Shown one piece after another: positions 1 to 44,850 of a DNA stretch of 44,850 nt. The notes under the pieces were generated by a model that saw only the letters and a program-made list of their open reading frames with translations, had not been told where the DNA came from and did no database searches. Within the stretch, counting starts at the first letter, position 1, and every line of letters begins with the position of its first letter. Source of the DNA: Myxococcota bacterium (GTDB taxonomy: Bacteria > Myxococcota_A > UBA796 > CAJQPC01); NCBI GenBank assembly GCA_023150775.1, contig JAKLKE010000014.1:1-44850 (forward strand), written 5' to 3'. A program made the position numbers and the translations under genes.

Positions 1-62
1 CCGCAGAAAGTCCTCGGGCGGGCGTCAGATTTATGAGGACCGGAGGTGCTCAGGCCTCCGGA

Positions 63-282
63 GATCGTGGGATAGGCTTGGACCGGCGGTACTAGGGCAT
101 CCGGAGGATCGCAGGATGCCTTGGTACCGGTGGTGTTGGCGACTCCTGAGGATCGGGGGATGCCTTAGCACCGGCGGTGGAGGTGTATCCGGAGGATCGT
201 GGGATGACTTAGCACCTGCGGTGTTGGTGCCTCCGGGGGATCGTGGGATGCCTCAGCACCGGAGGTGTGAAGGCTTCGGAAG
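63..282. repeat. Tandem repeat, five copies of a 44-bp unit
   Basis: Five head-to-tail 44-bp units start at 63, 107, 151, 195 and 239. Each opens with a variant of GATCGTGGGATG, has a core like CTTAGCACCGGCGGTG, and ends with CTCCGGAG-like bases. Units differ from each other at several positions. A further degenerate copy, one base shorter, lies at about 19-62, and the pattern decays after 282. No open frame with family resemblance runs through it. It is a minisatellite-like array in the otherwise gene-free stretch 1-500, downstream of a probable defence operon. Function unknown. Confidence 0.85.
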
Positions 283-314
283 GGTCGGCGCTGCCAAAAG
301 CCCGCCGCCATCGG

Positions 315-388
315 GCGCCGTGCCGAGGGTCAGGCCGGGTCGAGCGCCGCGAGCAGGGCCTTGAGCGGCGACGAGCTGCTCAGCCGCG
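315..388 (-). pseudogene. Decayed duplicate of the 3' end of the gene at 501-1190
   Basis: Bases 315-388 closely match 486-559 at a constant offset of 171 bases. The second segment is the 3' end and stop of the TOPRIM-like gene. On the minus strand the first copy reads RLSSSSPLKALLAALDPA and then a stop at 330-332. The intact gene ends RLSASPPLKALLTRINPP, also followed by TGA. A conserved SW dipeptide sits a few codons upstream in both. The frame cannot be followed into a complete gene. It is either the remnant of a second copy of this gene or a duplicated insertion boundary. Bases 389-485 show nothing recognisable. Confidence 0.6.
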
Positions 389-500
389 GCGGGTCGCCGA
401 CGACCCAGCTCGTGGGCGGCGCGGTTGGCGCCACCTCCCAAGAACCCACCAGTCGAACTCTCCGGAATCTCCGGTGAGCTGCCTCGCGCCGCGCCGAGGG

Positions 501-1190
501 TCAGGGCGGGTTGATCCTCGTGAGCAGGGCCTTGAGCGGCGGCGAGGCGCTGAGGCGCGTCTGTGTGGCCTGCCAGGAGGGGCTGCGCGCGGCGGCGGCC
601 TCCGCCGGGAACGCCTTGGTGGCGAGGGTGAGGTTGTGTTTGTCGTTGAGGGGGCAGGTGTCTTTGGGCTTCGGGATGTGGTCGTAACCCGTGGTGTCGT
701 GGAGGTTCCCGCGCAGCCACTGGAGCGCCGCGTCTCGCTCGTTCACCGGCAGGGCCTCGACGGCGCCGTGGTTGTGGTAGAGCCAGCTCTCGACGCTGTA
801 GCAGGGGGTGAGGGTGAGGATGGCGCCGCGCCAGGTGGCGGGCGGTGCGACGCGGGCCACCTCGGTCACCAGCCCGGAGACCTGCGTGGCCAGGGTGCTC
901 GGCTGGCCGTGGGCGGCGTCGTGGTCGTGGTGGAGGAGCACGATGTCGCCGGTGGTGACTCGGGTGGCGAGCTCTAAGATCAGAGCACGACGTTTGTGGT
1001 GATCGCCGCGCCAGTTGTGCCGATGCCAAGCCACGGTGGCCGAGGAGGACGGGGTGGTGTCTTGAAAGCGCAGCTTGTTGGTTTGTAGCCCCGGCGAGAG
1101 CCCCTTGAGCAGCCGCTTCACGAGGGCTTTGAGCACCTCCGGGGCGTCTTTGCCGGTGTCTTCGGTGTAGACCCAGAGCCGCGTGTTCAC
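501..1190 (-). CDS. Putative TOPRIM-like effector protein (RloB/DUF4276-like)
   Basis: A 229-residue protein starting at GTG 1190-1188, which overlaps the stop of the upstream ATPase gene as GTGA, so the two are translationally coupled. A glutamate at residue 10 (VYTEDTGKD), a DIVLLHHDHD strand with D89 and D91, and E134 in YSVESWLYHN recall the Glu...DxD arrangement of TOPRIM-fold proteins and the IEAWL-type motif of RloB/DUF4276 proteins. Those families are known partners of ABC-type ATPases in defence modules such as PARIS (AriA/AriB). The assignment rests on motifs only. The protein could be a nuclease effector released or activated by its ATPase. Its last ~20 codons are duplicated at 315-388. 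Confidence 0.55.
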   Translation of the reverse strand: MNTRLWVYTEDTGKDAPEVLKALVKRLLKGLSPGLQTNKLRFQDTTPSSSATVAWHRHNWRGDHHKRRALILELATRVTTGDIVLLHHDHDAAHGQPSTLATQVSGLVTEVARVAPPATWRGAILTLTPCYSVESWLYHNHGAVEALPVNERDAALQWLRGNLHDTTGYDHIPKPKDTCPLNDKHNLTLATKAFPAEAAAARSPSWQATQTRLSASPPLKALLTRINPP

Positions 1191-2470
1191 CAGAGGCCCT
1201 CGCTGATCAAGAGCTCGCTGAGGTGCTGGAATCCGGCGATGTAGGCTTGCCAGAGTCGCTCACACTCCACAGTAGTGGGCGAACGCCAGCGCCATTGGCG
1301 ACCCCGCTCCGCTGTCTCGACGGTGCAGATCACGAAGCGCCCAGCAATCTCTTCTGGACCCTCTCCGGGGCCGTAACGGTCGAGGAGCAGGGGGTTCTGT
1401 ACGGCGTGGAAGCCTTGGCGGGGGCCAAGGTGGTCGATGATCGCCTGCACCCAGCCTGCGTGCAGGCCGTTGGTGAGCTCGTCGGTGAGGAGGGGGAGGT
1501 TTACGCCGACGCCTACCCGCCAGATCAAGGCGATGAGACGCTTCTGACCGAAGGAGAGCTGACTGTGGTGGTGTATGGCGCCGCCGTCCCAATGGACGTA
1601 AATGTCGAAGCCGCGCCAGCGGCGATGGCCCCGACTATTAACAGAGATGAGGCGAGGGCTAAACTCAACACGCTCGGCGCCGAGCAGGCGGTTGAGGAGC
1701 GAACTGTCTGTGTGTTCGGTGGTCTGTGTGTCGAGGGCGTTGGGGAGACGCACCCAATCGGGGATGTCGTGAGACTGCTCGATATCGTTGGGCCAATTCT
1801 CTTTTTTGTCTCGCTCCTCCATCTCGATTGTGTCGTTGTGGTCTCCGACGATCTGACCAAAACACGAGAGCGCCTCATCAAACCGAACGGGAAACTCTGG
1901 GTCCATGAGGTCATCAACGTTCTCGATGCGGTCGGCCCCAATCACCTCGTCACCGCGGGCGTCCTCAACTGACGCTAGGTCCATCGCCAGCTCAAGTAGC
2001 CAGAATTTATGATCGGCGCCGACCTTCGTGGGATCGTCGACGTGCAGTCTCTCGCCAGATTTGAGCCTAAACTCTGGGGCTTCATCGACTGTGTGGCTAA
2101 ACAGAATGGGCTGCTCCTCGGCGCTTCGTGCATGCAACACCCCCGTCGCCCTCCATTTCCGCTTCGTCCGCCTCGCGGCGCGCTCATCCGAACCAGAATG
2201 GGTCAGTGGCTCAATCTCAAGGGTCAGCTCCAACCTCGTCGTGACACCCTCCGCCTCGGCCTCCAACACCCACGACAGCTCGACGGCCTGCTCCTCCCTA
2301 AACAGCGGGCGCAGATCGCTTTGCAACAACACCCCAATCAACTCCAACAACGTCGTCTTCCCGCTCCCGTTCGGCCCCAGCAGGAACACAGGCCCCGGCC
2401 CGAACCTCAGCGGCCCGCCGTCAACGAGGTCACGGTACTTGCGGACGTGTAGCTCGACGAGTCGCAGCAT
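1187..2470 (-). CDS. SMC/ABC-type AAA ATPase of a putative two-gene defence system
   Basis: A 427-residue ATPase of the RecF/SbcC/AAA15-like group. It shows Walker A GPNGSGKTT at residues 32-40, a signature-like LSFGQKR at 305-311, and Walker B LPLLTDE at 325-331 followed by a D-loop-like NGLH. Then comes HAVQNPLLLD, at the place where relatives often have a THSP-type switch. The middle (about 80-300) is charged and probably forms the arm or insertion that senses or binds a partner. Start is ATG 2470 with a weak GGGAG upstream. The next gene overlaps its stop by 4 bases. AT content is visibly higher than in flanking genes, with runs such as CTTTTTTG, which fits horizontal acquisition. Anti-phage role is inferred from architecture. 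Confidence 0.75.
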   Translation of the reverse strand: MLRLVELHVRKYRDLVDGGPLRFGPGPVFLLGPNGSGKTTLLELIGVLLQSDLRPLFREEQAVELSWVLEAEAEGVTTRLELTLEIEPLTHSGSDERAARRTKRKWRATGVLHARSAEEQPILFSHTVDEAPEFRLKSGERLHVDDPTKVGADHKFWLLELAMDLASVEDARGDEVIGADRIENVDDLMDPEFPVRFDEALSCFGQIVGDHNDTIEMEERDKKENWPNDIEQSHDIPDWVRLPNALDTQTTEHTDSSLLNRLLGAERVEFSPRLISVNSRGHRRWRGFDIYVHWDGGAIHHHSQLSFGQKRLIALIWRVGVGVNLPLLTDELTNGLHAGWVQAIIDHLGPRQGFHAVQNPLLLDRYGPGEGPEEIAGRFVICTVETAERGRQWRWRSPTTVECERLWQAYIAGFQHLSELLISEGLW

Positions 2471-2507
2471 GGGGCTCCCGGGGTTGCTCAGGGCATTATC
2501 GCCCCGC

Positions 2508-3650
2508 TCACCGACTCAGCCACCACCCCCGCGTCTTCTTCTCCACCTTCTCGCCGAAGATCTTCGCCTTCAGCCCACGCAGGTCGTCGCTCACCTCGCT
2601 GCGGGGGGCGTGCTCCACGACGCTCAGGCCCTCGTTGAGGGCGCCGTTCACGGCGTCGTAGTCGTTGGCGAGGGTCCAGATGCCCGGGGCCTTGAGCTGG
2701 GCGGTGATCTCGTCGCGGTCGGGCTTGCGGCGGGGGTTGTAGCGGTTGAGCACGATGTGGAGCTGGTCTCTCTCTAAGCCCATGTCGGTCAGGAGCTTGA
2801 GGCGCCGCACGGCGGTGCGTAAGGACACGATCTCTTGATCGGTCACGAGCACGACGTGGCTGGCTTCAGCGAGCACCGCCCGGCCCGCGTCGGCCATGGC
2901 CGAGCCAGAATCGACGATGACGTGGGTGAAGGTGCGGCGCAGCACACCCATGAGGGGCGCGATGTCTTGTTCGGTGACGGTGGTGGTGTCGATGTCCTCT
3001 TCAGGCTGGGGCAGCACCCACAGGCCGGACTCTTTGCGCACCACGGCGCCGCGCACCTTGTTGACGTCGAGGCGGCTGAGGTTCGCCAGGAGGTCGTGGG
3101 TCGTGTAGCCCGTGCGCAGGTTGATCGCGGAGATGAGGTCGCCGCCGGCTTGGTCCAGATCGACGACGACGGCGGCGTTACGTTTCTCTTGGGCGATGAC
3201 ATGCGCGAGGCCCAGGGCCACGGTGGTCACGCCCACACCGCCCCGGCTGCCGGTGACGGCGATGACCTCGGCGCTGCCTTCGCCTTGGCCGACGACACGC
3301 TCGGCGAGCTCGGTGACGACCTCGGCGAGGCGGGCGGCGTCGCGGTAGGGGTGGAGCAGCTCGCGGCAGCCGGCGCGCATGGCGGCGAGGAGGTTGTCCT
3401 TCACGTCGGCGTCGCCCAGCATCACCAGCTCCATGCGGGTGTGCGGCGCGATGGAGCGGGCGACGCGTAGGGCGTCCTCAAAGTCGCGGGTGCCGTTCAC
3501 GAAGAGGAGCTGGGTGCCGACCTCCTCGATGACGTGGACCGGGGCGTAGTGGTCGGGCCAGGCCCCGACGGGCACGGCCACCTGGGCGAGGGCCTGGCGC
3601 AGGTGGGCCTCTAAGACGCTGGTGCCGCCGAGCAGTCCGTATCGAACCAC
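2508..3650 (-). CDS. cpaE: TadZ/CpaE-like pilus assembly ATPase
   Basis: About 380 residues if begun at GTG 3650 (VVRYGLLGG), preceded by GGAG at suitable spacing. An upstream in-frame extension to 3797 overlaps the neighbouring gene and is rejected. The first ~130 residues look like a receiver-like domain, as in TadZ/CpaE. Then follows a MinD/ParA-type ATPase with a degenerate P-loop, GSRGGVGVTT, lacking the usual Lys before the Thr pair. VVVDLDQAGGDL and HVIVDSGSAMADA are the switch strands. TadZ/CpaE proteins position Tad/Flp pilus machinery at the inner membrane. A TadG-like gene lies at 19695, but no other tad gene is adjacent. Confidence 0.8.
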   Translation of the reverse strand: MVRYGLLGGTSVLEAHLRQALAQVAVPVGAWPDHYAPVHVIEEVGTQLLFVNGTRDFEDALRVARSIAPHTRMELVMLGDADVKDNLLAAMRAGCRELLHPYRDAARLAEVVTELAERVVGQGEGSAEVIAVTGSRGGVGVTTVALGLAHVIAQEKRNAAVVVDLDQAGGDLISAINLRTGYTTHDLLANLSRLDVNKVRGAVVRKESGLWVLPQPEEDIDTTTVTEQDIAPLMGVLRRTFTHVIVDSGSAMADAGRAVLAEASHVVLVTDQEIVSLRTAVRRLKLLTDMGLERDQLHIVLNRYNPRRKPDRDEITAQLKAPGIWTLANDYDAVNGALNEGLSVVEHAPRSEVSDDLRGLKAKIFGEKVEKKTRGWWLSR

Positions 3651-3714
3651 AGAGTCTCCGCTGCTTCTCTTGGGGGGGAAGCCGAGTAGCGTAACCTGTG
3701 GCGAGGCGTCTTGA

Positions 3715-4950
3715 TCAGCGGAGGAGCGGTTGTAAGGCTGGGGCGCGGCGGAACAAGGCGCAGACCGAGGCGATGCGGCTGGCCTGGGCGCGCACATCTT
3801 CGGGCTCGTAGACCTCCCCCAAGCGGCGCAGCACGCTGGGCATGTCGTCGCTCTCCATCATCGCCCGCAGGATGAGGGAGGTGGTGTCGTTCAGCTCGAC
3901 GCCTAAGGCGTTGGGGTCGTTGGGGTTCTGGGCCGGGGCCAAGGCGAGGCTGCGCACCCACTCAAGCGCCAGCTCCAGAGCGTCTTCGCCGGGGTGAAGC
4001 TGGTGGATGGCGTCGAGCAGGGCCTTGCGGTTGGGGAGGGTCAACATCAGCGCCCACAGGCGGCGGTGCTCGGGGGCCGTCCAGGCGCTCTGGCGGCGCA
4101 GGAGCCACTGGCGGCGCACCTCCTCGTCCAGGGCTTCAGCGAAGCGGCGGCCCCAGACGGGGCTCTGGGCGTTGAGGCCGACGAGCACCCGCTCGCGGCG
4201 GCTGGGCTCGGAGAGGTGCCGGGCGCTCTGCATGAGCAGGTAAAACGCCGAGGCCACGTCCAGGCGGGTGAGGAGCTGGCCCAGCGCGTCGTCGAAGCGG
4301 TCGATGGAGACGTGCTGCATCACCTCCAAGGCCTGCTGCTGGAGGCTCACCAGGGCGGGGATCTGGGAGAGGTCCAGAGACGCGCCGGGCGTCCAGGTGC
4401 GGCGCTCGCCGAGCACTGACGGGCGGGTGGCGCGCAGGACCAACATCACCGTGGGGTCGTCGAGGGTGACGGAGGTGTGCACCATCTGGCGGCCCGGCGC
4501 GGCGGGGCGGGCGTCGCCGGGCTTGAGCCACTCCACCCGCTCCAGCTCTAGGCGGCCCCAGGCGAAGCCCTCGTTGATCTCGTCTTCAGGGTCAAACACC
4601 CAAGACGAGGCGAGGGCCTGGCCGGAGAGGAGCTGAAACGCGCCGGGCACGCGGTGGCTCTGCAGGCTGGGGTCGGGCTCACCCAAGACCCGCAGCTCAA
4701 AGAGGAAGCGGGGCCAGCGGGCCAAGGTGAGGGTGAGCAGGCCCCGGCTGACGGGGGGCTCCTGGGCGGGCATCTGCCGGGCGGTGAGCACGGCGGCGAG
4801 GGTGGACTCTAAGGAGAAGCCGAGGTGAAGGCTGCCCTCAGAGAGCGCCTGGGCGGCGAGCTCTGGGAAGGCCGCGGCGTCGTAGTGCTGCTCGGCCCAA
4901 GCGGCGTCGATCGCTTCACCCAAGCTCTGGAGCGCAGACAGCAAGCTCAC
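3715..4950 (-). CDS. Hypothetical protein, possible pilus-locus accessory
   Basis: About 411 residues, not recognised. I start it at GTG 4950 (VSLLSALQSLGEAID). An in-frame TTG at 5001 would add 17 residues, but those codons are AT-rich and unlike the rest. There is no signal peptide or membrane segment. Residues about 150-200 are predicted beta (HTSVTLDDPTVMLVLRA), and the C-terminal 200 are helical and Leu/Arg-rich. It lies 64 bases upstream of the TadZ/CpaE-like gene on the same strand and may share its transcript, so a role near that machinery is possible but unproven. It is divergent from the MscS gene. Confidence 0.65.
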   Translation of the reverse strand: MSLLSALQSLGEAIDAAWAEQHYDAAAFPELAAQALSEGSLHLGFSLESTLAAVLTARQMPAQEPPVSRGLLTLTLARWPRFLFELRVLGEPDPSLQSHRVPGAFQLLSGQALASSWVFDPEDEINEGFAWGRLELERVEWLKPGDARPAAPGRQMVHTSVTLDDPTVMLVLRATRPSVLGERRTWTPGASLDLSQIPALVSLQQQALEVMQHVSIDRFDDALGQLLTRLDVASAFYLLMQSARHLSEPSRRERVLVGLNAQSPVWGRRFAEALDEEVRRQWLLRRQSAWTAPEHRRLWALMLTLPNRKALLDAIHQLHPGEDALELALEWVRSLALAPAQNPNDPNALGVELNDTTSLILRAMMESDDMPSVLRRLGEVYEPEDVRAQASRIASVCALFRRAPALQPLLR

Positions 4951-5046
4951 CTCGTGGGGACTCTCAGATTCCAAACAACCATAACGCGCCCTCGCCGACA
5001 AGCCTGAACGCCCAGACGGCGCCGGTCATGGGTTAAACTTGGGGGC

Positions 5047-6210
5047 ATGGAAGCCCTGCTGACGACGATCTCCGAGCTGCTCCAGACGCCGCTGGTGCGC
5101 TGGGGCTCCATCACCATCCCCGTCTCGGTGCCCCTGCGCCTGATCTTGGCCGTGGGGCTGGCCCTCTGGGTGGGGGCGCGGCTAGAGGCTTGGCTGCTCG
5201 CGCGGCTCGCCCGGGAGAGCGCGGGTGACCCGGACACAAACCACAACGACGACCGGCGCACCGCGGCGCGGCTGGTGCGCTGGCCCTTCGTGCTCATCGC
5301 CGTCGTGGCGTCTCTGGCTGATACGGGGCTGAACCTCGACGGCCTGCGTAAGCTCGGCGGCTTGGAGCTGCTGCACCTCGGCAGCCTCAAGGTCACGCTC
5401 AGCTCGGCCTTGCTGTTCACCGGGGCCCTGGCCTTCGCCTGGTGGGGCTCGCAGCTCGCCGAGCGTGGGTTTAAGCGGGCCTTCGCGCTGCGGGGGGTCA
5501 AAGACGACGGCGGCATCACCGTCACCGGGCGCCTGGTGCACCACGCGACGATGGCCCTGGGCATCGGCGTGGCCTTGGAGCTCCTCGGCTTCGACCTCTC
5601 GGCCCTGTTCGCCGCCGGGGCGATCTTCGCCGTGGGCCTGGGCTTCGCGATGCAGAACATCGTCGAGAACTTCGTCTCGGGGATCATCCTGCTCATGGAG
5701 CGCAGCATCAAACCTTCAGACGTGCTGCACCTCAACGGCGAAGACGTCATGGTGAAGCAGCTCGGCGTGCGCTCGACGGTGGTGCTCACCCGGGACGACG
5801 AAGACGTCATCGTGCCCAACGCCATCATCGTGCAGGCGATGGTCAAGAACTACAACTACACCGACTCCATCGTGCGGGTGCGGGCGCCCATCGGCGTCTC
5901 GTACAAGGCCGACATGGCGCTCGTCGAGCGGGTGCTCCAGGAGGTGGGCAACGCCTCGCCCCACCGCCACAACGCTCGCGCCGCCGTGGTGATGCTGCGC
6001 GCCTTCGGCGCCTCCTCCGTAGACTGGGAGCTGAGCATCTGGATCGACAAGCCCTGGACGCGCCCCACGGCGCTCTCGGATCTCAACAAGGCCATCTGGT
6101 TCGCCTTGATGGAGCACAAGATCGAGATCCCCTTCCCGCAGCTCGACCTGCACGTCGATCACGCGCTCTTGGAGCGCCTCGGCGCCCGGCGCGACGGGCC
6201 CAGCGCCTAG
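5047..6210 (+). CDS. MscS-family mechanosensitive ion channel
   Basis: A 387-residue inner-membrane protein with an N-terminal hydrophobic helix near 25-45, two more about 75-125, and the family core at about 160-205. The pore-lining helix and following strand read AAGAIFAVGLGFAMQN, IVENFVSGIILLMERSI and KPSD. The soluble domain continues with GVRSTVVLTRDDEDVIVPN, matching the MscS beta domain motif. Members open under membrane tension and release solutes on hypo-osmotic shock. Length and motifs fit a small MscS, with extra N-terminal helices relative to the E. coli type. Starts at ATG 5047, divergent from the minus-strand gene, with about 96 bases between. Confidence 0.93.
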   Translation: MEALLTTISELLQTPLVRWGSITIPVSVPLRLILAVGLALWVGARLEAWLLARLARESAGDPDTNHNDDRRTAARLVRWPFVLIAVVASLADTGLNLDGLRKLGGLELLHLGSLKVTLSSALLFTGALAFAWWGSQLAERGFKRAFALRGVKDDGGITVTGRLVHHATMALGIGVALELLGFDLSALFAAGAIFAVGLGFAMQNIVENFVSGIILLMERSIKPSDVLHLNGEDVMVKQLGVRSTVVLTRDDEDVIVPNAIIVQAMVKNYNYTDSIVRVRAPIGVSYKADMALVERVLQEVGNASPHRHNARAAVVMLRAFGASSVDWELSIWIDKPWTRPTALSDLNKAIWFALMEHKIEIPFPQLDLHVDHALLERLGARRDGPSA

Positions 6211-6257
6211 GCGCGGGAGGTAGACACGGGATGTAGACTCTGGGGCGGAGGCCAAAG

Positions 6258-7121
6258 ATGGCCACGTCCCGCCCCAACACCGTGCCCGAGCTCGGCCCCG
6301 AAGACGTCGCCGCCTTAGACGCCGAGCTGCGCCTGCGCCTGGGCAGCGGCTTCGAGAGCGCCTTGGCCGACCGCGACCCCGTGGCCTGGCGCGGCATGGG
6401 CCCGACGATGCGCTGGCGCCGCCGGGGCGTCACGCTCTTGGGCCTCGCCTTGCCGACCTTCCCCAGCGCCAAAGAGGCCCTGCGCTACGCCCAGACCTGC
6501 GAGACCTACCGCGGGGCCCTGGAGGCGCGGGGGGTGCGGGCTCTGCCAGGGAGGCTGGCCTTGAGCCCCGGGCCGGGGCGCATCACCGGCTGGTGGGTGT
6601 GCCACGCGCCCCCCGAGGGCCAGAGCTTGCCGACCTTGCTGCGCCGGGCGAGCCAAGACGAGGCCCGGGTGATCTTGGAGTCTCTGCTGGAGCGCCTGCT
6701 CACCACGATTCAGCCGAGCCTCGGCCTCGACGGGCGCCTGGAGGCCTGGGCGATCCGCGACGGGGAGCTGTGGGCGCTCACCACCGGGGAGCCCTTGCTG
6801 CGCGACGAGACCGGGCGGGATCTGCTCGACCCCGAGGCCCGCCTCGCCTGGCTGCCGGGGCTCTCGCGGCCCTTCTTACGCGCCATCGACCGCGCGGCCC
6901 TGGATCGTTGTTTTCACCCCCGGGGGGCCTTGGCCGATCTGCTCGTGGACGTGCGCGCCTTGGCCGGCGGGCGCTGGCGCCACGAGCTCACCGAGCAGGT
7001 GCGCTGCGCCCTGCGTGACCCCATCGACGAGGCCGAGCTCGCCGCCTTAGAGCGCGAGCGCCAGCAGCAGGAGGCCCTGCGTGACCCGCTCTGCCGGTGG
7101 ATGGCGCGGCTGACGCGGTGA
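6258..7121 (+). CDS. Hypothetical protein, DUF6206-like
   Basis: A 287-residue soluble protein starting at ATG 6258 with GGAGG seven bases upstream. Residues about 155-235 carry GLDGRLEAWAIRDGELWALT, a TGEPLLRDETG segment and FHPRGALADLLVDVRALAG. These resemble the kinase-like layout of the DUF6206 family, where a D..tTPllRd segment follows an NW motif. I cannot confirm that family from motifs alone, and catalytic residues are not obvious. The C-terminus is a charged helix (LERERQQQEALRD). It follows the MscS gene by 47 bases on the same strand and meets the sigma factor gene tail to tail 3 bases on. Confidence 0.6.
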   Translation: MATSRPNTVPELGPEDVAALDAELRLRLGSGFESALADRDPVAWRGMGPTMRWRRRGVTLLGLALPTFPSAKEALRYAQTCETYRGALEARGVRALPGRLALSPGPGRITGWWVCHAPPEGQSLPTLLRRASQDEARVILESLLERLLTTIQPSLGLDGRLEAWAIRDGELWALTTGEPLLRDETGRDLLDPEARLAWLPGLSRPFLRAIDRAALDRCFHPRGALADLLVDVRALAGGRWRHELTEQVRCALRDPIDEAELAALERERQQQEALRDPLCRWMARLTR

Positions 7122-7124
7122 GCG

Positions 7125-7739
7125 TCACGGCTCGCCGGCGAGGGTCTCCCGGGCGGCGAGGCGCATCCAGCTGGCAACGGCGGCCTGGTCTTTGGGGGAC
7201 AGGGCCTCGATGCGGGCCATGACGCGCTGCACCCGCTGGGTGACGGCGGCGCGGCTCACGCCTTGGCGACGGGCGTACTCGGCCTTGCTGGAGGACGCGA
7301 TCAGCTCCCGCAGGAAGGTCTGGTCGGCCTCGTTGAGGGGCACCTCGGGCACCCGCTCGATGATCTCCTGGGGCATGGAGTCTTCGCCGAACCAGGCCAA
7401 GACCTCCTCGCCCGCGGGGCCCTGGAGCAGGCGGCGCTCGCGGAGGCGGCGCTGGGCGCGCTGCCAGACGCAGCGGTCGGTGACGGTGCGCACGAAGGCG
7501 AAGAGCTCGCCGAGGCTGTCCCCGCGGAAGCGGGTCAAGGCCCCGGTCATCAGGCGCTTGAGCACCTCGGCCACGACCTCCTCGACCTCTTCAGGGCTGA
7601 GCAGATCGGACCAGGCGGTCCGGGTCACCGAGCCCGCGCGGGCCTCGATGTACCGCAGGAGCCGCTCAAAAAACTGCCGGGCCTCGGCGGAGTGCCGGTC
7701 GGCCATCAAGAGCTGGAGCGCGGCCTGGAGCTCGCTCAT
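7125..7739 (-). CDS. RNA polymerase sigma-70-family (ECF-like) factor
   Basis: A 204-residue protein. The N-terminal half fits sigma region 2 (EEVEEVVAEVLKRLM, FRGDSLGELFAFVRTVTDRCVWQRAQRR). The C-terminal third fits a region 4 helix-turn-helix (KAEYARRQGVSRAAVTQRVQRVMARI, about 150-176). The linker carrying EVLAWFGEDSMPQEIIERVPEV is unusually long. It is the last gene of a probable three-gene unit, starting 3 bases after the stop of a small secreted protein gene. Arrangement with an upstream TPR protein and an exported peptide hints at a signalling unit, but there is no clear anti-sigma factor nearby. Which promoters it reads cannot be told from the sequence. Confidence 0.8.
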   Translation of the reverse strand: MSELQAALQLLMADRHSAEARQFFERLLRYIEARAGSVTRTAWSDLLSPEEVEEVVAEVLKRLMTGALTRFRGDSLGELFAFVRTVTDRCVWQRAQRRLRERRLLQGPAGEEVLAWFGEDSMPQEIIERVPEVPLNEADQTFLRELIASSSKAEYARRQGVSRAAVTQRVQRVMARIEALSPKDQAAVASWMRLAARETLAGEP

Positions 7740-7742
7740 GGC

Positions 7743-8009
7743 CTAGATCCCGTTGGAGATGCCGTCGTCCGAGTCATCGGCCGAGGCGTCTCCACCAGAG
7801 GGCGCAATTGAGCGATGGGAGCCGTCGGGCGGGTTGATGGCCGCGCGCTCCTCTTCGACGGGGGCCTCGACGGCGCAGTCCGGCGGCGGCGAGAAGCTGT
7901 ACTTGGCGGTCTCCTCCTCTTGCGCGGCGCAGGGGGTCTGCGGGGTCACGAACATGAACGACAGGCCCAGGACCGAGAGGAGCTTGAACAAGACGAGGCT
8001 GAGGGTCAT
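7743..8009 (-). CDS. Small secreted or membrane-anchored protein
   Basis: Only 88 residues. The first ~20 (MTLSLVLFKLLSVLGLSFMF) are strongly hydrophobic and form a signal peptide or anchor. The rest is polar, with a possible processing site after PCAA. The mature part has two cysteines (TPCAAQ and PPDCAV), a Pro/Glu-rich middle and an acidic serine/aspartate tail (SADDSDDGISNGI). Its ATG overlaps the stop of the TPR gene as ATGA, and the sigma factor gene begins 3 bases after its stop, so it is very likely a real gene despite its size. No family recognised. It might be an exported signal or a membrane inhibitor of the sigma factor. Confidence 0.65.
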   Translation of the reverse strand: MTLSLVLFKLLSVLGLSFMFVTPQTPCAAQEEETAKYSFSPPPDCAVEAPVEEERAAINPPDGSHRSIAPSGGDASADDSDDGISNGI

Positions 8010-8674
8010 GGCAGGGTCTCCAGGCGAAGCAGGGCCAGGTCGGCGTCGTGAAGGATCATGTCGTTGAGCGCGCGGACGATGGTGGGGGGGTAACAGCAGC
8101 GGATCTGCAGGAGGAGGTCTCCGGCCTCGTCGATCTGGCCGAGGCGGAGCATGGCGCAGAGCACGTTGCCCAGGTTCTCCGCGGTGCGCTCGCGCTCGAT
8201 CGCCCGGGAGAAGTAGTCGAGCGCCACCTCGTAGTGCCCCCGCAGAAACGCGAGCACGCCGCGGTGGCGGTCCACCGAGGCGAGGTTCGCCGCCAGCTCC
8301 GGCCCGCCGAGCTCCAAGGCCGCGAGCTCTTGTTCACCGGCGAGGCGGGCGGCCTCTCCCCAGTCGGCGACCCGGGGGTGGGCGGCGATCATGTGCAGGC
8401 AAGACAGGTACTTGACCCGGTCGATGCGTTTGGTGTCGAAGAGGGAGCGGGCCTGGGCGCGCACCTCATCGACGAAGAAGTCGCCGGACTCCAAGGCCTC
8501 ACGGATGGGCTCTAAGGCGAAGCGCTCTTCAGCGGAGACCCGGCGCATCGGCGTGAAGTACGCCTCATCATCGACCTCAGCGAGCACACGGGAGAACAGG
8601 AGCGCGTGGTCAAGCACCGGGCACCTTCCTTCACCAAGACAGTGTCGCCGGATCTGCGCGGTGTTCACGGCCAT
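8006..8674 (-). CDS. TPR-like helical repeat protein upstream of sigma factor
   Basis: About 222 residues from ATG 8674 (MAVNTAQIRRHC). A TTG at 8701 would add 9 residues encoded by AT-rich sequence and is less likely. The C-terminal half contains tetratricopeptide-like helices: RGVLAFLRGHYEVALDYFSR, then TAENLGNVLCAMLRLGQIDEAGDLLL. Residues about 10-120 are helical and not recognised. There is no signal peptide, so it is cytoplasmic. TPR proteins mediate protein contacts. Coupling to a secreted peptide gene (4-base overlap) and a sigma factor gene suggests it regulates or senses for them, which is inference. Confidence 0.65.
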   Translation of the reverse strand: MAVNTAQIRRHCLGEGRCPVLDHALLFSRVLAEVDDEAYFTPMRRVSAEERFALEPIREALESGDFFVDEVRAQARSLFDTKRIDRVKYLSCLHMIAAHPRVADWGEAARLAGEQELAALELGGPELAANLASVDRHRGVLAFLRGHYEVALDYFSRAIERERTAENLGNVLCAMLRLGQIDEAGDLLLQIRCCYPPTIVRALNDMILHDADLALLRLETLP

Positions 8675-8728
8675 TCTGTCAAAGTGAAGAAAAGTCACCA
8701 AAAAAACTTTGGGCGCCCTCCCCGGGGC

Positions 8729-9403
8729 TCAGGCGTCGGCGACTTCAGCGCTGTTCTGGGCGAGGAGATCGAGCATTCGGTCGAGCACGAGCTGGCCGCG
8801 CTGGTCGAGGCGCTCACACTCCAAGGCGCTCTGGCGCTCGATGGGCTCGGCGAAGGCCACGGACGCGAGGCCGTTGATCAGGGCGGGGGGCGTCTGCGCC
8901 TCGGTCAACAGGGCGCTCAAGGTGGGCGCGGCGGCGGGCCAGCGCTGGGCGAGGGTGGAGGTGATCGCCCGGAGGCTCTGCACCTGGCGCAGGACGAGGT
9001 CGGGGCTCGGGGCCGGGGCGTCGTCCCAGAGCGCGCAGCGGCCCAGGCGAAAGGCGTGGGTCGAGGGCAGCTCGGCGAGCATCTTCGCCCGGGCGACGCC
9101 TTGGAGCACGATGTTGTACCGGCCATCGTTGAGGCGCTGGTGGCGCACGATCTGCCCCACGCCGAGCACGGTGAGCACGGGCGGGTCGCGGGGTTGGTCA
9201 CGCTCAAAGCCCGGGCGGATCATCACCACGCCCAGAGGTGAGCCCTGGGCGACGCACCAGGAGATCATCTCGCGGTAGCGCGGCTCAAAGATGTGCAGGG
9301 GCAGGCGTGTGTCGGGGAAGAACACGAGGCCCGGCAGCGGGAAGAACGGGAGGCTCTGGAGCTGCGCTTCGACGAGCGCTGGGGGGTTGGACACGGGGAT
9401 CAC
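8729..9403 (-). CDS. LON-substrate-binding-domain protein
   Basis: A 224-residue protein starting at GTG 9403. Residues about 15-130 match the N-terminal LON domain: LPFFPLPGLVFFPDTRLPLHIFEPRYREMI followed by PLGVVMIRPG and VLGVGQIVRHQRLNDGRYNIVLQGVARAK. There is no AAA or protease domain, so this is the stand-alone form, whose biochemical role is poorly known. The C-terminal part is helical. It is the same strand as the TPR/sigma unit with an AT-richer 54-base gap, so it may have its own promoter or share one. An inverted repeat at 9408-9426 overlaps its probable ribosome-binding region. Confidence 0.85.
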   Translation of the reverse strand: MIPVSNPPALVEAQLQSLPFFPLPGLVFFPDTRLPLHIFEPRYREMISWCVAQGSPLGVVMIRPGFERDQPRDPPVLTVLGVGQIVRHQRLNDGRYNIVLQGVARAKMLAELPSTHAFRLGRCALWDDAPAPSPDLVLRQVQSLRAITSTLAQRWPAAAPTLSALLTEAQTPPALINGLASVAFAEPIERQSALECERLDQRGQLVLDRMLDLLAQNSAEVADA

Positions 9404-9407
9404 CAGA

Positions 9408-9426
9408 CGCTCACCCGGGCTGAGCG
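9408..9426 (-). promoter_or_regulatory. Inverted repeat over the ribosome-binding region of the LON-domain gene
   Basis: CGCTCA and TGAGCG arms flank a CCCGGGC centre and end 5 bases before the GTG start at 9403. The only Shine-Dalgarno-like run, GGTGAG on the minus strand, lies partly in one arm, so folding could hinder ribosome access. In a GC-rich genome this could also be chance. Confidence 0.3.
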
Positions 9427-9536
9427 GATCATTCCATAGGTTCGGAGAGGAGCTCGCCCAGGATGAATCTTCAGGCGCGTGATGTTGCGGCCAGATTCCT
9501 CGTGTCCGCCCTCACAGCATACAGGCCCGGCGGGGG

Positions 9537-11126
9537 TCACGGCGAGTAGGTCAGCTCCATCAAGGCCACCTCGTCACGAATGCCCTTCACCGTGACGCTG
9601 CGGCGGCCTGTGAGGGTGGCGCCCGGCGGCGGGGCGTCGAAGAGCCGCGCCTCGACGACGAGGTGCCCTGGCGCGGCCTGGGGCTCTAGGCGCGCGGCGA
9701 GGTTCACCGGGGCGCCGATGACGGTGTACTCCATCCGCATCGGGGAGCCCATGTTGCCTTGCACCAGGGGGCCGGCGGCGAGCCCCGCGCGCAGCTCCAT
9801 CGGGCTCGCGCCGCGCTGGGCCAGGGCCTCGTTCACGCCGCGCATCGCCCGCAGGAGCTCCAGGGCGCAGCCGGCGGCGCGCTGGGCGATGGCCGCCTCG
9901 TCTTCACCGTCTCGGCTGGGGAACACGACCATGAGCCCGTCGCCCATTCGTTTGTCGATGACGCCGCCGTGGCGCCGGATCACCTCGTCCAAGGCGCCGA
10001 AGAGCAGGTTGAGATCGCTCAAGACCCGCTCCGGGGCCTCGGCCTCGCAGCGTGGGGTGAAGTTCACGACGTCGGTGAACAAGACCGCGCCCAAGGTGCG
10101 GGTGCCGCCGAGGCGCAGCTCCTCTTCAGGGTCGCGCAAGATGCGGTCCACGAGCTCTTCAGGGAGGTAGCCGCTGAGCTTTCGGTTGGCCAAGGCCGTG
10201 CGGCGTAGGGTGACGCTCTCGGTGAACAGCCGGGCGTAGCGGGCGTCGGAGCGGGCCAAGGCGGCCTCTAGCTCGATGGCCTCTTCGATGGCGCGATGGC
10301 GGTCGTTGAGGTGTTTGGCCGAGGCGCCGACGATGCCGACGCTCCCGGCGACCAGCGCCCAGGCGGGCATCCCGAAGAACGCCCAGCCCCCCAAGAGCAG
10401 GGCCCCGCCGGTCAGGGCCGTGGTCGCCACCGCGCGCCAGTCCGAGCGCCCGAAGCCGTAGCTCACCCGATAGACGCAGGCCGGGGCCGGGGAGCCGGCG
10501 TCGTACATACACGCCATGTGCTCGACCTTGAGGTGGCGCTGGCCCCAGACCGTGCCCAGGCCCTCCAAGATCCCGATGCGCGCCCAGCAGTTGCCCGGCA
10601 CCTGGAGCGCGGCGTCTTTGGGGTCGCGGGGGCCGATCTCCAAGATGGAGTAGCCCGGGCTCTGGGCGAGCACCTGCAGGCGCAGAGTGCGGTTGAAGCG
10701 CTGAACGAGGCCCGGCGCGCGCTTAAACAGGGGCTCGGGGGAGCCCAAGGCGCGAAGCAGCGGCCAGTAGGGCCCGAGGCGCTCGCGGGTGTAGCCTTGG
10801 TGGCCGATGCGCCGCCAGCTCTGCCAGAAGGGGTCGTCCCAGGGCGGGATCTCCGCGCGGCCGGTGAGGTGGCGCTGCATCCCGCGCACGAGGTCGTAGT
10901 GGAAACGGTTGGAGACCCAGCCGTCGAGGTCGAAGAAGGTCTCCCGGGCGAGGCCGGCCTCAGCGCAGGCCTCGGCGACCATGGCCGCGCCGTGGGCGTG
11001 CTCAAGCTCGGCGAGGATCCCCGCGATGAGCCGCGCGCTCATGTCGGGGGCGCGAAGCAGCTCCCGATCGCCGGTGCGCGGGCTCCCTAAGAGCGCGAGG
11101 TCTTTGCCTGTGGAGATTCTCGGCAC
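9537..11126 (-). CDS. Class III adenylate/guanylate cyclase with V4R-like sensor
   Basis: A 529-residue protein from GTG 11126, chosen because GAGG lies six bases upstream. Residues about 30-225 end in VEHMACMYDAGSPAPACVYRVSY, the Cys-rich finish typical of V4R/heme-NO-associated small-molecule domains. Two hydrophobic helices follow at about 230-265, then a coiled coil, then the catalytic domain (about 340-525). Metal-binding aspartates are present (FTDVVNFT, D352; MGDGL, D396), as are K392 in KRMGDG, a Thr in EYTVIG, and Asn and Arg in GAPVNLAARLE. The Lys/Thr pair favours ATP, hence cAMP. A membrane-bound sensor cyclase is the likeliest role; the ligand is unknown. Confidence 0.85.
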   Translation of the reverse strand: MPRISTGKDLALLGSPRTGDRELLRAPDMSARLIAGILAELEHAHGAAMVAEACAEAGLARETFFDLDGWVSNRFHYDLVRGMQRHLTGRAEIPPWDDPFWQSWRRIGHQGYTRERLGPYWPLLRALGSPEPLFKRAPGLVQRFNRTLRLQVLAQSPGYSILEIGPRDPKDAALQVPGNCWARIGILEGLGTVWGQRHLKVEHMACMYDAGSPAPACVYRVSYGFGRSDWRAVATTALTGGALLLGGWAFFGMPAWALVAGSVGIVGASAKHLNDRHRAIEEAIELEAALARSDARYARLFTESVTLRRTALANRKLSGYLPEELVDRILRDPEEELRLGGTRTLGAVLFTDVVNFTPRCEAEAPERVLSDLNLLFGALDEVIRRHGGVIDKRMGDGLMVVFPSRDGEDEAAIAQRAAGCALELLRAMRGVNEALAQRGASPMELRAGLAAGPLVQGNMGSPMRMEYTVIGAPVNLAARLEPQAAPGHLVVEARLFDAPPPGATLTGRRSVTVKGIRDEVALMELTYSP

Positions 11127-11298
11127 GTCGGGCCTCTTGGGAGACCCGCCATTCTAAGCGAAGGGCTCCTCGAACGCTTCCATGAGAGTGAGTGAGGCCC
11201 TCCTGGCTTCTGATGAAAAGAATACCGGGATTAGGGGGCGGCATGATATGCAAATAGGGGTTCGCTCAGACTGAAGTTGCGCTCATGAGGCTCCCCCG

Positions 11299-12273
11299 AT
11301 GACACAGCCGCTCGCTCTGGAAGGTCAACATCTCGCGCTGGAGCTCTACGCGTTGCTGCGTGATCTCGATCCCGCGGCTTGGCGCGATGATCTGGAGCAG
11401 GTTGTGCGCGGTCGGCTGGATGAGATCTCCGCCCGCCTCGACGAGCTGGTCGCGGAGATGCCCTCGGCGGACGCCCACATCGCCAAGCTCCGGGCCCTGC
11501 TCGCCCAGCTCTCGGCGCTCATCGACGAGTACACCCCCAACCCTGATCTCACCGCGGCCGAGCTTCGCGCCCAGTGGCAGGCCTTACGCGCCCGGCTCCA
11601 GCCCGGCTACGAAGAGCTCGCCGCCGCCCTGCGTGAGTACGCGATCCACGTCCCGAGCCTGCGGCCCACGAACTACGCCCGCAACGTGCTGCACGTCAGC
11701 TCGGGCCTCTTCGGCGTCGTGGTGATCCAGCATGTCTTGACCGGCGACCGCATGGTCTGGGTGGCGACGGCCTTGGCCATCTTCGCCTGGGGCCTTGAGC
11801 TCTCCCGCCGCCGCAGCGAGGCCGTCAACCGCCTGTGTATGAAGGTCTTGGGCAAGGTGGCGCACCCCCATGAGGCCAAGCGGGTGAACTCCTCGACCTG
11901 GTACTGCACCGCGCTCATGGGCCTCGCCTGGACGTTTGACCCCCTCCTCGCCAGCCTCGCGGTGATCGTGCTCGGCGTGGCCGATCCCGCCGCGGCGATC
12001 ATCGGGCGGCGCTATGGCCGGGTGCGCTTCTCCAACGGGCGCTCTCTGGAGGGCAGCCTCGCCTTCGTCGGCGTCGGGGCTGTGGGCGCGCTCGGCGTGC
12101 TCGCGCTGTATTACCCCGAGGTCTCCTTCGGGGCGGCGCTCGGCCTCTCTGTGGTGGGCGCCTTGGCCGGGGCCATCGCCGAGCAGGTCAGCCGCACCCT
12201 GGATGACAACCTCTCGATCCCGCTCTCCGTGGCCGCGGGCGCGGGGCTCCTCGCCTTCTTGATCGGCCTCTGA
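11299..12273 (+). CDS. Dolichol-kinase/CTP-dependent diacylglycerol-kinase-like membrane protein
   Basis: A 324-residue protein starting at ATG 11299 with GAGG upstream. Residues 1-115 are a long Leu/Ala/Glu-rich helical, probably coiled-coil, region. After that come about six membrane segments with the CTP-dependent lipid kinase features: NYARNVLHVSSGLFG, ELSRRRSEAVNR, HEAKRVNSSTWY, and VADPAAAIIGRRYGR then GRSLEGSLAF. The ADPAA.IG..G motif is the nucleotide-binding part in Sec59/Dgk1/VTE5 proteins and in CDP-diglyceride synthetases. It should phosphorylate a lipid or polyprenol alcohol with CTP. Substrate cannot be told. The soluble N-terminal helical extension is unusual. The next gene starts within its stop codon (TGATG). 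Confidence 0.8.
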   Translation: MTQPLALEGQHLALELYALLRDLDPAAWRDDLEQVVRGRLDEISARLDELVAEMPSADAHIAKLRALLAQLSALIDEYTPNPDLTAAELRAQWQALRARLQPGYEELAAALREYAIHVPSLRPTNYARNVLHVSSGLFGVVVIQHVLTGDRMVWVATALAIFAWGLELSRRRSEAVNRLCMKVLGKVAHPHEAKRVNSSTWYCTALMGLAWTFDPLLASLAVIVLGVADPAAAIIGRRYGRVRFSNGRSLEGSLAFVGVGAVGALGVLALYYPEVSFGAALGLSVVGALAGAIAEQVSRTLDDNLSIPLSVAAGAGLLAFLIGL

Positions 12274-12779
12274 TGCGCCCGCTGGCCCTGCTGCTCACCC
12301 TGTTGTGGAGCGGTCTGGCCTGGGCGGCGCGCCCTGAGCTTGTGGGCGCCTGGGTGCTCGACGAGGCGCGCTCGCAGAGCATGGATCCGATCTTAGAGGC
12401 CCGGGGCGTGTCGTGGTTTGAGCGCCAGGCGATGTCGTGGATCGACCTCACGACGATCTTGTCTGTGGAGGGCGACGCGCTCATCGTCGCCGTGGAGTCC
12501 TCGGTCTACTCCCGCAGCGACCGCTACGTCGGCGACGGCCAGGTGCGGGTGATTCAGAGCGAGCGGGAGGGCACGCTCAAGCAGTCCTGCCGCTGGACAG
12601 ACACGGCCTTCATCGTCGAGACCGAGCTGACCCTGCCCGACGGCCGCCCGGCCTTGTGGCGCGTCACCCGCAGCGTCACCGCCGATGGCGCCACCTTGCT
12701 CTACGACGCCGAGCTGCGCATCACCGGCGGCGAGACGCTGACCGCCCGCCGGGTGATGACCCGGGCCCCGACGCCCTAA
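12273..12779 (+). CDS. Exported protein of unknown function, lipocalin-like
   Basis: A 168-residue protein with signal peptide MRPLALLLTLLWSGLAWAA (cleavage after AWA). The mature part begins RPELVGAWVLDEARS and is built of alternating polar and hydrophobic strands (DALIVAVESSVYSR, LKQSCRWTDTAFIVETELTL, LYDAELRITGGETLTARR). This recalls small lipocalin-like periplasmic barrels, which open with the same kind of LVGxW motif. It has one cysteine. Start ATG 12273 shares one base with the stop of the lipid-kinase-like gene, so the two are coupled; a role in lipid handling is a guess. Confidence 0.65.
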   Translation: MRPLALLLTLLWSGLAWAARPELVGAWVLDEARSQSMDPILEARGVSWFERQAMSWIDLTTILSVEGDALIVAVESSVYSRSDRYVGDGQVRVIQSEREGTLKQSCRWTDTAFIVETELTLPDGRPALWRVTRSVTADGATLLYDAELRITGGETLTARRVMTRAPTP

Positions 12780-12787
12780 ACGGGGGC

Positions 12788-13288
12788 CTACTTCGCGGGG
12801 GGCTCTAGGCCGGGCTGGCTCTGGCTGTACACGCAGCGGGTGTCGCCCTGGACCTCAACCAAGCTCGCCCGGCCACCCTCCCACACGAGCTCCGTGGGGC
12901 GGGGCAGGCCTTGGGGGCCCCCTTGGGTCTCGGTGAAGCGCACCCGATCGGCCTCCTCCTTCCAGGTGCCTTGGGTGTTCACGATGCCCGACCACGCACA
13001 CTTCGCGTCGGGGGGGCAGGGCGAGATCAGCTCCTCGGTGGTGTAGGAGAAGTCGGGGTTCAAGGTGACGCTGCGGGGGTAGCTGCGCTCCCCACAAGAC
13101 GGGCTCGTCCAGGAGATGAACGAGGCGCCGGGGGTGACCTCGGCGGGCATCGGCGGCGGGGGAGGCGGCGTCGTGGCGCTCAGCACCTCACCCGGGGGCC
13201 CCGGCGGCGGGGGCGGCGGCGTCGGAGAGTCGGGGGAGCTGCCCCGGCAGGCGGTGAAGGTCAGCACGGTCAAGAAGAGCGCGGTCAT
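12788..13288 (-). CDS. Small lipoprotein with proline-rich linker
   Basis: About 166 residues from ATG 13288, preceded by GGGAG at five bases. GTG at 13309 is the alternative and has no such site. MTALFLTVLTFTAC gives a signal peptide and a lipobox-like end with Cys14. Two proline runs (TPPPPPPGPP and TTPPPPPPMP) form an extended linker. The folded part has paired cysteines in SPSCGERSYP, SPCPPDAKC and DTRCVYSQ and reads like a small beta-sandwich (TWKEEADRVRFTETQG). META/lipocalin-like stress lipoproteins look similar, but no family is certain. It is convergent with the gene ending at 12779. Confidence 0.65.
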   Translation of the reverse strand: MTALFLTVLTFTACRGSSPDSPTPPPPPPGPPGEVLSATTPPPPPPMPAEVTPGASFISWTSPSCGERSYPRSVTLNPDFSYTTEELISPCPPDAKCAWSGIVNTQGTWKEEADRVRFTETQGGPQGLPRPTELVWEGGRASLVEVQGDTRCVYSQSQPGLEPPAK

Positions 13289-13347
13289 CAGGGCTCCCAG
13301 GGGCGTCACGCCCGCCGTCGGATTATGGGCAGCGGGCGGAGGTGAAC

Positions 13348-14529
13348 ATGAGAAGTGGTCTTGAGGTCTTCGTCGAGGAGTACGCCGAGAAGTACCGGGG
13401 CGCGCGGATCGGCCTGTGCTGCAATCCTACAGCGGTGGATCGCACCTATATCCACGCCATCGACCTCTTGCAGAGCAAGGGCCTCCCCCTCAAGCGCCTG
13501 TTTGGGCCTGAGCACGGCATCTCCGCCACGGCCCAGGACATGATCGGCGTGACCGACGGCGACGGCGGCGTGGCCCCGGGGGTCGAGACCGTCTCCCTCT
13601 ATGGCGACACCGTGGAGTCTCTGCGGCCCCCGGCCTCGGCCTTGGCTGATCTTGACCTGCTGCTCTTCGACGTTCAAGACATCGGCTCGCGCTACTACAC
13701 CTTCCAGGCCACCTTGGGCTACCTCATGGAGGTCGCGGCCACGACGGGCACCCCGGTGGTCGTGCTCGACCGGCCCAACCCCATCAACGGCGTGGCGATG
13801 GAGGGCAACCTCGTCCGCAAGGGCTACGAGAGCTTCGTCTCGGCCTACAACCTGCCCAACCGCCACGGAATGACCATGGGTGAGCTGGCGGCCTACTTCC
13901 GCCGGGTCGTGGGCATCCAGGCCAACGTCGAGATCATCCGCTGCGAGGGCTGGGACCGCGCCACTTGGCTCGACCAGACGCCCCTGCCGTGGGTCATCCC
14001 CAGCCCGAACATGCCCACCTTAGAGACCGCGGCGATCTACCCCGGGATGTGCCTCATCGAGGGCACGAACCTCAGCGAGGGCCGCGGCACCACCCGGCCC
14101 TTCCACTTCGTCGGCGCGCCGTGGCTGCGCCCGGGTCGTTTCGCGGAGCTGTGCCGAAAAGGCGCCTTCGACGCGGGCTTAGAGGGCGTGGCCTTCCGCC
14201 CCATCGAGTTTTTCCCCCAGTTCCAAAAACACGCCAAGAAGACCTGCGGCGGCGTCGAGATTCACGTCACCGACCGCGACGCCATGGAGCCCCTGCTCTT
14301 GGGCCTCGTCGTCTTGGAGGCCGCCCGCCGGGCCGACCCCGAGCGTTTCGCCTGGCGCACGGAGATCTACGAGTTCGTGAAGGAGCCCATCGCCATCGAC
14401 CTGCTCTGCGGCAGCGCCGAGGCGCGCTTGGGCATCGAGGCCGGCGTGTCGCCCCGTGAGCTGGTGAACGGCTGGCTGCCCGAGCTGGAGGAGTGGAAGC
14501 CGCTCCGTGAGGCTTGCCTGCTCTACTGA
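13348..14529 (+). CDS. DUF1343 family exo-beta-N-acetylmuramidase (NamZ-like)
   Basis: A 393-residue protein from ATG 13348, chosen over GTG 13342 because GGAGG lies five bases before it. Conserved DUF1343 motifs are GLCCNPTAVD, LFGPEHGISA (from residue 52), FDVQDIGSRYYT (D108), VVLDRPNPING and SEGRGTTRPF. NamZ enzymes remove terminal N-acetylmuramic acid from peptidoglycan fragments, serving cell-wall recycling. Characterised members are often exported. Here no signal peptide is visible, so a cytoplasmic site or non-classical export should be considered. It is monocistronic, convergent with the acyl-CoA dehydrogenase gene, with a GC hairpin between them. Confidence 0.88.
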   Translation: MRSGLEVFVEEYAEKYRGARIGLCCNPTAVDRTYIHAIDLLQSKGLPLKRLFGPEHGISATAQDMIGVTDGDGGVAPGVETVSLYGDTVESLRPPASALADLDLLLFDVQDIGSRYYTFQATLGYLMEVAATTGTPVVVLDRPNPINGVAMEGNLVRKGYESFVSAYNLPNRHGMTMGELAAYFRRVVGIQANVEIIRCEGWDRATWLDQTPLPWVIPSPNMPTLETAAIYPGMCLIEGTNLSEGRGTTRPFHFVGAPWLRPGRFAELCRKGAFDAGLEGVAFRPIEFFPQFQKHAKKTCGGVEIHVTDRDAMEPLLLGLVVLEAARRADPERFAWRTEIYEFVKEPIAIDLLCGSAEARLGIEAGVSPRELVNGWLPELEEWKPLREACLLY

Positions 14530-14551
14530 GCTCTGCCAGCGCGGCCCGCCC

Positions 14552-14571
14552 CCCTCGCTGTGACACGAGGG
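14552..14571. terminator. Hairpin between convergent genes, possible bidirectional terminator
   Basis: CCCTCG and CGAGGG form a perfect 6-bp stem around CTGTGACA, in which TGT and ACA can pair further. It sits in the 60-base gap between the converging NamZ-like and acyl-CoA dehydrogenase genes. There is no T-tract on either side, so it is a weak candidate by the usual rule. Confidence 0.35.
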
Positions 14572-14589
14572 AGGCGAGGCGTGTGGGGA

Positions 14590-16398
14590 TCAGGCGAAGA
14601 GGATCTCATCCATGCAGGACTCGTCGCCGCTGCGGATGGTCTTCGAGAGCGCCTGGGCCTTGGGCAACATCTGGTTGACGTAGAACTTCAGGTTCAGGAC
14701 CTTGCCCTTGTAGAAGGCCAGGTCGTCACCGCTGGCGCCGTTGTCCAGGGCGGCCTGGGCGACGTGGGCCTGCTCCAAGGCGTGAACGCCGAGGATGACG
14801 GTGCCGAAGAGCTCCTGGAACGAGACGGCGTGGAGCATCACCGCGTCGAGGCGGCCCTCGGCGCCGACCGCGCCCAGGTGCATCGCCGCCGCGCCGAGGG
14901 CGTCCCGGGCCTTGTCGATGGCCGTGGCCTCCTCGTCAAACTTGCCCGTGGCCTTCACGCGGTCGATGACCTCGCCGGACTCGGCGAGCCACTGCATGAA
15001 CAAGATGCCCGAGCCCTTGCGCATCTTGCGGCCGAGCAGGTCCATCGCCTGAATGCCGTTCGTGCCCTCGTAGATCGAGTTGATCTTGTTGTCGCGGACG
15101 TGCTGCTCGACGGGGTACTCGCCGATGTAGCCGTAGCCGCCGAAGGTCTGGAGCGCGGTGACGCAGACCTCGTAGCCGAGGTCGGTGCAGTGCGCCTTGC
15201 AGATCGGGGTGAGCAGCTCGACGATGTTCAGGTGGGCCTTGGCCTCATCCGCGTCTTCCGTGCTCTCGGCGAGGGTGAGGCGCTGGGCCGTCGCGTAGAG
15301 CAAGGAGCGCATCGTCTCCACGGAGACCTTCATGCGCATCAACATCCGGCGCACGTCGGGGTGGTTGACGATGGTGACCCGGGGGGCGTCGCCGTTGTTC
15401 ATGTCCTTGATGGAGGTGCCCTGGACGCGGTCTTTGGCGTAAGAGAGCGCGTTGAGGTACGCCGCCGAGGCCGAGGAGACGCCCTGGATGCCCACGGCGA
15501 TGCGGGCCTCGTTCATCATGTGGAACATGATGCGCATCCCGTCGCCTTCGTTGCCGATGATCCAGCCCTTGCAGGCGCCGGTCGCGCCGAGCGCCAACAC
15601 GCAGGTCGCCGAGCCGTTGAGGCCCATCTTGTGCTCGATGGAGACGACCTTGGCGTCGTTCCGTTTGCCGTCGAAGAAGTCGAACTTGGGCACGGCGAAG
15701 AGCGAGAGGCCCTTCGTGCCCGCCGGGGCGCCCGGCACGCGGGCGAGGACGAGGTGAACGATGTTGGAGGTGAGGTCTTGATCACCGCCGGTGATGAAGA
15801 TCTTCTCGCCTTCGAGGTGGTAGAGACCGGCCTCGTCCGTGGGGGTGGCCCGGCAGCGGTTGTCGCCGACGGCGCTGCCCGCGCCGGCTTCAGTGAGGCA
15901 CATCGTGCCGCCCCACACGCCGGAGAAGAGCTTCTGGAGGCAGATCTCGTTGAGCCAGGCGGGGCCGTACTCGACGAGCAGGTTGCCGACGCCACGAGAG
16001 AGGCCGCCGTAGGTGGAGAGCGCCGGGCCCGCGCCGGTCATCATCTCCGCGGCCGCCATGCCCAGCACCGGGGGGAGGCCCGCGCCGCCGAGCTCCGTGG
16101 GCGCCATGAGGCCAACCCAGCCGTTCTCCGCGAGGAGCTTCCAGGCCTCTTTGTAGCCCTTGGGCGTGGTCACGTTGCCGTCTGCGTCGAGCTTACACTT
16201 CTCGCGATCCCCGGCGACGTTGACCGGCCAGATCACGTCCTTGGCGATACGCGCGGCCTCTTCGAGGAGCGCCGTGCAGGTGTCCGGGTCGAAGTCGGCG
16301 TACTTCGGGTTGGTGGCTTGCCAGTCCTGGACCTTGAGCTGCTCAAAGAGCACGAAGTGAAGGTCGCGGAGATCGACGTTGTAACCAGTGGCGCTCAT
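14590..16398 (-). CDS. Acyl-CoA dehydrogenase (FadE/DmdC-type, long form)
   Basis: A 602-residue flavoprotein. Landmarks include MAPTELGGAGLPPVLG, MCLTEAGAGSAVGDNR (the flavin/substrate motif), EGEKIFITGGDQDL, EHKMGLNGSATCVL, QTFGGYGYIGEYPVEQHVRD and NSIYEGTNGIQ with the catalytic base E444. The ~600-residue length and extra C-terminal helices match the DmdC/AcdA-type branch, not the 380-residue short form. It oxidises acyl-CoA to enoyl-CoA, passing electrons to ETF. GGGAGG lies at 16403-16408 before ATG 16398. A palindromic FadR-type operator lies just upstream, so expression is probably induced by long-chain acyl-CoA. Substrate chain length is not evident. Confidence 0.93.
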   Translation of the reverse strand: MSATGYNVDLRDLHFVLFEQLKVQDWQATNPKYADFDPDTCTALLEEAARIAKDVIWPVNVAGDREKCKLDADGNVTTPKGYKEAWKLLAENGWVGLMAPTELGGAGLPPVLGMAAAEMMTGAGPALSTYGGLSRGVGNLLVEYGPAWLNEICLQKLFSGVWGGTMCLTEAGAGSAVGDNRCRATPTDEAGLYHLEGEKIFITGGDQDLTSNIVHLVLARVPGAPAGTKGLSLFAVPKFDFFDGKRNDAKVVSIEHKMGLNGSATCVLALGATGACKGWIIGNEGDGMRIMFHMMNEARIAVGIQGVSSASAAYLNALSYAKDRVQGTSIKDMNNGDAPRVTIVNHPDVRRMLMRMKVSVETMRSLLYATAQRLTLAESTEDADEAKAHLNIVELLTPICKAHCTDLGYEVCVTALQTFGGYGYIGEYPVEQHVRDNKINSIYEGTNGIQAMDLLGRKMRKGSGILFMQWLAESGEVIDRVKATGKFDEEATAIDKARDALGAAAMHLGAVGAEGRLDAVMLHAVSFQELFGTVILGVHALEQAHVAQAALDNGASGDDLAFYKGKVLNLKFYVNQMLPKAQALSKTIRSGDESCMDEILFA

Positions 16399-16417
16399 CG
16401 GGCCTCCCTTGAGGAAA

Positions 16418-16435
16418 TGAATGAATGGTCATTCA
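16418..16435 (-). promoter_or_regulatory. FadR (TetR-family)-type operator of the acyl-CoA dehydrogenase gene
   Basis: On the minus strand the site reads TGAATGACCATTCATTCA: perfect 7-bp inverted arms around four bases. It differs at one position from the recalled Bacillus FadR (TetR-type) consensus TGAATGAMTANTCATTCA. It lies 20 bases before the start codon, where a repressor would block transcription. The cognate regulator is not in this window. Confidence 0.7.
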
Positions 16436-16475
16436 CCTATGGGGAGAGAATAACCCACGAGGCGGGGGCCCTCGC

Positions 16476-16534
16476 ACAAAAAATTGAAGACCCGTGCGCC
16501 GTGTCAAGGCCAAGGCTGTCCGGCCCACGGGTCT
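16476..16534 (-). terminator. Rho-independent-like terminator of radA
   Basis: Reading the minus strand, AGACCCGTG (16534-16526) pairs with CACGGGTCT (16496-16488), a perfect 9-bp stem around a GC-rich loop that can fold further. It is followed by TCAATTTTTTG, a T-rich tract. It lies 16 bases after the radA stop and before the operator of the next gene. Confidence 0.7.
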
Positions 16535-16549
16535 CGGCCGGCCGGTCCC

Positions 16550-17920
16550 CTAGGAGAACAGGGCGACCAGAGCCTCTTTGAGCGTGCGCACGCCGATGAC
16601 CTCGACCCCCTCCGGGGCGGCCTCAGCGGCGGCGGCGGGGATGACCACCCGGCGAAAGCCGTGCCGCGCGGCCTCGGCGAGGCGTGGGCCGGGGTGAGCG
16701 ACCCCACGAACCTCCCCGACGAGGCCCACCTCACCGAAGACGAGGGTGTCGGGCGGCAGGGCCCGATCCCGCAAGGAGCCCACGAGCGCGGCGGCGATGG
16801 CGAGGTCCGCGGCGGGCTCGGGCAGGCGCAGGCCCCCGGCGGCGGAGACGAAGACGTCGCGATCGTGGAGGTGCTGGCCGAGCTTGCCGAGCACGGCGAT
16901 GAGCATCGAGAGGCGGCCCTTGTCGAGGCCCAGAGACGTGCGACCCGGCGTGGAGGGGGTCGGGCGCCCCACGAGGGCCTGGACCTCGGCGAGCAGGGGG
17001 CGGCTGCCCTCCATGGCCGAGGTGACGACGGTGCCTGGGGCCTCAGCCACACGCTCGGCGAGCAGCCGCGCCGAGGCGTCGGGCACCTCGACGAGGCCCA
17101 CGTCGCGCATCTCAAAGAAGCCGAGCTCACCCGTGGCCCCGAAGCGGTTCTTGTGGCTGCGCAAGACCCGCAGGGGGCTCATGCCGTCGCCCTCAAAGTA
17201 GAGCACGGCGTCGACGAGGTGCTCCAGAGTTTTGGGCCCGGCGAGGCCGCCGTCTTTGGTGATGTGGCCGACGAGGAAGGTGGCGATGTCGAGGCCCTTC
17301 GCCACCTGCATCGCCCGGGTCGCGACCTCACGCACCTGGAGGATGCTGCCCGGCACCCCCTCAGCGCTGCGGCTGGTCAAGGTCTGCACCGAGTCGAGCA
17401 CCAAGGCCCGGGGCTTCACCTGGTCCAAGGCGTCAAAGACGCGGTCAAGCTCGGTCTCGGCGAGGAGGAAGAGGGTGTCGCCTTGAATGCCCAGGCGCTC
17501 GGCCCGCAGGCGCACCTGCCGGGCGGACTCTTCAGCCGAGACGTAGAGCGTGGGCAGGCCCCGGCGAGAGAAGCGGTCGAGCACGGTGAGCAGCAAGGTG
17601 GACTTGCCGACGCCTGGGTCGCCGCCGAGCAGGGTCAAGGAGCCCGTGACGAGGCCGCCGCCGAGCACACGGTCCAGCTCACCGACGCCGGTGCGTAAAC
17701 GGACCTCCCCTTCGCCGGTGTCGGCGGCGCGGATCGGCACGGGCACGGCCACGCCCAGGGCGCGACCGCCGCCGCCGCTGGGCAGAGGGCGGCTGTTGGC
17801 CGTGGGGGCGCGCTGCTCGACGAGGCTGTCCCACGCGCCGCACTCGGGGCAGCGCCCGAGCCACTTCGTCGAGTTAAATCCGCACGCCTGGCAGACGTGA
17901 ACGCTCTTGTCTTTGGCCAT
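16550..17920 (-). CDS. radA: DNA repair protein RadA (Sms)
   Basis: A 456-residue protein of normal RadA length. It has an N-terminal zinc finger (C10, C13, C24, C27), a RecA-like ATPase core with Walker A GGDPGVGKST (99-108), the RadA-specific HKNRFG motif near 255, and a C-terminal Lon-protease-like domain (SAAGGLRLPEPAADLAIAAAL). RadA is a DnaB-like branch-migration helicase acting with RecA in recombinational repair. ATG 17920 is the first codon. It appears to be transcribed alone, divergent from the sulfatase-like gene, with its own terminator downstream. Confidence 0.96.
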   Translation of the reverse strand: MAKDKSVHVCQACGFNSTKWLGRCPECGAWDSLVEQRAPTANSRPLPSGGGGRALGVAVPVPIRAADTGEGEVRLRTGVGELDRVLGGGLVTGSLTLLGGDPGVGKSTLLLTVLDRFSRRGLPTLYVSAEESARQVRLRAERLGIQGDTLFLLAETELDRVFDALDQVKPRALVLDSVQTLTSRSAEGVPGSILQVREVATRAMQVAKGLDIATFLVGHITKDGGLAGPKTLEHLVDAVLYFEGDGMSPLRVLRSHKNRFGATGELGFFEMRDVGLVEVPDASARLLAERVAEAPGTVVTSAMEGSRPLLAEVQALVGRPTPSTPGRTSLGLDKGRLSMLIAVLGKLGQHLHDRDVFVSAAGGLRLPEPAADLAIAAALVGSLRDRALPPDTLVFGEVGLVGEVRGVAHPGPRLAEAARHGFRRVVIPAAAAEAAPEGVEVIGVRTLKEALVALFS

Positions 17921-18049
17921 GATCAGGACTCCGCTTGGCCGGGCGGTGGCGAGCCCTCAGCCCTAACCCGGTCTGCGGCGGCGGGTAGGGGCACAGCAGG
18001 CCAAGAACTGTCCGGGCGCCTCGGCGGGGAGACAGGATAGAGGCGGAGG

Positions 18050-19507
18050 ATGTCTCCGGTCACGCCCGCGCCCGCCGCCCCGTCGCGCCTTCGTGGCGTC
18101 GCCGTCGCCGTGGCCGTCGTGCAGCTCGTGCCGATCCTTGAGCTGCTCTCCGGTTGGCTGAGCCCGGCCTTGGGCCAGCCGGCGCGCCTCGGGGACGCCT
18201 TGGTCGAGGGGCTGGTCTTGGCGGCGCTCACCGCCTTGCTCACCACGCTCCCGGCGGGGCCGCGCGTCCTCCCGGCGCTTCTGGGCGGGGCGCTCTTGGG
18301 CCTGAGCGCCCATCGCCTCGGCCAGCCGCCGATCGTCGGTGTGCTGATCGCCCTGCCGCTGGCGGCGCTCCCGCCCCGCCTCGGCCTCGTTCTGGCCTGC
18401 CTCTGCGCCCTGATCCCGCCGCAGCTCAGCCCCCGAGCGTCTGAGCTCGGCCCGCCGCCCGCCCGTCGTGAGTCCCCGCCGCCCGACCTCGCGCTCATCA
18501 CCCTCGACACCCTACGCGCCGATCACCTCGGGGCCTTGCCCGGCGAGGGCTGGTGGGTGTTTGAGCAGGCGATCTCCGCCGCGCCATGGACCTTGCCCGC
18601 CATGGACAGCCTCATGCTCGGCGAGCCCGTGCGGCGCCACGGCGGCGGCTTGCCCGAGGGTGAGGGCTACACCCGCCCCGATCCCACGACGCCCACCCTC
18701 GCTGAGCGCCTTGAGGCCATGGGGATGCGCACGGCGGCCTTCGTCTCCAACCCCCACCTTCGGGCGTCTTTTGGCTTTGACCGAGGGTTTCAGCGCTTCG
18801 ACCACAGCGATGACTGGGAGGAGCCCCACGCGGCCTGGTCGCTCTGGGGGCTCCTGGGCTGGCGGGCCTGGGGCTGGCCGCCGAGGCTCTGGGCCCGGCG
18901 CGACCCGCTGCAGGTGGACGCGGCGCTCCGCTGGTGGGCCGAGGCGGGCGGCGCCGAGCGGTTTCTTTGGGTTCACCTGATGAGCCCCCACGAGTACCGT
19001 CGCGACCCAAGCCTGGCAAACTCGGCGTTGGAGGCGGCGGATCCCGAGCGTCTCCGCCGGGCCTACGCCGAGGCCAGCGCCCGCGGCTTGGCGGAGGCGA
19101 GCCGGCTCATCGAGGGCCTCGGCCCGACGACGCGGATCGTGCTCGTCGCGGATCACGGCGAGAGCCTCGGTGAAGGGGGCCGCTGGGGGCACGGCTCGGC
19201 GTTCGTCGATCCCCAGCTCCATGTGCCCCTCGCGGCGCGGGGCTTTGGCGAGGGGAGGAGCGCCGGGCAGGTGGCGGTGGCGGGGCTCGCCGACGCCCTG
19301 GCGCGTGGGGCGCTGGGATCGCTCGCGGCGGAGGTGGTCGAGGTCGGCGGGCTGCGCCGGGACAGTCTTGGGTTCGCCCTGCGCCTCGACGGCGGCGGGT
19401 TCAGCCCGCGCCCGCCCCTCGCGCCGACCTCCGAATCGGACGTGATGCCCGTGCAAGGTGAGCTTCTGGAGGCCCTTCAAGCCATAGGCTACCTCTCAGC
19501 GCCATAA
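18050..19507 (+). CDS. Membrane-anchored sulfatase-fold (alkaline phosphatase superfamily) hydrolase
   Basis: A 485-residue protein. Residues about 12-135 contain several hydrophobic helices (GVAVAVAVVQLVPILELL, LVLAALTALLTTL, LGLVLACLCALIPP), then an extracytoplasmic catalytic domain. LALITLDTLRADHLG is the first metal-binding motif. APWTLPAMDSL occupies the place of the usual C/S-x-P-S-R segment. HLMSPHEYRRD and LVADHGESLGEGGRWGHG follow. The nucleophile is therefore not the formylglycine-forming Cys/Ser, and a Thr as in LtaS-type phosphoglycerol transferases is the natural candidate. It may act on a sulfate or phosphate ester or transfer a head group; the substrate is unknown. Confidence 0.78.
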   Translation: MSPVTPAPAAPSRLRGVAVAVAVVQLVPILELLSGWLSPALGQPARLGDALVEGLVLAALTALLTTLPAGPRVLPALLGGALLGLSAHRLGQPPIVGVLIALPLAALPPRLGLVLACLCALIPPQLSPRASELGPPPARRESPPPDLALITLDTLRADHLGALPGEGWWVFEQAISAAPWTLPAMDSLMLGEPVRRHGGGLPEGEGYTRPDPTTPTLAERLEAMGMRTAAFVSNPHLRASFGFDRGFQRFDHSDDWEEPHAAWSLWGLLGWRAWGWPPRLWARRDPLQVDAALRWWAEAGGAERFLWVHLMSPHEYRRDPSLANSALEAADPERLRRAYAEASARGLAEASRLIEGLGPTTRIVLVADHGESLGEGGRWGHGSAFVDPQLHVPLAARGFGEGRSAGQVAVAGLADALARGALGSLAAEVVEVGGLRRDSLGFALRLDGGGFSPRPPLAPTSESDVMPVQGELLEALQAIGYLSAP

Positions 19508-19540
19508 ATCGACGTCTTGAAGAATAATCTGGCCCGACGC

Positions 19541-19569
19541 TTCAGGAAGTGCGTCCAGCACGCTATGAT
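19541..19569 (+). promoter_or_regulatory. Candidate sigma-70 promoter of the TadG-like gene
   Basis: TTCAGG at 19541-19546 and TATGAT at 19564-19569 are 17 bases apart. The -10 matches the consensus at five of six bases and the -35 at about three. It stands in the only AT-rich part of the 187-base gap before the gene and would give a leader of about 120 nucleotides. Confidence 0.45.
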
Positions 19570-19570
19570 C

Positions 19571-19605
19571 CAGCCACGACGTGTCCAAGATGGTCGTCGT
19601 GGCTG
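19571..19605 (+). other. Perfect 11-bp hairpin in the leader of the TadG-like gene
   Basis: CAGCCACGACG (19571-19581) is the exact reverse complement of CGTCGTGGCTG (19595-19605), with a 13-base loop. It lies directly after the candidate -10 at 19564, so it would sit at the very 5' end of the transcript. No T-tract follows. It could stabilise the mRNA, attenuate it, or terminate the upstream sulfatase-like transcript. Confidence 0.55.
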
Positions 19606-19694
19606 ACCCTACCCCAACACGCGGCGGCTTCGTCGCGCGCTTGGGCTCTGCGTGGATTACGCCCCTGGATGGGGCGAGATCCAAAGGAGACAAG

Positions 19695-20873
19695 ATGTCT
19701 AAGAAGGAGCGTCGTTCTCAGCGTCGTCAACGAAGAGGAAACTACGCCATCGTCCTCGCGTTGTGTTTCACCGTGCTCATGTCGTTCGCCGCGCTCGCCG
19801 TTGACGGCGCGTGGATCCGCCAGGCGCGGCAGATGGCGCAGAACGCCGCCGACGCCTCGGCCCACGCGGCCACCGTCGAGCTGCGCCGCTCGGGGAGCAC
19901 CGCTGATGCGCTCTCCGCGGCCCGGGCGGTCGCCGCGCTCAACGTCGTCGGGAAGACGACCATCGACCCCGACACCAACTTCAACGTCGAGTTTGGCGGC
20001 TGGGACTTTAGTTCCGCGGGCTTCGACTCCGAGGCCGACTACACCAACGCCGTCGAGGTCACCGTCGCGCGCCACGCGGGCACGGCGAACGGCGCCTTGG
20101 AGCTCTTCTTGGCCCCGGTCATGGGCATCAAGACGGCGAACATCCTCGCCCGGGCCACGGCCGCGATGCGTTTCCGCGAGATCATGGTGGTGCAAGACGT
20201 CACCGGCTCGTTCTCCGGCGACATCGCCAAGGCCAAGACGGGCAACCTCGCGCTCCTCGACTCCTTGTACGCCAATCAGTTCCCCGGCGACCGCGTCGGC
20301 ATGGTCCTGTTCACCGGGGACACCGAGCACGACGCCAACGGCGACGGCACGATGGACTTCTTGTCGCCGTGGACGCCGCTCACCTATGTCGACGCCGACT
20401 ACTCCATCATTCGGTCGCAGTGGAGCACCCTCAACTGGTGCGACAAAGACAAGGTGCCCGACGGCAGCGAGAACAAGAACGACCACATGCTCGACTGCCG
20501 CGCGGGCGGCGACGGCACCAACCAGGGCGCGGGCTTAGAGGACGCCGTCGAGACCTTCATCGCCGACGGTGACCCGGCCTCGCTGCACGTCATCCTGCTC
20601 GTCTCGGACGGCCTCTACTCCTGCTTCGGATCCTCGGCGTGTAAGGCCCTCGACCGCCGCGATTACGCCATCGAGATGGCCGATTACGCCTGGGAGAACG
20701 ACATCCACGTCTACACGGTGTCGTTCAACAAGAGCTACTCCTCTTCGCAGACGGCGTTCCTCAAGCAGCTCGTTCGTGGTTATGGTCGGTTCTACGAGAC
20801 CGGCACCGGCAGCGACCTCCCTGGCATCCTCGCCGAGATCGCTGACCGCATCCCAGTGGCCCTGGTGGAGTAG
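19695..20873 (+). CDS. TadE/TadG-like pilus protein with von Willebrand A domain
   Basis: About 392 residues from ATG 19695, which has AAGGAGA six bases upstream; a longer in-frame extension to 19581 has no such site. A basic N-terminus (SKKERRSQRRQRRG) precedes one hydrophobic helix and the TadE/G signature NYAIVLALCFTVLMSFAALA followed by QARQMAQNAADASAHAA. Residues about 158-390 form a VWA-like domain: VVQDVTGSFSGDI approximates the metal-site strand, and VGMVLF and VILLVSDG follow. A DxNGDGxxD calcium-loop-like motif is inserted (DANGDGTMD). TadG proteins are minor components of Tad pili. Other tad genes are not adjacent. Confidence 0.8.
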   Translation: MSKKERRSQRRQRRGNYAIVLALCFTVLMSFAALAVDGAWIRQARQMAQNAADASAHAATVELRRSGSTADALSAARAVAALNVVGKTTIDPDTNFNVEFGGWDFSSAGFDSEADYTNAVEVTVARHAGTANGALELFLAPVMGIKTANILARATAAMRFREIMVVQDVTGSFSGDIAKAKTGNLALLDSLYANQFPGDRVGMVLFTGDTEHDANGDGTMDFLSPWTPLTYVDADYSIIRSQWSTLNWCDKDKVPDGSENKNDHMLDCRAGGDGTNQGAGLEDAVETFIADGDPASLHVILLVSDGLYSCFGSSACKALDRRDYAIEMADYAWENDIHVYTVSFNKSYSSSQTAFLKQLVRGYGRFYETGTGSDLPGILAEIADRIPVALVE

Positions 20874-20900
20874 CCTGGTCTCGCTCTCCCCGAGCGCGGC

Positions 20901-21797
20901 ATGATCGTCACCGTCACCGTCAACCCCATGGCCGAGCACCTCTTCTCGGTGCCTCATTTTGAGGCGCCGGGAGACTTTCGCGCCACGGAGAAGGCCCGGC
21001 TCATCCCCACGGGCAAGCCGCTCAACGTCGGGCGGGCCCTGCATGACCTCGGCGAGCAGGTGCTCAACGTCGTCGCCTTGGGCGGGCGCACGGGCCGGGA
21101 GATCGAGGAGCTCCTGGAGAAGGAGCGCCTGCAGACCCGGGTGGTGTCCCTGCGCCGGGAGTCGCGCCGGGGGTTCACGGTGTTTGATGAGCAGGGCCGC
21201 ACGACGACGGTGTACGGCCCGCCGCCGAAGCTAGAGGACGCCGAGGTCGAGGCCATCGTCGCCGCCGTGCGCTCGTTGATGCCCATCGGCAAGCTCGTGC
21301 TGGGGGGCTCGACCTCTCGCCTCGATCTGTACCCCCGCCTCTGTGAGCTGGGGGTGCCCGTGGTGCTCGACTGCCGGGGCCCGGCGCTCATCGACTCGCT
21401 CAAGGCGTCGCGGGACGTGCTCTTGGCCAAGCCGAACCTCAAGGAGGTGCGGGCGACCTTCGGGGTGCACACCGCCCAGGAGGGGCTGCAGGCGCTCATC
21501 GACGCCGGGGCGCGGTCGGCGGTGATCACCGACGAGGGGCGCGACGCCTGGTTTCGGGTGTGTGGGCGCACCTTTCGGGCGCGGCCCCCGGCGGTGGACG
21601 TGGTGCACAGCGTCGGCTGCGGGGACGCCGTGGCCGCGGGTCTGCTCAAGAAGATGGGGCGCCCGGCCCGAGAGATGGTCGCCTTCGCCATGGCCTGCGG
21701 GGCCCACGCCGCCGGGCGCGCTGACGTGGCGAGCCTCAACCTCACCGACTGCGAGGAGCTCGCTCGGGAGATCGAGGTTCAGGAGGTGAGCGGATGA
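20901..21797 (+). CDS. PfkB-family sugar kinase (1-phosphofructokinase-like)
   Basis: A 298-residue ribokinase-fold kinase. GKPLNVGRALHDLG is the N-terminal PfkB motif. KPNLKEVRATFG and SVGCGDAVAAGLL are the C-terminal catalytic segment, with the Asp of GxGD as base, although the usual Ala is Cys. The opening IVTVTVNPMAEHLF corresponds to the TxTLNPAID of FruK/LacC. The substrate-contacting Asp is not conserved (AEH), so the substrate may differ from fructose-1-phosphate. It overlaps the following dehydrogenase gene by four bases (ATGA), so the kinase and dehydrogenase are likely produced together. Confidence 0.82.
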   Translation: MIVTVTVNPMAEHLFSVPHFEAPGDFRATEKARLIPTGKPLNVGRALHDLGEQVLNVVALGGRTGREIEELLEKERLQTRVVSLRRESRRGFTVFDEQGRTTTVYGPPPKLEDAEVEAIVAAVRSLMPIGKLVLGGSTSRLDLYPRLCELGVPVVLDCRGPALIDSLKASRDVLLAKPNLKEVRATFGVHTAQEGLQALIDAGARSAVITDEGRDAWFRVCGRTFRARPPAVDVVHSVGCGDAVAAGLLKKMGRPAREMVAFAMACGAHAAGRADVASLNLTDCEELAREIEVQEVSG

Positions 21798-22723
21798 CGA
21801 CGCTCCTCCGTTGGGGTCGCTCGGACTACGAGACGGCGGAGGATCTCGCCCTGGAGGCGCGTCTGCTCGCCGAGGACGGCGTCACCACCCGCCACGCCAT
21901 CGGCCCGCCGCCGGATCTGCGCGGCGTCGAGGTGCTCGTCACGACCTCCAAGGTGAAGGTGACCGAGCCTGTTCTGGCCCACGCCGATGACCTCCGGCTG
22001 ATCATCACGACCACCTCGGGCCATGAGCACATCCACCTGCCCGCCGCCCAGGCCCGGGGGATCACCGTGGCCCGCTGCCCCCTCGCCCGGCGCGACGCGG
22101 TGATCGAGACGTCTTTGGCGATGGGCCTCAGCCTCCTGCGCGATCTCCCCACCCTCCAGGCCCGGGCTGAGGCCGGGATCTGGGCCCGGGCGGAGCTTCC
22201 CCAGCGCCCGATGCGCCGCCTCTCGGGCCTCGTCGTGGGGGTCGTCGGCGCCGGGATCATCGGGGAGAAGGCCGCGGCGTCCTGGCGGGCCCTGGGCGCG
22301 GACGTGCTCGTCTGTGACCCGCGCCTGCCCGACGGGGTGAGCCTGGAGACGCTCTTCGCCAAGGCGGAGCTGATCACCCTTCACTGCGCCTTGACCCCCA
22401 GCTCCCGCCACCTGATCAACGCCGAGACCCTTCGGCGCCTTAGGCCCGGGGTCATCCTCCTGAACACCGCCCGGGGCGAGTGTGTCGATGTGGACGCGCT
22501 GCTCGCCGCGCCGCCGCTCGGTGGGCTCGGCCTCGACGTGTTCCCCGAGGAGCCCTTCCCGCGCCTCGCGGAGCTCGCCGCGCGGCCGAACACCTGGCTG
22601 CTTCCCCACGCCGCGGGCTTTTACCAAGGCTTAGGGCGCGCCGTCGCTGAAGAGCTCGCGGCGAGCGTCGGCGCCTTCTTACGCACCGGCTGGCCCCACC
22701 ACGTCGTCACCGACGACGAATGA
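21794..22723 (+). CDS. D-isomer-specific 2-hydroxyacid dehydrogenase
   Basis: A 309-residue NAD(P)-dependent enzyme. The dinucleotide-binding loop is VVGVVGAGIIGEKAAAS. The catalytic triad positions are Arg in NTARGECVD, Glu in FPEEPFP and His in LLPHAAGF. The N-terminal half is the flavodoxin-like substrate domain with ITTTSGHEHIHLPAA. It reduces a 2-keto acid or oxidises a D-2-hydroxyacid. Whether it is a glycerate, lactate or phosphoglycerate-type enzyme is not clear. Start ATG 21794 lies inside the end of the PfkB gene. Its last 17 bases overlap the 3' end of the Nudix gene on the other strand. Confidence 0.88.
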   Translation: MTTLLRWGRSDYETAEDLALEARLLAEDGVTTRHAIGPPPDLRGVEVLVTTSKVKVTEPVLAHADDLRLIITTTSGHEHIHLPAAQARGITVARCPLARRDAVIETSLAMGLSLLRDLPTLQARAEAGIWARAELPQRPMRRLSGLVVGVVGAGIIGEKAAASWRALGADVLVCDPRLPDGVSLETLFAKAELITLHCALTPSSRHLINAETLRRLRPGVILLNTARGECVDVDALLAAPPLGGLGLDVFPEEPFPRLAELAARPNTWLLPHAAGFYQGLGRAVAEELAASVGAFLRTGWPHHVVTDDE

Positions 22724-23252
22724 GCTTCTCTACGGCGCGCATCACCGAGGCGTCGGACTCGACGGCGTTCACGTCCTCTAAGCGCACCCAGCGGGCGCCG
22801 TGCACCTCGTCCCCGGCGACAAAGTCGCGGGTGGGCGCCTGAAACAAGAAGCGCAGGTCGTGGTGCTCATGGGCTGGGTCACCCTTCATCGCCGGGATGA
22901 CGTGGATGTCGCAGTCAAAGAGCCCCTCGCCTAAGGCGGTGAGGCCGTCGAGGCCGGTCTCTTCGAGCACCTCGCGGCGGGCGGCGCTCATGGCGTCGGC
23001 GTCCTCCACCTCGACGTGGCCGCCGGGCTGCAGCCAGCGGTTGAGCTTCTTGTGGTGGATGAGCAGCACCGCGTCAGCCTCGGGGGAGAGCACGAAGGCG
23101 CTCGCCGTGAAGTGGCCGGGGGTGAAGTGGGCGCGGGAGAAGGGCGCCTCCGCCTGCTCCAACAGGCTCACCATGCGGGTGATGAAGCCCGCCTCTTGAG
23201 CATCGGCGGGGGGCAGGCGGCGCAAGAGCGCGGTGAGGGCGGGGCGATCCAT
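22707..23252 (-). CDS. Nudix hydrolase
   Basis: A 181-residue protein with a clear Nudix box beginning GGHVEVEDADAMSAARREV and ending LEETGL, residues about 77-101. That form has one extra residue between the glycine pair and the REV/LEETG part, common in this subgroup. The N-terminal 45 residues are helical, and FTASAFVLSPEADAVLLIHH is the first strand of the domain. Such enzymes cleave a nucleoside diphosphate linked to another moiety. Its ATG follows directly on the stop of nothing upstream; instead the HAD gene on the same strand ends at 23255 immediately before it, so HAD and Nudix form one unit. Confidence 0.9.
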   Translation of the reverse strand: MDRPALTALLRRLPPADAQEAGFITRMVSLLEQAEAPFSRAHFTPGHFTASAFVLSPEADAVLLIHHKKLNRWLQPGGHVEVEDADAMSAARREVLEETGLDGLTALGEGLFDCDIHVIPAMKGDPAHEHHDLRFLFQAPTRDFVAGDEVHGARWVRLEDVNAVESDASVMRAVEKLIRRR

Positions 23253-24056
23253 TCAGCCTCGGCGCAGCGCGAGCAGGTGGTCCACGGCCTCGGCGAAGCC
23301 TAAGCCCCCTTCAGCTTCGGTGATCCAGGTGGGGCCGTGGGTCATACGCGGCAAGAAGCGCCGCACGTTGGCCACGCCGACGGAGCAGGGGAAGAAGCGG
23401 AACATCGGCTCGTCGTTCGCGGAGTCGCCGAAGAAGGCCCACCGATCCCGCTCGTCATCCAGGTTGGCGCCGAAGGCCTCATGGAGCATCCGGCGGCAGC
23501 CCTCCAGCTTGTCGAAGGCGCCGAACCAGCCGTTCACATGAATCGACGAGACCTTACACGTCGCCCCGGCGGCCTCAAAGGTGGCGACGATCTGGTCGAT
23601 GGCGGCGTCACCCAGGGGCGGCACGTCCTCGCAGAAGTCGATGGCGAGGTCAAGCTCACGGTAGGGTTGGTCGGAGGCCAAGGCGGTGCCGGGCACGGCG
23701 GCCAAGATAGAGCCAGCCAAGGCGTCGAGGCGGGCGCGGTTCTCTCTCCGCACCTCAGCGCTCTGCACAAACCGGCGGACGAGCTTGCCGCTCTGCATCA
23801 GGAACCACAGGCCGCCGTTCTCGCCCACCACGCCGTCCACAGGCCAGATCCGGGCGATCTGGTCCACCCAGCCGCCGGGGCGCCCGGTGACGGGCACGAC
23901 CTTGAGCCCTGCGGCCTGCAGCCGCGCGAGGGCCAAAAACGCCTCGGGCACGAGGCGGCCGTGGTGGGTGAGGGTGTCGTCGATGTCGCAGAGCACGCCG
24001 GTGAGGCGCCTGGCGTGCTCGGCGGGGAGCGCGGCGAAGGGGCGAGGGTCGGTCAC
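23253..24056 (-). CDS. HAD-superfamily hydrolase, Cof/MPGP-like (IIB)
   Basis: A 267-residue phosphatase starting at GTG 24056. Motif I is LCDIDDTLTHHG with nucleophile D24 and acid D26. A Thr of motif II follows in VVPVTGRPGGW, and motif IV is FFGDSANDEPMF. VDGVVGENGGLWF and the cap domain (about 90-190) match the IIB group that includes sucrose-phosphate, mannosyl-3-phosphoglycerate and trehalose-6-phosphate phosphatases. Substrate not identifiable. It begins 4 bases after the korB stop and ends at 23253, abutting the Nudix start, so korAB, HAD and Nudix could be one transcript. Confidence 0.85.
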   Translation of the reverse strand: MTDPRPFAALPAEHARRLTGVLCDIDDTLTHHGRLVPEAFLALARLQAAGLKVVPVTGRPGGWVDQIARIWPVDGVVGENGGLWFLMQSGKLVRRFVQSAEVRRENRARLDALAGSILAAVPGTALASDQPYRELDLAIDFCEDVPPLGDAAIDQIVATFEAAGATCKVSSIHVNGWFGAFDKLEGCRRMLHEAFGANLDDERDRWAFFGDSANDEPMFRFFPCSVGVANVRRFLPRMTHGPTWITEAEGGLGFAEAVDHLLALRRG

Positions 24057-24060
24057 TCGA

Positions 24061-25119
24061 CTACTTCACGACCCAAGACTGGCTGCCGTGGATGAGCTTC
24101 TTGAGGTCGCCGGGGCCCTGCTTCTCGACGGCGTCGGTGACCTGCTGGTTGAAGCCCTCCTCGTAGCAGGGGCGCTGGGTCTCGTAGAGCACGCCCATGG
24201 GCACGGGGAAGTGGGGCGGCTGCATCCGGGCGAGCATCCCCGCGAGGAGCGGGTTGTACTTGTCGTGGACGATGCAGTCGGCCTCAGTGAACTCACCCCC
24301 GGCGAGGTCGATCACCTCAAGCTGGAGGTTGTGCAGGCGGATGCCCTTGGGCGCGTCTTTCACGCCGAAGGTCATCAGTTTGCCGTGCTCCAAGAAGATG
24401 AGCCGGTCGTCGCGCACCTTGCGGGCGACGAGGTCCTCGAAGGCGAGATCGTTGAAGATGTTGCAGTTCTGGTAGATCTCGACGAAGGACGAGCCCTTGT
24501 GGTGGTAGGCCGCCTTGAGCACGTCGCGCAGCTCTTTCACCAGCACGTCCGCCGAGCGGGCGATGAAGGTGGCCCCGGCGCCGAGCGCGAGCTGCACCGG
24601 GTCGAAGGGGTGGTCCACCGAGCCCATCGGCGTAGACTTCGTCTTCTTGCCGACCTCAGACGTGGGGCTGTACTGGCCCTTGGTGAGGCCGTAGATCCGG
24701 TTGTTGAACAGGAGGATCTGCAGATCGACGTTGCGGCGCAGCAGGTGGATGAAGTGGTTGCCGCCGATGGAGAGCGCGTCGCCGTCGCCGGTGATCATCC
24801 ACACCGAGAGGTCGGGGTTCACACACTTGAGGCCCGTGGCCACCGCTGGGGCGCGGCCGTGGATCGTGTGAAAGCCGTAGGTGTTCATGTAGTAGGGGAA
24901 GCGGCTGGAGCAGCCGATGCCGCTGACGATGGCCACCTGCTCCCGGGGCAGGCCGAGCTCCGCGAGCACGGTCTGGGTCTGGGAGAGGATCGAGTAGTCG
25001 CCGCAGCCAGGACACCAGCGGATCGTCTGATCCGACATGAAGTCTTTTTTGGTGAGCTGCGGGGGATCTTCGGTGACGGGGGCCTCAAGGCCGATGGGGG
25101 ACTCGGTGGGGTGGCTCAT
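24061..25119 (-). CDS. korB: 2-oxoacid:ferredoxin oxidoreductase, beta subunit
   Basis: A 352-residue subunit from ATG 25119 with GGAGGG just upstream; the longer extension is not needed. It carries the beta-subunit cysteines in RWCPGCGDYS (C36, C39), the thiamine diphosphate motif GDGDALSIGGNHFIH, and NNRIYGLTKGQYSPTS. With the alpha subunit it forms a two-subunit KorAB-type enzyme that converts 2-oxoglutarate (or another 2-oxoacid) plus CoA to acyl-CoA and CO2, reducing ferredoxin. No ferredoxin or gamma/delta genes are nearby. It starts 1 base after the korA stop. Confidence 0.93.
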   Translation of the reverse strand: MSHPTESPIGLEAPVTEDPPQLTKKDFMSDQTIRWCPGCGDYSILSQTQTVLAELGLPREQVAIVSGIGCSSRFPYYMNTYGFHTIHGRAPAVATGLKCVNPDLSVWMITGDGDALSIGGNHFIHLLRRNVDLQILLFNNRIYGLTKGQYSPTSEVGKKTKSTPMGSVDHPFDPVQLALGAGATFIARSADVLVKELRDVLKAAYHHKGSSFVEIYQNCNIFNDLAFEDLVARKVRDDRLIFLEHGKLMTFGVKDAPKGIRLHNLQLEVIDLAGGEFTEADCIVHDKYNPLLAGMLARMQPPHFPVPMGVLYETQRPCYEEGFNQQVTDAVEKQGPGDLKKLIHGSQSWVVK

Positions 25120-25120
25120 C

Positions 25121-26983
25121 TCAGCCCTCCTTGGCGACGACGTCGTCGATGGCGGCACGAATCTCGCTGATCTTAAACGGCTGGCCCTGCACCTTGGTGA
25201 GCGGCTGGGCGTTCACCAAGAAGTCGGCGCGCAGCATCCGGCTGAGCTGGCCGAGGTTCATCTCGGGCACGATCACGCGGTCGTAGCGGCGCAGCACCTC
25301 GCCCAGGTTCTTGGGGAAGGGGTTGAGGTGCCGCAGGTGCAGGTGCGCCACGGCCTTGCCGTCGTGACGCGCGGAGATCACCGCCTGGCGGATCGAGCCG
25401 AAGGTGGAGCCCCAGCCGACGACGAGCACGCCGTGATCGTCGCCGAAGGCCTCAGCGAGGGGGATCACCTCGGCGAGGGCGTCGACCTTCTGCTGGCGCA
25501 GGTGGATCATGCGCTCGTGGTTCACCGGGTCGTAAGAGACGCTGCCGGTGTTCTCGGCTTTCTCTAGCCCGCCGATGCGGTGCTCCAGGCCGGGGGTGCC
25601 GGGCACGATCCAGGGCCGCGCGAGGCTCTCGGCGTCACGTTTGTAGGGCAGGAGCTGCCCGCCGGGGTTGTTGTGCTCGGCGGTGCGGCGGGTGGGGATG
25701 CTGGGGATGCTGTCGACGTCGGGCAGAAGCCAAGGCTCGGAGCCGTTCGCGAGGTAACCATCGGTGAGCACCATCACCGGGCCCATGAACCGCAGCGCCA
25801 GGCGCACGGCCTCAAAGGCGATGTCGAAGCAGTCCGAGGGCGTAGACGCCGCGATCACGGGCATCGGGCACTCGCCGTTGCGCCCGAAGACCGCGATGTT
25901 GAGGTCGGCCTGCTCGGTCTTGGTGGGCAGGCCCGTAGACGGCCCGCCGCGCTGCACGTCGATGACGACCAGGGGCAGCTCGGTCATCACCGCGAGGCCC
26001 AGCGCCTCTCCTTTGAGGGCCAAGCCCGGGCCCGAGGTGGCGGTGATGCCCAAGGCCCCGCCGTAGGAGGCGCCGATGGCGGAGCAGGCGGCGGCGATCT
26101 CGTCTTCAGCCTGGAAGGTCGTGACGTTGTAGTTTTTGTACCGCGCCAAGGAGTGCAGGATGTCCGAGGCCGGGGTGATGGGGTAGCTGCCGAAGAACAG
26201 CCGCACGCCCGCCTTCTGGGTGCCGGTGACGAGCCCGATGGCCAGGGCCTCGTTGCCGGTGATGTTGCGGTAGGTGCCCGGGGTGAGCTTGGCCGGGGCC
26301 ACGGCGAAGCTGCGCTGGAGGAGCTCCATCGTCAGCGCGTAGTTCCAGCCGGCCTGCATCGCCGCGAGGTTGGCGCTGATGTAGGGCTCCTTAAACTTCG
26401 CCCGGATGTAGTTGCGGGTGTACTCGAAGTCGCGGTTGTAGAGCCAATACGCGATGCCCAAGGCGAAGAAGTTCTTGCAGCGGTCGCTCTCTTTGGCGCC
26501 CAGACCAAAGGGCGCGACGGCGTCTTTGGTGAGCGTGGAGAGCTTCACCGGGATGACGAGGTAGCCCTCGACGGTGCCGTCATCCAAGGGGTTCGACTTG
26601 AGGTCGGCCTTGTCGAGATCGGCCTGGGTGAACTTGTCGATGTTCACGATGACCGTGCCCGCCGGGCGCAGGCGGCCGAGGTTCGTGACCAGGGCCGCGG
26701 GGTTCATCGCGATCAGCACCTCCGGCGCGTCGCCGGGGGTGAAGATGTCTTCAGAGGAGATCTGGATCTGGAAGCCCGAGACGCCCGCCCGGGTGCCCGC
26801 TGGGGCGCGGATCTCGGCGGGGAAGTCGGGCAGGGTGGCGAGGTCGTTGCCCGCCAGCGCTGAGGTGCTGGTGAACTGGGAGCCGGTGACCTGCATACCG
26901 TCGCCAGAGTCTCCAGCGAAGCAGATGGTGACGCTGGTACGCTGCTCGACGGGCTTCTGGGAGACGCCTTCCATGCTTCTCAT
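25121..26983 (-). CDS. korA: 2-oxoacid:ferredoxin oxidoreductase, fused gamma-alpha subunit
   Basis: About 620 residues from ATG 26983; ATG 26974 is an equally possible start three codons in. The N-terminal ~200 residues are the gamma-type domain (FAGDSGDGMQVTGSQF, VLIAMNPAALV). The rest is the alpha part, with GNEALAIGLVTGTQKAG, FGSYPITPASDILH, ATSGPGLALKGEALG and QRGGPSTGLPTKTEQADLN. This fusion defines the two-subunit form found in Mycobacterium and many aerobes. Used in place of the 2-oxoglutarate dehydrogenase complex, it works in the TCA cycle with ferredoxin. Divergent from the methyltransferase gene. An inverted repeat GGGCAG-GGGG-CTGCCC (27056-27071) lies in the shared upstream region. 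Confidence 0.93.
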   Translation of the reverse strand: MRSMEGVSQKPVEQRTSVTICFAGDSGDGMQVTGSQFTSTSALAGNDLATLPDFPAEIRAPAGTRAGVSGFQIQISSEDIFTPGDAPEVLIAMNPAALVTNLGRLRPAGTVIVNIDKFTQADLDKADLKSNPLDDGTVEGYLVIPVKLSTLTKDAVAPFGLGAKESDRCKNFFALGIAYWLYNRDFEYTRNYIRAKFKEPYISANLAAMQAGWNYALTMELLQRSFAVAPAKLTPGTYRNITGNEALAIGLVTGTQKAGVRLFFGSYPITPASDILHSLARYKNYNVTTFQAEDEIAAACSAIGASYGGALGITATSGPGLALKGEALGLAVMTELPLVVIDVQRGGPSTGLPTKTEQADLNIAVFGRNGECPMPVIAASTPSDCFDIAFEAVRLALRFMGPVMVLTDGYLANGSEPWLLPDVDSIPSIPTRRTAEHNNPGGQLLPYKRDAESLARPWIVPGTPGLEHRIGGLEKAENTGSVSYDPVNHERMIHLRQQKVDALAEVIPLAEAFGDDHGVLVVGWGSTFGSIRQAVISARHDGKAVAHLHLRHLNPFPKNLGEVLRRYDRVIVPEMNLGQLSRMLRADFLVNAQPLTKVQGQPFKISEIRAAIDDVVAKEG

Positions 26984-27160
26984 CCGGGCTTTGCCATGAG
27001 CGCGCCGGGGCGAGATGCGCCGCGCGCCGGGCCTGTAGGGGGTCTCGGATAACACGGGCAGGGGGCTGCCCACATCTCCGAGCGCGTGATTTTCCCCACC
27101 GATGTCCGACCTGAGGTAGAAGGGTGGGTGAGGATCATGACGATCGCTGAGGAGTAGGAC

Positions 27161-28210
27161 GTGAGGTACCGACTGCTGCGCTGGCTCTCCTGCCCCCACT
27201 GCCCGGACGAGGACCTGGTGCTGGAGACAACCAAGACCCGCACCACGGCGACTTACACCGGCGCCTGGCGGCCGGAAGACGTCGGCGAGAAGGGCGTAGA
27301 CCTCGATCGCCAGCTCCACACCGACATCTTAGAGGGCACACTTCATTGCCCGAGCTGCGCCCGCAGCTACCCCATCGTGGACGGCATCCCCCGGCTGCTG
27401 CCCGACGCCACGGCGCAGAGCCCCAGCTCCGGCCACCGCTGGACGACCTTCGACGGCACCGAGCCCGAGTACGAAGAGAACTTCCGCGACATGGCCGACC
27501 CCCTCAAGCCCCCGGACTACGTCGGCCAGCTCGTGCTCGACGCCGGCTGCGGCTTCGGGCGCCACGCCTTCTACGCCGCGCGGTATGGCGCCGAGGTCGT
27601 GGCGATGGACATCTCCGCCGACGCCGTCGCCTCGGCCCAGTCCAACTGTGATCGGCTCCAGCACGTTCACATCGTGCAAGGGGACCTGCGTAAGCCGCCG
27701 CTGAAGGCCCGCAGCTTCGATCTGGTGTACTGCTTCGGCGTGCTCCACCACATCCAGGCGCCCCAGGCGGCGTTCCGGGTGCTCGGAGAGCTGGTGAAGC
27801 CCAACGGGCGGGCGCAGATCTGGGCCTATGGGCCTCGGGCGGGCTCGGCGGCGATGATCTCCGGGGCGCTGCGCGGCGCGGCGGCGAGCATGGATGACGA
27901 GCGCCTCTACGGCCTCTGCCGGGCCATCGCCTCTAGCCTGCGCCTGTTCTCCCACACGCCCTACCGCCTCACCCGCAAGCTGCCGGTGCTGGGCGCCATC
28001 GCCTCGCACCTCCCGGCGCACGACCACCACAAGTGGCCCTTCGACGTCGTGGTGGCCGACATCTACGACCGTCTGCGGGTGCCGGTGACGGCGACCTTCA
28101 CCGGCGAAGAGCTGGAGCGCTGGTTTGTGGACGAGGGCTACGCCGACATCCGCGTGACCCGCCGCGTGCGCAACAACGAGAGCTTCCGCGCGACGGGTGT
28201 GCGGCGTTAG
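27161..28210 (+). CDS. SAM-dependent methyltransferase with N-terminal Trm112-like zinc ribbon
   Basis: A 349-residue protein from GTG 27161, with GAGGAG a suitable distance upstream. Residues about 8-80 form a Trm112-like zinc ribbon: SCPHC first, then LHCPSCARSYPIVDGIPRLLP. A class I methyltransferase follows, with LVLDAGCGFGRHAFYAARYG (motif I), VVAMDIS (acidic end of strand 2), and FDLVYCFGVLHHI (motif IV). A C-terminal helical part (about 220-310) replaces a simple Rossmann end. Such fusions methylate small molecules, lipids or polyketide-like products; the substrate cannot be deduced. No operon partners on this strand. Confidence 0.85.
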   Translation: MRYRLLRWLSCPHCPDEDLVLETTKTRTTATYTGAWRPEDVGEKGVDLDRQLHTDILEGTLHCPSCARSYPIVDGIPRLLPDATAQSPSSGHRWTTFDGTEPEYEENFRDMADPLKPPDYVGQLVLDAGCGFGRHAFYAARYGAEVVAMDISADAVASAQSNCDRLQHVHIVQGDLRKPPLKARSFDLVYCFGVLHHIQAPQAAFRVLGELVKPNGRAQIWAYGPRAGSAAMISGALRGAAASMDDERLYGLCRAIASSLRLFSHTPYRLTRKLPVLGAIASHLPAHDHHKWPFDVVVADIYDRLRVPVTATFTGEELERWFVDEGYADIRVTRRVRNNESFRATGVRR

Positions 28211-28216
28211 CCGACG

Positions 28217-29041
28217 CTACTTGTTCGTCGGCAGGGCCCAGCGCACGACGTAGCCCACAAAGGGCGGGCCCTCGTTGTAGCCCTCCGACCGCAGGTAGGG
28301 CATCACGAGGCCGGTGTGGGTCCATTTGCCCTCGTGGCTGATCCAGGTCAACATCAGCCCCGTGCGCAGCACCTCGTCCTCGGTGTCGCCGAGCGCCATT
28401 CGCCAGTTGGTGAGTGAGCCGACGCGCAGCTTCCAGCCGTCGTCTTGGCTCGGGTCCCACTCGTAGAGCAAGGCGCCGTTGTTGTTCAGGGTGTAGTCGT
28501 TTCGGCCCACGAGCAGCTCGTACTCACGCTCGTACCAGTAGTCGCCGGGCACCTCAGAGCGCGCGCCCCAGTGGCTGAGCTCGCTGCTCAACAGCACCAA
28601 GACCGGCCCGACCTTGGCCTTGAGCGTGGGCTGAAGGCCCCAGCTCAGCGCGCTCCCTTTGCCTTGGCGGCTGGGATCATCGAGGACGTACTGCTCGATG
28701 TCGCCGTTGGTGCCGTAGCTCGCCAGCGGGTCGTCAAACCCGATGAAGGTCTGGAAGTTGCCGAAATAGCTCGTGTGGAAGGCGTAGGCCTGGAGCTGAA
28801 AGATGGCGATGGGCTCAAAGGTGACGCGGCCCCCCAAACGTACATAGGCCGGGGAGGTGAAGGCCTCGGCCTGGGCGATGAGGTAGGGGTCGGCGAAGAG
28901 CGTGCTCTCGGGGTTCACCCACAACGGCACCTTCACGCCCGCGCGCACGTTGCCCAGGAGGCCCAGACGCGCCCCCGTGATGTTGCCGCGCACCTCAACG
29001 GCGGGGGTCAGCTCCCCGGCGAGGGCCACACCGAGAGACAT
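28217..29041 (-). CDS. Exported beta-rich outer-membrane-like protein, possible 5' frameshift
   Basis: About 275 residues read from ATG 29041 (MSLGVALAGELTPAV). The body is alternating strands with many aromatic residues (RLGGRVTFEPIAIFQLQAYAFHTSYFGNF in part, WKLRVGSLTNWRMAL), as in small outer-membrane barrels. The only good ribosome site, GGAGGTG, precedes ATG 29060, which is in another frame. Deleting one T from the TTTT run between them would join the frames and give MSLICLMSLGVALAGE, a complete signal peptide. The gene therefore either carries a real frameshift, has a sequencing error, or starts weakly at 29041. It ends 6 bases from the methyltransferase stop. Confidence 0.6.
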   Translation of the reverse strand: MSLGVALAGELTPAVEVRGNITGARLGLLGNVRAGVKVPLWVNPESTLFADPYLIAQAEAFTSPAYVRLGGRVTFEPIAIFQLQAYAFHTSYFGNFQTFIGFDDPLASYGTNGDIEQYVLDDPSRQGKGSALSWGLQPTLKAKVGPVLVLLSSELSHWGARSEVPGDYWYEREYELLVGRNDYTLNNNGALLYEWDPSQDDGWKLRVGSLTNWRMALGDTEDEVLRTGLMLTWISHEGKWTHTGLVMPYLRSEGYNEGPPFVGYVVRWALPTNK

Positions 29042-29117
29042 CAAAACAGATCAGGCTCATCACACCTCCGAAGCCCGGGATTGTACCAGGGTTCACGGCG
29101 AGGGTGACAAGTCGGTG

Positions 29118-29663
29118 TCAGCGCATCCAGTGCGGCTTGGGGCGCTTCCAGGCGTTGCCGTCTTCGGCCTTCTTGATCCCGTAACGCATGACCTGCAGCG
29201 AGAAGATGAGCTCAACCTTGGGGTCTTCGCGGGCCCAGATGGGGTAGGGCTTCGTCTCTAGCGTGCGTGTGCGCTGGCCCACGACCTGCTTGTGGCCACA
29301 GTTCCAGTAGATCTGGGGCAAGGCGGCGTCGGGCACCTCGTGGCGTTCTTCGTCGACGACCAAGGTGGGCAAGATGCCTCGGGGCGAGACCGCCATCTCG
29401 ACGTGAGAGCGCTCGTTGGCGCGGTAGATGAAGATCGGCCCGTCCTTCCCCGGGATGGGGCTGTCGAGATCACGGACGAGGGGCCCATGCTTCGTGACCA
29501 CCGCCGTGACGCCGTCAAACAGCGCCGCCAAGGCGGCCACCCGCAGGGGATCTTCGTCCTCGGAGTTGCGGGTGTGGAGGAAGCCGAGCGGGAACTTCAT
29601 CGTCCGCTCGGTGAACTCGTCGAGGGAGAACATCAAGAAGAGCTGCATTTGCTCTTCGTCCAC
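29118..29663 (-). CDS. Hypothetical protein, faint nucleotidyltransferase-like C-terminus
   Basis: About 181 residues from GTG 29663, chosen for the GGAGG six bases upstream. No signal peptide. The C-terminal part, ALPQIYWNCGHKQVVGQRT and PYPIWAREDPKVELIF, faintly recalls the LPxxYWxNG...vDID ending of acylneuraminate cytidylyltransferases. The N-terminal nucleotide-binding loop of that family is absent, so this is a weak lead or a truncated relative. VAALAALFDGVTAVVTKHGP is a helix-strand segment. It follows the DUF6932 pair by 115 bases on the same strand. Otherwise unrecognised. Confidence 0.55.
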   Translation of the reverse strand: MDEEQMQLFLMFSLDEFTERTMKFPLGFLHTRNSEDEDPLRVAALAALFDGVTAVVTKHGPLVRDLDSPIPGKDGPIFIYRANERSHVEMAVSPRGILPTLVVDEERHEVPDAALPQIYWNCGHKQVVGQRTRTLETKPYPIWAREDPKVELIFSLQVMRYGIKKAEDGNAWKRPKPHWMR

Positions 29664-29778
29664 AGCGCACCTCCTCGGCGAGCCCAGGCCAGCCCGTTGA
29701 CGGAACAGCCAACAGGGGATCCCCAAGCCTACCACAAGGCGCAGCGAATGTCAGCGACTCACCAGTCGGAGCGATGGC

Positions 29779-30681
29779 TTAGCTGGGCTCCGCCTCGGCG
29801 GGCTGAACGTCGCGCAGCACCCAGGTCACTCGGCTGCGGGTGTTGTTCGCCGTCGTCACTCGACCGAGGGTCGTGACGACGCGCTGGTTGTAGAGCGCGG
29901 TGAGCAGCTCAAGGGACAGCTCAGAGGCGACCCGGCCGCTGAGCACGACGCCCTCCGGCTCCTCCCGCAGCTCAAACTGCGAGCGCTGCTGCATGAGGCC
30001 GATGAGCCGCCCGACTCGCCGCTCCTGGGTCTCTTGAATCGTCGTCGCCTCTGCCCGATCTCGCGCCGCCTTGATCCGATCGACGTCGTCTAACCGAAGG
30101 CTCACCTGGCCCGTCTCTACCTTGAGCGTGGCTTGGGCCTCGGTGAGCACACGAAAGAAGGCCTTGAGCTGGGTCAACACCCGCCCGGAGCGACCGGTGA
30201 GGCGCTCGGTGAAGGTCTCATCGGAGTCCGCGGCGGCGTGCAGGAGACGAGTCGTCTCGTCGAGGGCGAGCTTGAGCGGGGAGGGGCCAGTCCCCACGAG
30301 CTGGTCGGGAACCTCGCTGAGCTGAAAGCCGAAGGATCCGGTCTCAACCCCGGTGATGAGCAGGCGCGGCGCCTGGGCCAGCGCGCCCCGTGGCCCGAGG
30401 TCGCTGGTCATCGCCGCCACGAGCTCCTGAAAGACCTGAACGCTCTGGCCGCCGAAGCGGGCCTCGATCCCGAGCTGGGCACGAACCGGCGCGCCGTCGA
30501 ACAGCAGCTCGGCCTCGGCGAGCGTCGCGGCCTGTTGTTCGGCGAGGCGAACCTCCGCCTCGGCCTCCTCAAGACGGCTCTCTAAGTTCCGGCGCGTGAT
30601 GGGGGAGCGGGTGCCCTCAATCATGGCGCGGAGCGTGTCGAGGTGCGACTGGGAGCGATCGACGGCGCGGGCGTAGATCAT
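29779..30681 (-). CDS. Partner protein of the DUF6932 nucleotidyltransferase, unknown function
   Basis: A 300-residue soluble protein whose ATG overlaps the stop of the nucleotidyltransferase gene (ATGA). Residues 1-55 form a charged helical segment, probably coiled coil (NLESRLEEAEAEVRLAEQQAA). Around 110-125 is LLITGVETGSFGFQLSE, a compact ITG..GSFGF motif that I regard as the family hallmark. The middle is helical, the C-terminus beta (VVLSGRVASELSLELLTAL, SRVTWVLRDVQ). No enzyme motif is seen. Strict coupling to a minimal nucleotidyltransferase suggests it is the target, antidote or sensor of that protein. This is inference from gene order. Confidence 0.6.
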   Translation of the reverse strand: MIYARAVDRSQSHLDTLRAMIEGTRSPITRRNLESRLEEAEAEVRLAEQQAATLAEAELLFDGAPVRAQLGIEARFGGQSVQVFQELVAAMTSDLGPRGALAQAPRLLITGVETGSFGFQLSEVPDQLVGTGPSPLKLALDETTRLLHAAADSDETFTERLTGRSGRVLTQLKAFFRVLTEAQATLKVETGQVSLRLDDVDRIKAARDRAEATTIQETQERRVGRLIGLMQQRSQFELREEPEGVVLSGRVASELSLELLTALYNQRVVTTLGRVTTANNTRSRVTWVLRDVQPAEAEPS

Positions 30682-31226
30682 CGACGAGGCTCCTTTAGCT
30701 GCGCGAGGGCCTGCACATCCTCCGTGGCCTCAGCCGACAAAGTCACCTGGAGGACTCCTTTCCATCGGAGCGTGTTGCGTTGATGCCCGAACATCCCTGA
30801 CCAGTATACCGCTTGCTCCACCACCTCTTCAGGGCTCGCCGTGGTGAGGTTCACATAGTAGCCGTCTACCAGGAGCCGCCGCTTCGTCTCTTGGTGACGC
30901 CAAAGCTCGGGCTGGGCGGCGTCGATCCGCTCCTCGTCCTCGGCGGAGAGCGCGTGGAACGTGACGACGTCCACGTCGTTGGGCTCCGCCTCGCGCCGCT
31001 CGACGAAGCTCCCGCAGATCCACTGGCGTCCGGTCATCCCGACCGCGCGCAGCTCCGCCCGGTATTGAATCAAGCCCTCGGCGATCTCGCGGCGCCTCGG
31101 CGTGAAACAAAGGCGCTCGACGAGCTCCTCCATCGTGCAGGCGTAGGGGGAGCAGCGCGGCCCCAACATCGGGGAGCTCCCGACGAAGGGCGGGAGCAGC
31201 CGGTGCTGATCAAACGTGGGGATCAT
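30678..31226 (-). CDS. DUF6932-family minimal nucleotidyltransferase
   Basis: A 182-residue protein. The opening IPTFDQHRLLPPFVG and then EELVERL...RRREIAEGL match the layout I know from DUF6932 proteins. Residues 72-86 give the polymerase-beta-like nucleotidyltransferase motif: GS (72-73), ten residues, then DVD (D84, D86) in EPNDVDVV. A third acid may be in LLVDGYYVNL. Comparable minimal nucleotidyltransferases act as toxins or antitoxins that modify tRNA or protein (MNT, AbiEii groups). Starts at ATG 31226, 22 bases after the outer-membrane gene stop, without a clear ribosome site. Coupled to the downstream 300-residue gene. Confidence 0.7.
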   Translation of the reverse strand: MIPTFDQHRLLPPFVGSSPMLGPRCSPYACTMEELVERLCFTPRRREIAEGLIQYRAELRAVGMTGRQWICGSFVERREAEPNDVDVVTFHALSAEDEERIDAAQPELWRHQETKRRLLVDGYYVNLTTASPEEVVEQAVYWSGMFGHQRNTLRWKGVLQVTLSAEATEDVQALAQLKEPRR

Positions 31227-31248
31227 CGGATCACCGACGCCGTCTCGC

Positions 31249-32733
31249 CTAGAAGTGCGACCGCAGCATCAGGTTGAAGCCCACGGCGTTCGTGACCCGG
31301 GGGTCTTCGCGCTCGCGGATACGCACGCCGTCGTCGGAGTCGACCACCCGCGACTGGTTGTTGTCGAGGTTGATGAGCAGCTCACCGAGCACGACGGTGG
31401 ACTTCGAGAGCTCGTACTGGGCGCCGATCACCGAGCCGAGCACGGCGTAGGCGGGCTCTCCCGTCGGCACGCCCTCTTTGTTGCGGGCGTCGTACTGCAC
31501 ATAGGTGCTGCCGTCGGTGGTGGTGTAGGTCGCGGGCTGCATGAGGCCCACGCCGACGCTGGGCGTGAAGTGCGCCGCGGGGAAGTTGTGGGCCACACGC
31601 ACGCGGCCGTAGATCTGCGGGGTGTGGCTGACCTTCTCGGAGATCGCCGCGCCGGAGGTGAGCCCGGGGATGTTGAACACGATGTAGGGCAGGTCTTTGT
31701 AGACCAGGTCGGCGAAGAGCTCGGTGGAGCCGAAGATCACCGCGGTCTGGATGTCACCGGCGAAGCCGCGCTCCAGGATCGTCGCCGAGGTGTCGTCGGG
31801 GTCGAGGAGGTTGTGCACCAAGGAGTTGATCTCGGCCTGGACCAAGAACCCGAAGCCCTCCAAGAAGCGGTTCGTGATGTAGGTGTCGCGCATGTACTCC
31901 GGGCTGTTGCGGTACAGCCGGAGCTCTGACGACTGGATGAAGGGGATGTCCGTCGTCGAGCGGTAGCTCACCTGGCCGCTCGTGCCCCAGGCCACGATCA
32001 TCTCGCCGAAGAGCGGCGAGGACGTGTCTTGCACGTTGATGATCTGGCCTTGCTGGAAGAGGCCCGTGCCGGCCTCGATCCGCAGCTTGCCCTGGAAGTC
32101 GAGGCCCGCCCCGGCGAGCACGCTGTAGTAGGCGGCGTTGCGCGTGCCCTCCCACTCGGCGTTATTGGCCTGGTTCACGGCGGTCTTCGCGCCGAGGAAG
32201 GCGTAGGATCCGTTGTTCTGGTACTGCAGGCGCACGCCGGGCATCGCGCCGGGCTGGGGCGAGATGATCTCGCGGCCGCCGTAGCTCAGGTCGAAGGAGT
32301 AGCCGAGGCGGAAGCGGCTCGCGTCTACGGCGTAGCCGGTGAGCGAGAGGTTGTGCTTCTTGTCGCCGTTAAACGACCGGATGATGCGCACATAGCTGCC
32401 GTCATCACGGACGCTGACGCCAGGGCGGGTGACGTCGGGGTTGAGGAAGGGCGTGTACTCCAGCACAAACGCCGCCTCCGTCGTCCAGTTCGGGCGGAAG
32501 CCCTCGTCCTCGCGGTAGAGCACGAGGTGGCCCTGGCTGATGTCGTCGGTCCAGAACGCCTCGTAGTTCTCGAAGAAGATCTGGTTGCCGCGCTGCACAA
32601 AGTTCGGCGAGGGGGAGAAGTCACCTGGGCCCGCCCGGAGGTTCGTGTCCTCGATGGCGGTGGTCACCCAGATGTCCATAAAGTCGCCAGCGAGCGCCCC
32701 GTTGGAGGCCAGCGCGAGGGCAGTGAGAAACAT
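31249..32733 (-). CDS. Outer-membrane beta-barrel protein
   Basis: A 494-residue protein with a short uncharged signal peptide MFLTALALASNGALAGD and a C-terminal phenylalanine (LMLRSHF), the usual end of a barrel recognised by the BAM machine. The sequence is alternating amphipathic strands rich in Tyr, Phe and Asn (RFRLGYSFDLSYGG, VRLQYQNNGSYAFLGA), with conserved acidic loops. GGAG precedes ATG 32733 at eight bases. It is the last gene of a probable operon with the 5'-nucleotidase lipoprotein and the 390-residue lipoprotein. Family not recognised; porin, channel or structural role are all possible. Confidence 0.72.
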   Translation of the reverse strand: MFLTALALASNGALAGDFMDIWVTTAIEDTNLRAGPGDFSPSPNFVQRGNQIFFENYEAFWTDDISQGHLVLYREDEGFRPNWTTEAAFVLEYTPFLNPDVTRPGVSVRDDGSYVRIIRSFNGDKKHNLSLTGYAVDASRFRLGYSFDLSYGGREIISPQPGAMPGVRLQYQNNGSYAFLGAKTAVNQANNAEWEGTRNAAYYSVLAGAGLDFQGKLRIEAGTGLFQQGQIINVQDTSSPLFGEMIVAWGTSGQVSYRSTTDIPFIQSSELRLYRNSPEYMRDTYITNRFLEGFGFLVQAEINSLVHNLLDPDDTSATILERGFAGDIQTAVIFGSTELFADLVYKDLPYIVFNIPGLTSGAAISEKVSHTPQIYGRVRVAHNFPAAHFTPSVGVGLMQPATYTTTDGSTYVQYDARNKEGVPTGEPAYAVLGSVIGAQYELSKSTVVLGELLINLDNNQSRVVDSDDGVRIREREDPRVTNAVGFNLMLRSHF

Positions 32734-32748
32734 CAGCGTCGCTCCAGA

Positions 32749-33921
32749 TCAGGGGCTCTTGGGCCGGGCGGGGAGGCGGGAGAGGCGACCCGGAGGGCCG
32801 GAGGGGGTCAGGTTGAGGTCGGTGGCGTCGCGGGGCTGGATGATCCACTTGCCCCAGACCTCGGAGAGCGTGCCTTGCACGAGGCCGAGGGCGTCGCCGC
32901 CGCGCGGGGTGTACTCGGGCACCGCGCCGCTCTCGACATAGAGCGTGCAGCCCGTGCTCAGGGTGATCGGCCACTGCCCGTAGGCGAGGTAGTCGTCGTA
33001 CTCTTCAGTGCCCGACTTGAACGAGGTGGGCACCGTGGCGCTCTCGACCCGCACGAGGCCGCCCTCGTAGCCCTCTAAGGCGTCGTTGTCGCCGCAGGCC
33101 GCGGACGGCAAGAGCGCCGGGTCGGGCATGTCAATCTCGGCCTCGTCGGAGACCTCGTAGGTCGGGAAGCTGAGCTGGGTCGTCGCCAGATACTCTTGGT
33201 TGGAGCCCGTGAGCAAGGTCAGGCGCCGCCCGACGTAGATGCCCCGTTTGCCCGTCTCCGCCGAGTCTTCGTCGGGGCGGTTGAAGGTGTAGATGAACAT
33301 GCTGTTGTAGGACCCTTCGGGGTCCGCCATGTCCGTCACCCAGAAGCCGTCGGTGCCTACCGTCGTCACCCGGACCTCACGGTCGAGGCAGCGGACTTCG
33401 GTGAACTGCTGGGCGAGCTGGTTCGTCTCGTGGTCGTCGGTGCGGTTGAGCTCGGACAGGGTGGGGATGGTGAACCAGATCGGCTCGCTCACCCCCGTCG
33501 CGAAGCTCGCTTTGCGGCCGGAGTCGATGTCTTTGTCGCCGAGATCGGAGAACCACACCCGGGTGGGGCCGAAGCCGTTCTTGAAGGTGACGTCGGCCTC
33601 GATGGTGCTGCCGTCGATGGGCACCCAGGGGCTCACGGTGAGGTTGCCGGGCTTGATCTCGACGGTGAGGTCGCCGGTCATCGTCCAGGGCTGCTGGTTG
33701 ATGTCGAGGAGCTCCACCCGCATCCGCCGCGTCGTCGGCTCGGAGGAGAAGGGCAAGGGCGACTCCGCGGAGCCCACCTCGCCGTCGAGCACGCTCACCA
33801 TGATGAAGGTGGGCTCGACGCGGTCCCGGGTGGTGGTGTTGCTGCAGCCAGCGGCCACGAAGGAGAGGCCGAGGCCGAGCACGATCCCGAGCTCGACGCG
33901 GCGCAGGTGTCGAGGGCTCAT
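32749..33921 (-). CDS. Large lipoprotein of unknown function
   Basis: A 390-residue protein. Signal peptide with basic start (MSPRHLRRVELG), hydrophobic core and lipobox VAAGC, with Cys26 as lipidated residue. The mature chain reads as beta-sandwich domains (RMRVELLDINQQPWTMTGDL, VTVEIKPG-like strands) plus a C-terminal region with two cysteines (ACGDND, STGCTLY). A segment VRVTTVGTDGFWVTDM resembles OB-fold-like repeats that occur in secreted nuclease-associated proteins (DUF4480/YhcR type). It shares one base with the stop of the 5'-nucleotidase gene (TGATG), so they are coupled and probably act together at the surface. Confidence 0.65.
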   Translation of the reverse strand: MSPRHLRRVELGIVLGLGLSFVAAGCSNTTTRDRVEPTFIMVSVLDGEVGSAESPLPFSSEPTTRRMRVELLDINQQPWTMTGDLTVEIKPGNLTVSPWVPIDGSTIEADVTFKNGFGPTRVWFSDLGDKDIDSGRKASFATGVSEPIWFTIPTLSELNRTDDHETNQLAQQFTEVRCLDREVRVTTVGTDGFWVTDMADPEGSYNSMFIYTFNRPDEDSAETGKRGIYVGRRLTLLTGSNQEYLATTQLSFPTYEVSDEAEIDMPDPALLPSAACGDNDALEGYEGGLVRVESATVPTSFKSGTEEYDDYLAYGQWPITLSTGCTLYVESGAVPEYTPRGGDALGLVQGTLSEVWGKWIIQPRDATDLNLTPSGPPGRLSRLPARPKSP

Positions 33922-35612
33922 CAGTACTCCGTCCGGATGCGCCCGTCTTCTTCGCAGATGCCGGGCTGGGGCAGCACGTAGGTGTCGGTGATCGCCGCGC
34001 GCACGGCGTCGCGGATGCTCACCCCGGTGTCGAACTGGGTCGTGTTGCGCTCCAGCATGTAAAAGCCGGAGCCGCCCCGGGCGATGTAGTTGTTCGTGGC
34101 GACCTCATAGGAGCCGTTCGGGTCCATGGGCTCGCCGTTCACGAAGATGTCCTCGGCCACGCCGTCGCGGCAGTTCATCGTGAAGGTGAGCCCGGCGACC
34201 TGGGCCTGGGAGTTGCAGCCACGATCCGTGGACCGGCTGGAGACGTAGTCCAGCGTCTCCTGCAGCTCAGCGCCCGAGAGGTACATCGTGGTGATGGTGT
34301 TGTCGAAGGGCATCGAGTTGAACAGGTCGTCGAGCGTGATCGGCCAGTTGGCGTCGCCGGACTCGATCTCCGCGCCGATGTCGGAGCGGATGCCCAGGGT
34401 GTTCGTGATCGCGATCTCGGTCTCGACGCCGGGGAAGTCCCGCATGGCCTCGGCGGCGAAGTTGCCGAGCATGGAGTCGCCGCCGGTCGAGCCGTAGCGC
34501 AGGAGCTTCTCGCTCGCCTCGCCGATGACCTGATCCATGTTGTAGGTCTGCTCGATGAGCTCCTCGTAGTCCTCCATGATCTCGGAGACCCCGGGATCTT
34601 CGGCGGGCACGGTGCTGGAGGAGATCGGGAACAGGGTGTAGCTGTGGGAGAGCAGCACCCCGTCGCGCACGACGATGTCCAGGCGGCCGATAAACTTGGC
34701 GAAGGCGCCGGAGTGAACGACGGGCACCCGTTTGCCCGTGTGTTTGTTGGTGACGACGAGCGGCGGGTCGATGGCGACGTGGTGGTGGCCGCCGAGCACG
34801 AGATCGACCATCTCGACCTCTCCGGCGAGCTCGATGTCGTCGTCTAAGCCCATGTGGGAGACGACGACGATGAGGTCCGCGCCTTGATCCCGGAGGAGCT
34901 GGCCCTCGGCGTTCACCACATCGACGTGGTGGAGCACCTTCACGCCCAAGGAGTTGTCCTCGTCGTAGATCGAGTTCAGCGAGCTGAGGTTCGCGAGGCC
35001 GATGACGCCGACCTTGAGCCCGTCGAGGTCGTAGAGCATCGACGGCAGGCTGAGGCGCTCCAGATCCGTCGCCCAGGGCTCGTCGCTCGACTCAAAGTCG
35101 TAGTTGGCGGCGAGCAGGCTGTAGCCCGCGGCCTTCGAGGCCTGCACGGCGAGGTTGTGGGCGCCGTTGTCGAACTCGTGGTTGCCGATGACCGCCGCGT
35201 CGAGGCCGGCCTCGGAGAGCGTGGCGACCTCGGCCTCCCCCATGAACTCGTTGAAGATGATCGCGCCCTGGAAGCAGTCGCCGCTGTCGAGGTGCAGCAC
35301 CCGCCCGGCGTTCGCCCGCTCACGCTGGAGCACGTAGGCCATGCGCGCGATGCCGCCGTAGTTTGTGGCGCCGTCGGCGAGGCCGAGGGCGTTGTCGGTG
35401 AAGCTCGGGTCAAATCGGTAGGGCAAGAGGCGCGAGTGGATGTCCGAGGTGTGCAGGAAGGTCACCCGCACGTCTTGGCCGGTGAGGTCTGGCGCCCCGC
35501 CATCGACGGCGTGCGGCACCATGTCGCAGGCGGTCAGCCCGGCGGCGAGGCCCGAGAGCATCACGACGCGCTGCGCCAAGGATCGAAGGTGCAGCGTGAG
35601 ATCACCGACCAT
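33921..35612 (-). CDS. 5'-nucleotidase/2',3'-cyclic phosphodiesterase-type lipoprotein (UshA family)
   Basis: About 563 residues from ATG 35612; earlier in-frame codons lack coding character. The N-terminus ends in GLTAC, a lipobox with Cys29. The metallophosphatase domain has HTSDIHSRL (D57, H59), LDSGDCFQGA, VIGNHEFDNG, VVVSHMG and VLGGHHHVAI, the dimetal set. The C-terminal domain carries NTLGIRSDIG, FNSMPFDNTITTMYLSGAEL and NNYIARGGSGFYML, the substrate domain of UshA/NucA enzymes. It should dephosphorylate extracellular nucleotides. First gene of the leftward surface operon; the adjacent lipoprotein and barrel may form a complex with it. Confidence 0.9.
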   Translation of the reverse strand: MVGDLTLHLRSLAQRVVMLSGLAAGLTACDMVPHAVDGGAPDLTGQDVRVTFLHTSDIHSRLLPYRFDPSFTDNALGLADGATNYGGIARMAYVLQRERANAGRVLHLDSGDCFQGAIIFNEFMGEAEVATLSEAGLDAAVIGNHEFDNGAHNLAVQASKAAGYSLLAANYDFESSDEPWATDLERLSLPSMLYDLDGLKVGVIGLANLSSLNSIYDEDNSLGVKVLHHVDVVNAEGQLLRDQGADLIVVVSHMGLDDDIELAGEVEMVDLVLGGHHHVAIDPPLVVTNKHTGKRVPVVHSGAFAKFIGRLDIVVRDGVLLSHSYTLFPISSSTVPAEDPGVSEIMEDYEELIEQTYNMDQVIGEASEKLLRYGSTGGDSMLGNFAAEAMRDFPGVETEIAITNTLGIRSDIGAEIESGDANWPITLDDLFNSMPFDNTITTMYLSGAELQETLDYVSSRSTDRGCNSQAQVAGLTFTMNCRDGVAEDIFVNGEPMDPNGSYEVATNNYIARGGSGFYMLERNTTQFDTGVSIRDAVRAAITDTYVLPQPGICEEDGRIRTEY

Positions 35613-35754
35613 GCTGAGTGCCTGTGCGCGGGAAGGGGGCTCGCTATCGCGGACGAGGGGGGGCCGCAAGCGGACCTCCGGGGCTGTCGCAGGATCGCCA
35701 TTAACAGGCGAGGCACAATCGGCCTCTTCCGCCATGAGGCCATTGAGGTTCCTT

Positions 35755-36759
35755 ATGACTCCGCTGATCACCCTCGCGCTCGCCATGTCGCCGCTCGCCA
35801 ACGCGGGCGTGCTCGCCGACAAAACCATGAAGGCGCCGCTCTCCTCGCGGGAGATCGAGCGCGCGCTCATCCTCGGCAAAGGCTGGTTGGAGCTTGGCCT
35901 TGGCGCCGATGTGAAGCGCGCTGAAGGCTACTGGGGCCCCGAGGGTGAGGCCCTGGATTTTGACTCCGCCTCGTTCCTCTACACCCGGGAGCGGGTGCAG
36001 CTCCGCTACGGCGTCTCCGCTCGCTCCGACCTCGTGCTCTTCGTGCCCTTTCACTACATCCAGCTCACGAACGACGTCTTGGGCACCGACACCAGCGGCC
36101 TCTACCTCGGCGATCCCCGCATGGCCTGGCGCTGGCAGCCCTGGACGTCGGGCGCGGCGGGCTCGATGCGGGCTCTGGCGCTCATCGCTGAGGTGAAGGC
36201 TCCGGCGGGCAACGAGGCGCCGGGCTCAAGCATCGCCGGGCCGAGCACGTTTCAGGAGTTTGTCACCACCACGGGCACCTACGACGCCCGCCTCGGCGTC
36301 GAGACCAAGCTCCAAGAGGGCAACTTCGCCATCGGCGGCCAGCTCGGCGGCGTGGTGAGCGCGTCGAACCTCGCCCAGTTCGTCGTCGAGACCGACACCA
36401 ACCAGTTCTTGGGCCGCATCAAGCCCGGCAGCCGGGTCTACGCCGCCGTCGATCTCATGGCCCAGCTCGGCCCCGTCGCCCTGGTCGTGCAGCCCGGCGT
36501 CGAGGCCCACGGCCCCACCCGCCTCGGCGTGAGCGCCGCCGGGCTCTTCCCCGGCAAAGACCTCGCCGCCGTCGAGGGCAGCGAGGGCTGGAGCGCCGAT
36601 CTCGACGCCAACGTCATCGTGAACGTCTCCCGAGGGCTCGACCTCACCCTCGGCGTCAACCTGCCCCTCCGCGGCGAAGACCTGATGTTTTTCCCCCTGG
36701 AAGACATCCACCCCACCCGCGGCGTCACCTCCTCAGCCACCCTTGAGCTTCGGTACTGA
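35755..36759 (+). CDS. Outer-membrane beta-barrel-like exported protein
   Basis: About 334 residues from ATG 35755, which has GAGG seven bases upstream. An in-frame ATG at 35734 would add MRPLRFL, but uses the rare AGG codon twice. Signal peptide MTPLITLALAMSPLANA. The mature protein is strand-rich (RVQLRYGVSARSDLVLFVPF, YDARLGVETKLQEGNFAIGGQLGG, VYAAVDLMAQLGPVALVVQPG) and ends SATLELRY with a C-terminal Tyr. It resembles the transporter-like or MetA-pathway barrels with open sides. First gene of a four-gene unit; the next starts 3 bases on. Confidence 0.7.
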   Translation: MTPLITLALAMSPLANAGVLADKTMKAPLSSREIERALILGKGWLELGLGADVKRAEGYWGPEGEALDFDSASFLYTRERVQLRYGVSARSDLVLFVPFHYIQLTNDVLGTDTSGLYLGDPRMAWRWQPWTSGAAGSMRALALIAEVKAPAGNEAPGSSIAGPSTFQEFVTTTGTYDARLGVETKLQEGNFAIGGQLGGVVSASNLAQFVVETDTNQFLGRIKPGSRVYAAVDLMAQLGPVALVVQPGVEAHGPTRLGVSAAGLFPGKDLAAVEGSEGWSADLDANVIVNVSRGLDLTLGVNLPLRGEDLMFFPLEDIHPTRGVTSSATLELRY

Positions 36760-36762
36760 GCC

Positions 36763-39700
36763 ATGACCACGGACCCACGCCCCCTCCCCCAGGTCTTGCG
36801 CCACCTCACCACCAGCGTGCTCGTCGCCGCCACCGCCGCGCTCGGCGCCTTGTCCTGGTCGAGCCCCGCCGAGGCCAAGTTCGTCTTCCCCTACAACCAC
36901 CCCGATCTCGACTGGTACACCATCGAGACCGAACACTTCTACGTTCATTACCCGGTGAGCAAGAAGACCGAGGCTGAAGGCAACGACCACTACATCAACG
37001 CGGAGTGGTCGGCGCGAAAGTCGGCGAAGATCGCCGAAGAGATGTACGAGCCGATGTGCGCCGAGTTCAACTACTTCATCAAGGAGAAGGTGCACATCGT
37101 CATCTTGGACCAGTCCGATGAGCTGGAGGGCTTCACCATCCCCTCCTGGGACTGGATCGAGATCTCCGCGCACCCCGGCAGCTACTTCTACCGGATGCGC
37201 GGCCGCATGGAGTGGTTCTCCGACGTGCTCGTGCACGAGTACGCCCACGTCGTCTCGTTGAAGGCCAACTCCTCCTTCGCTGAAGGCACCGGCGGCATCT
37301 CCATCGGCGGCCTCTACGACGACGGCATCCGCGACCAGGCCAGCGGCGGCGAGTTCAACCTCGGCGACGGCTCACCCTTCTGGTGGACTGAAGGCGGCGC
37401 GGAGTACTGGTCCGACAACACCGGCTACAACTGGTGGTCCTCGTCCCGGGACATGAACATCCGCACGACGGTCTTGGAGGGCCGCCTGCTCACCTACGAC
37501 GAGTGGGTGACCCGGGTCGACAAGTCCGACTGGGGCGACGGCGAGCGCGGCTACCAGCAGGGCTACAGCATGGCGCTCTACCTGCGGGAGCGCTTCGGTG
37601 ACGAGACCTTCGCCCGCTTCGCCCTGAAGTACGGCGAGGGCTGGCGGGCGAACTGGGAGTCGGTCATCCCCGAGGTCACCGGGGTAGACGCCCGCACCCT
37701 CTACGACGACTGGGTGAGGTGGCTCACCGACAAATACAGCGCCGTCTACGACCGGGTGCAGGCCGAGGGTGAGGTCGAGGGCTTCGAGATGACGCTGAAG
37801 CCCGGCGGCTGGGAAACCATCACCCCAGAAGATGAGGACGAGTGGCTTGAGAAGCGCTCCCGCGACCGCGAGGATGAGCGTGAGGCCACGGGCACCTGGG
37901 CGCTGGAGCCCCGCTTCTCTGGGGATGGCCGCTACTACGGCTACAACGGCAACGGCTACGTTCGCATCAGCCTCTTGCCCGAGACGGCGTTTTACCCCTT
38001 CACCGGGGCGTACTTAGACGACCCCGAGCTGCTCCAGCGCTCGACCGAGATGAGCGTGGCTTTGCCCTCAAACCTCGGCGGCGCCTGGGACTTCGTGCCC
38101 GGCAAAGACCAGGTCGTCATCACCGGCACTGAGCACCTCTTCGACAGCGCCTTTGAGGCAACCACCGGCCTCACCCCCGAGCTCGACGGCTACAACTGGA
38201 ACCAGCTCTGGCACGTCGATCTGCGCACCTACGAGCACGAAGAGAAAGGCCGCGTCTACGAGAGCCTCACCCCGGCGCCCAAGGCCGGCCGCATGGTGTT
38301 TGACCCCGCCGCCGTGCGCCCCATCCCCAACACCTTACGCGGCTCCGACCCCGCCGCGAGCCCCGACGGCGAGCGCCTCGTGTACCTGGAGTACGGCGAC
38401 GGCACGATGAACGTCGTCACCATCAAGCTCGACGGCAGCGAGAAGCGGCGCCTGACGAGCTTTCACGACGGCACCTGGTTTCAGCGCCCGGACTGGTCCC
38501 CCGACGGCAAGTCGATCATCGTGTCGATGTTCCGCAACTACCAGAACGTGCTGATGATCCTCGACGCCCAGACCGGCGAGATGACGCCGATCACCTGGGA
38601 CTCCCACGAGAGCTTCGACGCCCACTGGGCCGCCGATGGCCGCATCTACTTCTCTTCAGATCCCGGCGGCATCTTCAACGTCTTCGCTTACGACCCGGCG
38701 ACGAAGGAGATCCTCCAGCTCACGAACGTCATCGGCGGCGCCCAGCAGCCCTGGCTCACGCCTGAAGGCAACCTCGTCTACGTGAACTTCACGGCGCATG
38801 GCTTCAAGATCTACGGCGTCGATCGGGACCAGTGGATGAACAAGCCGGCGACGCACCTGTTCAACACGGACATCGACATGGGGGAGGTCAAGCGGTCCTT
38901 GGCCTTCGTAGAGGACTTCTCTCAGTACGAGGCCGTCACCACGACCTACGGCGTGAAGGACAACCTCATGTCGCCGACCGTGGCCCCGCTCATCCGCTTC
39001 TCGAACAACACCCAGACCAACTTCGGCCTGCAAGGCGGCTTTCAGCTCTACATGCAGGACTACGTCGAGAAGCACGTCGCCGTGTTTCAGGCCCTCGTCG
39101 GCGAAGACACCGACCTGCTCTTTCAGTACTACAACCAGTCCACCCCAGCGAACATCATGGTCCTCGGGCGCCGGGGCGTCTCCAAGTTTGACTTCGGCTA
39201 CGCCTTAGACGCCGACGACGACCCGACCACCACCGACGACATCGAGACCTACCAGGGCAAAAACGTCCAGCAGTACACCTTGGGCGCGGCGGGGGTGTTC
39301 TTGCCGGTGAACAACCGCCTGCAGGTCGGCGTGATCGGCCAGGCGATGCAGTTCGGCTTCAAGGACACTACGGCGACGCGGTTTGAGCCCTTCTCGATGT
39401 CCGCCGGGGTCTCGGGCTTCCTGACCTACCAGACCATCTCCGACTACTACGGGATGAGCGCCAACCCGCCGCCGGGCAAGGTCATCAACCTGAGCTACGC
39501 CCGAAACTTCACCGACATCCAGTACAAGGCCTACTACGGCGTCGATGTCGATGACGGCCAGCTCCTCGACGAGTACAGCTTCAACCAGTTTGACCTCTCG
39601 TACACCCAGCACCTCCGGGTGCGGCCCATCGCGGGCTGGTCACCCTTCGGCCTGCTCGCCTTGGCCCAAAAACACCGCCACGCCTTCCAGTTCAACTTTC

Positions 39701-40353
39701 TGGGCGGGTTCGTGGACCGGAACGTGCAGAACAACGACGAGTACCGCGCCGGCGGCCGCCACCCCTACTGGTGGGGCAACGGCGCGCTCAACCCGAACAC
39801 GATGTTCGCGGGCTACCCCGCGGGGAGCCTCCAGGGCGAGACCATGCTCATCTTGAGCGCGGCCTACCGCTTCCCGGTGTGGACGAAGATCAACAAGAAG
39901 ATGGGCCCGCTCTACGTCTACGACCTGCACGCCCAGCTCATCGGCACCGCGGGCAACCTCTGGTCGTACCGCCCGCCGACCGAGCCCGGCACCTACTACG
40001 TCAACCGCTACGACGCGAACGTGGCCTACAACCCCGACGACGTGCGCCGGGAGATCCCGTTTGTGGACTACTCCTACAAGAACTCTCCGGTGGACCCCCT
40101 CACCGGCCAGCCCAACCCCAACTACCTGCTCTACGACGTCGGGGCCGAGCTGCGGCTCTCCAGCGCCTTGTGGCGCGGCAACTGGAACAGCTTCATGCGG
40201 GTGTCTTACGGCTTTAACGAGATCCGCGGCGTCAACGACGTGAACGGAGACAACGTCATCAGCACCTCTGACTCAGGGCTCGGCGACTCGTTCTCCAACG
40301 AGACCGAGCTGCCCGGTCTCCGCGTTTACTTCGGCTTTGGCACCGGCTGGTAG
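36763..40353 (+). CDS. Zinc-peptidase (MA-like) / TolB propeller / outer-membrane barrel fusion
   Basis: A 1196-residue exported protein. A signal peptide ends about residue 38 (SSPAEA). The peptidase part (about 45-340) has HEYAH at 158-162 and a downstream WWTEGGAEYWS supplying the third zinc ligand, probably E210, as in gluzincins of the peptidase MA-like group. Residues about 520-690 carry TolB/WD40-like blades (AASPDGERLVYLEYGDG, PDWSPDGKSIIVSMF, AHWAADGRIYFSSD). The remaining ~450 residues are beta strands ending YFGFGTGW, typical of an outer-membrane barrel. It may be a cell-surface protease or a peptidoglycan/surface-protein processing unit. Confidence 0.8.
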   Translation: MTTDPRPLPQVLRHLTTSVLVAATAALGALSWSSPAEAKFVFPYNHPDLDWYTIETEHFYVHYPVSKKTEAEGNDHYINAEWSARKSAKIAEEMYEPMCAEFNYFIKEKVHIVILDQSDELEGFTIPSWDWIEISAHPGSYFYRMRGRMEWFSDVLVHEYAHVVSLKANSSFAEGTGGISIGGLYDDGIRDQASGGEFNLGDGSPFWWTEGGAEYWSDNTGYNWWSSSRDMNIRTTVLEGRLLTYDEWVTRVDKSDWGDGERGYQQGYSMALYLRERFGDETFARFALKYGEGWRANWESVIPEVTGVDARTLYDDWVRWLTDKYSAVYDRVQAEGEVEGFEMTLKPGGWETITPEDEDEWLEKRSRDREDEREATGTWALEPRFSGDGRYYGYNGNGYVRISLLPETAFYPFTGAYLDDPELLQRSTEMSVALPSNLGGAWDFVPGKDQVVITGTEHLFDSAFEATTGLTPELDGYNWNQLWHVDLRTYEHEEKGRVYESLTPAPKAGRMVFDPAAVRPIPNTLRGSDPAASPDGERLVYLEYGDGTMNVVTIKLDGSEKRRLTSFHDGTWFQRPDWSPDGKSIIVSMFRNYQNVLMILDAQTGEMTPITWDSHESFDAHWAADGRIYFSSDPGGIFNVFAYDPATKEILQLTNVIGGAQQPWLTPEGNLVYVNFTAHGFKIYGVDRDQWMNKPATHLFNTDIDMGEVKRSLAFVEDFSQYEAVTTTYGVKDNLMSPTVAPLIRFSNNTQTNFGLQGGFQLYMQDYVEKHVAVFQALVGEDTDLLFQYYNQSTPANIMVLGRRGVSKFDFGYALDADDDPTTTDDIETYQGKNVQQYTLGAAGVFLPVNNRLQVGVIGQAMQFGFKDTTATRFEPFSMSAGVSGFLTYQTISDYYGMSANPPPGKVINLSYARNFTDIQYKAYYGVDVDDGQLLDEYSFNQFDLSYTQHLRVRPIAGWSPFGLLALAQKHRHAFQFNFLGGFVDRNVQNNDEYRAGGRHPYWWGNGALNPNTMFAGYPAGSLQGETMLILSAAYRFPVWTKINKKMGPLYVYDLHAQLIGTAGNLWSYRPPTEPGTYYVNRYDANVAYNPDDVRREIPFVDYSYKNSPVDPLTGQPNPNYLLYDVGAELRLSSALWRGNWNSFMRVSYGFNEIRGVNDVNGDNVISTSDSGLGDSFSNETELPGLRVYFGFGTGW

Positions 40354-40364
40354 GAGCGACACCC

Positions 40365-41921
40365 ATGCCTCGTCTTCTCTTTGTGCTCTCCGCGCTCTCC
40401 GCGCTCTCCAGCCTCACGGCCTGCGGCCTCGACGCCACCGAGGCCGACGTGAAGCTCGCCGGGGTCGGCCTCAACCCCGATGAGATCGGCCCCGAGCCCA
40501 CCCTCGCCGGGGGCCTCGTCGAGCTGGACTGGTTCAACTTCGCCGGGGGTGGCCTGTCTTTGGCGGCCTTGGGCTTCTCGTCCTACGATGAGGTTGGGCC
40601 CACGATCACGACCTTCGCGCCGCCCTACGCCGTGGTCTACGGCCTCGCGTTCCTCTTCGACGACCTCGTGCCCGCCCCTGACGTTCACCACGGCGCCGTC
40701 GCCGTGCCCCCCGCGGTGAACGACACCTGCTGGACAAACACCGAGCCCTTCTCGTACCTCATGGCGAGCACGGCCGAGGCCGGCGACAAGTTCGTGTTCA
40801 GCGACGCCACGGGCGAGACCCGCTTTCAGCTCGCGCGAAACCCCGAGATCTACCCGCCCAACCCCCAAGACGTCTTCGTCTACTACAACACCGTCGAGAG
40901 CTGGCACCCCGCCGCGCTCAGCGCGCCCCTGCCCAGCGGCGGCGAGCGGGTGCTCAACCCGGCGAACTTCACCCACGGCGCCACGGTGGACTTCTCCTTC
41001 GCCGGGGGCATCCCGCCCGTCGAGGCGCCGGTCTCGTCCATCCCGCGGCCGAGCGCGTCGGCGCCCCATGAGGCCCTCACCTTGCCCAGCCGGGCGAGCG
41101 CCCTGCGCATCTCGTGGGATGGCCCGCTCTACGGCCCGAGCGGCGCGACGGGGGAGGCGGGCCCACGCACCACCTGCGTGCAGTACCACTACACCCCCTT
41201 GGAGCAGGCCGCCTTCGACGAGCTGAGCGAAGAGGAGCAGGCCGCGCTGTGTAAGACCCCGGCGCCCCTGCCCGAGACCCCAGACGAGCTCATCGGCCAG
41301 ATCTACACCGGGCCCTGGGACACGGCGGACGGCTCGGTGACCCTGCACTGGGAGCCCGGCGCCGCCGGGGAGACGGTCTCGTTCAACCTGCGCTTCTTGG
41401 GCCCTCTGGACCGCGAGTCTGAGGCCTTCATCCGCGCCCAGGTGCCCATGGAGGCCCCGCCCGAGGTGCAGAGCGACTGGGATCGCCTGCTCAGCCGCGG
41501 CGATGTGGAGGGGGCGCTGCCCCAAGGCGTCCGCGCGCCCTTGCCCTGTGATGACCCCGCCGAGATTCAGTGGGTGTTTGACCCGGCCTTGGTGAACGCG
41601 AACGGTGACACCCCCGTTGAGCTCCAAGGCGACCCCACGGCGAACCTCGTCGAGGTCACCTGCCGCCTCGCCGACGACGGCGAGTTCACCCTCACACAGG
41701 CCCAGCTCGCGGGCGCTTTGGACTACGCCGCGCGGAAGGGCGCAGAGGGCGCCTTGTTCTACTTCTCTCGCTCCACCGGCGTCGACGTCAACGTGCCCCC
41801 GGTGCGTGACCAGGCCGGTCGAAAGGTCGAGACCTCCCCCGTGCTCGTGCGCAGCAGCTCCGTCGAGATCGGGCGTTTCTGGGTCTCGGGGGGCTTTGGC
41901 GCCGCGCAGGAGACCAACTGA
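40365..41921 (+). CDS. Large lipoprotein of unknown function
   Basis: A 518-residue protein with signal peptide MPRLLFVLSALSALSSLTAC, lipobox LTAC and Cys20. No catalytic motif is recognised. The chain is beta-rich, with acidic loops and several internal cysteines (NDTCWTNTE, TTCVQYHYT, AALCKTP, PLPCDDPAE, VTCRLADDG), which suggests disulfide-stabilised domains outside the cytoplasm. The gene begins 11 bases after the peptidase fusion gene and its stop shares a base with the MopE-like gene start (TGATG). It is therefore probably a structural partner of both. Confidence 0.65.
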   Translation: MPRLLFVLSALSALSSLTACGLDATEADVKLAGVGLNPDEIGPEPTLAGGLVELDWFNFAGGGLSLAALGFSSYDEVGPTITTFAPPYAVVYGLAFLFDDLVPAPDVHHGAVAVPPAVNDTCWTNTEPFSYLMASTAEAGDKFVFSDATGETRFQLARNPEIYPPNPQDVFVYYNTVESWHPAALSAPLPSGGERVLNPANFTHGATVDFSFAGGIPPVEAPVSSIPRPSASAPHEALTLPSRASALRISWDGPLYGPSGATGEAGPRTTCVQYHYTPLEQAAFDELSEEEQAALCKTPAPLPETPDELIGQIYTGPWDTADGSVTLHWEPGAAGETVSFNLRFLGPLDRESEAFIRAQVPMEAPPEVQSDWDRLLSRGDVEGALPQGVRAPLPCDDPAEIQWVFDPALVNANGDTPVELQGDPTANLVEVTCRLADDGEFTLTQAQLAGALDYAARKGAEGALFYFSRSTGVDVNVPPVRDQAGRKVETSPVLVRSSSVEIGRFWVSGGFGAAQETN

Positions 41922-44473
41922 TGCGCCACCTCATCCCATCGTCTCTGCTCCTACTCGCCGCCTGCAACCAGAACGAGCGCCCGCTCTACTACGACGGTGA
42001 CCCGCCGACGATCTCCGGCATCGGCGGCGAGTCCAGCACCTTGGGCAACCTCGGCGGCGCCGAGATCGTGCTCCAAGGCGGCGGCTTCGGCGAAGATCCC
42101 GCCGCCGTCGTCGTGCAGTTCGGCTCCCAGAACGCCGAGATCGTCGCCGTCTCCGACACCGAGCTGACGCTCATCGTGCCGAACGGCCCCATCGAGGGCG
42201 GCCCCGTCGACGTGAAGGTCGCCACTGAAGGCGGCGTGGCCGTCGCCGAGGGCCTCTACACCTACGAGGTCGGCGCGCTCTACGACGGCGAGGCCTCCTA
42301 TGTACATGTCAACGACTACTACTACTCGTGCTACGGCGGCGCGGCGGTAGACGGCGCCGGGGTGGGCTGCCAGAACGTCACCTACCTCGGGAACACCGGC
42401 CTCGTCGGCGACGCGGCGTTCTACGACTTCGTCTTCCCCCGGGTTCACACGCCGAACATCGGCTTTTACTCCGGCACCGACCTCTCCCCCGGCGTCTGGG
42501 GCGTCACCACCCCGGCCTACACCCTGTTCACCTCCGGCGTGAGCGAGCTGCGGCAGAACGTGCCCAACTTTAAGCTCGTGAACCCGGTGATGGAGGGTGA
42601 AGAGTGGTGCGCCGACCTGTCCTCCTTGGCGGCCTGGACCTGGAACGGCACGGACACCCTCGACCCCGTGACCCTCCGCGCCGACGGTGACCTGCTCAGC
42701 GAGGCGCCAGACTGCAGCGTCCCCAACACCCGCCTCTACAACCAGGGCGAGCTCAACTTCTGCGAGGTCTCCGAGTACCAAGAGAGCCACTCCAACGACT
42801 ACCAGGCCGAGTGGCCCGTCGGCGCGCCGTTCTTTGTGCCCGCGGGTGAAGGCGGAAAGGTGTCTACGGCCTCCCGAGACTGCCGCGACGGCCGCGACAA
42901 CAACGGCGACGGCCTGGTGGACGGCGAGGATCCCCTCTGCCACCCCCGGGTGCGGTTTGACTCCGAAGGCACCGGCCTCGACGGCGCCGAGCTGGTCTTG
43001 CCCGAGCCCGTTCAGATGTTGCTCACCGCGGGCGTCACCCCCGCCGACGAGTCCGTCCAAGACGTCTGGGCGGTCCTCGGCTTAGAGACCTGCCCCGGCG
43101 TCGACGGCCCCTTCGACCCCGACGCCCCGGCGCTCAAGGTCGAGTGGACCCCCTCCGGCGTCACCTACTCCGACGACCCCCAGGTGCTCGCCGTCGACAC
43201 CCACGTGCGCATCACCCTCACCATCGTGAGCCTCGGCTGGTTGGGCGCCGACTCCACGCCGATCCGCGCCACCATCACCGTGCCCGACGCCTATGCCGTA
43301 GACCCGGAGACCGGCCGCAGCGTCGTCGAGGTGCCCGCCGAGGTGCTCTACCAGCTCCCCGACGTCACCTTCGACACCGGCGGCTGCACCGCGGGCACCT
43401 TCGGCGGCGAGGTCTGCACCTTCGGCGACCCCACCCAGGTCGGCTTTGGCTACCTCATCCTCACCGCCGACCGCGTGACCGAGTACCGCCTCGACGCCGG
43501 CCAGCTCTACGGCGACCTCGTCTTCTCTTACGCCAGCGGCGACTTCACCTTCGTCGAGTGGGACAACCCCTTCAACAACACGAGCTGCGACAACTGCCAA
43601 GACGAAGACGGCGACGGCTGGATCGACAAGCTCGACCCCGACTGCTCCGGCGACGGTGAGGCCGAAGACGGCGCCTTAGACGGCCTCGACGGCGCGACCT
43701 GCTCCGATGGCCTCGACAACGACAGCGACGGCTTCATCGACTACGACGACGACGACTGCGAGAGCGGCCTCGACGGCGAGACCAACTGCGGCGACGGCGC
43801 CGACAACGACGGCGACGGCTGGACCGACGAGGACGACGGCGAGTGCGCCGACCCCTTCGGCGTCGAGCTCGGCGAGGACGACCCCGCCTGGCAGTGCTCC
43901 GATGGCCTCGACAACGACAGCGACGGCTGGATCGACGGCGACGACCCCGCCTGCACCTCCGGCGCCGCCCCTGAAGACGACGGCTTCACCGCCCTCGTGT
44001 GCAACGACGGCCTCGACAACGACGGCCACGGCGACATCGACGCCGCCGATCCCTACTGCCAGCGCAGCGGCGCCGACGGCGAGTCCGAGCTGCCCCGCAG
44101 CTACGGCGGGGAGTGCGCCGATGGCCTCGACAACGACGGCGACGGCTACATCGACACCTTCGACCCCGACTGCGAGTACAGCCAGAGCATCAAGGAGGAC
44201 GATCCTTTCCACAGCGTCGAGGATCGCCCAGCCACGAAGGAGTGCTACGACGGCCTCGACAACGACCTTGACGGCCACATCGACGCCGCCGATCCCGGCT
44301 GCTGGAACCTGAACGACGCCTTGGGCTACGTCGCGATCCCCGATGGCTTCTTAGCCAACGAGGCCGACGACGGAGACTGCGTGGATGGCGCCGACAACGA
44401 CCTCGACGGCCTCACCGACCTCGACGATCCCGGCTGCGCCCCAGGCGTCGGGAAGTCCGAGTCCGCGGGCTGA
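41921..44473 (+). CDS. Lipoprotein with TIG domain and C-terminal MopE-like Ca-binding repeats
   Basis: An 850-residue protein. Signal peptide with lipobox LLAAC and Cys15. An IPT/TIG immunoglobulin-like domain spans about 27-108 (PPTISGIGGESS, IVLQGGGFG, IIVP-like LTLIVPNGPIEGG). One isolated DGRDNNGDGLVDGEDPLC copy lies near 325. The C-terminal third (from about 550) holds eight more copies of the pattern CxDGLDNDxDGxxDxxDPxC, spaced by 10-25 residues. Each has aspartates spaced like EF-hand-type calcium loops and a cysteine pair. This repeat recalls MopE and many myxobacterial surface proteins. Last gene of the rightward surface operon. Confidence 0.8.
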   Translation: MRHLIPSSLLLLAACNQNERPLYYDGDPPTISGIGGESSTLGNLGGAEIVLQGGGFGEDPAAVVVQFGSQNAEIVAVSDTELTLIVPNGPIEGGPVDVKVATEGGVAVAEGLYTYEVGALYDGEASYVHVNDYYYSCYGGAAVDGAGVGCQNVTYLGNTGLVGDAAFYDFVFPRVHTPNIGFYSGTDLSPGVWGVTTPAYTLFTSGVSELRQNVPNFKLVNPVMEGEEWCADLSSLAAWTWNGTDTLDPVTLRADGDLLSEAPDCSVPNTRLYNQGELNFCEVSEYQESHSNDYQAEWPVGAPFFVPAGEGGKVSTASRDCRDGRDNNGDGLVDGEDPLCHPRVRFDSEGTGLDGAELVLPEPVQMLLTAGVTPADESVQDVWAVLGLETCPGVDGPFDPDAPALKVEWTPSGVTYSDDPQVLAVDTHVRITLTIVSLGWLGADSTPIRATITVPDAYAVDPETGRSVVEVPAEVLYQLPDVTFDTGGCTAGTFGGEVCTFGDPTQVGFGYLILTADRVTEYRLDAGQLYGDLVFSYASGDFTFVEWDNPFNNTSCDNCQDEDGDGWIDKLDPDCSGDGEAEDGALDGLDGATCSDGLDNDSDGFIDYDDDDCESGLDGETNCGDGADNDGDGWTDEDDGECADPFGVELGEDDPAWQCSDGLDNDSDGWIDGDDPACTSGAAPEDDGFTALVCNDGLDNDGHGDIDAADPYCQRSGADGESELPRSYGGECADGLDNDGDGYIDTFDPDCEYSQSIKEDDPFHSVEDRPATKECYDGLDNDLDGHIDAADPGCWNLNDALGYVAIPDGFLANEADDGDCVDGADNDLDGLTDLDDPGCAPGVGKSESAG

Positions 44474-44534
44474 GCCCCGCCCAAGGATCCGCTCCAGGGC
44501 GATCTCGCCGAGGATCACCCTCGGACCGGGGCTC
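44472..44534 (+). terminator. Nested hairpin after the MopE-like gene, probable terminator
   Basis: GAGCCCCG (44472-44479) and CGGGGCTC (44527-44534) are perfect 8-bp arms. Inside them CCGAGG (44508-44513) and CCTCGG (44519-44524) form another stem with loop ATCAC. The outer arm overlaps the stop codon. No T-tract follows. It would end the surface-protein transcript before the rRNA-type promoter. Confidence 0.45.
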
Positions 44535-44602
44535 TCCAGAGACGAGGCCGGGACTGACAGGGATGAAATATTCATTCTGACCCGAAAAAGTTTCCGACCA
44601 GC

Positions 44603-44631
44603 TTGACGGTCCTGGGGGGGTAAGCTACTTG
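44603..44631 (+). promoter_or_regulatory. Possible strong promoter of an rRNA operon
   Basis: TTGACG at 44603-44608 matches the -35 consensus at five of six bases. TACTTG lies 17 bases on (44626-44631), a weak -10. An AT-rich stretch at about 44563-44594 (GAAATATTCATT, GAAAAAGTTT) fits an UP element. The spacer holds a run of seven G. The assignment leans on the downstream boxA-like leader. Confidence 0.4.
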
Positions 44632-44772
44632 TGGAGGGTCGGAAGCGAGCGACGCCGAGCGCGGCGCTGCGGACGACGAAAGACGCTCTCGTGACATCTT
44701 TGGTGACCGCCGAGTCGGTTACCTCAGCCTCCCGAAAGCAAGGTCCACACAAGCCACAGGCAAGTGAGGATC

Positions 44773-44850
44773 TGGTCTTTGAAAAATAGATAGCAGTACT
44801 GTCGAATCTGCAAACGAGTTTTAGCTCAACCAAGAGTTGAGCACAAGGAT
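44773..44850 (+). promoter_or_regulatory. rRNA-operon leader: boxA-like element and hairpin, 16S gene expected beyond window
   Basis: TGGTCTTTGAA at 44773-44783 resembles the boxA antitermination element and the CTTTGA-type sequence that precedes many 16S genes. It is followed by AT-rich AAAATAGATAGCAG. GCTCAAC (44824-44830) and GTTGAGC (44836-44842) form a perfect 7-bp stem with loop CAAGA. The last bases, GAGCACAAGGAT, have no coding character. The stretch 44535-44850 contains no gene. I infer that the 16S rRNA start lies just past 44850; only the leader is present. Confidence 0.6.

Follow-up and report, generated by a model that had tools for sequence, protein, structure and literature searches.

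A DUF6932 nucleotidyltransferase and its GSFGF-motif partner in a Myxococcota bacterium: a divergent relative of the candidate PDC-M63AB and a possible mobile toxin-antitoxin-type module

Background

PDC-M63AB is carried by PADLOC as a candidate defence system that is as yet unproven. The only published test that we found deleted it from E. coli NILS69, and none of the ten phages tried infected differently (PMC12409345). A DUF6575 protein belonged to a system recovered from a functional defence screen (PMC9519451). Our literature search, outside which most subscription papers lay, turned up no paper that mentions DUF6932 or DUF6527 by name, and none describing an abortive-infection system built from a nucleotidyltransferase and an OB-fold protein.

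Here we describe a gene pair that appears to be related to both. The window analysed is a 44,850-nucleotide stretch of contig JAKLKE010000014.1 from a Myxococcota bacterium (assembly GCA_023150775.1). A first-pass annotation, made from the letters alone, had singled out two overlapping genes in it as a candidate toxin-antitoxin or defence pair that matched no system it could name.

Results

The first gene of the pair encodes a DUF6932 nucleotidyltransferase (hereafter NT) of 182 aa (30678-31226, minus strand), and the second a partner of 300 aa (29779-30681, minus strand). Both start with ATG, and they overlap by 4 bases, an ATGA that can be read directly at 30678-30681 of the minus strand, just as the first-pass annotation had it. 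Composition is of the coding type in both frames, with codon-position GC of 68/45/84% and 73/47/86%. The earlier assignment of the NT also holds: it is a strong, full-length match to DUF6932 (PF22014; 114.4 bits where 27 is the cut-off, covering positions 1-142 of the 142 in the model, E = 7.5e-33), and its GS-x10-DxD motif is intact. G72-S73 (31008-31013, minus strand) and D84-V-D86 (30969-30977, minus strand) are separated by ten residues. The likely third carboxylate is D121 (30864-30866, minus strand), which lies on a strand in the AlphaFold model. The residues expected of the nucleotidyltransferase superfamily are thus all in place, with GS, D84 and D86 in 32/32 homologues and D121 in 30/32 (E in 1, H in 1); H148, K156 and G157 are invariant in the same set. 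The AlphaFold model of the NT has a pLDDT of 94.5, and the nearest solved folds are mostly MNT proteins (HI0073, MntA, HEPN-MNT), all of them weak matches with a best E of 0.012.

The partner has no family in Pfam; weak matches of its family to DUF1176 and CheW were judged to be chance. It does match phrog_18731, a phage protein family without an assigned function, over residues 25-286 (E = 9.5e-35). In the AlphaFold model (pLDDT 89, lower in parts of residues 61-130) a helical hairpin is followed by a mixed middle part that holds the GSFGF strand, and then by a C-terminal beta barrel. The hairpin, modelled at residues 2-53 (30523-30678, minus strand), is proposed to be the part that binds the NT. 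The ITG..GSFGF hallmark described earlier is present as LITGVETGSFGF. Its GSFGF motif, residues 115-119 (30325-30339, minus strand), is read directly and is kept in homologues, a conservation figure that is inflated because one of the scan patterns contained GSFGF. The barrel, residues 214-294 (29800-30042, minus strand), is OB-like in the predicted model: Foldseek matches it to many OB folds with a probability of 1.0 and a TMt of up to 0.70, none with E < 0.001. Among these is Rim1, for which a TMt of 0.60-0.70 comes with an E of about 0.01-0.02, a weak match to a predicted model. Profile searches of solved structures returned nothing credible. As to HEPN, the partner has no family match in Pfam and no RX4-6H motif that we could see by eye, and its predicted fold differs.

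A profile scan with the partner only, taking one genome per species, gave 35 loci, which by record title belong to alpha-, beta- and gammaproteobacteria, an acidobacterium, a Chloroflexota and a spirochaete. In 34 of these the partner is immediately preceded, on its own strand, by NT sequence, which is intact 31 times and disrupted 3 times by a frameshift or truncation (L015, L017, L028); at the remaining locus (L043) an NT was not detectable beside the partner. The first-pass annotation would have abandoned its proposal had the two genes failed to co-occur elsewhere, or had the catalytic motif varied among homologues. The genes do co-occur, so the pair is conserved across genomes, and the motif is conserved as well. 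Pooling all sources yielded 38 intact pairs, in which the spacing between NT and partner runs from -17 to +19 nt and the genes overlap in 31, by exactly 4 nt in 17 and by 17 nt in 11. Pairwise distances among the NTs and among the partners of these 38 pairs co-vary closely (Mantel r = 0.889; best of 2000 permutations 0.225), an agreement expected if both genes are inherited or transferred together. A separate locus (L052:1486-3547, minus strand) holds a partner-like ORF that is shortened; no NT was found next to it, and a DarG antitoxin gene (E = 7.2e-137) adjoins it.

Decayed pairs are found in both directions. At four loci (L015, L017, L028, L049), some of which may be assembly errors, the partner is intact but the NT next to it is broken; at two (L010, L122) the NT is intact and the partner lost or truncated. 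Loss patterns at these six loci are weak evidence on the toxin role. L010, where an intact NT has no partner behind it, speaks against the NT as a strong toxin.

In the window the pair lies within an inserted segment of ~2.15 kb (29096-31250), in place of which a genome of the same genus (G001) has 52 bp. The flanks of the insertion site are contiguous in that genome and 91-93% identical to the window. A search of the window's genome and 57 relatives, 58 in all, turned up either gene of the pair in only 2, namely the window's own and G054. The two genes come and go together as a cassette. The segment contains no transposase, and convincing terminal repeats were not found at its ends. It also carries a 205-aa ORF of coding-type composition (29118-29735, minus strand) for which Pfam, PADLOC, the plasmids and the other pair loci hold no homologue. 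As the other pair loci are without it, we rejected this ORF as a fixed third gene and regard it as a passenger. Elsewhere in the window, at 27161-28210 on the plus strand, is a methyltransferase with a Trm112-like N-terminal part.

Other copies of the pair sit on plasmids of Bradyrhizobium, Pseudomonas, Methylobacterium and Paraburkholderia. At ten loci (L006, L026, L027, L030, L032, L033, L034, L036, L038, L041) a DUF6527-ThiF-multiubiquitin operon converges with the pair, ending about 15-20 bp from the pair's stop; a contig end cuts this operon in L030, L032 and L034. Beyond the operon there is an ImmA/IrrE gene, as in L006, at all 7 of the 7 loci with enough sequence. Matches to defence models among 146 flanking ORFs include PsyrA (6), E1-E2 (4), SIR2/pAgo (2-3) and type IIG (2), which, the gene calls being crude, we read as a tendency for defence genes to lie near the pair and not as a measured enrichment.

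To avoid selecting for the partner, we also searched with DUF6932 only, which gave 37 NT loci, 19 in the window's phylum and 18 in Pseudomonadota. Partner classes, called by HMM matches mixed with reading of the sequences by eye, were a GSFGF-type protein in 21, an XRE-HTH protein in 15 (some of which include an ImmA/IrrE part) and a remnant in 1. Within the window's phylum, counting a frame-split NT once, 8 partners are of the GSF type and 11 are XRE-HTH proteins; two of the 8 are of the divergent L003/L099 type. Pseudomonadota have 13 GSF-type partners, 4 XRE proteins and one locus (L122) with only a 69-aa hairpin-like ORF; an M78/ImmA-IrrE domain was confirmed in both of the XRE proteins tested there (L112, L117). 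Direct alignment of the two partner classes detected no sequence relation, and direct homology of their hairpins was tested and found unsupported. The one possible bridge is L099, a GSF-type protein starting MIRND that is matched by the XRE hairpin profile (E = 1.5e-4, Z = 1000), and whose group is linked with PDC-M63B at E = 3e-5 and with the window family at E = 1.6e-4. Since these tests each set one chosen profile against another, the bridge is no more than suggestive.

The statement that the pair matches no system that can be named did not survive. The NT matches PADLOC's PDC-M63A at E = 2.6e-13, and comparison of profiles gives E = 3e-12 for PDC-M63A against the NT and E = 1.2e-6 over 280 columns for PDC-M63B against the partner. 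The PDC-M63B models themselves do not match the window partner up to E = 5, and one member of the partner family matches them at E = 0.008. Because homology of the partner comes from profile comparison only, we file the pair as a divergent relative and not as a PDC-M63AB member by the PADLOC criterion. A search with PDC-M63B in the family of the Phytobacter genome gave two loci with the same layout, and the one checked (L055) matches both PDC-M63A and PDC-M63B. DNA similar to the L055 pair is present in 113 of 5426 complete E. coli genomes, always in the chromosome. The genome to which the window belongs carries another, divergent DUF6932 pair (contig C599, L003, about 1453-2837, plus strand) with an ATGA overlap, the partner of which belongs to another sequence group.

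At all six loci read (L075-L080), comprising the lambdoid phages mEpX1, PhiR30_1 and vB_EhrS_59 and three E. coli prophage regions, a PDC-M63 pair comes directly after the repressor gene and on its strand. The same place, directly after the repressor gene, is held in lambda by rexAB. Scans of viral contigs with either window protein found no relative, and tblastn of the window proteins against phages found none; what phages carry is the distant PDC-M63 branch only. By fold, the closest viral match to the window partner is a protein annotated as DUF6575 (E = 1.6e-13). A DUF6575 protein from the window's phylum (L054:1243-2553, minus strand) matches the PDC-M63B models with its C-terminal half at E = 1.1e-9; no DUF6932 gene was found beside it.

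Discussion

We suggest that the two genes form one mobile toxin-antitoxin-type module, a divergent PDC-M63 pair, that most likely serves anti-phage defence or superinfection exclusion, a reading to which we give about an even chance. The original proposal of a toxin-antitoxin or defence pair stands as a candidate: conserved pairing, gene overlap, co-divergence, the site left empty in a congener, copies on plasmids and near defence-type genes, relatives in prophages and the swapping with XRE-type partners all point its way. Against our reading stand the NILS69 deletion with its unchanged phage infections, the partnerless NT of L010, the weak E-values behind the OB assignment and the failure of XRE and GSF partners to align directly. 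Because the NT is constant while its partners swap, and because XRE and XRE-ImmA proteins are the usual antitoxins, the NT is the better candidate for the toxin. Judging from these sequence comparisons, we favour the NT as probable toxin and the partner as probable antitoxin, rather than the NT as an MntA-like antitoxin.

Proteins of the MenT/AbiEii type are nucleotidyltransferase toxins. By analogy, the NT when free may transfer a nucleotide to an essential RNA and so be toxic, with tRNA as a first guess at the target. The partner would silence the NT through its helical hairpin, while the GSFGF domain and the predicted OB fold could bind nucleic acid, be it the operator, the pair's own mRNA or single strands made by a phage; on infection, the partner would then release or redirect the NT. 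A more daring version can be drawn from the same material, in which the GSFGF/OB protein would be a phage-sensing antitoxin that holds an RNA-modifying NT toxin and replaces the DNA-binding XRE antitoxin of sister systems, and in Alphaproteobacteria would work jointly with the abutting DUF6527-ThiF-multiubiquitin conjugation operon, for example if its ubiquitin-like system acted on one of the two proteins. We offer this as speculation, and think it improbable as a whole.

The roles could also be reversed, as in MntA, with the partner as a nucleic-acid-binding toxin that the NT, as antitoxin, would inactivate by adding nucleotides. The solved folds nearest to the NT, MNT antitoxins and their relatives, lean this way despite weak E-values. 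We nevertheless consider such an arrangement rather unlikely, given that the HEPN motif was not seen in the partner, that NTs of this family also come with XRE-HTH proteins, a class not commonly toxic, and that a toxic partner would not easily allow the four loci where it stands intact beside a broken NT. An intact NT motif together with a predicted OB fold, in defence-type and mobile contexts, would equally suit a complex that is no toxin-antitoxin system at all, in which the predicted OB partner would offer the NT a nucleic-acid 3' end to extend or cap, whether in defence against phage nucleic acid or in repair. This too seems to us unlikely, since it leaves the swapping with XRE and XRE-ImmA partners unexplained. 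Finally, neither protein has a known function, and two unrelated accessory genes might simply happen to overlap here. Such chance is hardly credible, being already contradicted by the conservation data: order and strand are the same in nearly all partner loci, most Pseudomonadota NT loci found without using the partner nonetheless have one of the GSF type, and the distances of the two genes co-vary.

The pair ties DUF6932, the PDC-M63 candidate and the DUF6575-type proteins into one group, for which a testable model can be put forward: a nucleotidyltransferase toxin with an antitoxin half that is sometimes an XRE repressor and sometimes a predicted OB-fold protein. More surprising are the change of partner class and the finding that the multiubiquitin operon adjoins the pair repeatedly; neither appears to have been described in the literature searched. 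There is also a practical consequence, in that present PADLOC models miss the branch to which the window pair belongs.

Set beside the systems to which it can be compared, the pair shares with HEPN-MNT (HepT-MntA) a minimal nucleotidyltransferase fold in a two-gene unit, but its partner is not HEPN, and its NT is longer, with a conserved H148-x-R150 and WKG. The DUF6575 protein of L054 differs in having an N-terminal DUF6575 domain that is absent from the window partner. DUF6932-XRE and XRE-ImmA/IrrE pairs have the same NT family, an intact motif and a partner directly downstream, whereas that partner is a helix-turn-helix protein and not of the GSFGF type. The likeness is greatest to PDC-M63AB, where a DUF6932 NT again comes first, a partner of about 310 aa overlaps or adjoins it and both genes are homologous to those of the window, which differ in forming an inserted chromosomal cassette outside a phage immunity region. 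By sequence comparison, then, the window pair is best described as a divergent branch of this candidate rather than as a new kind of system.
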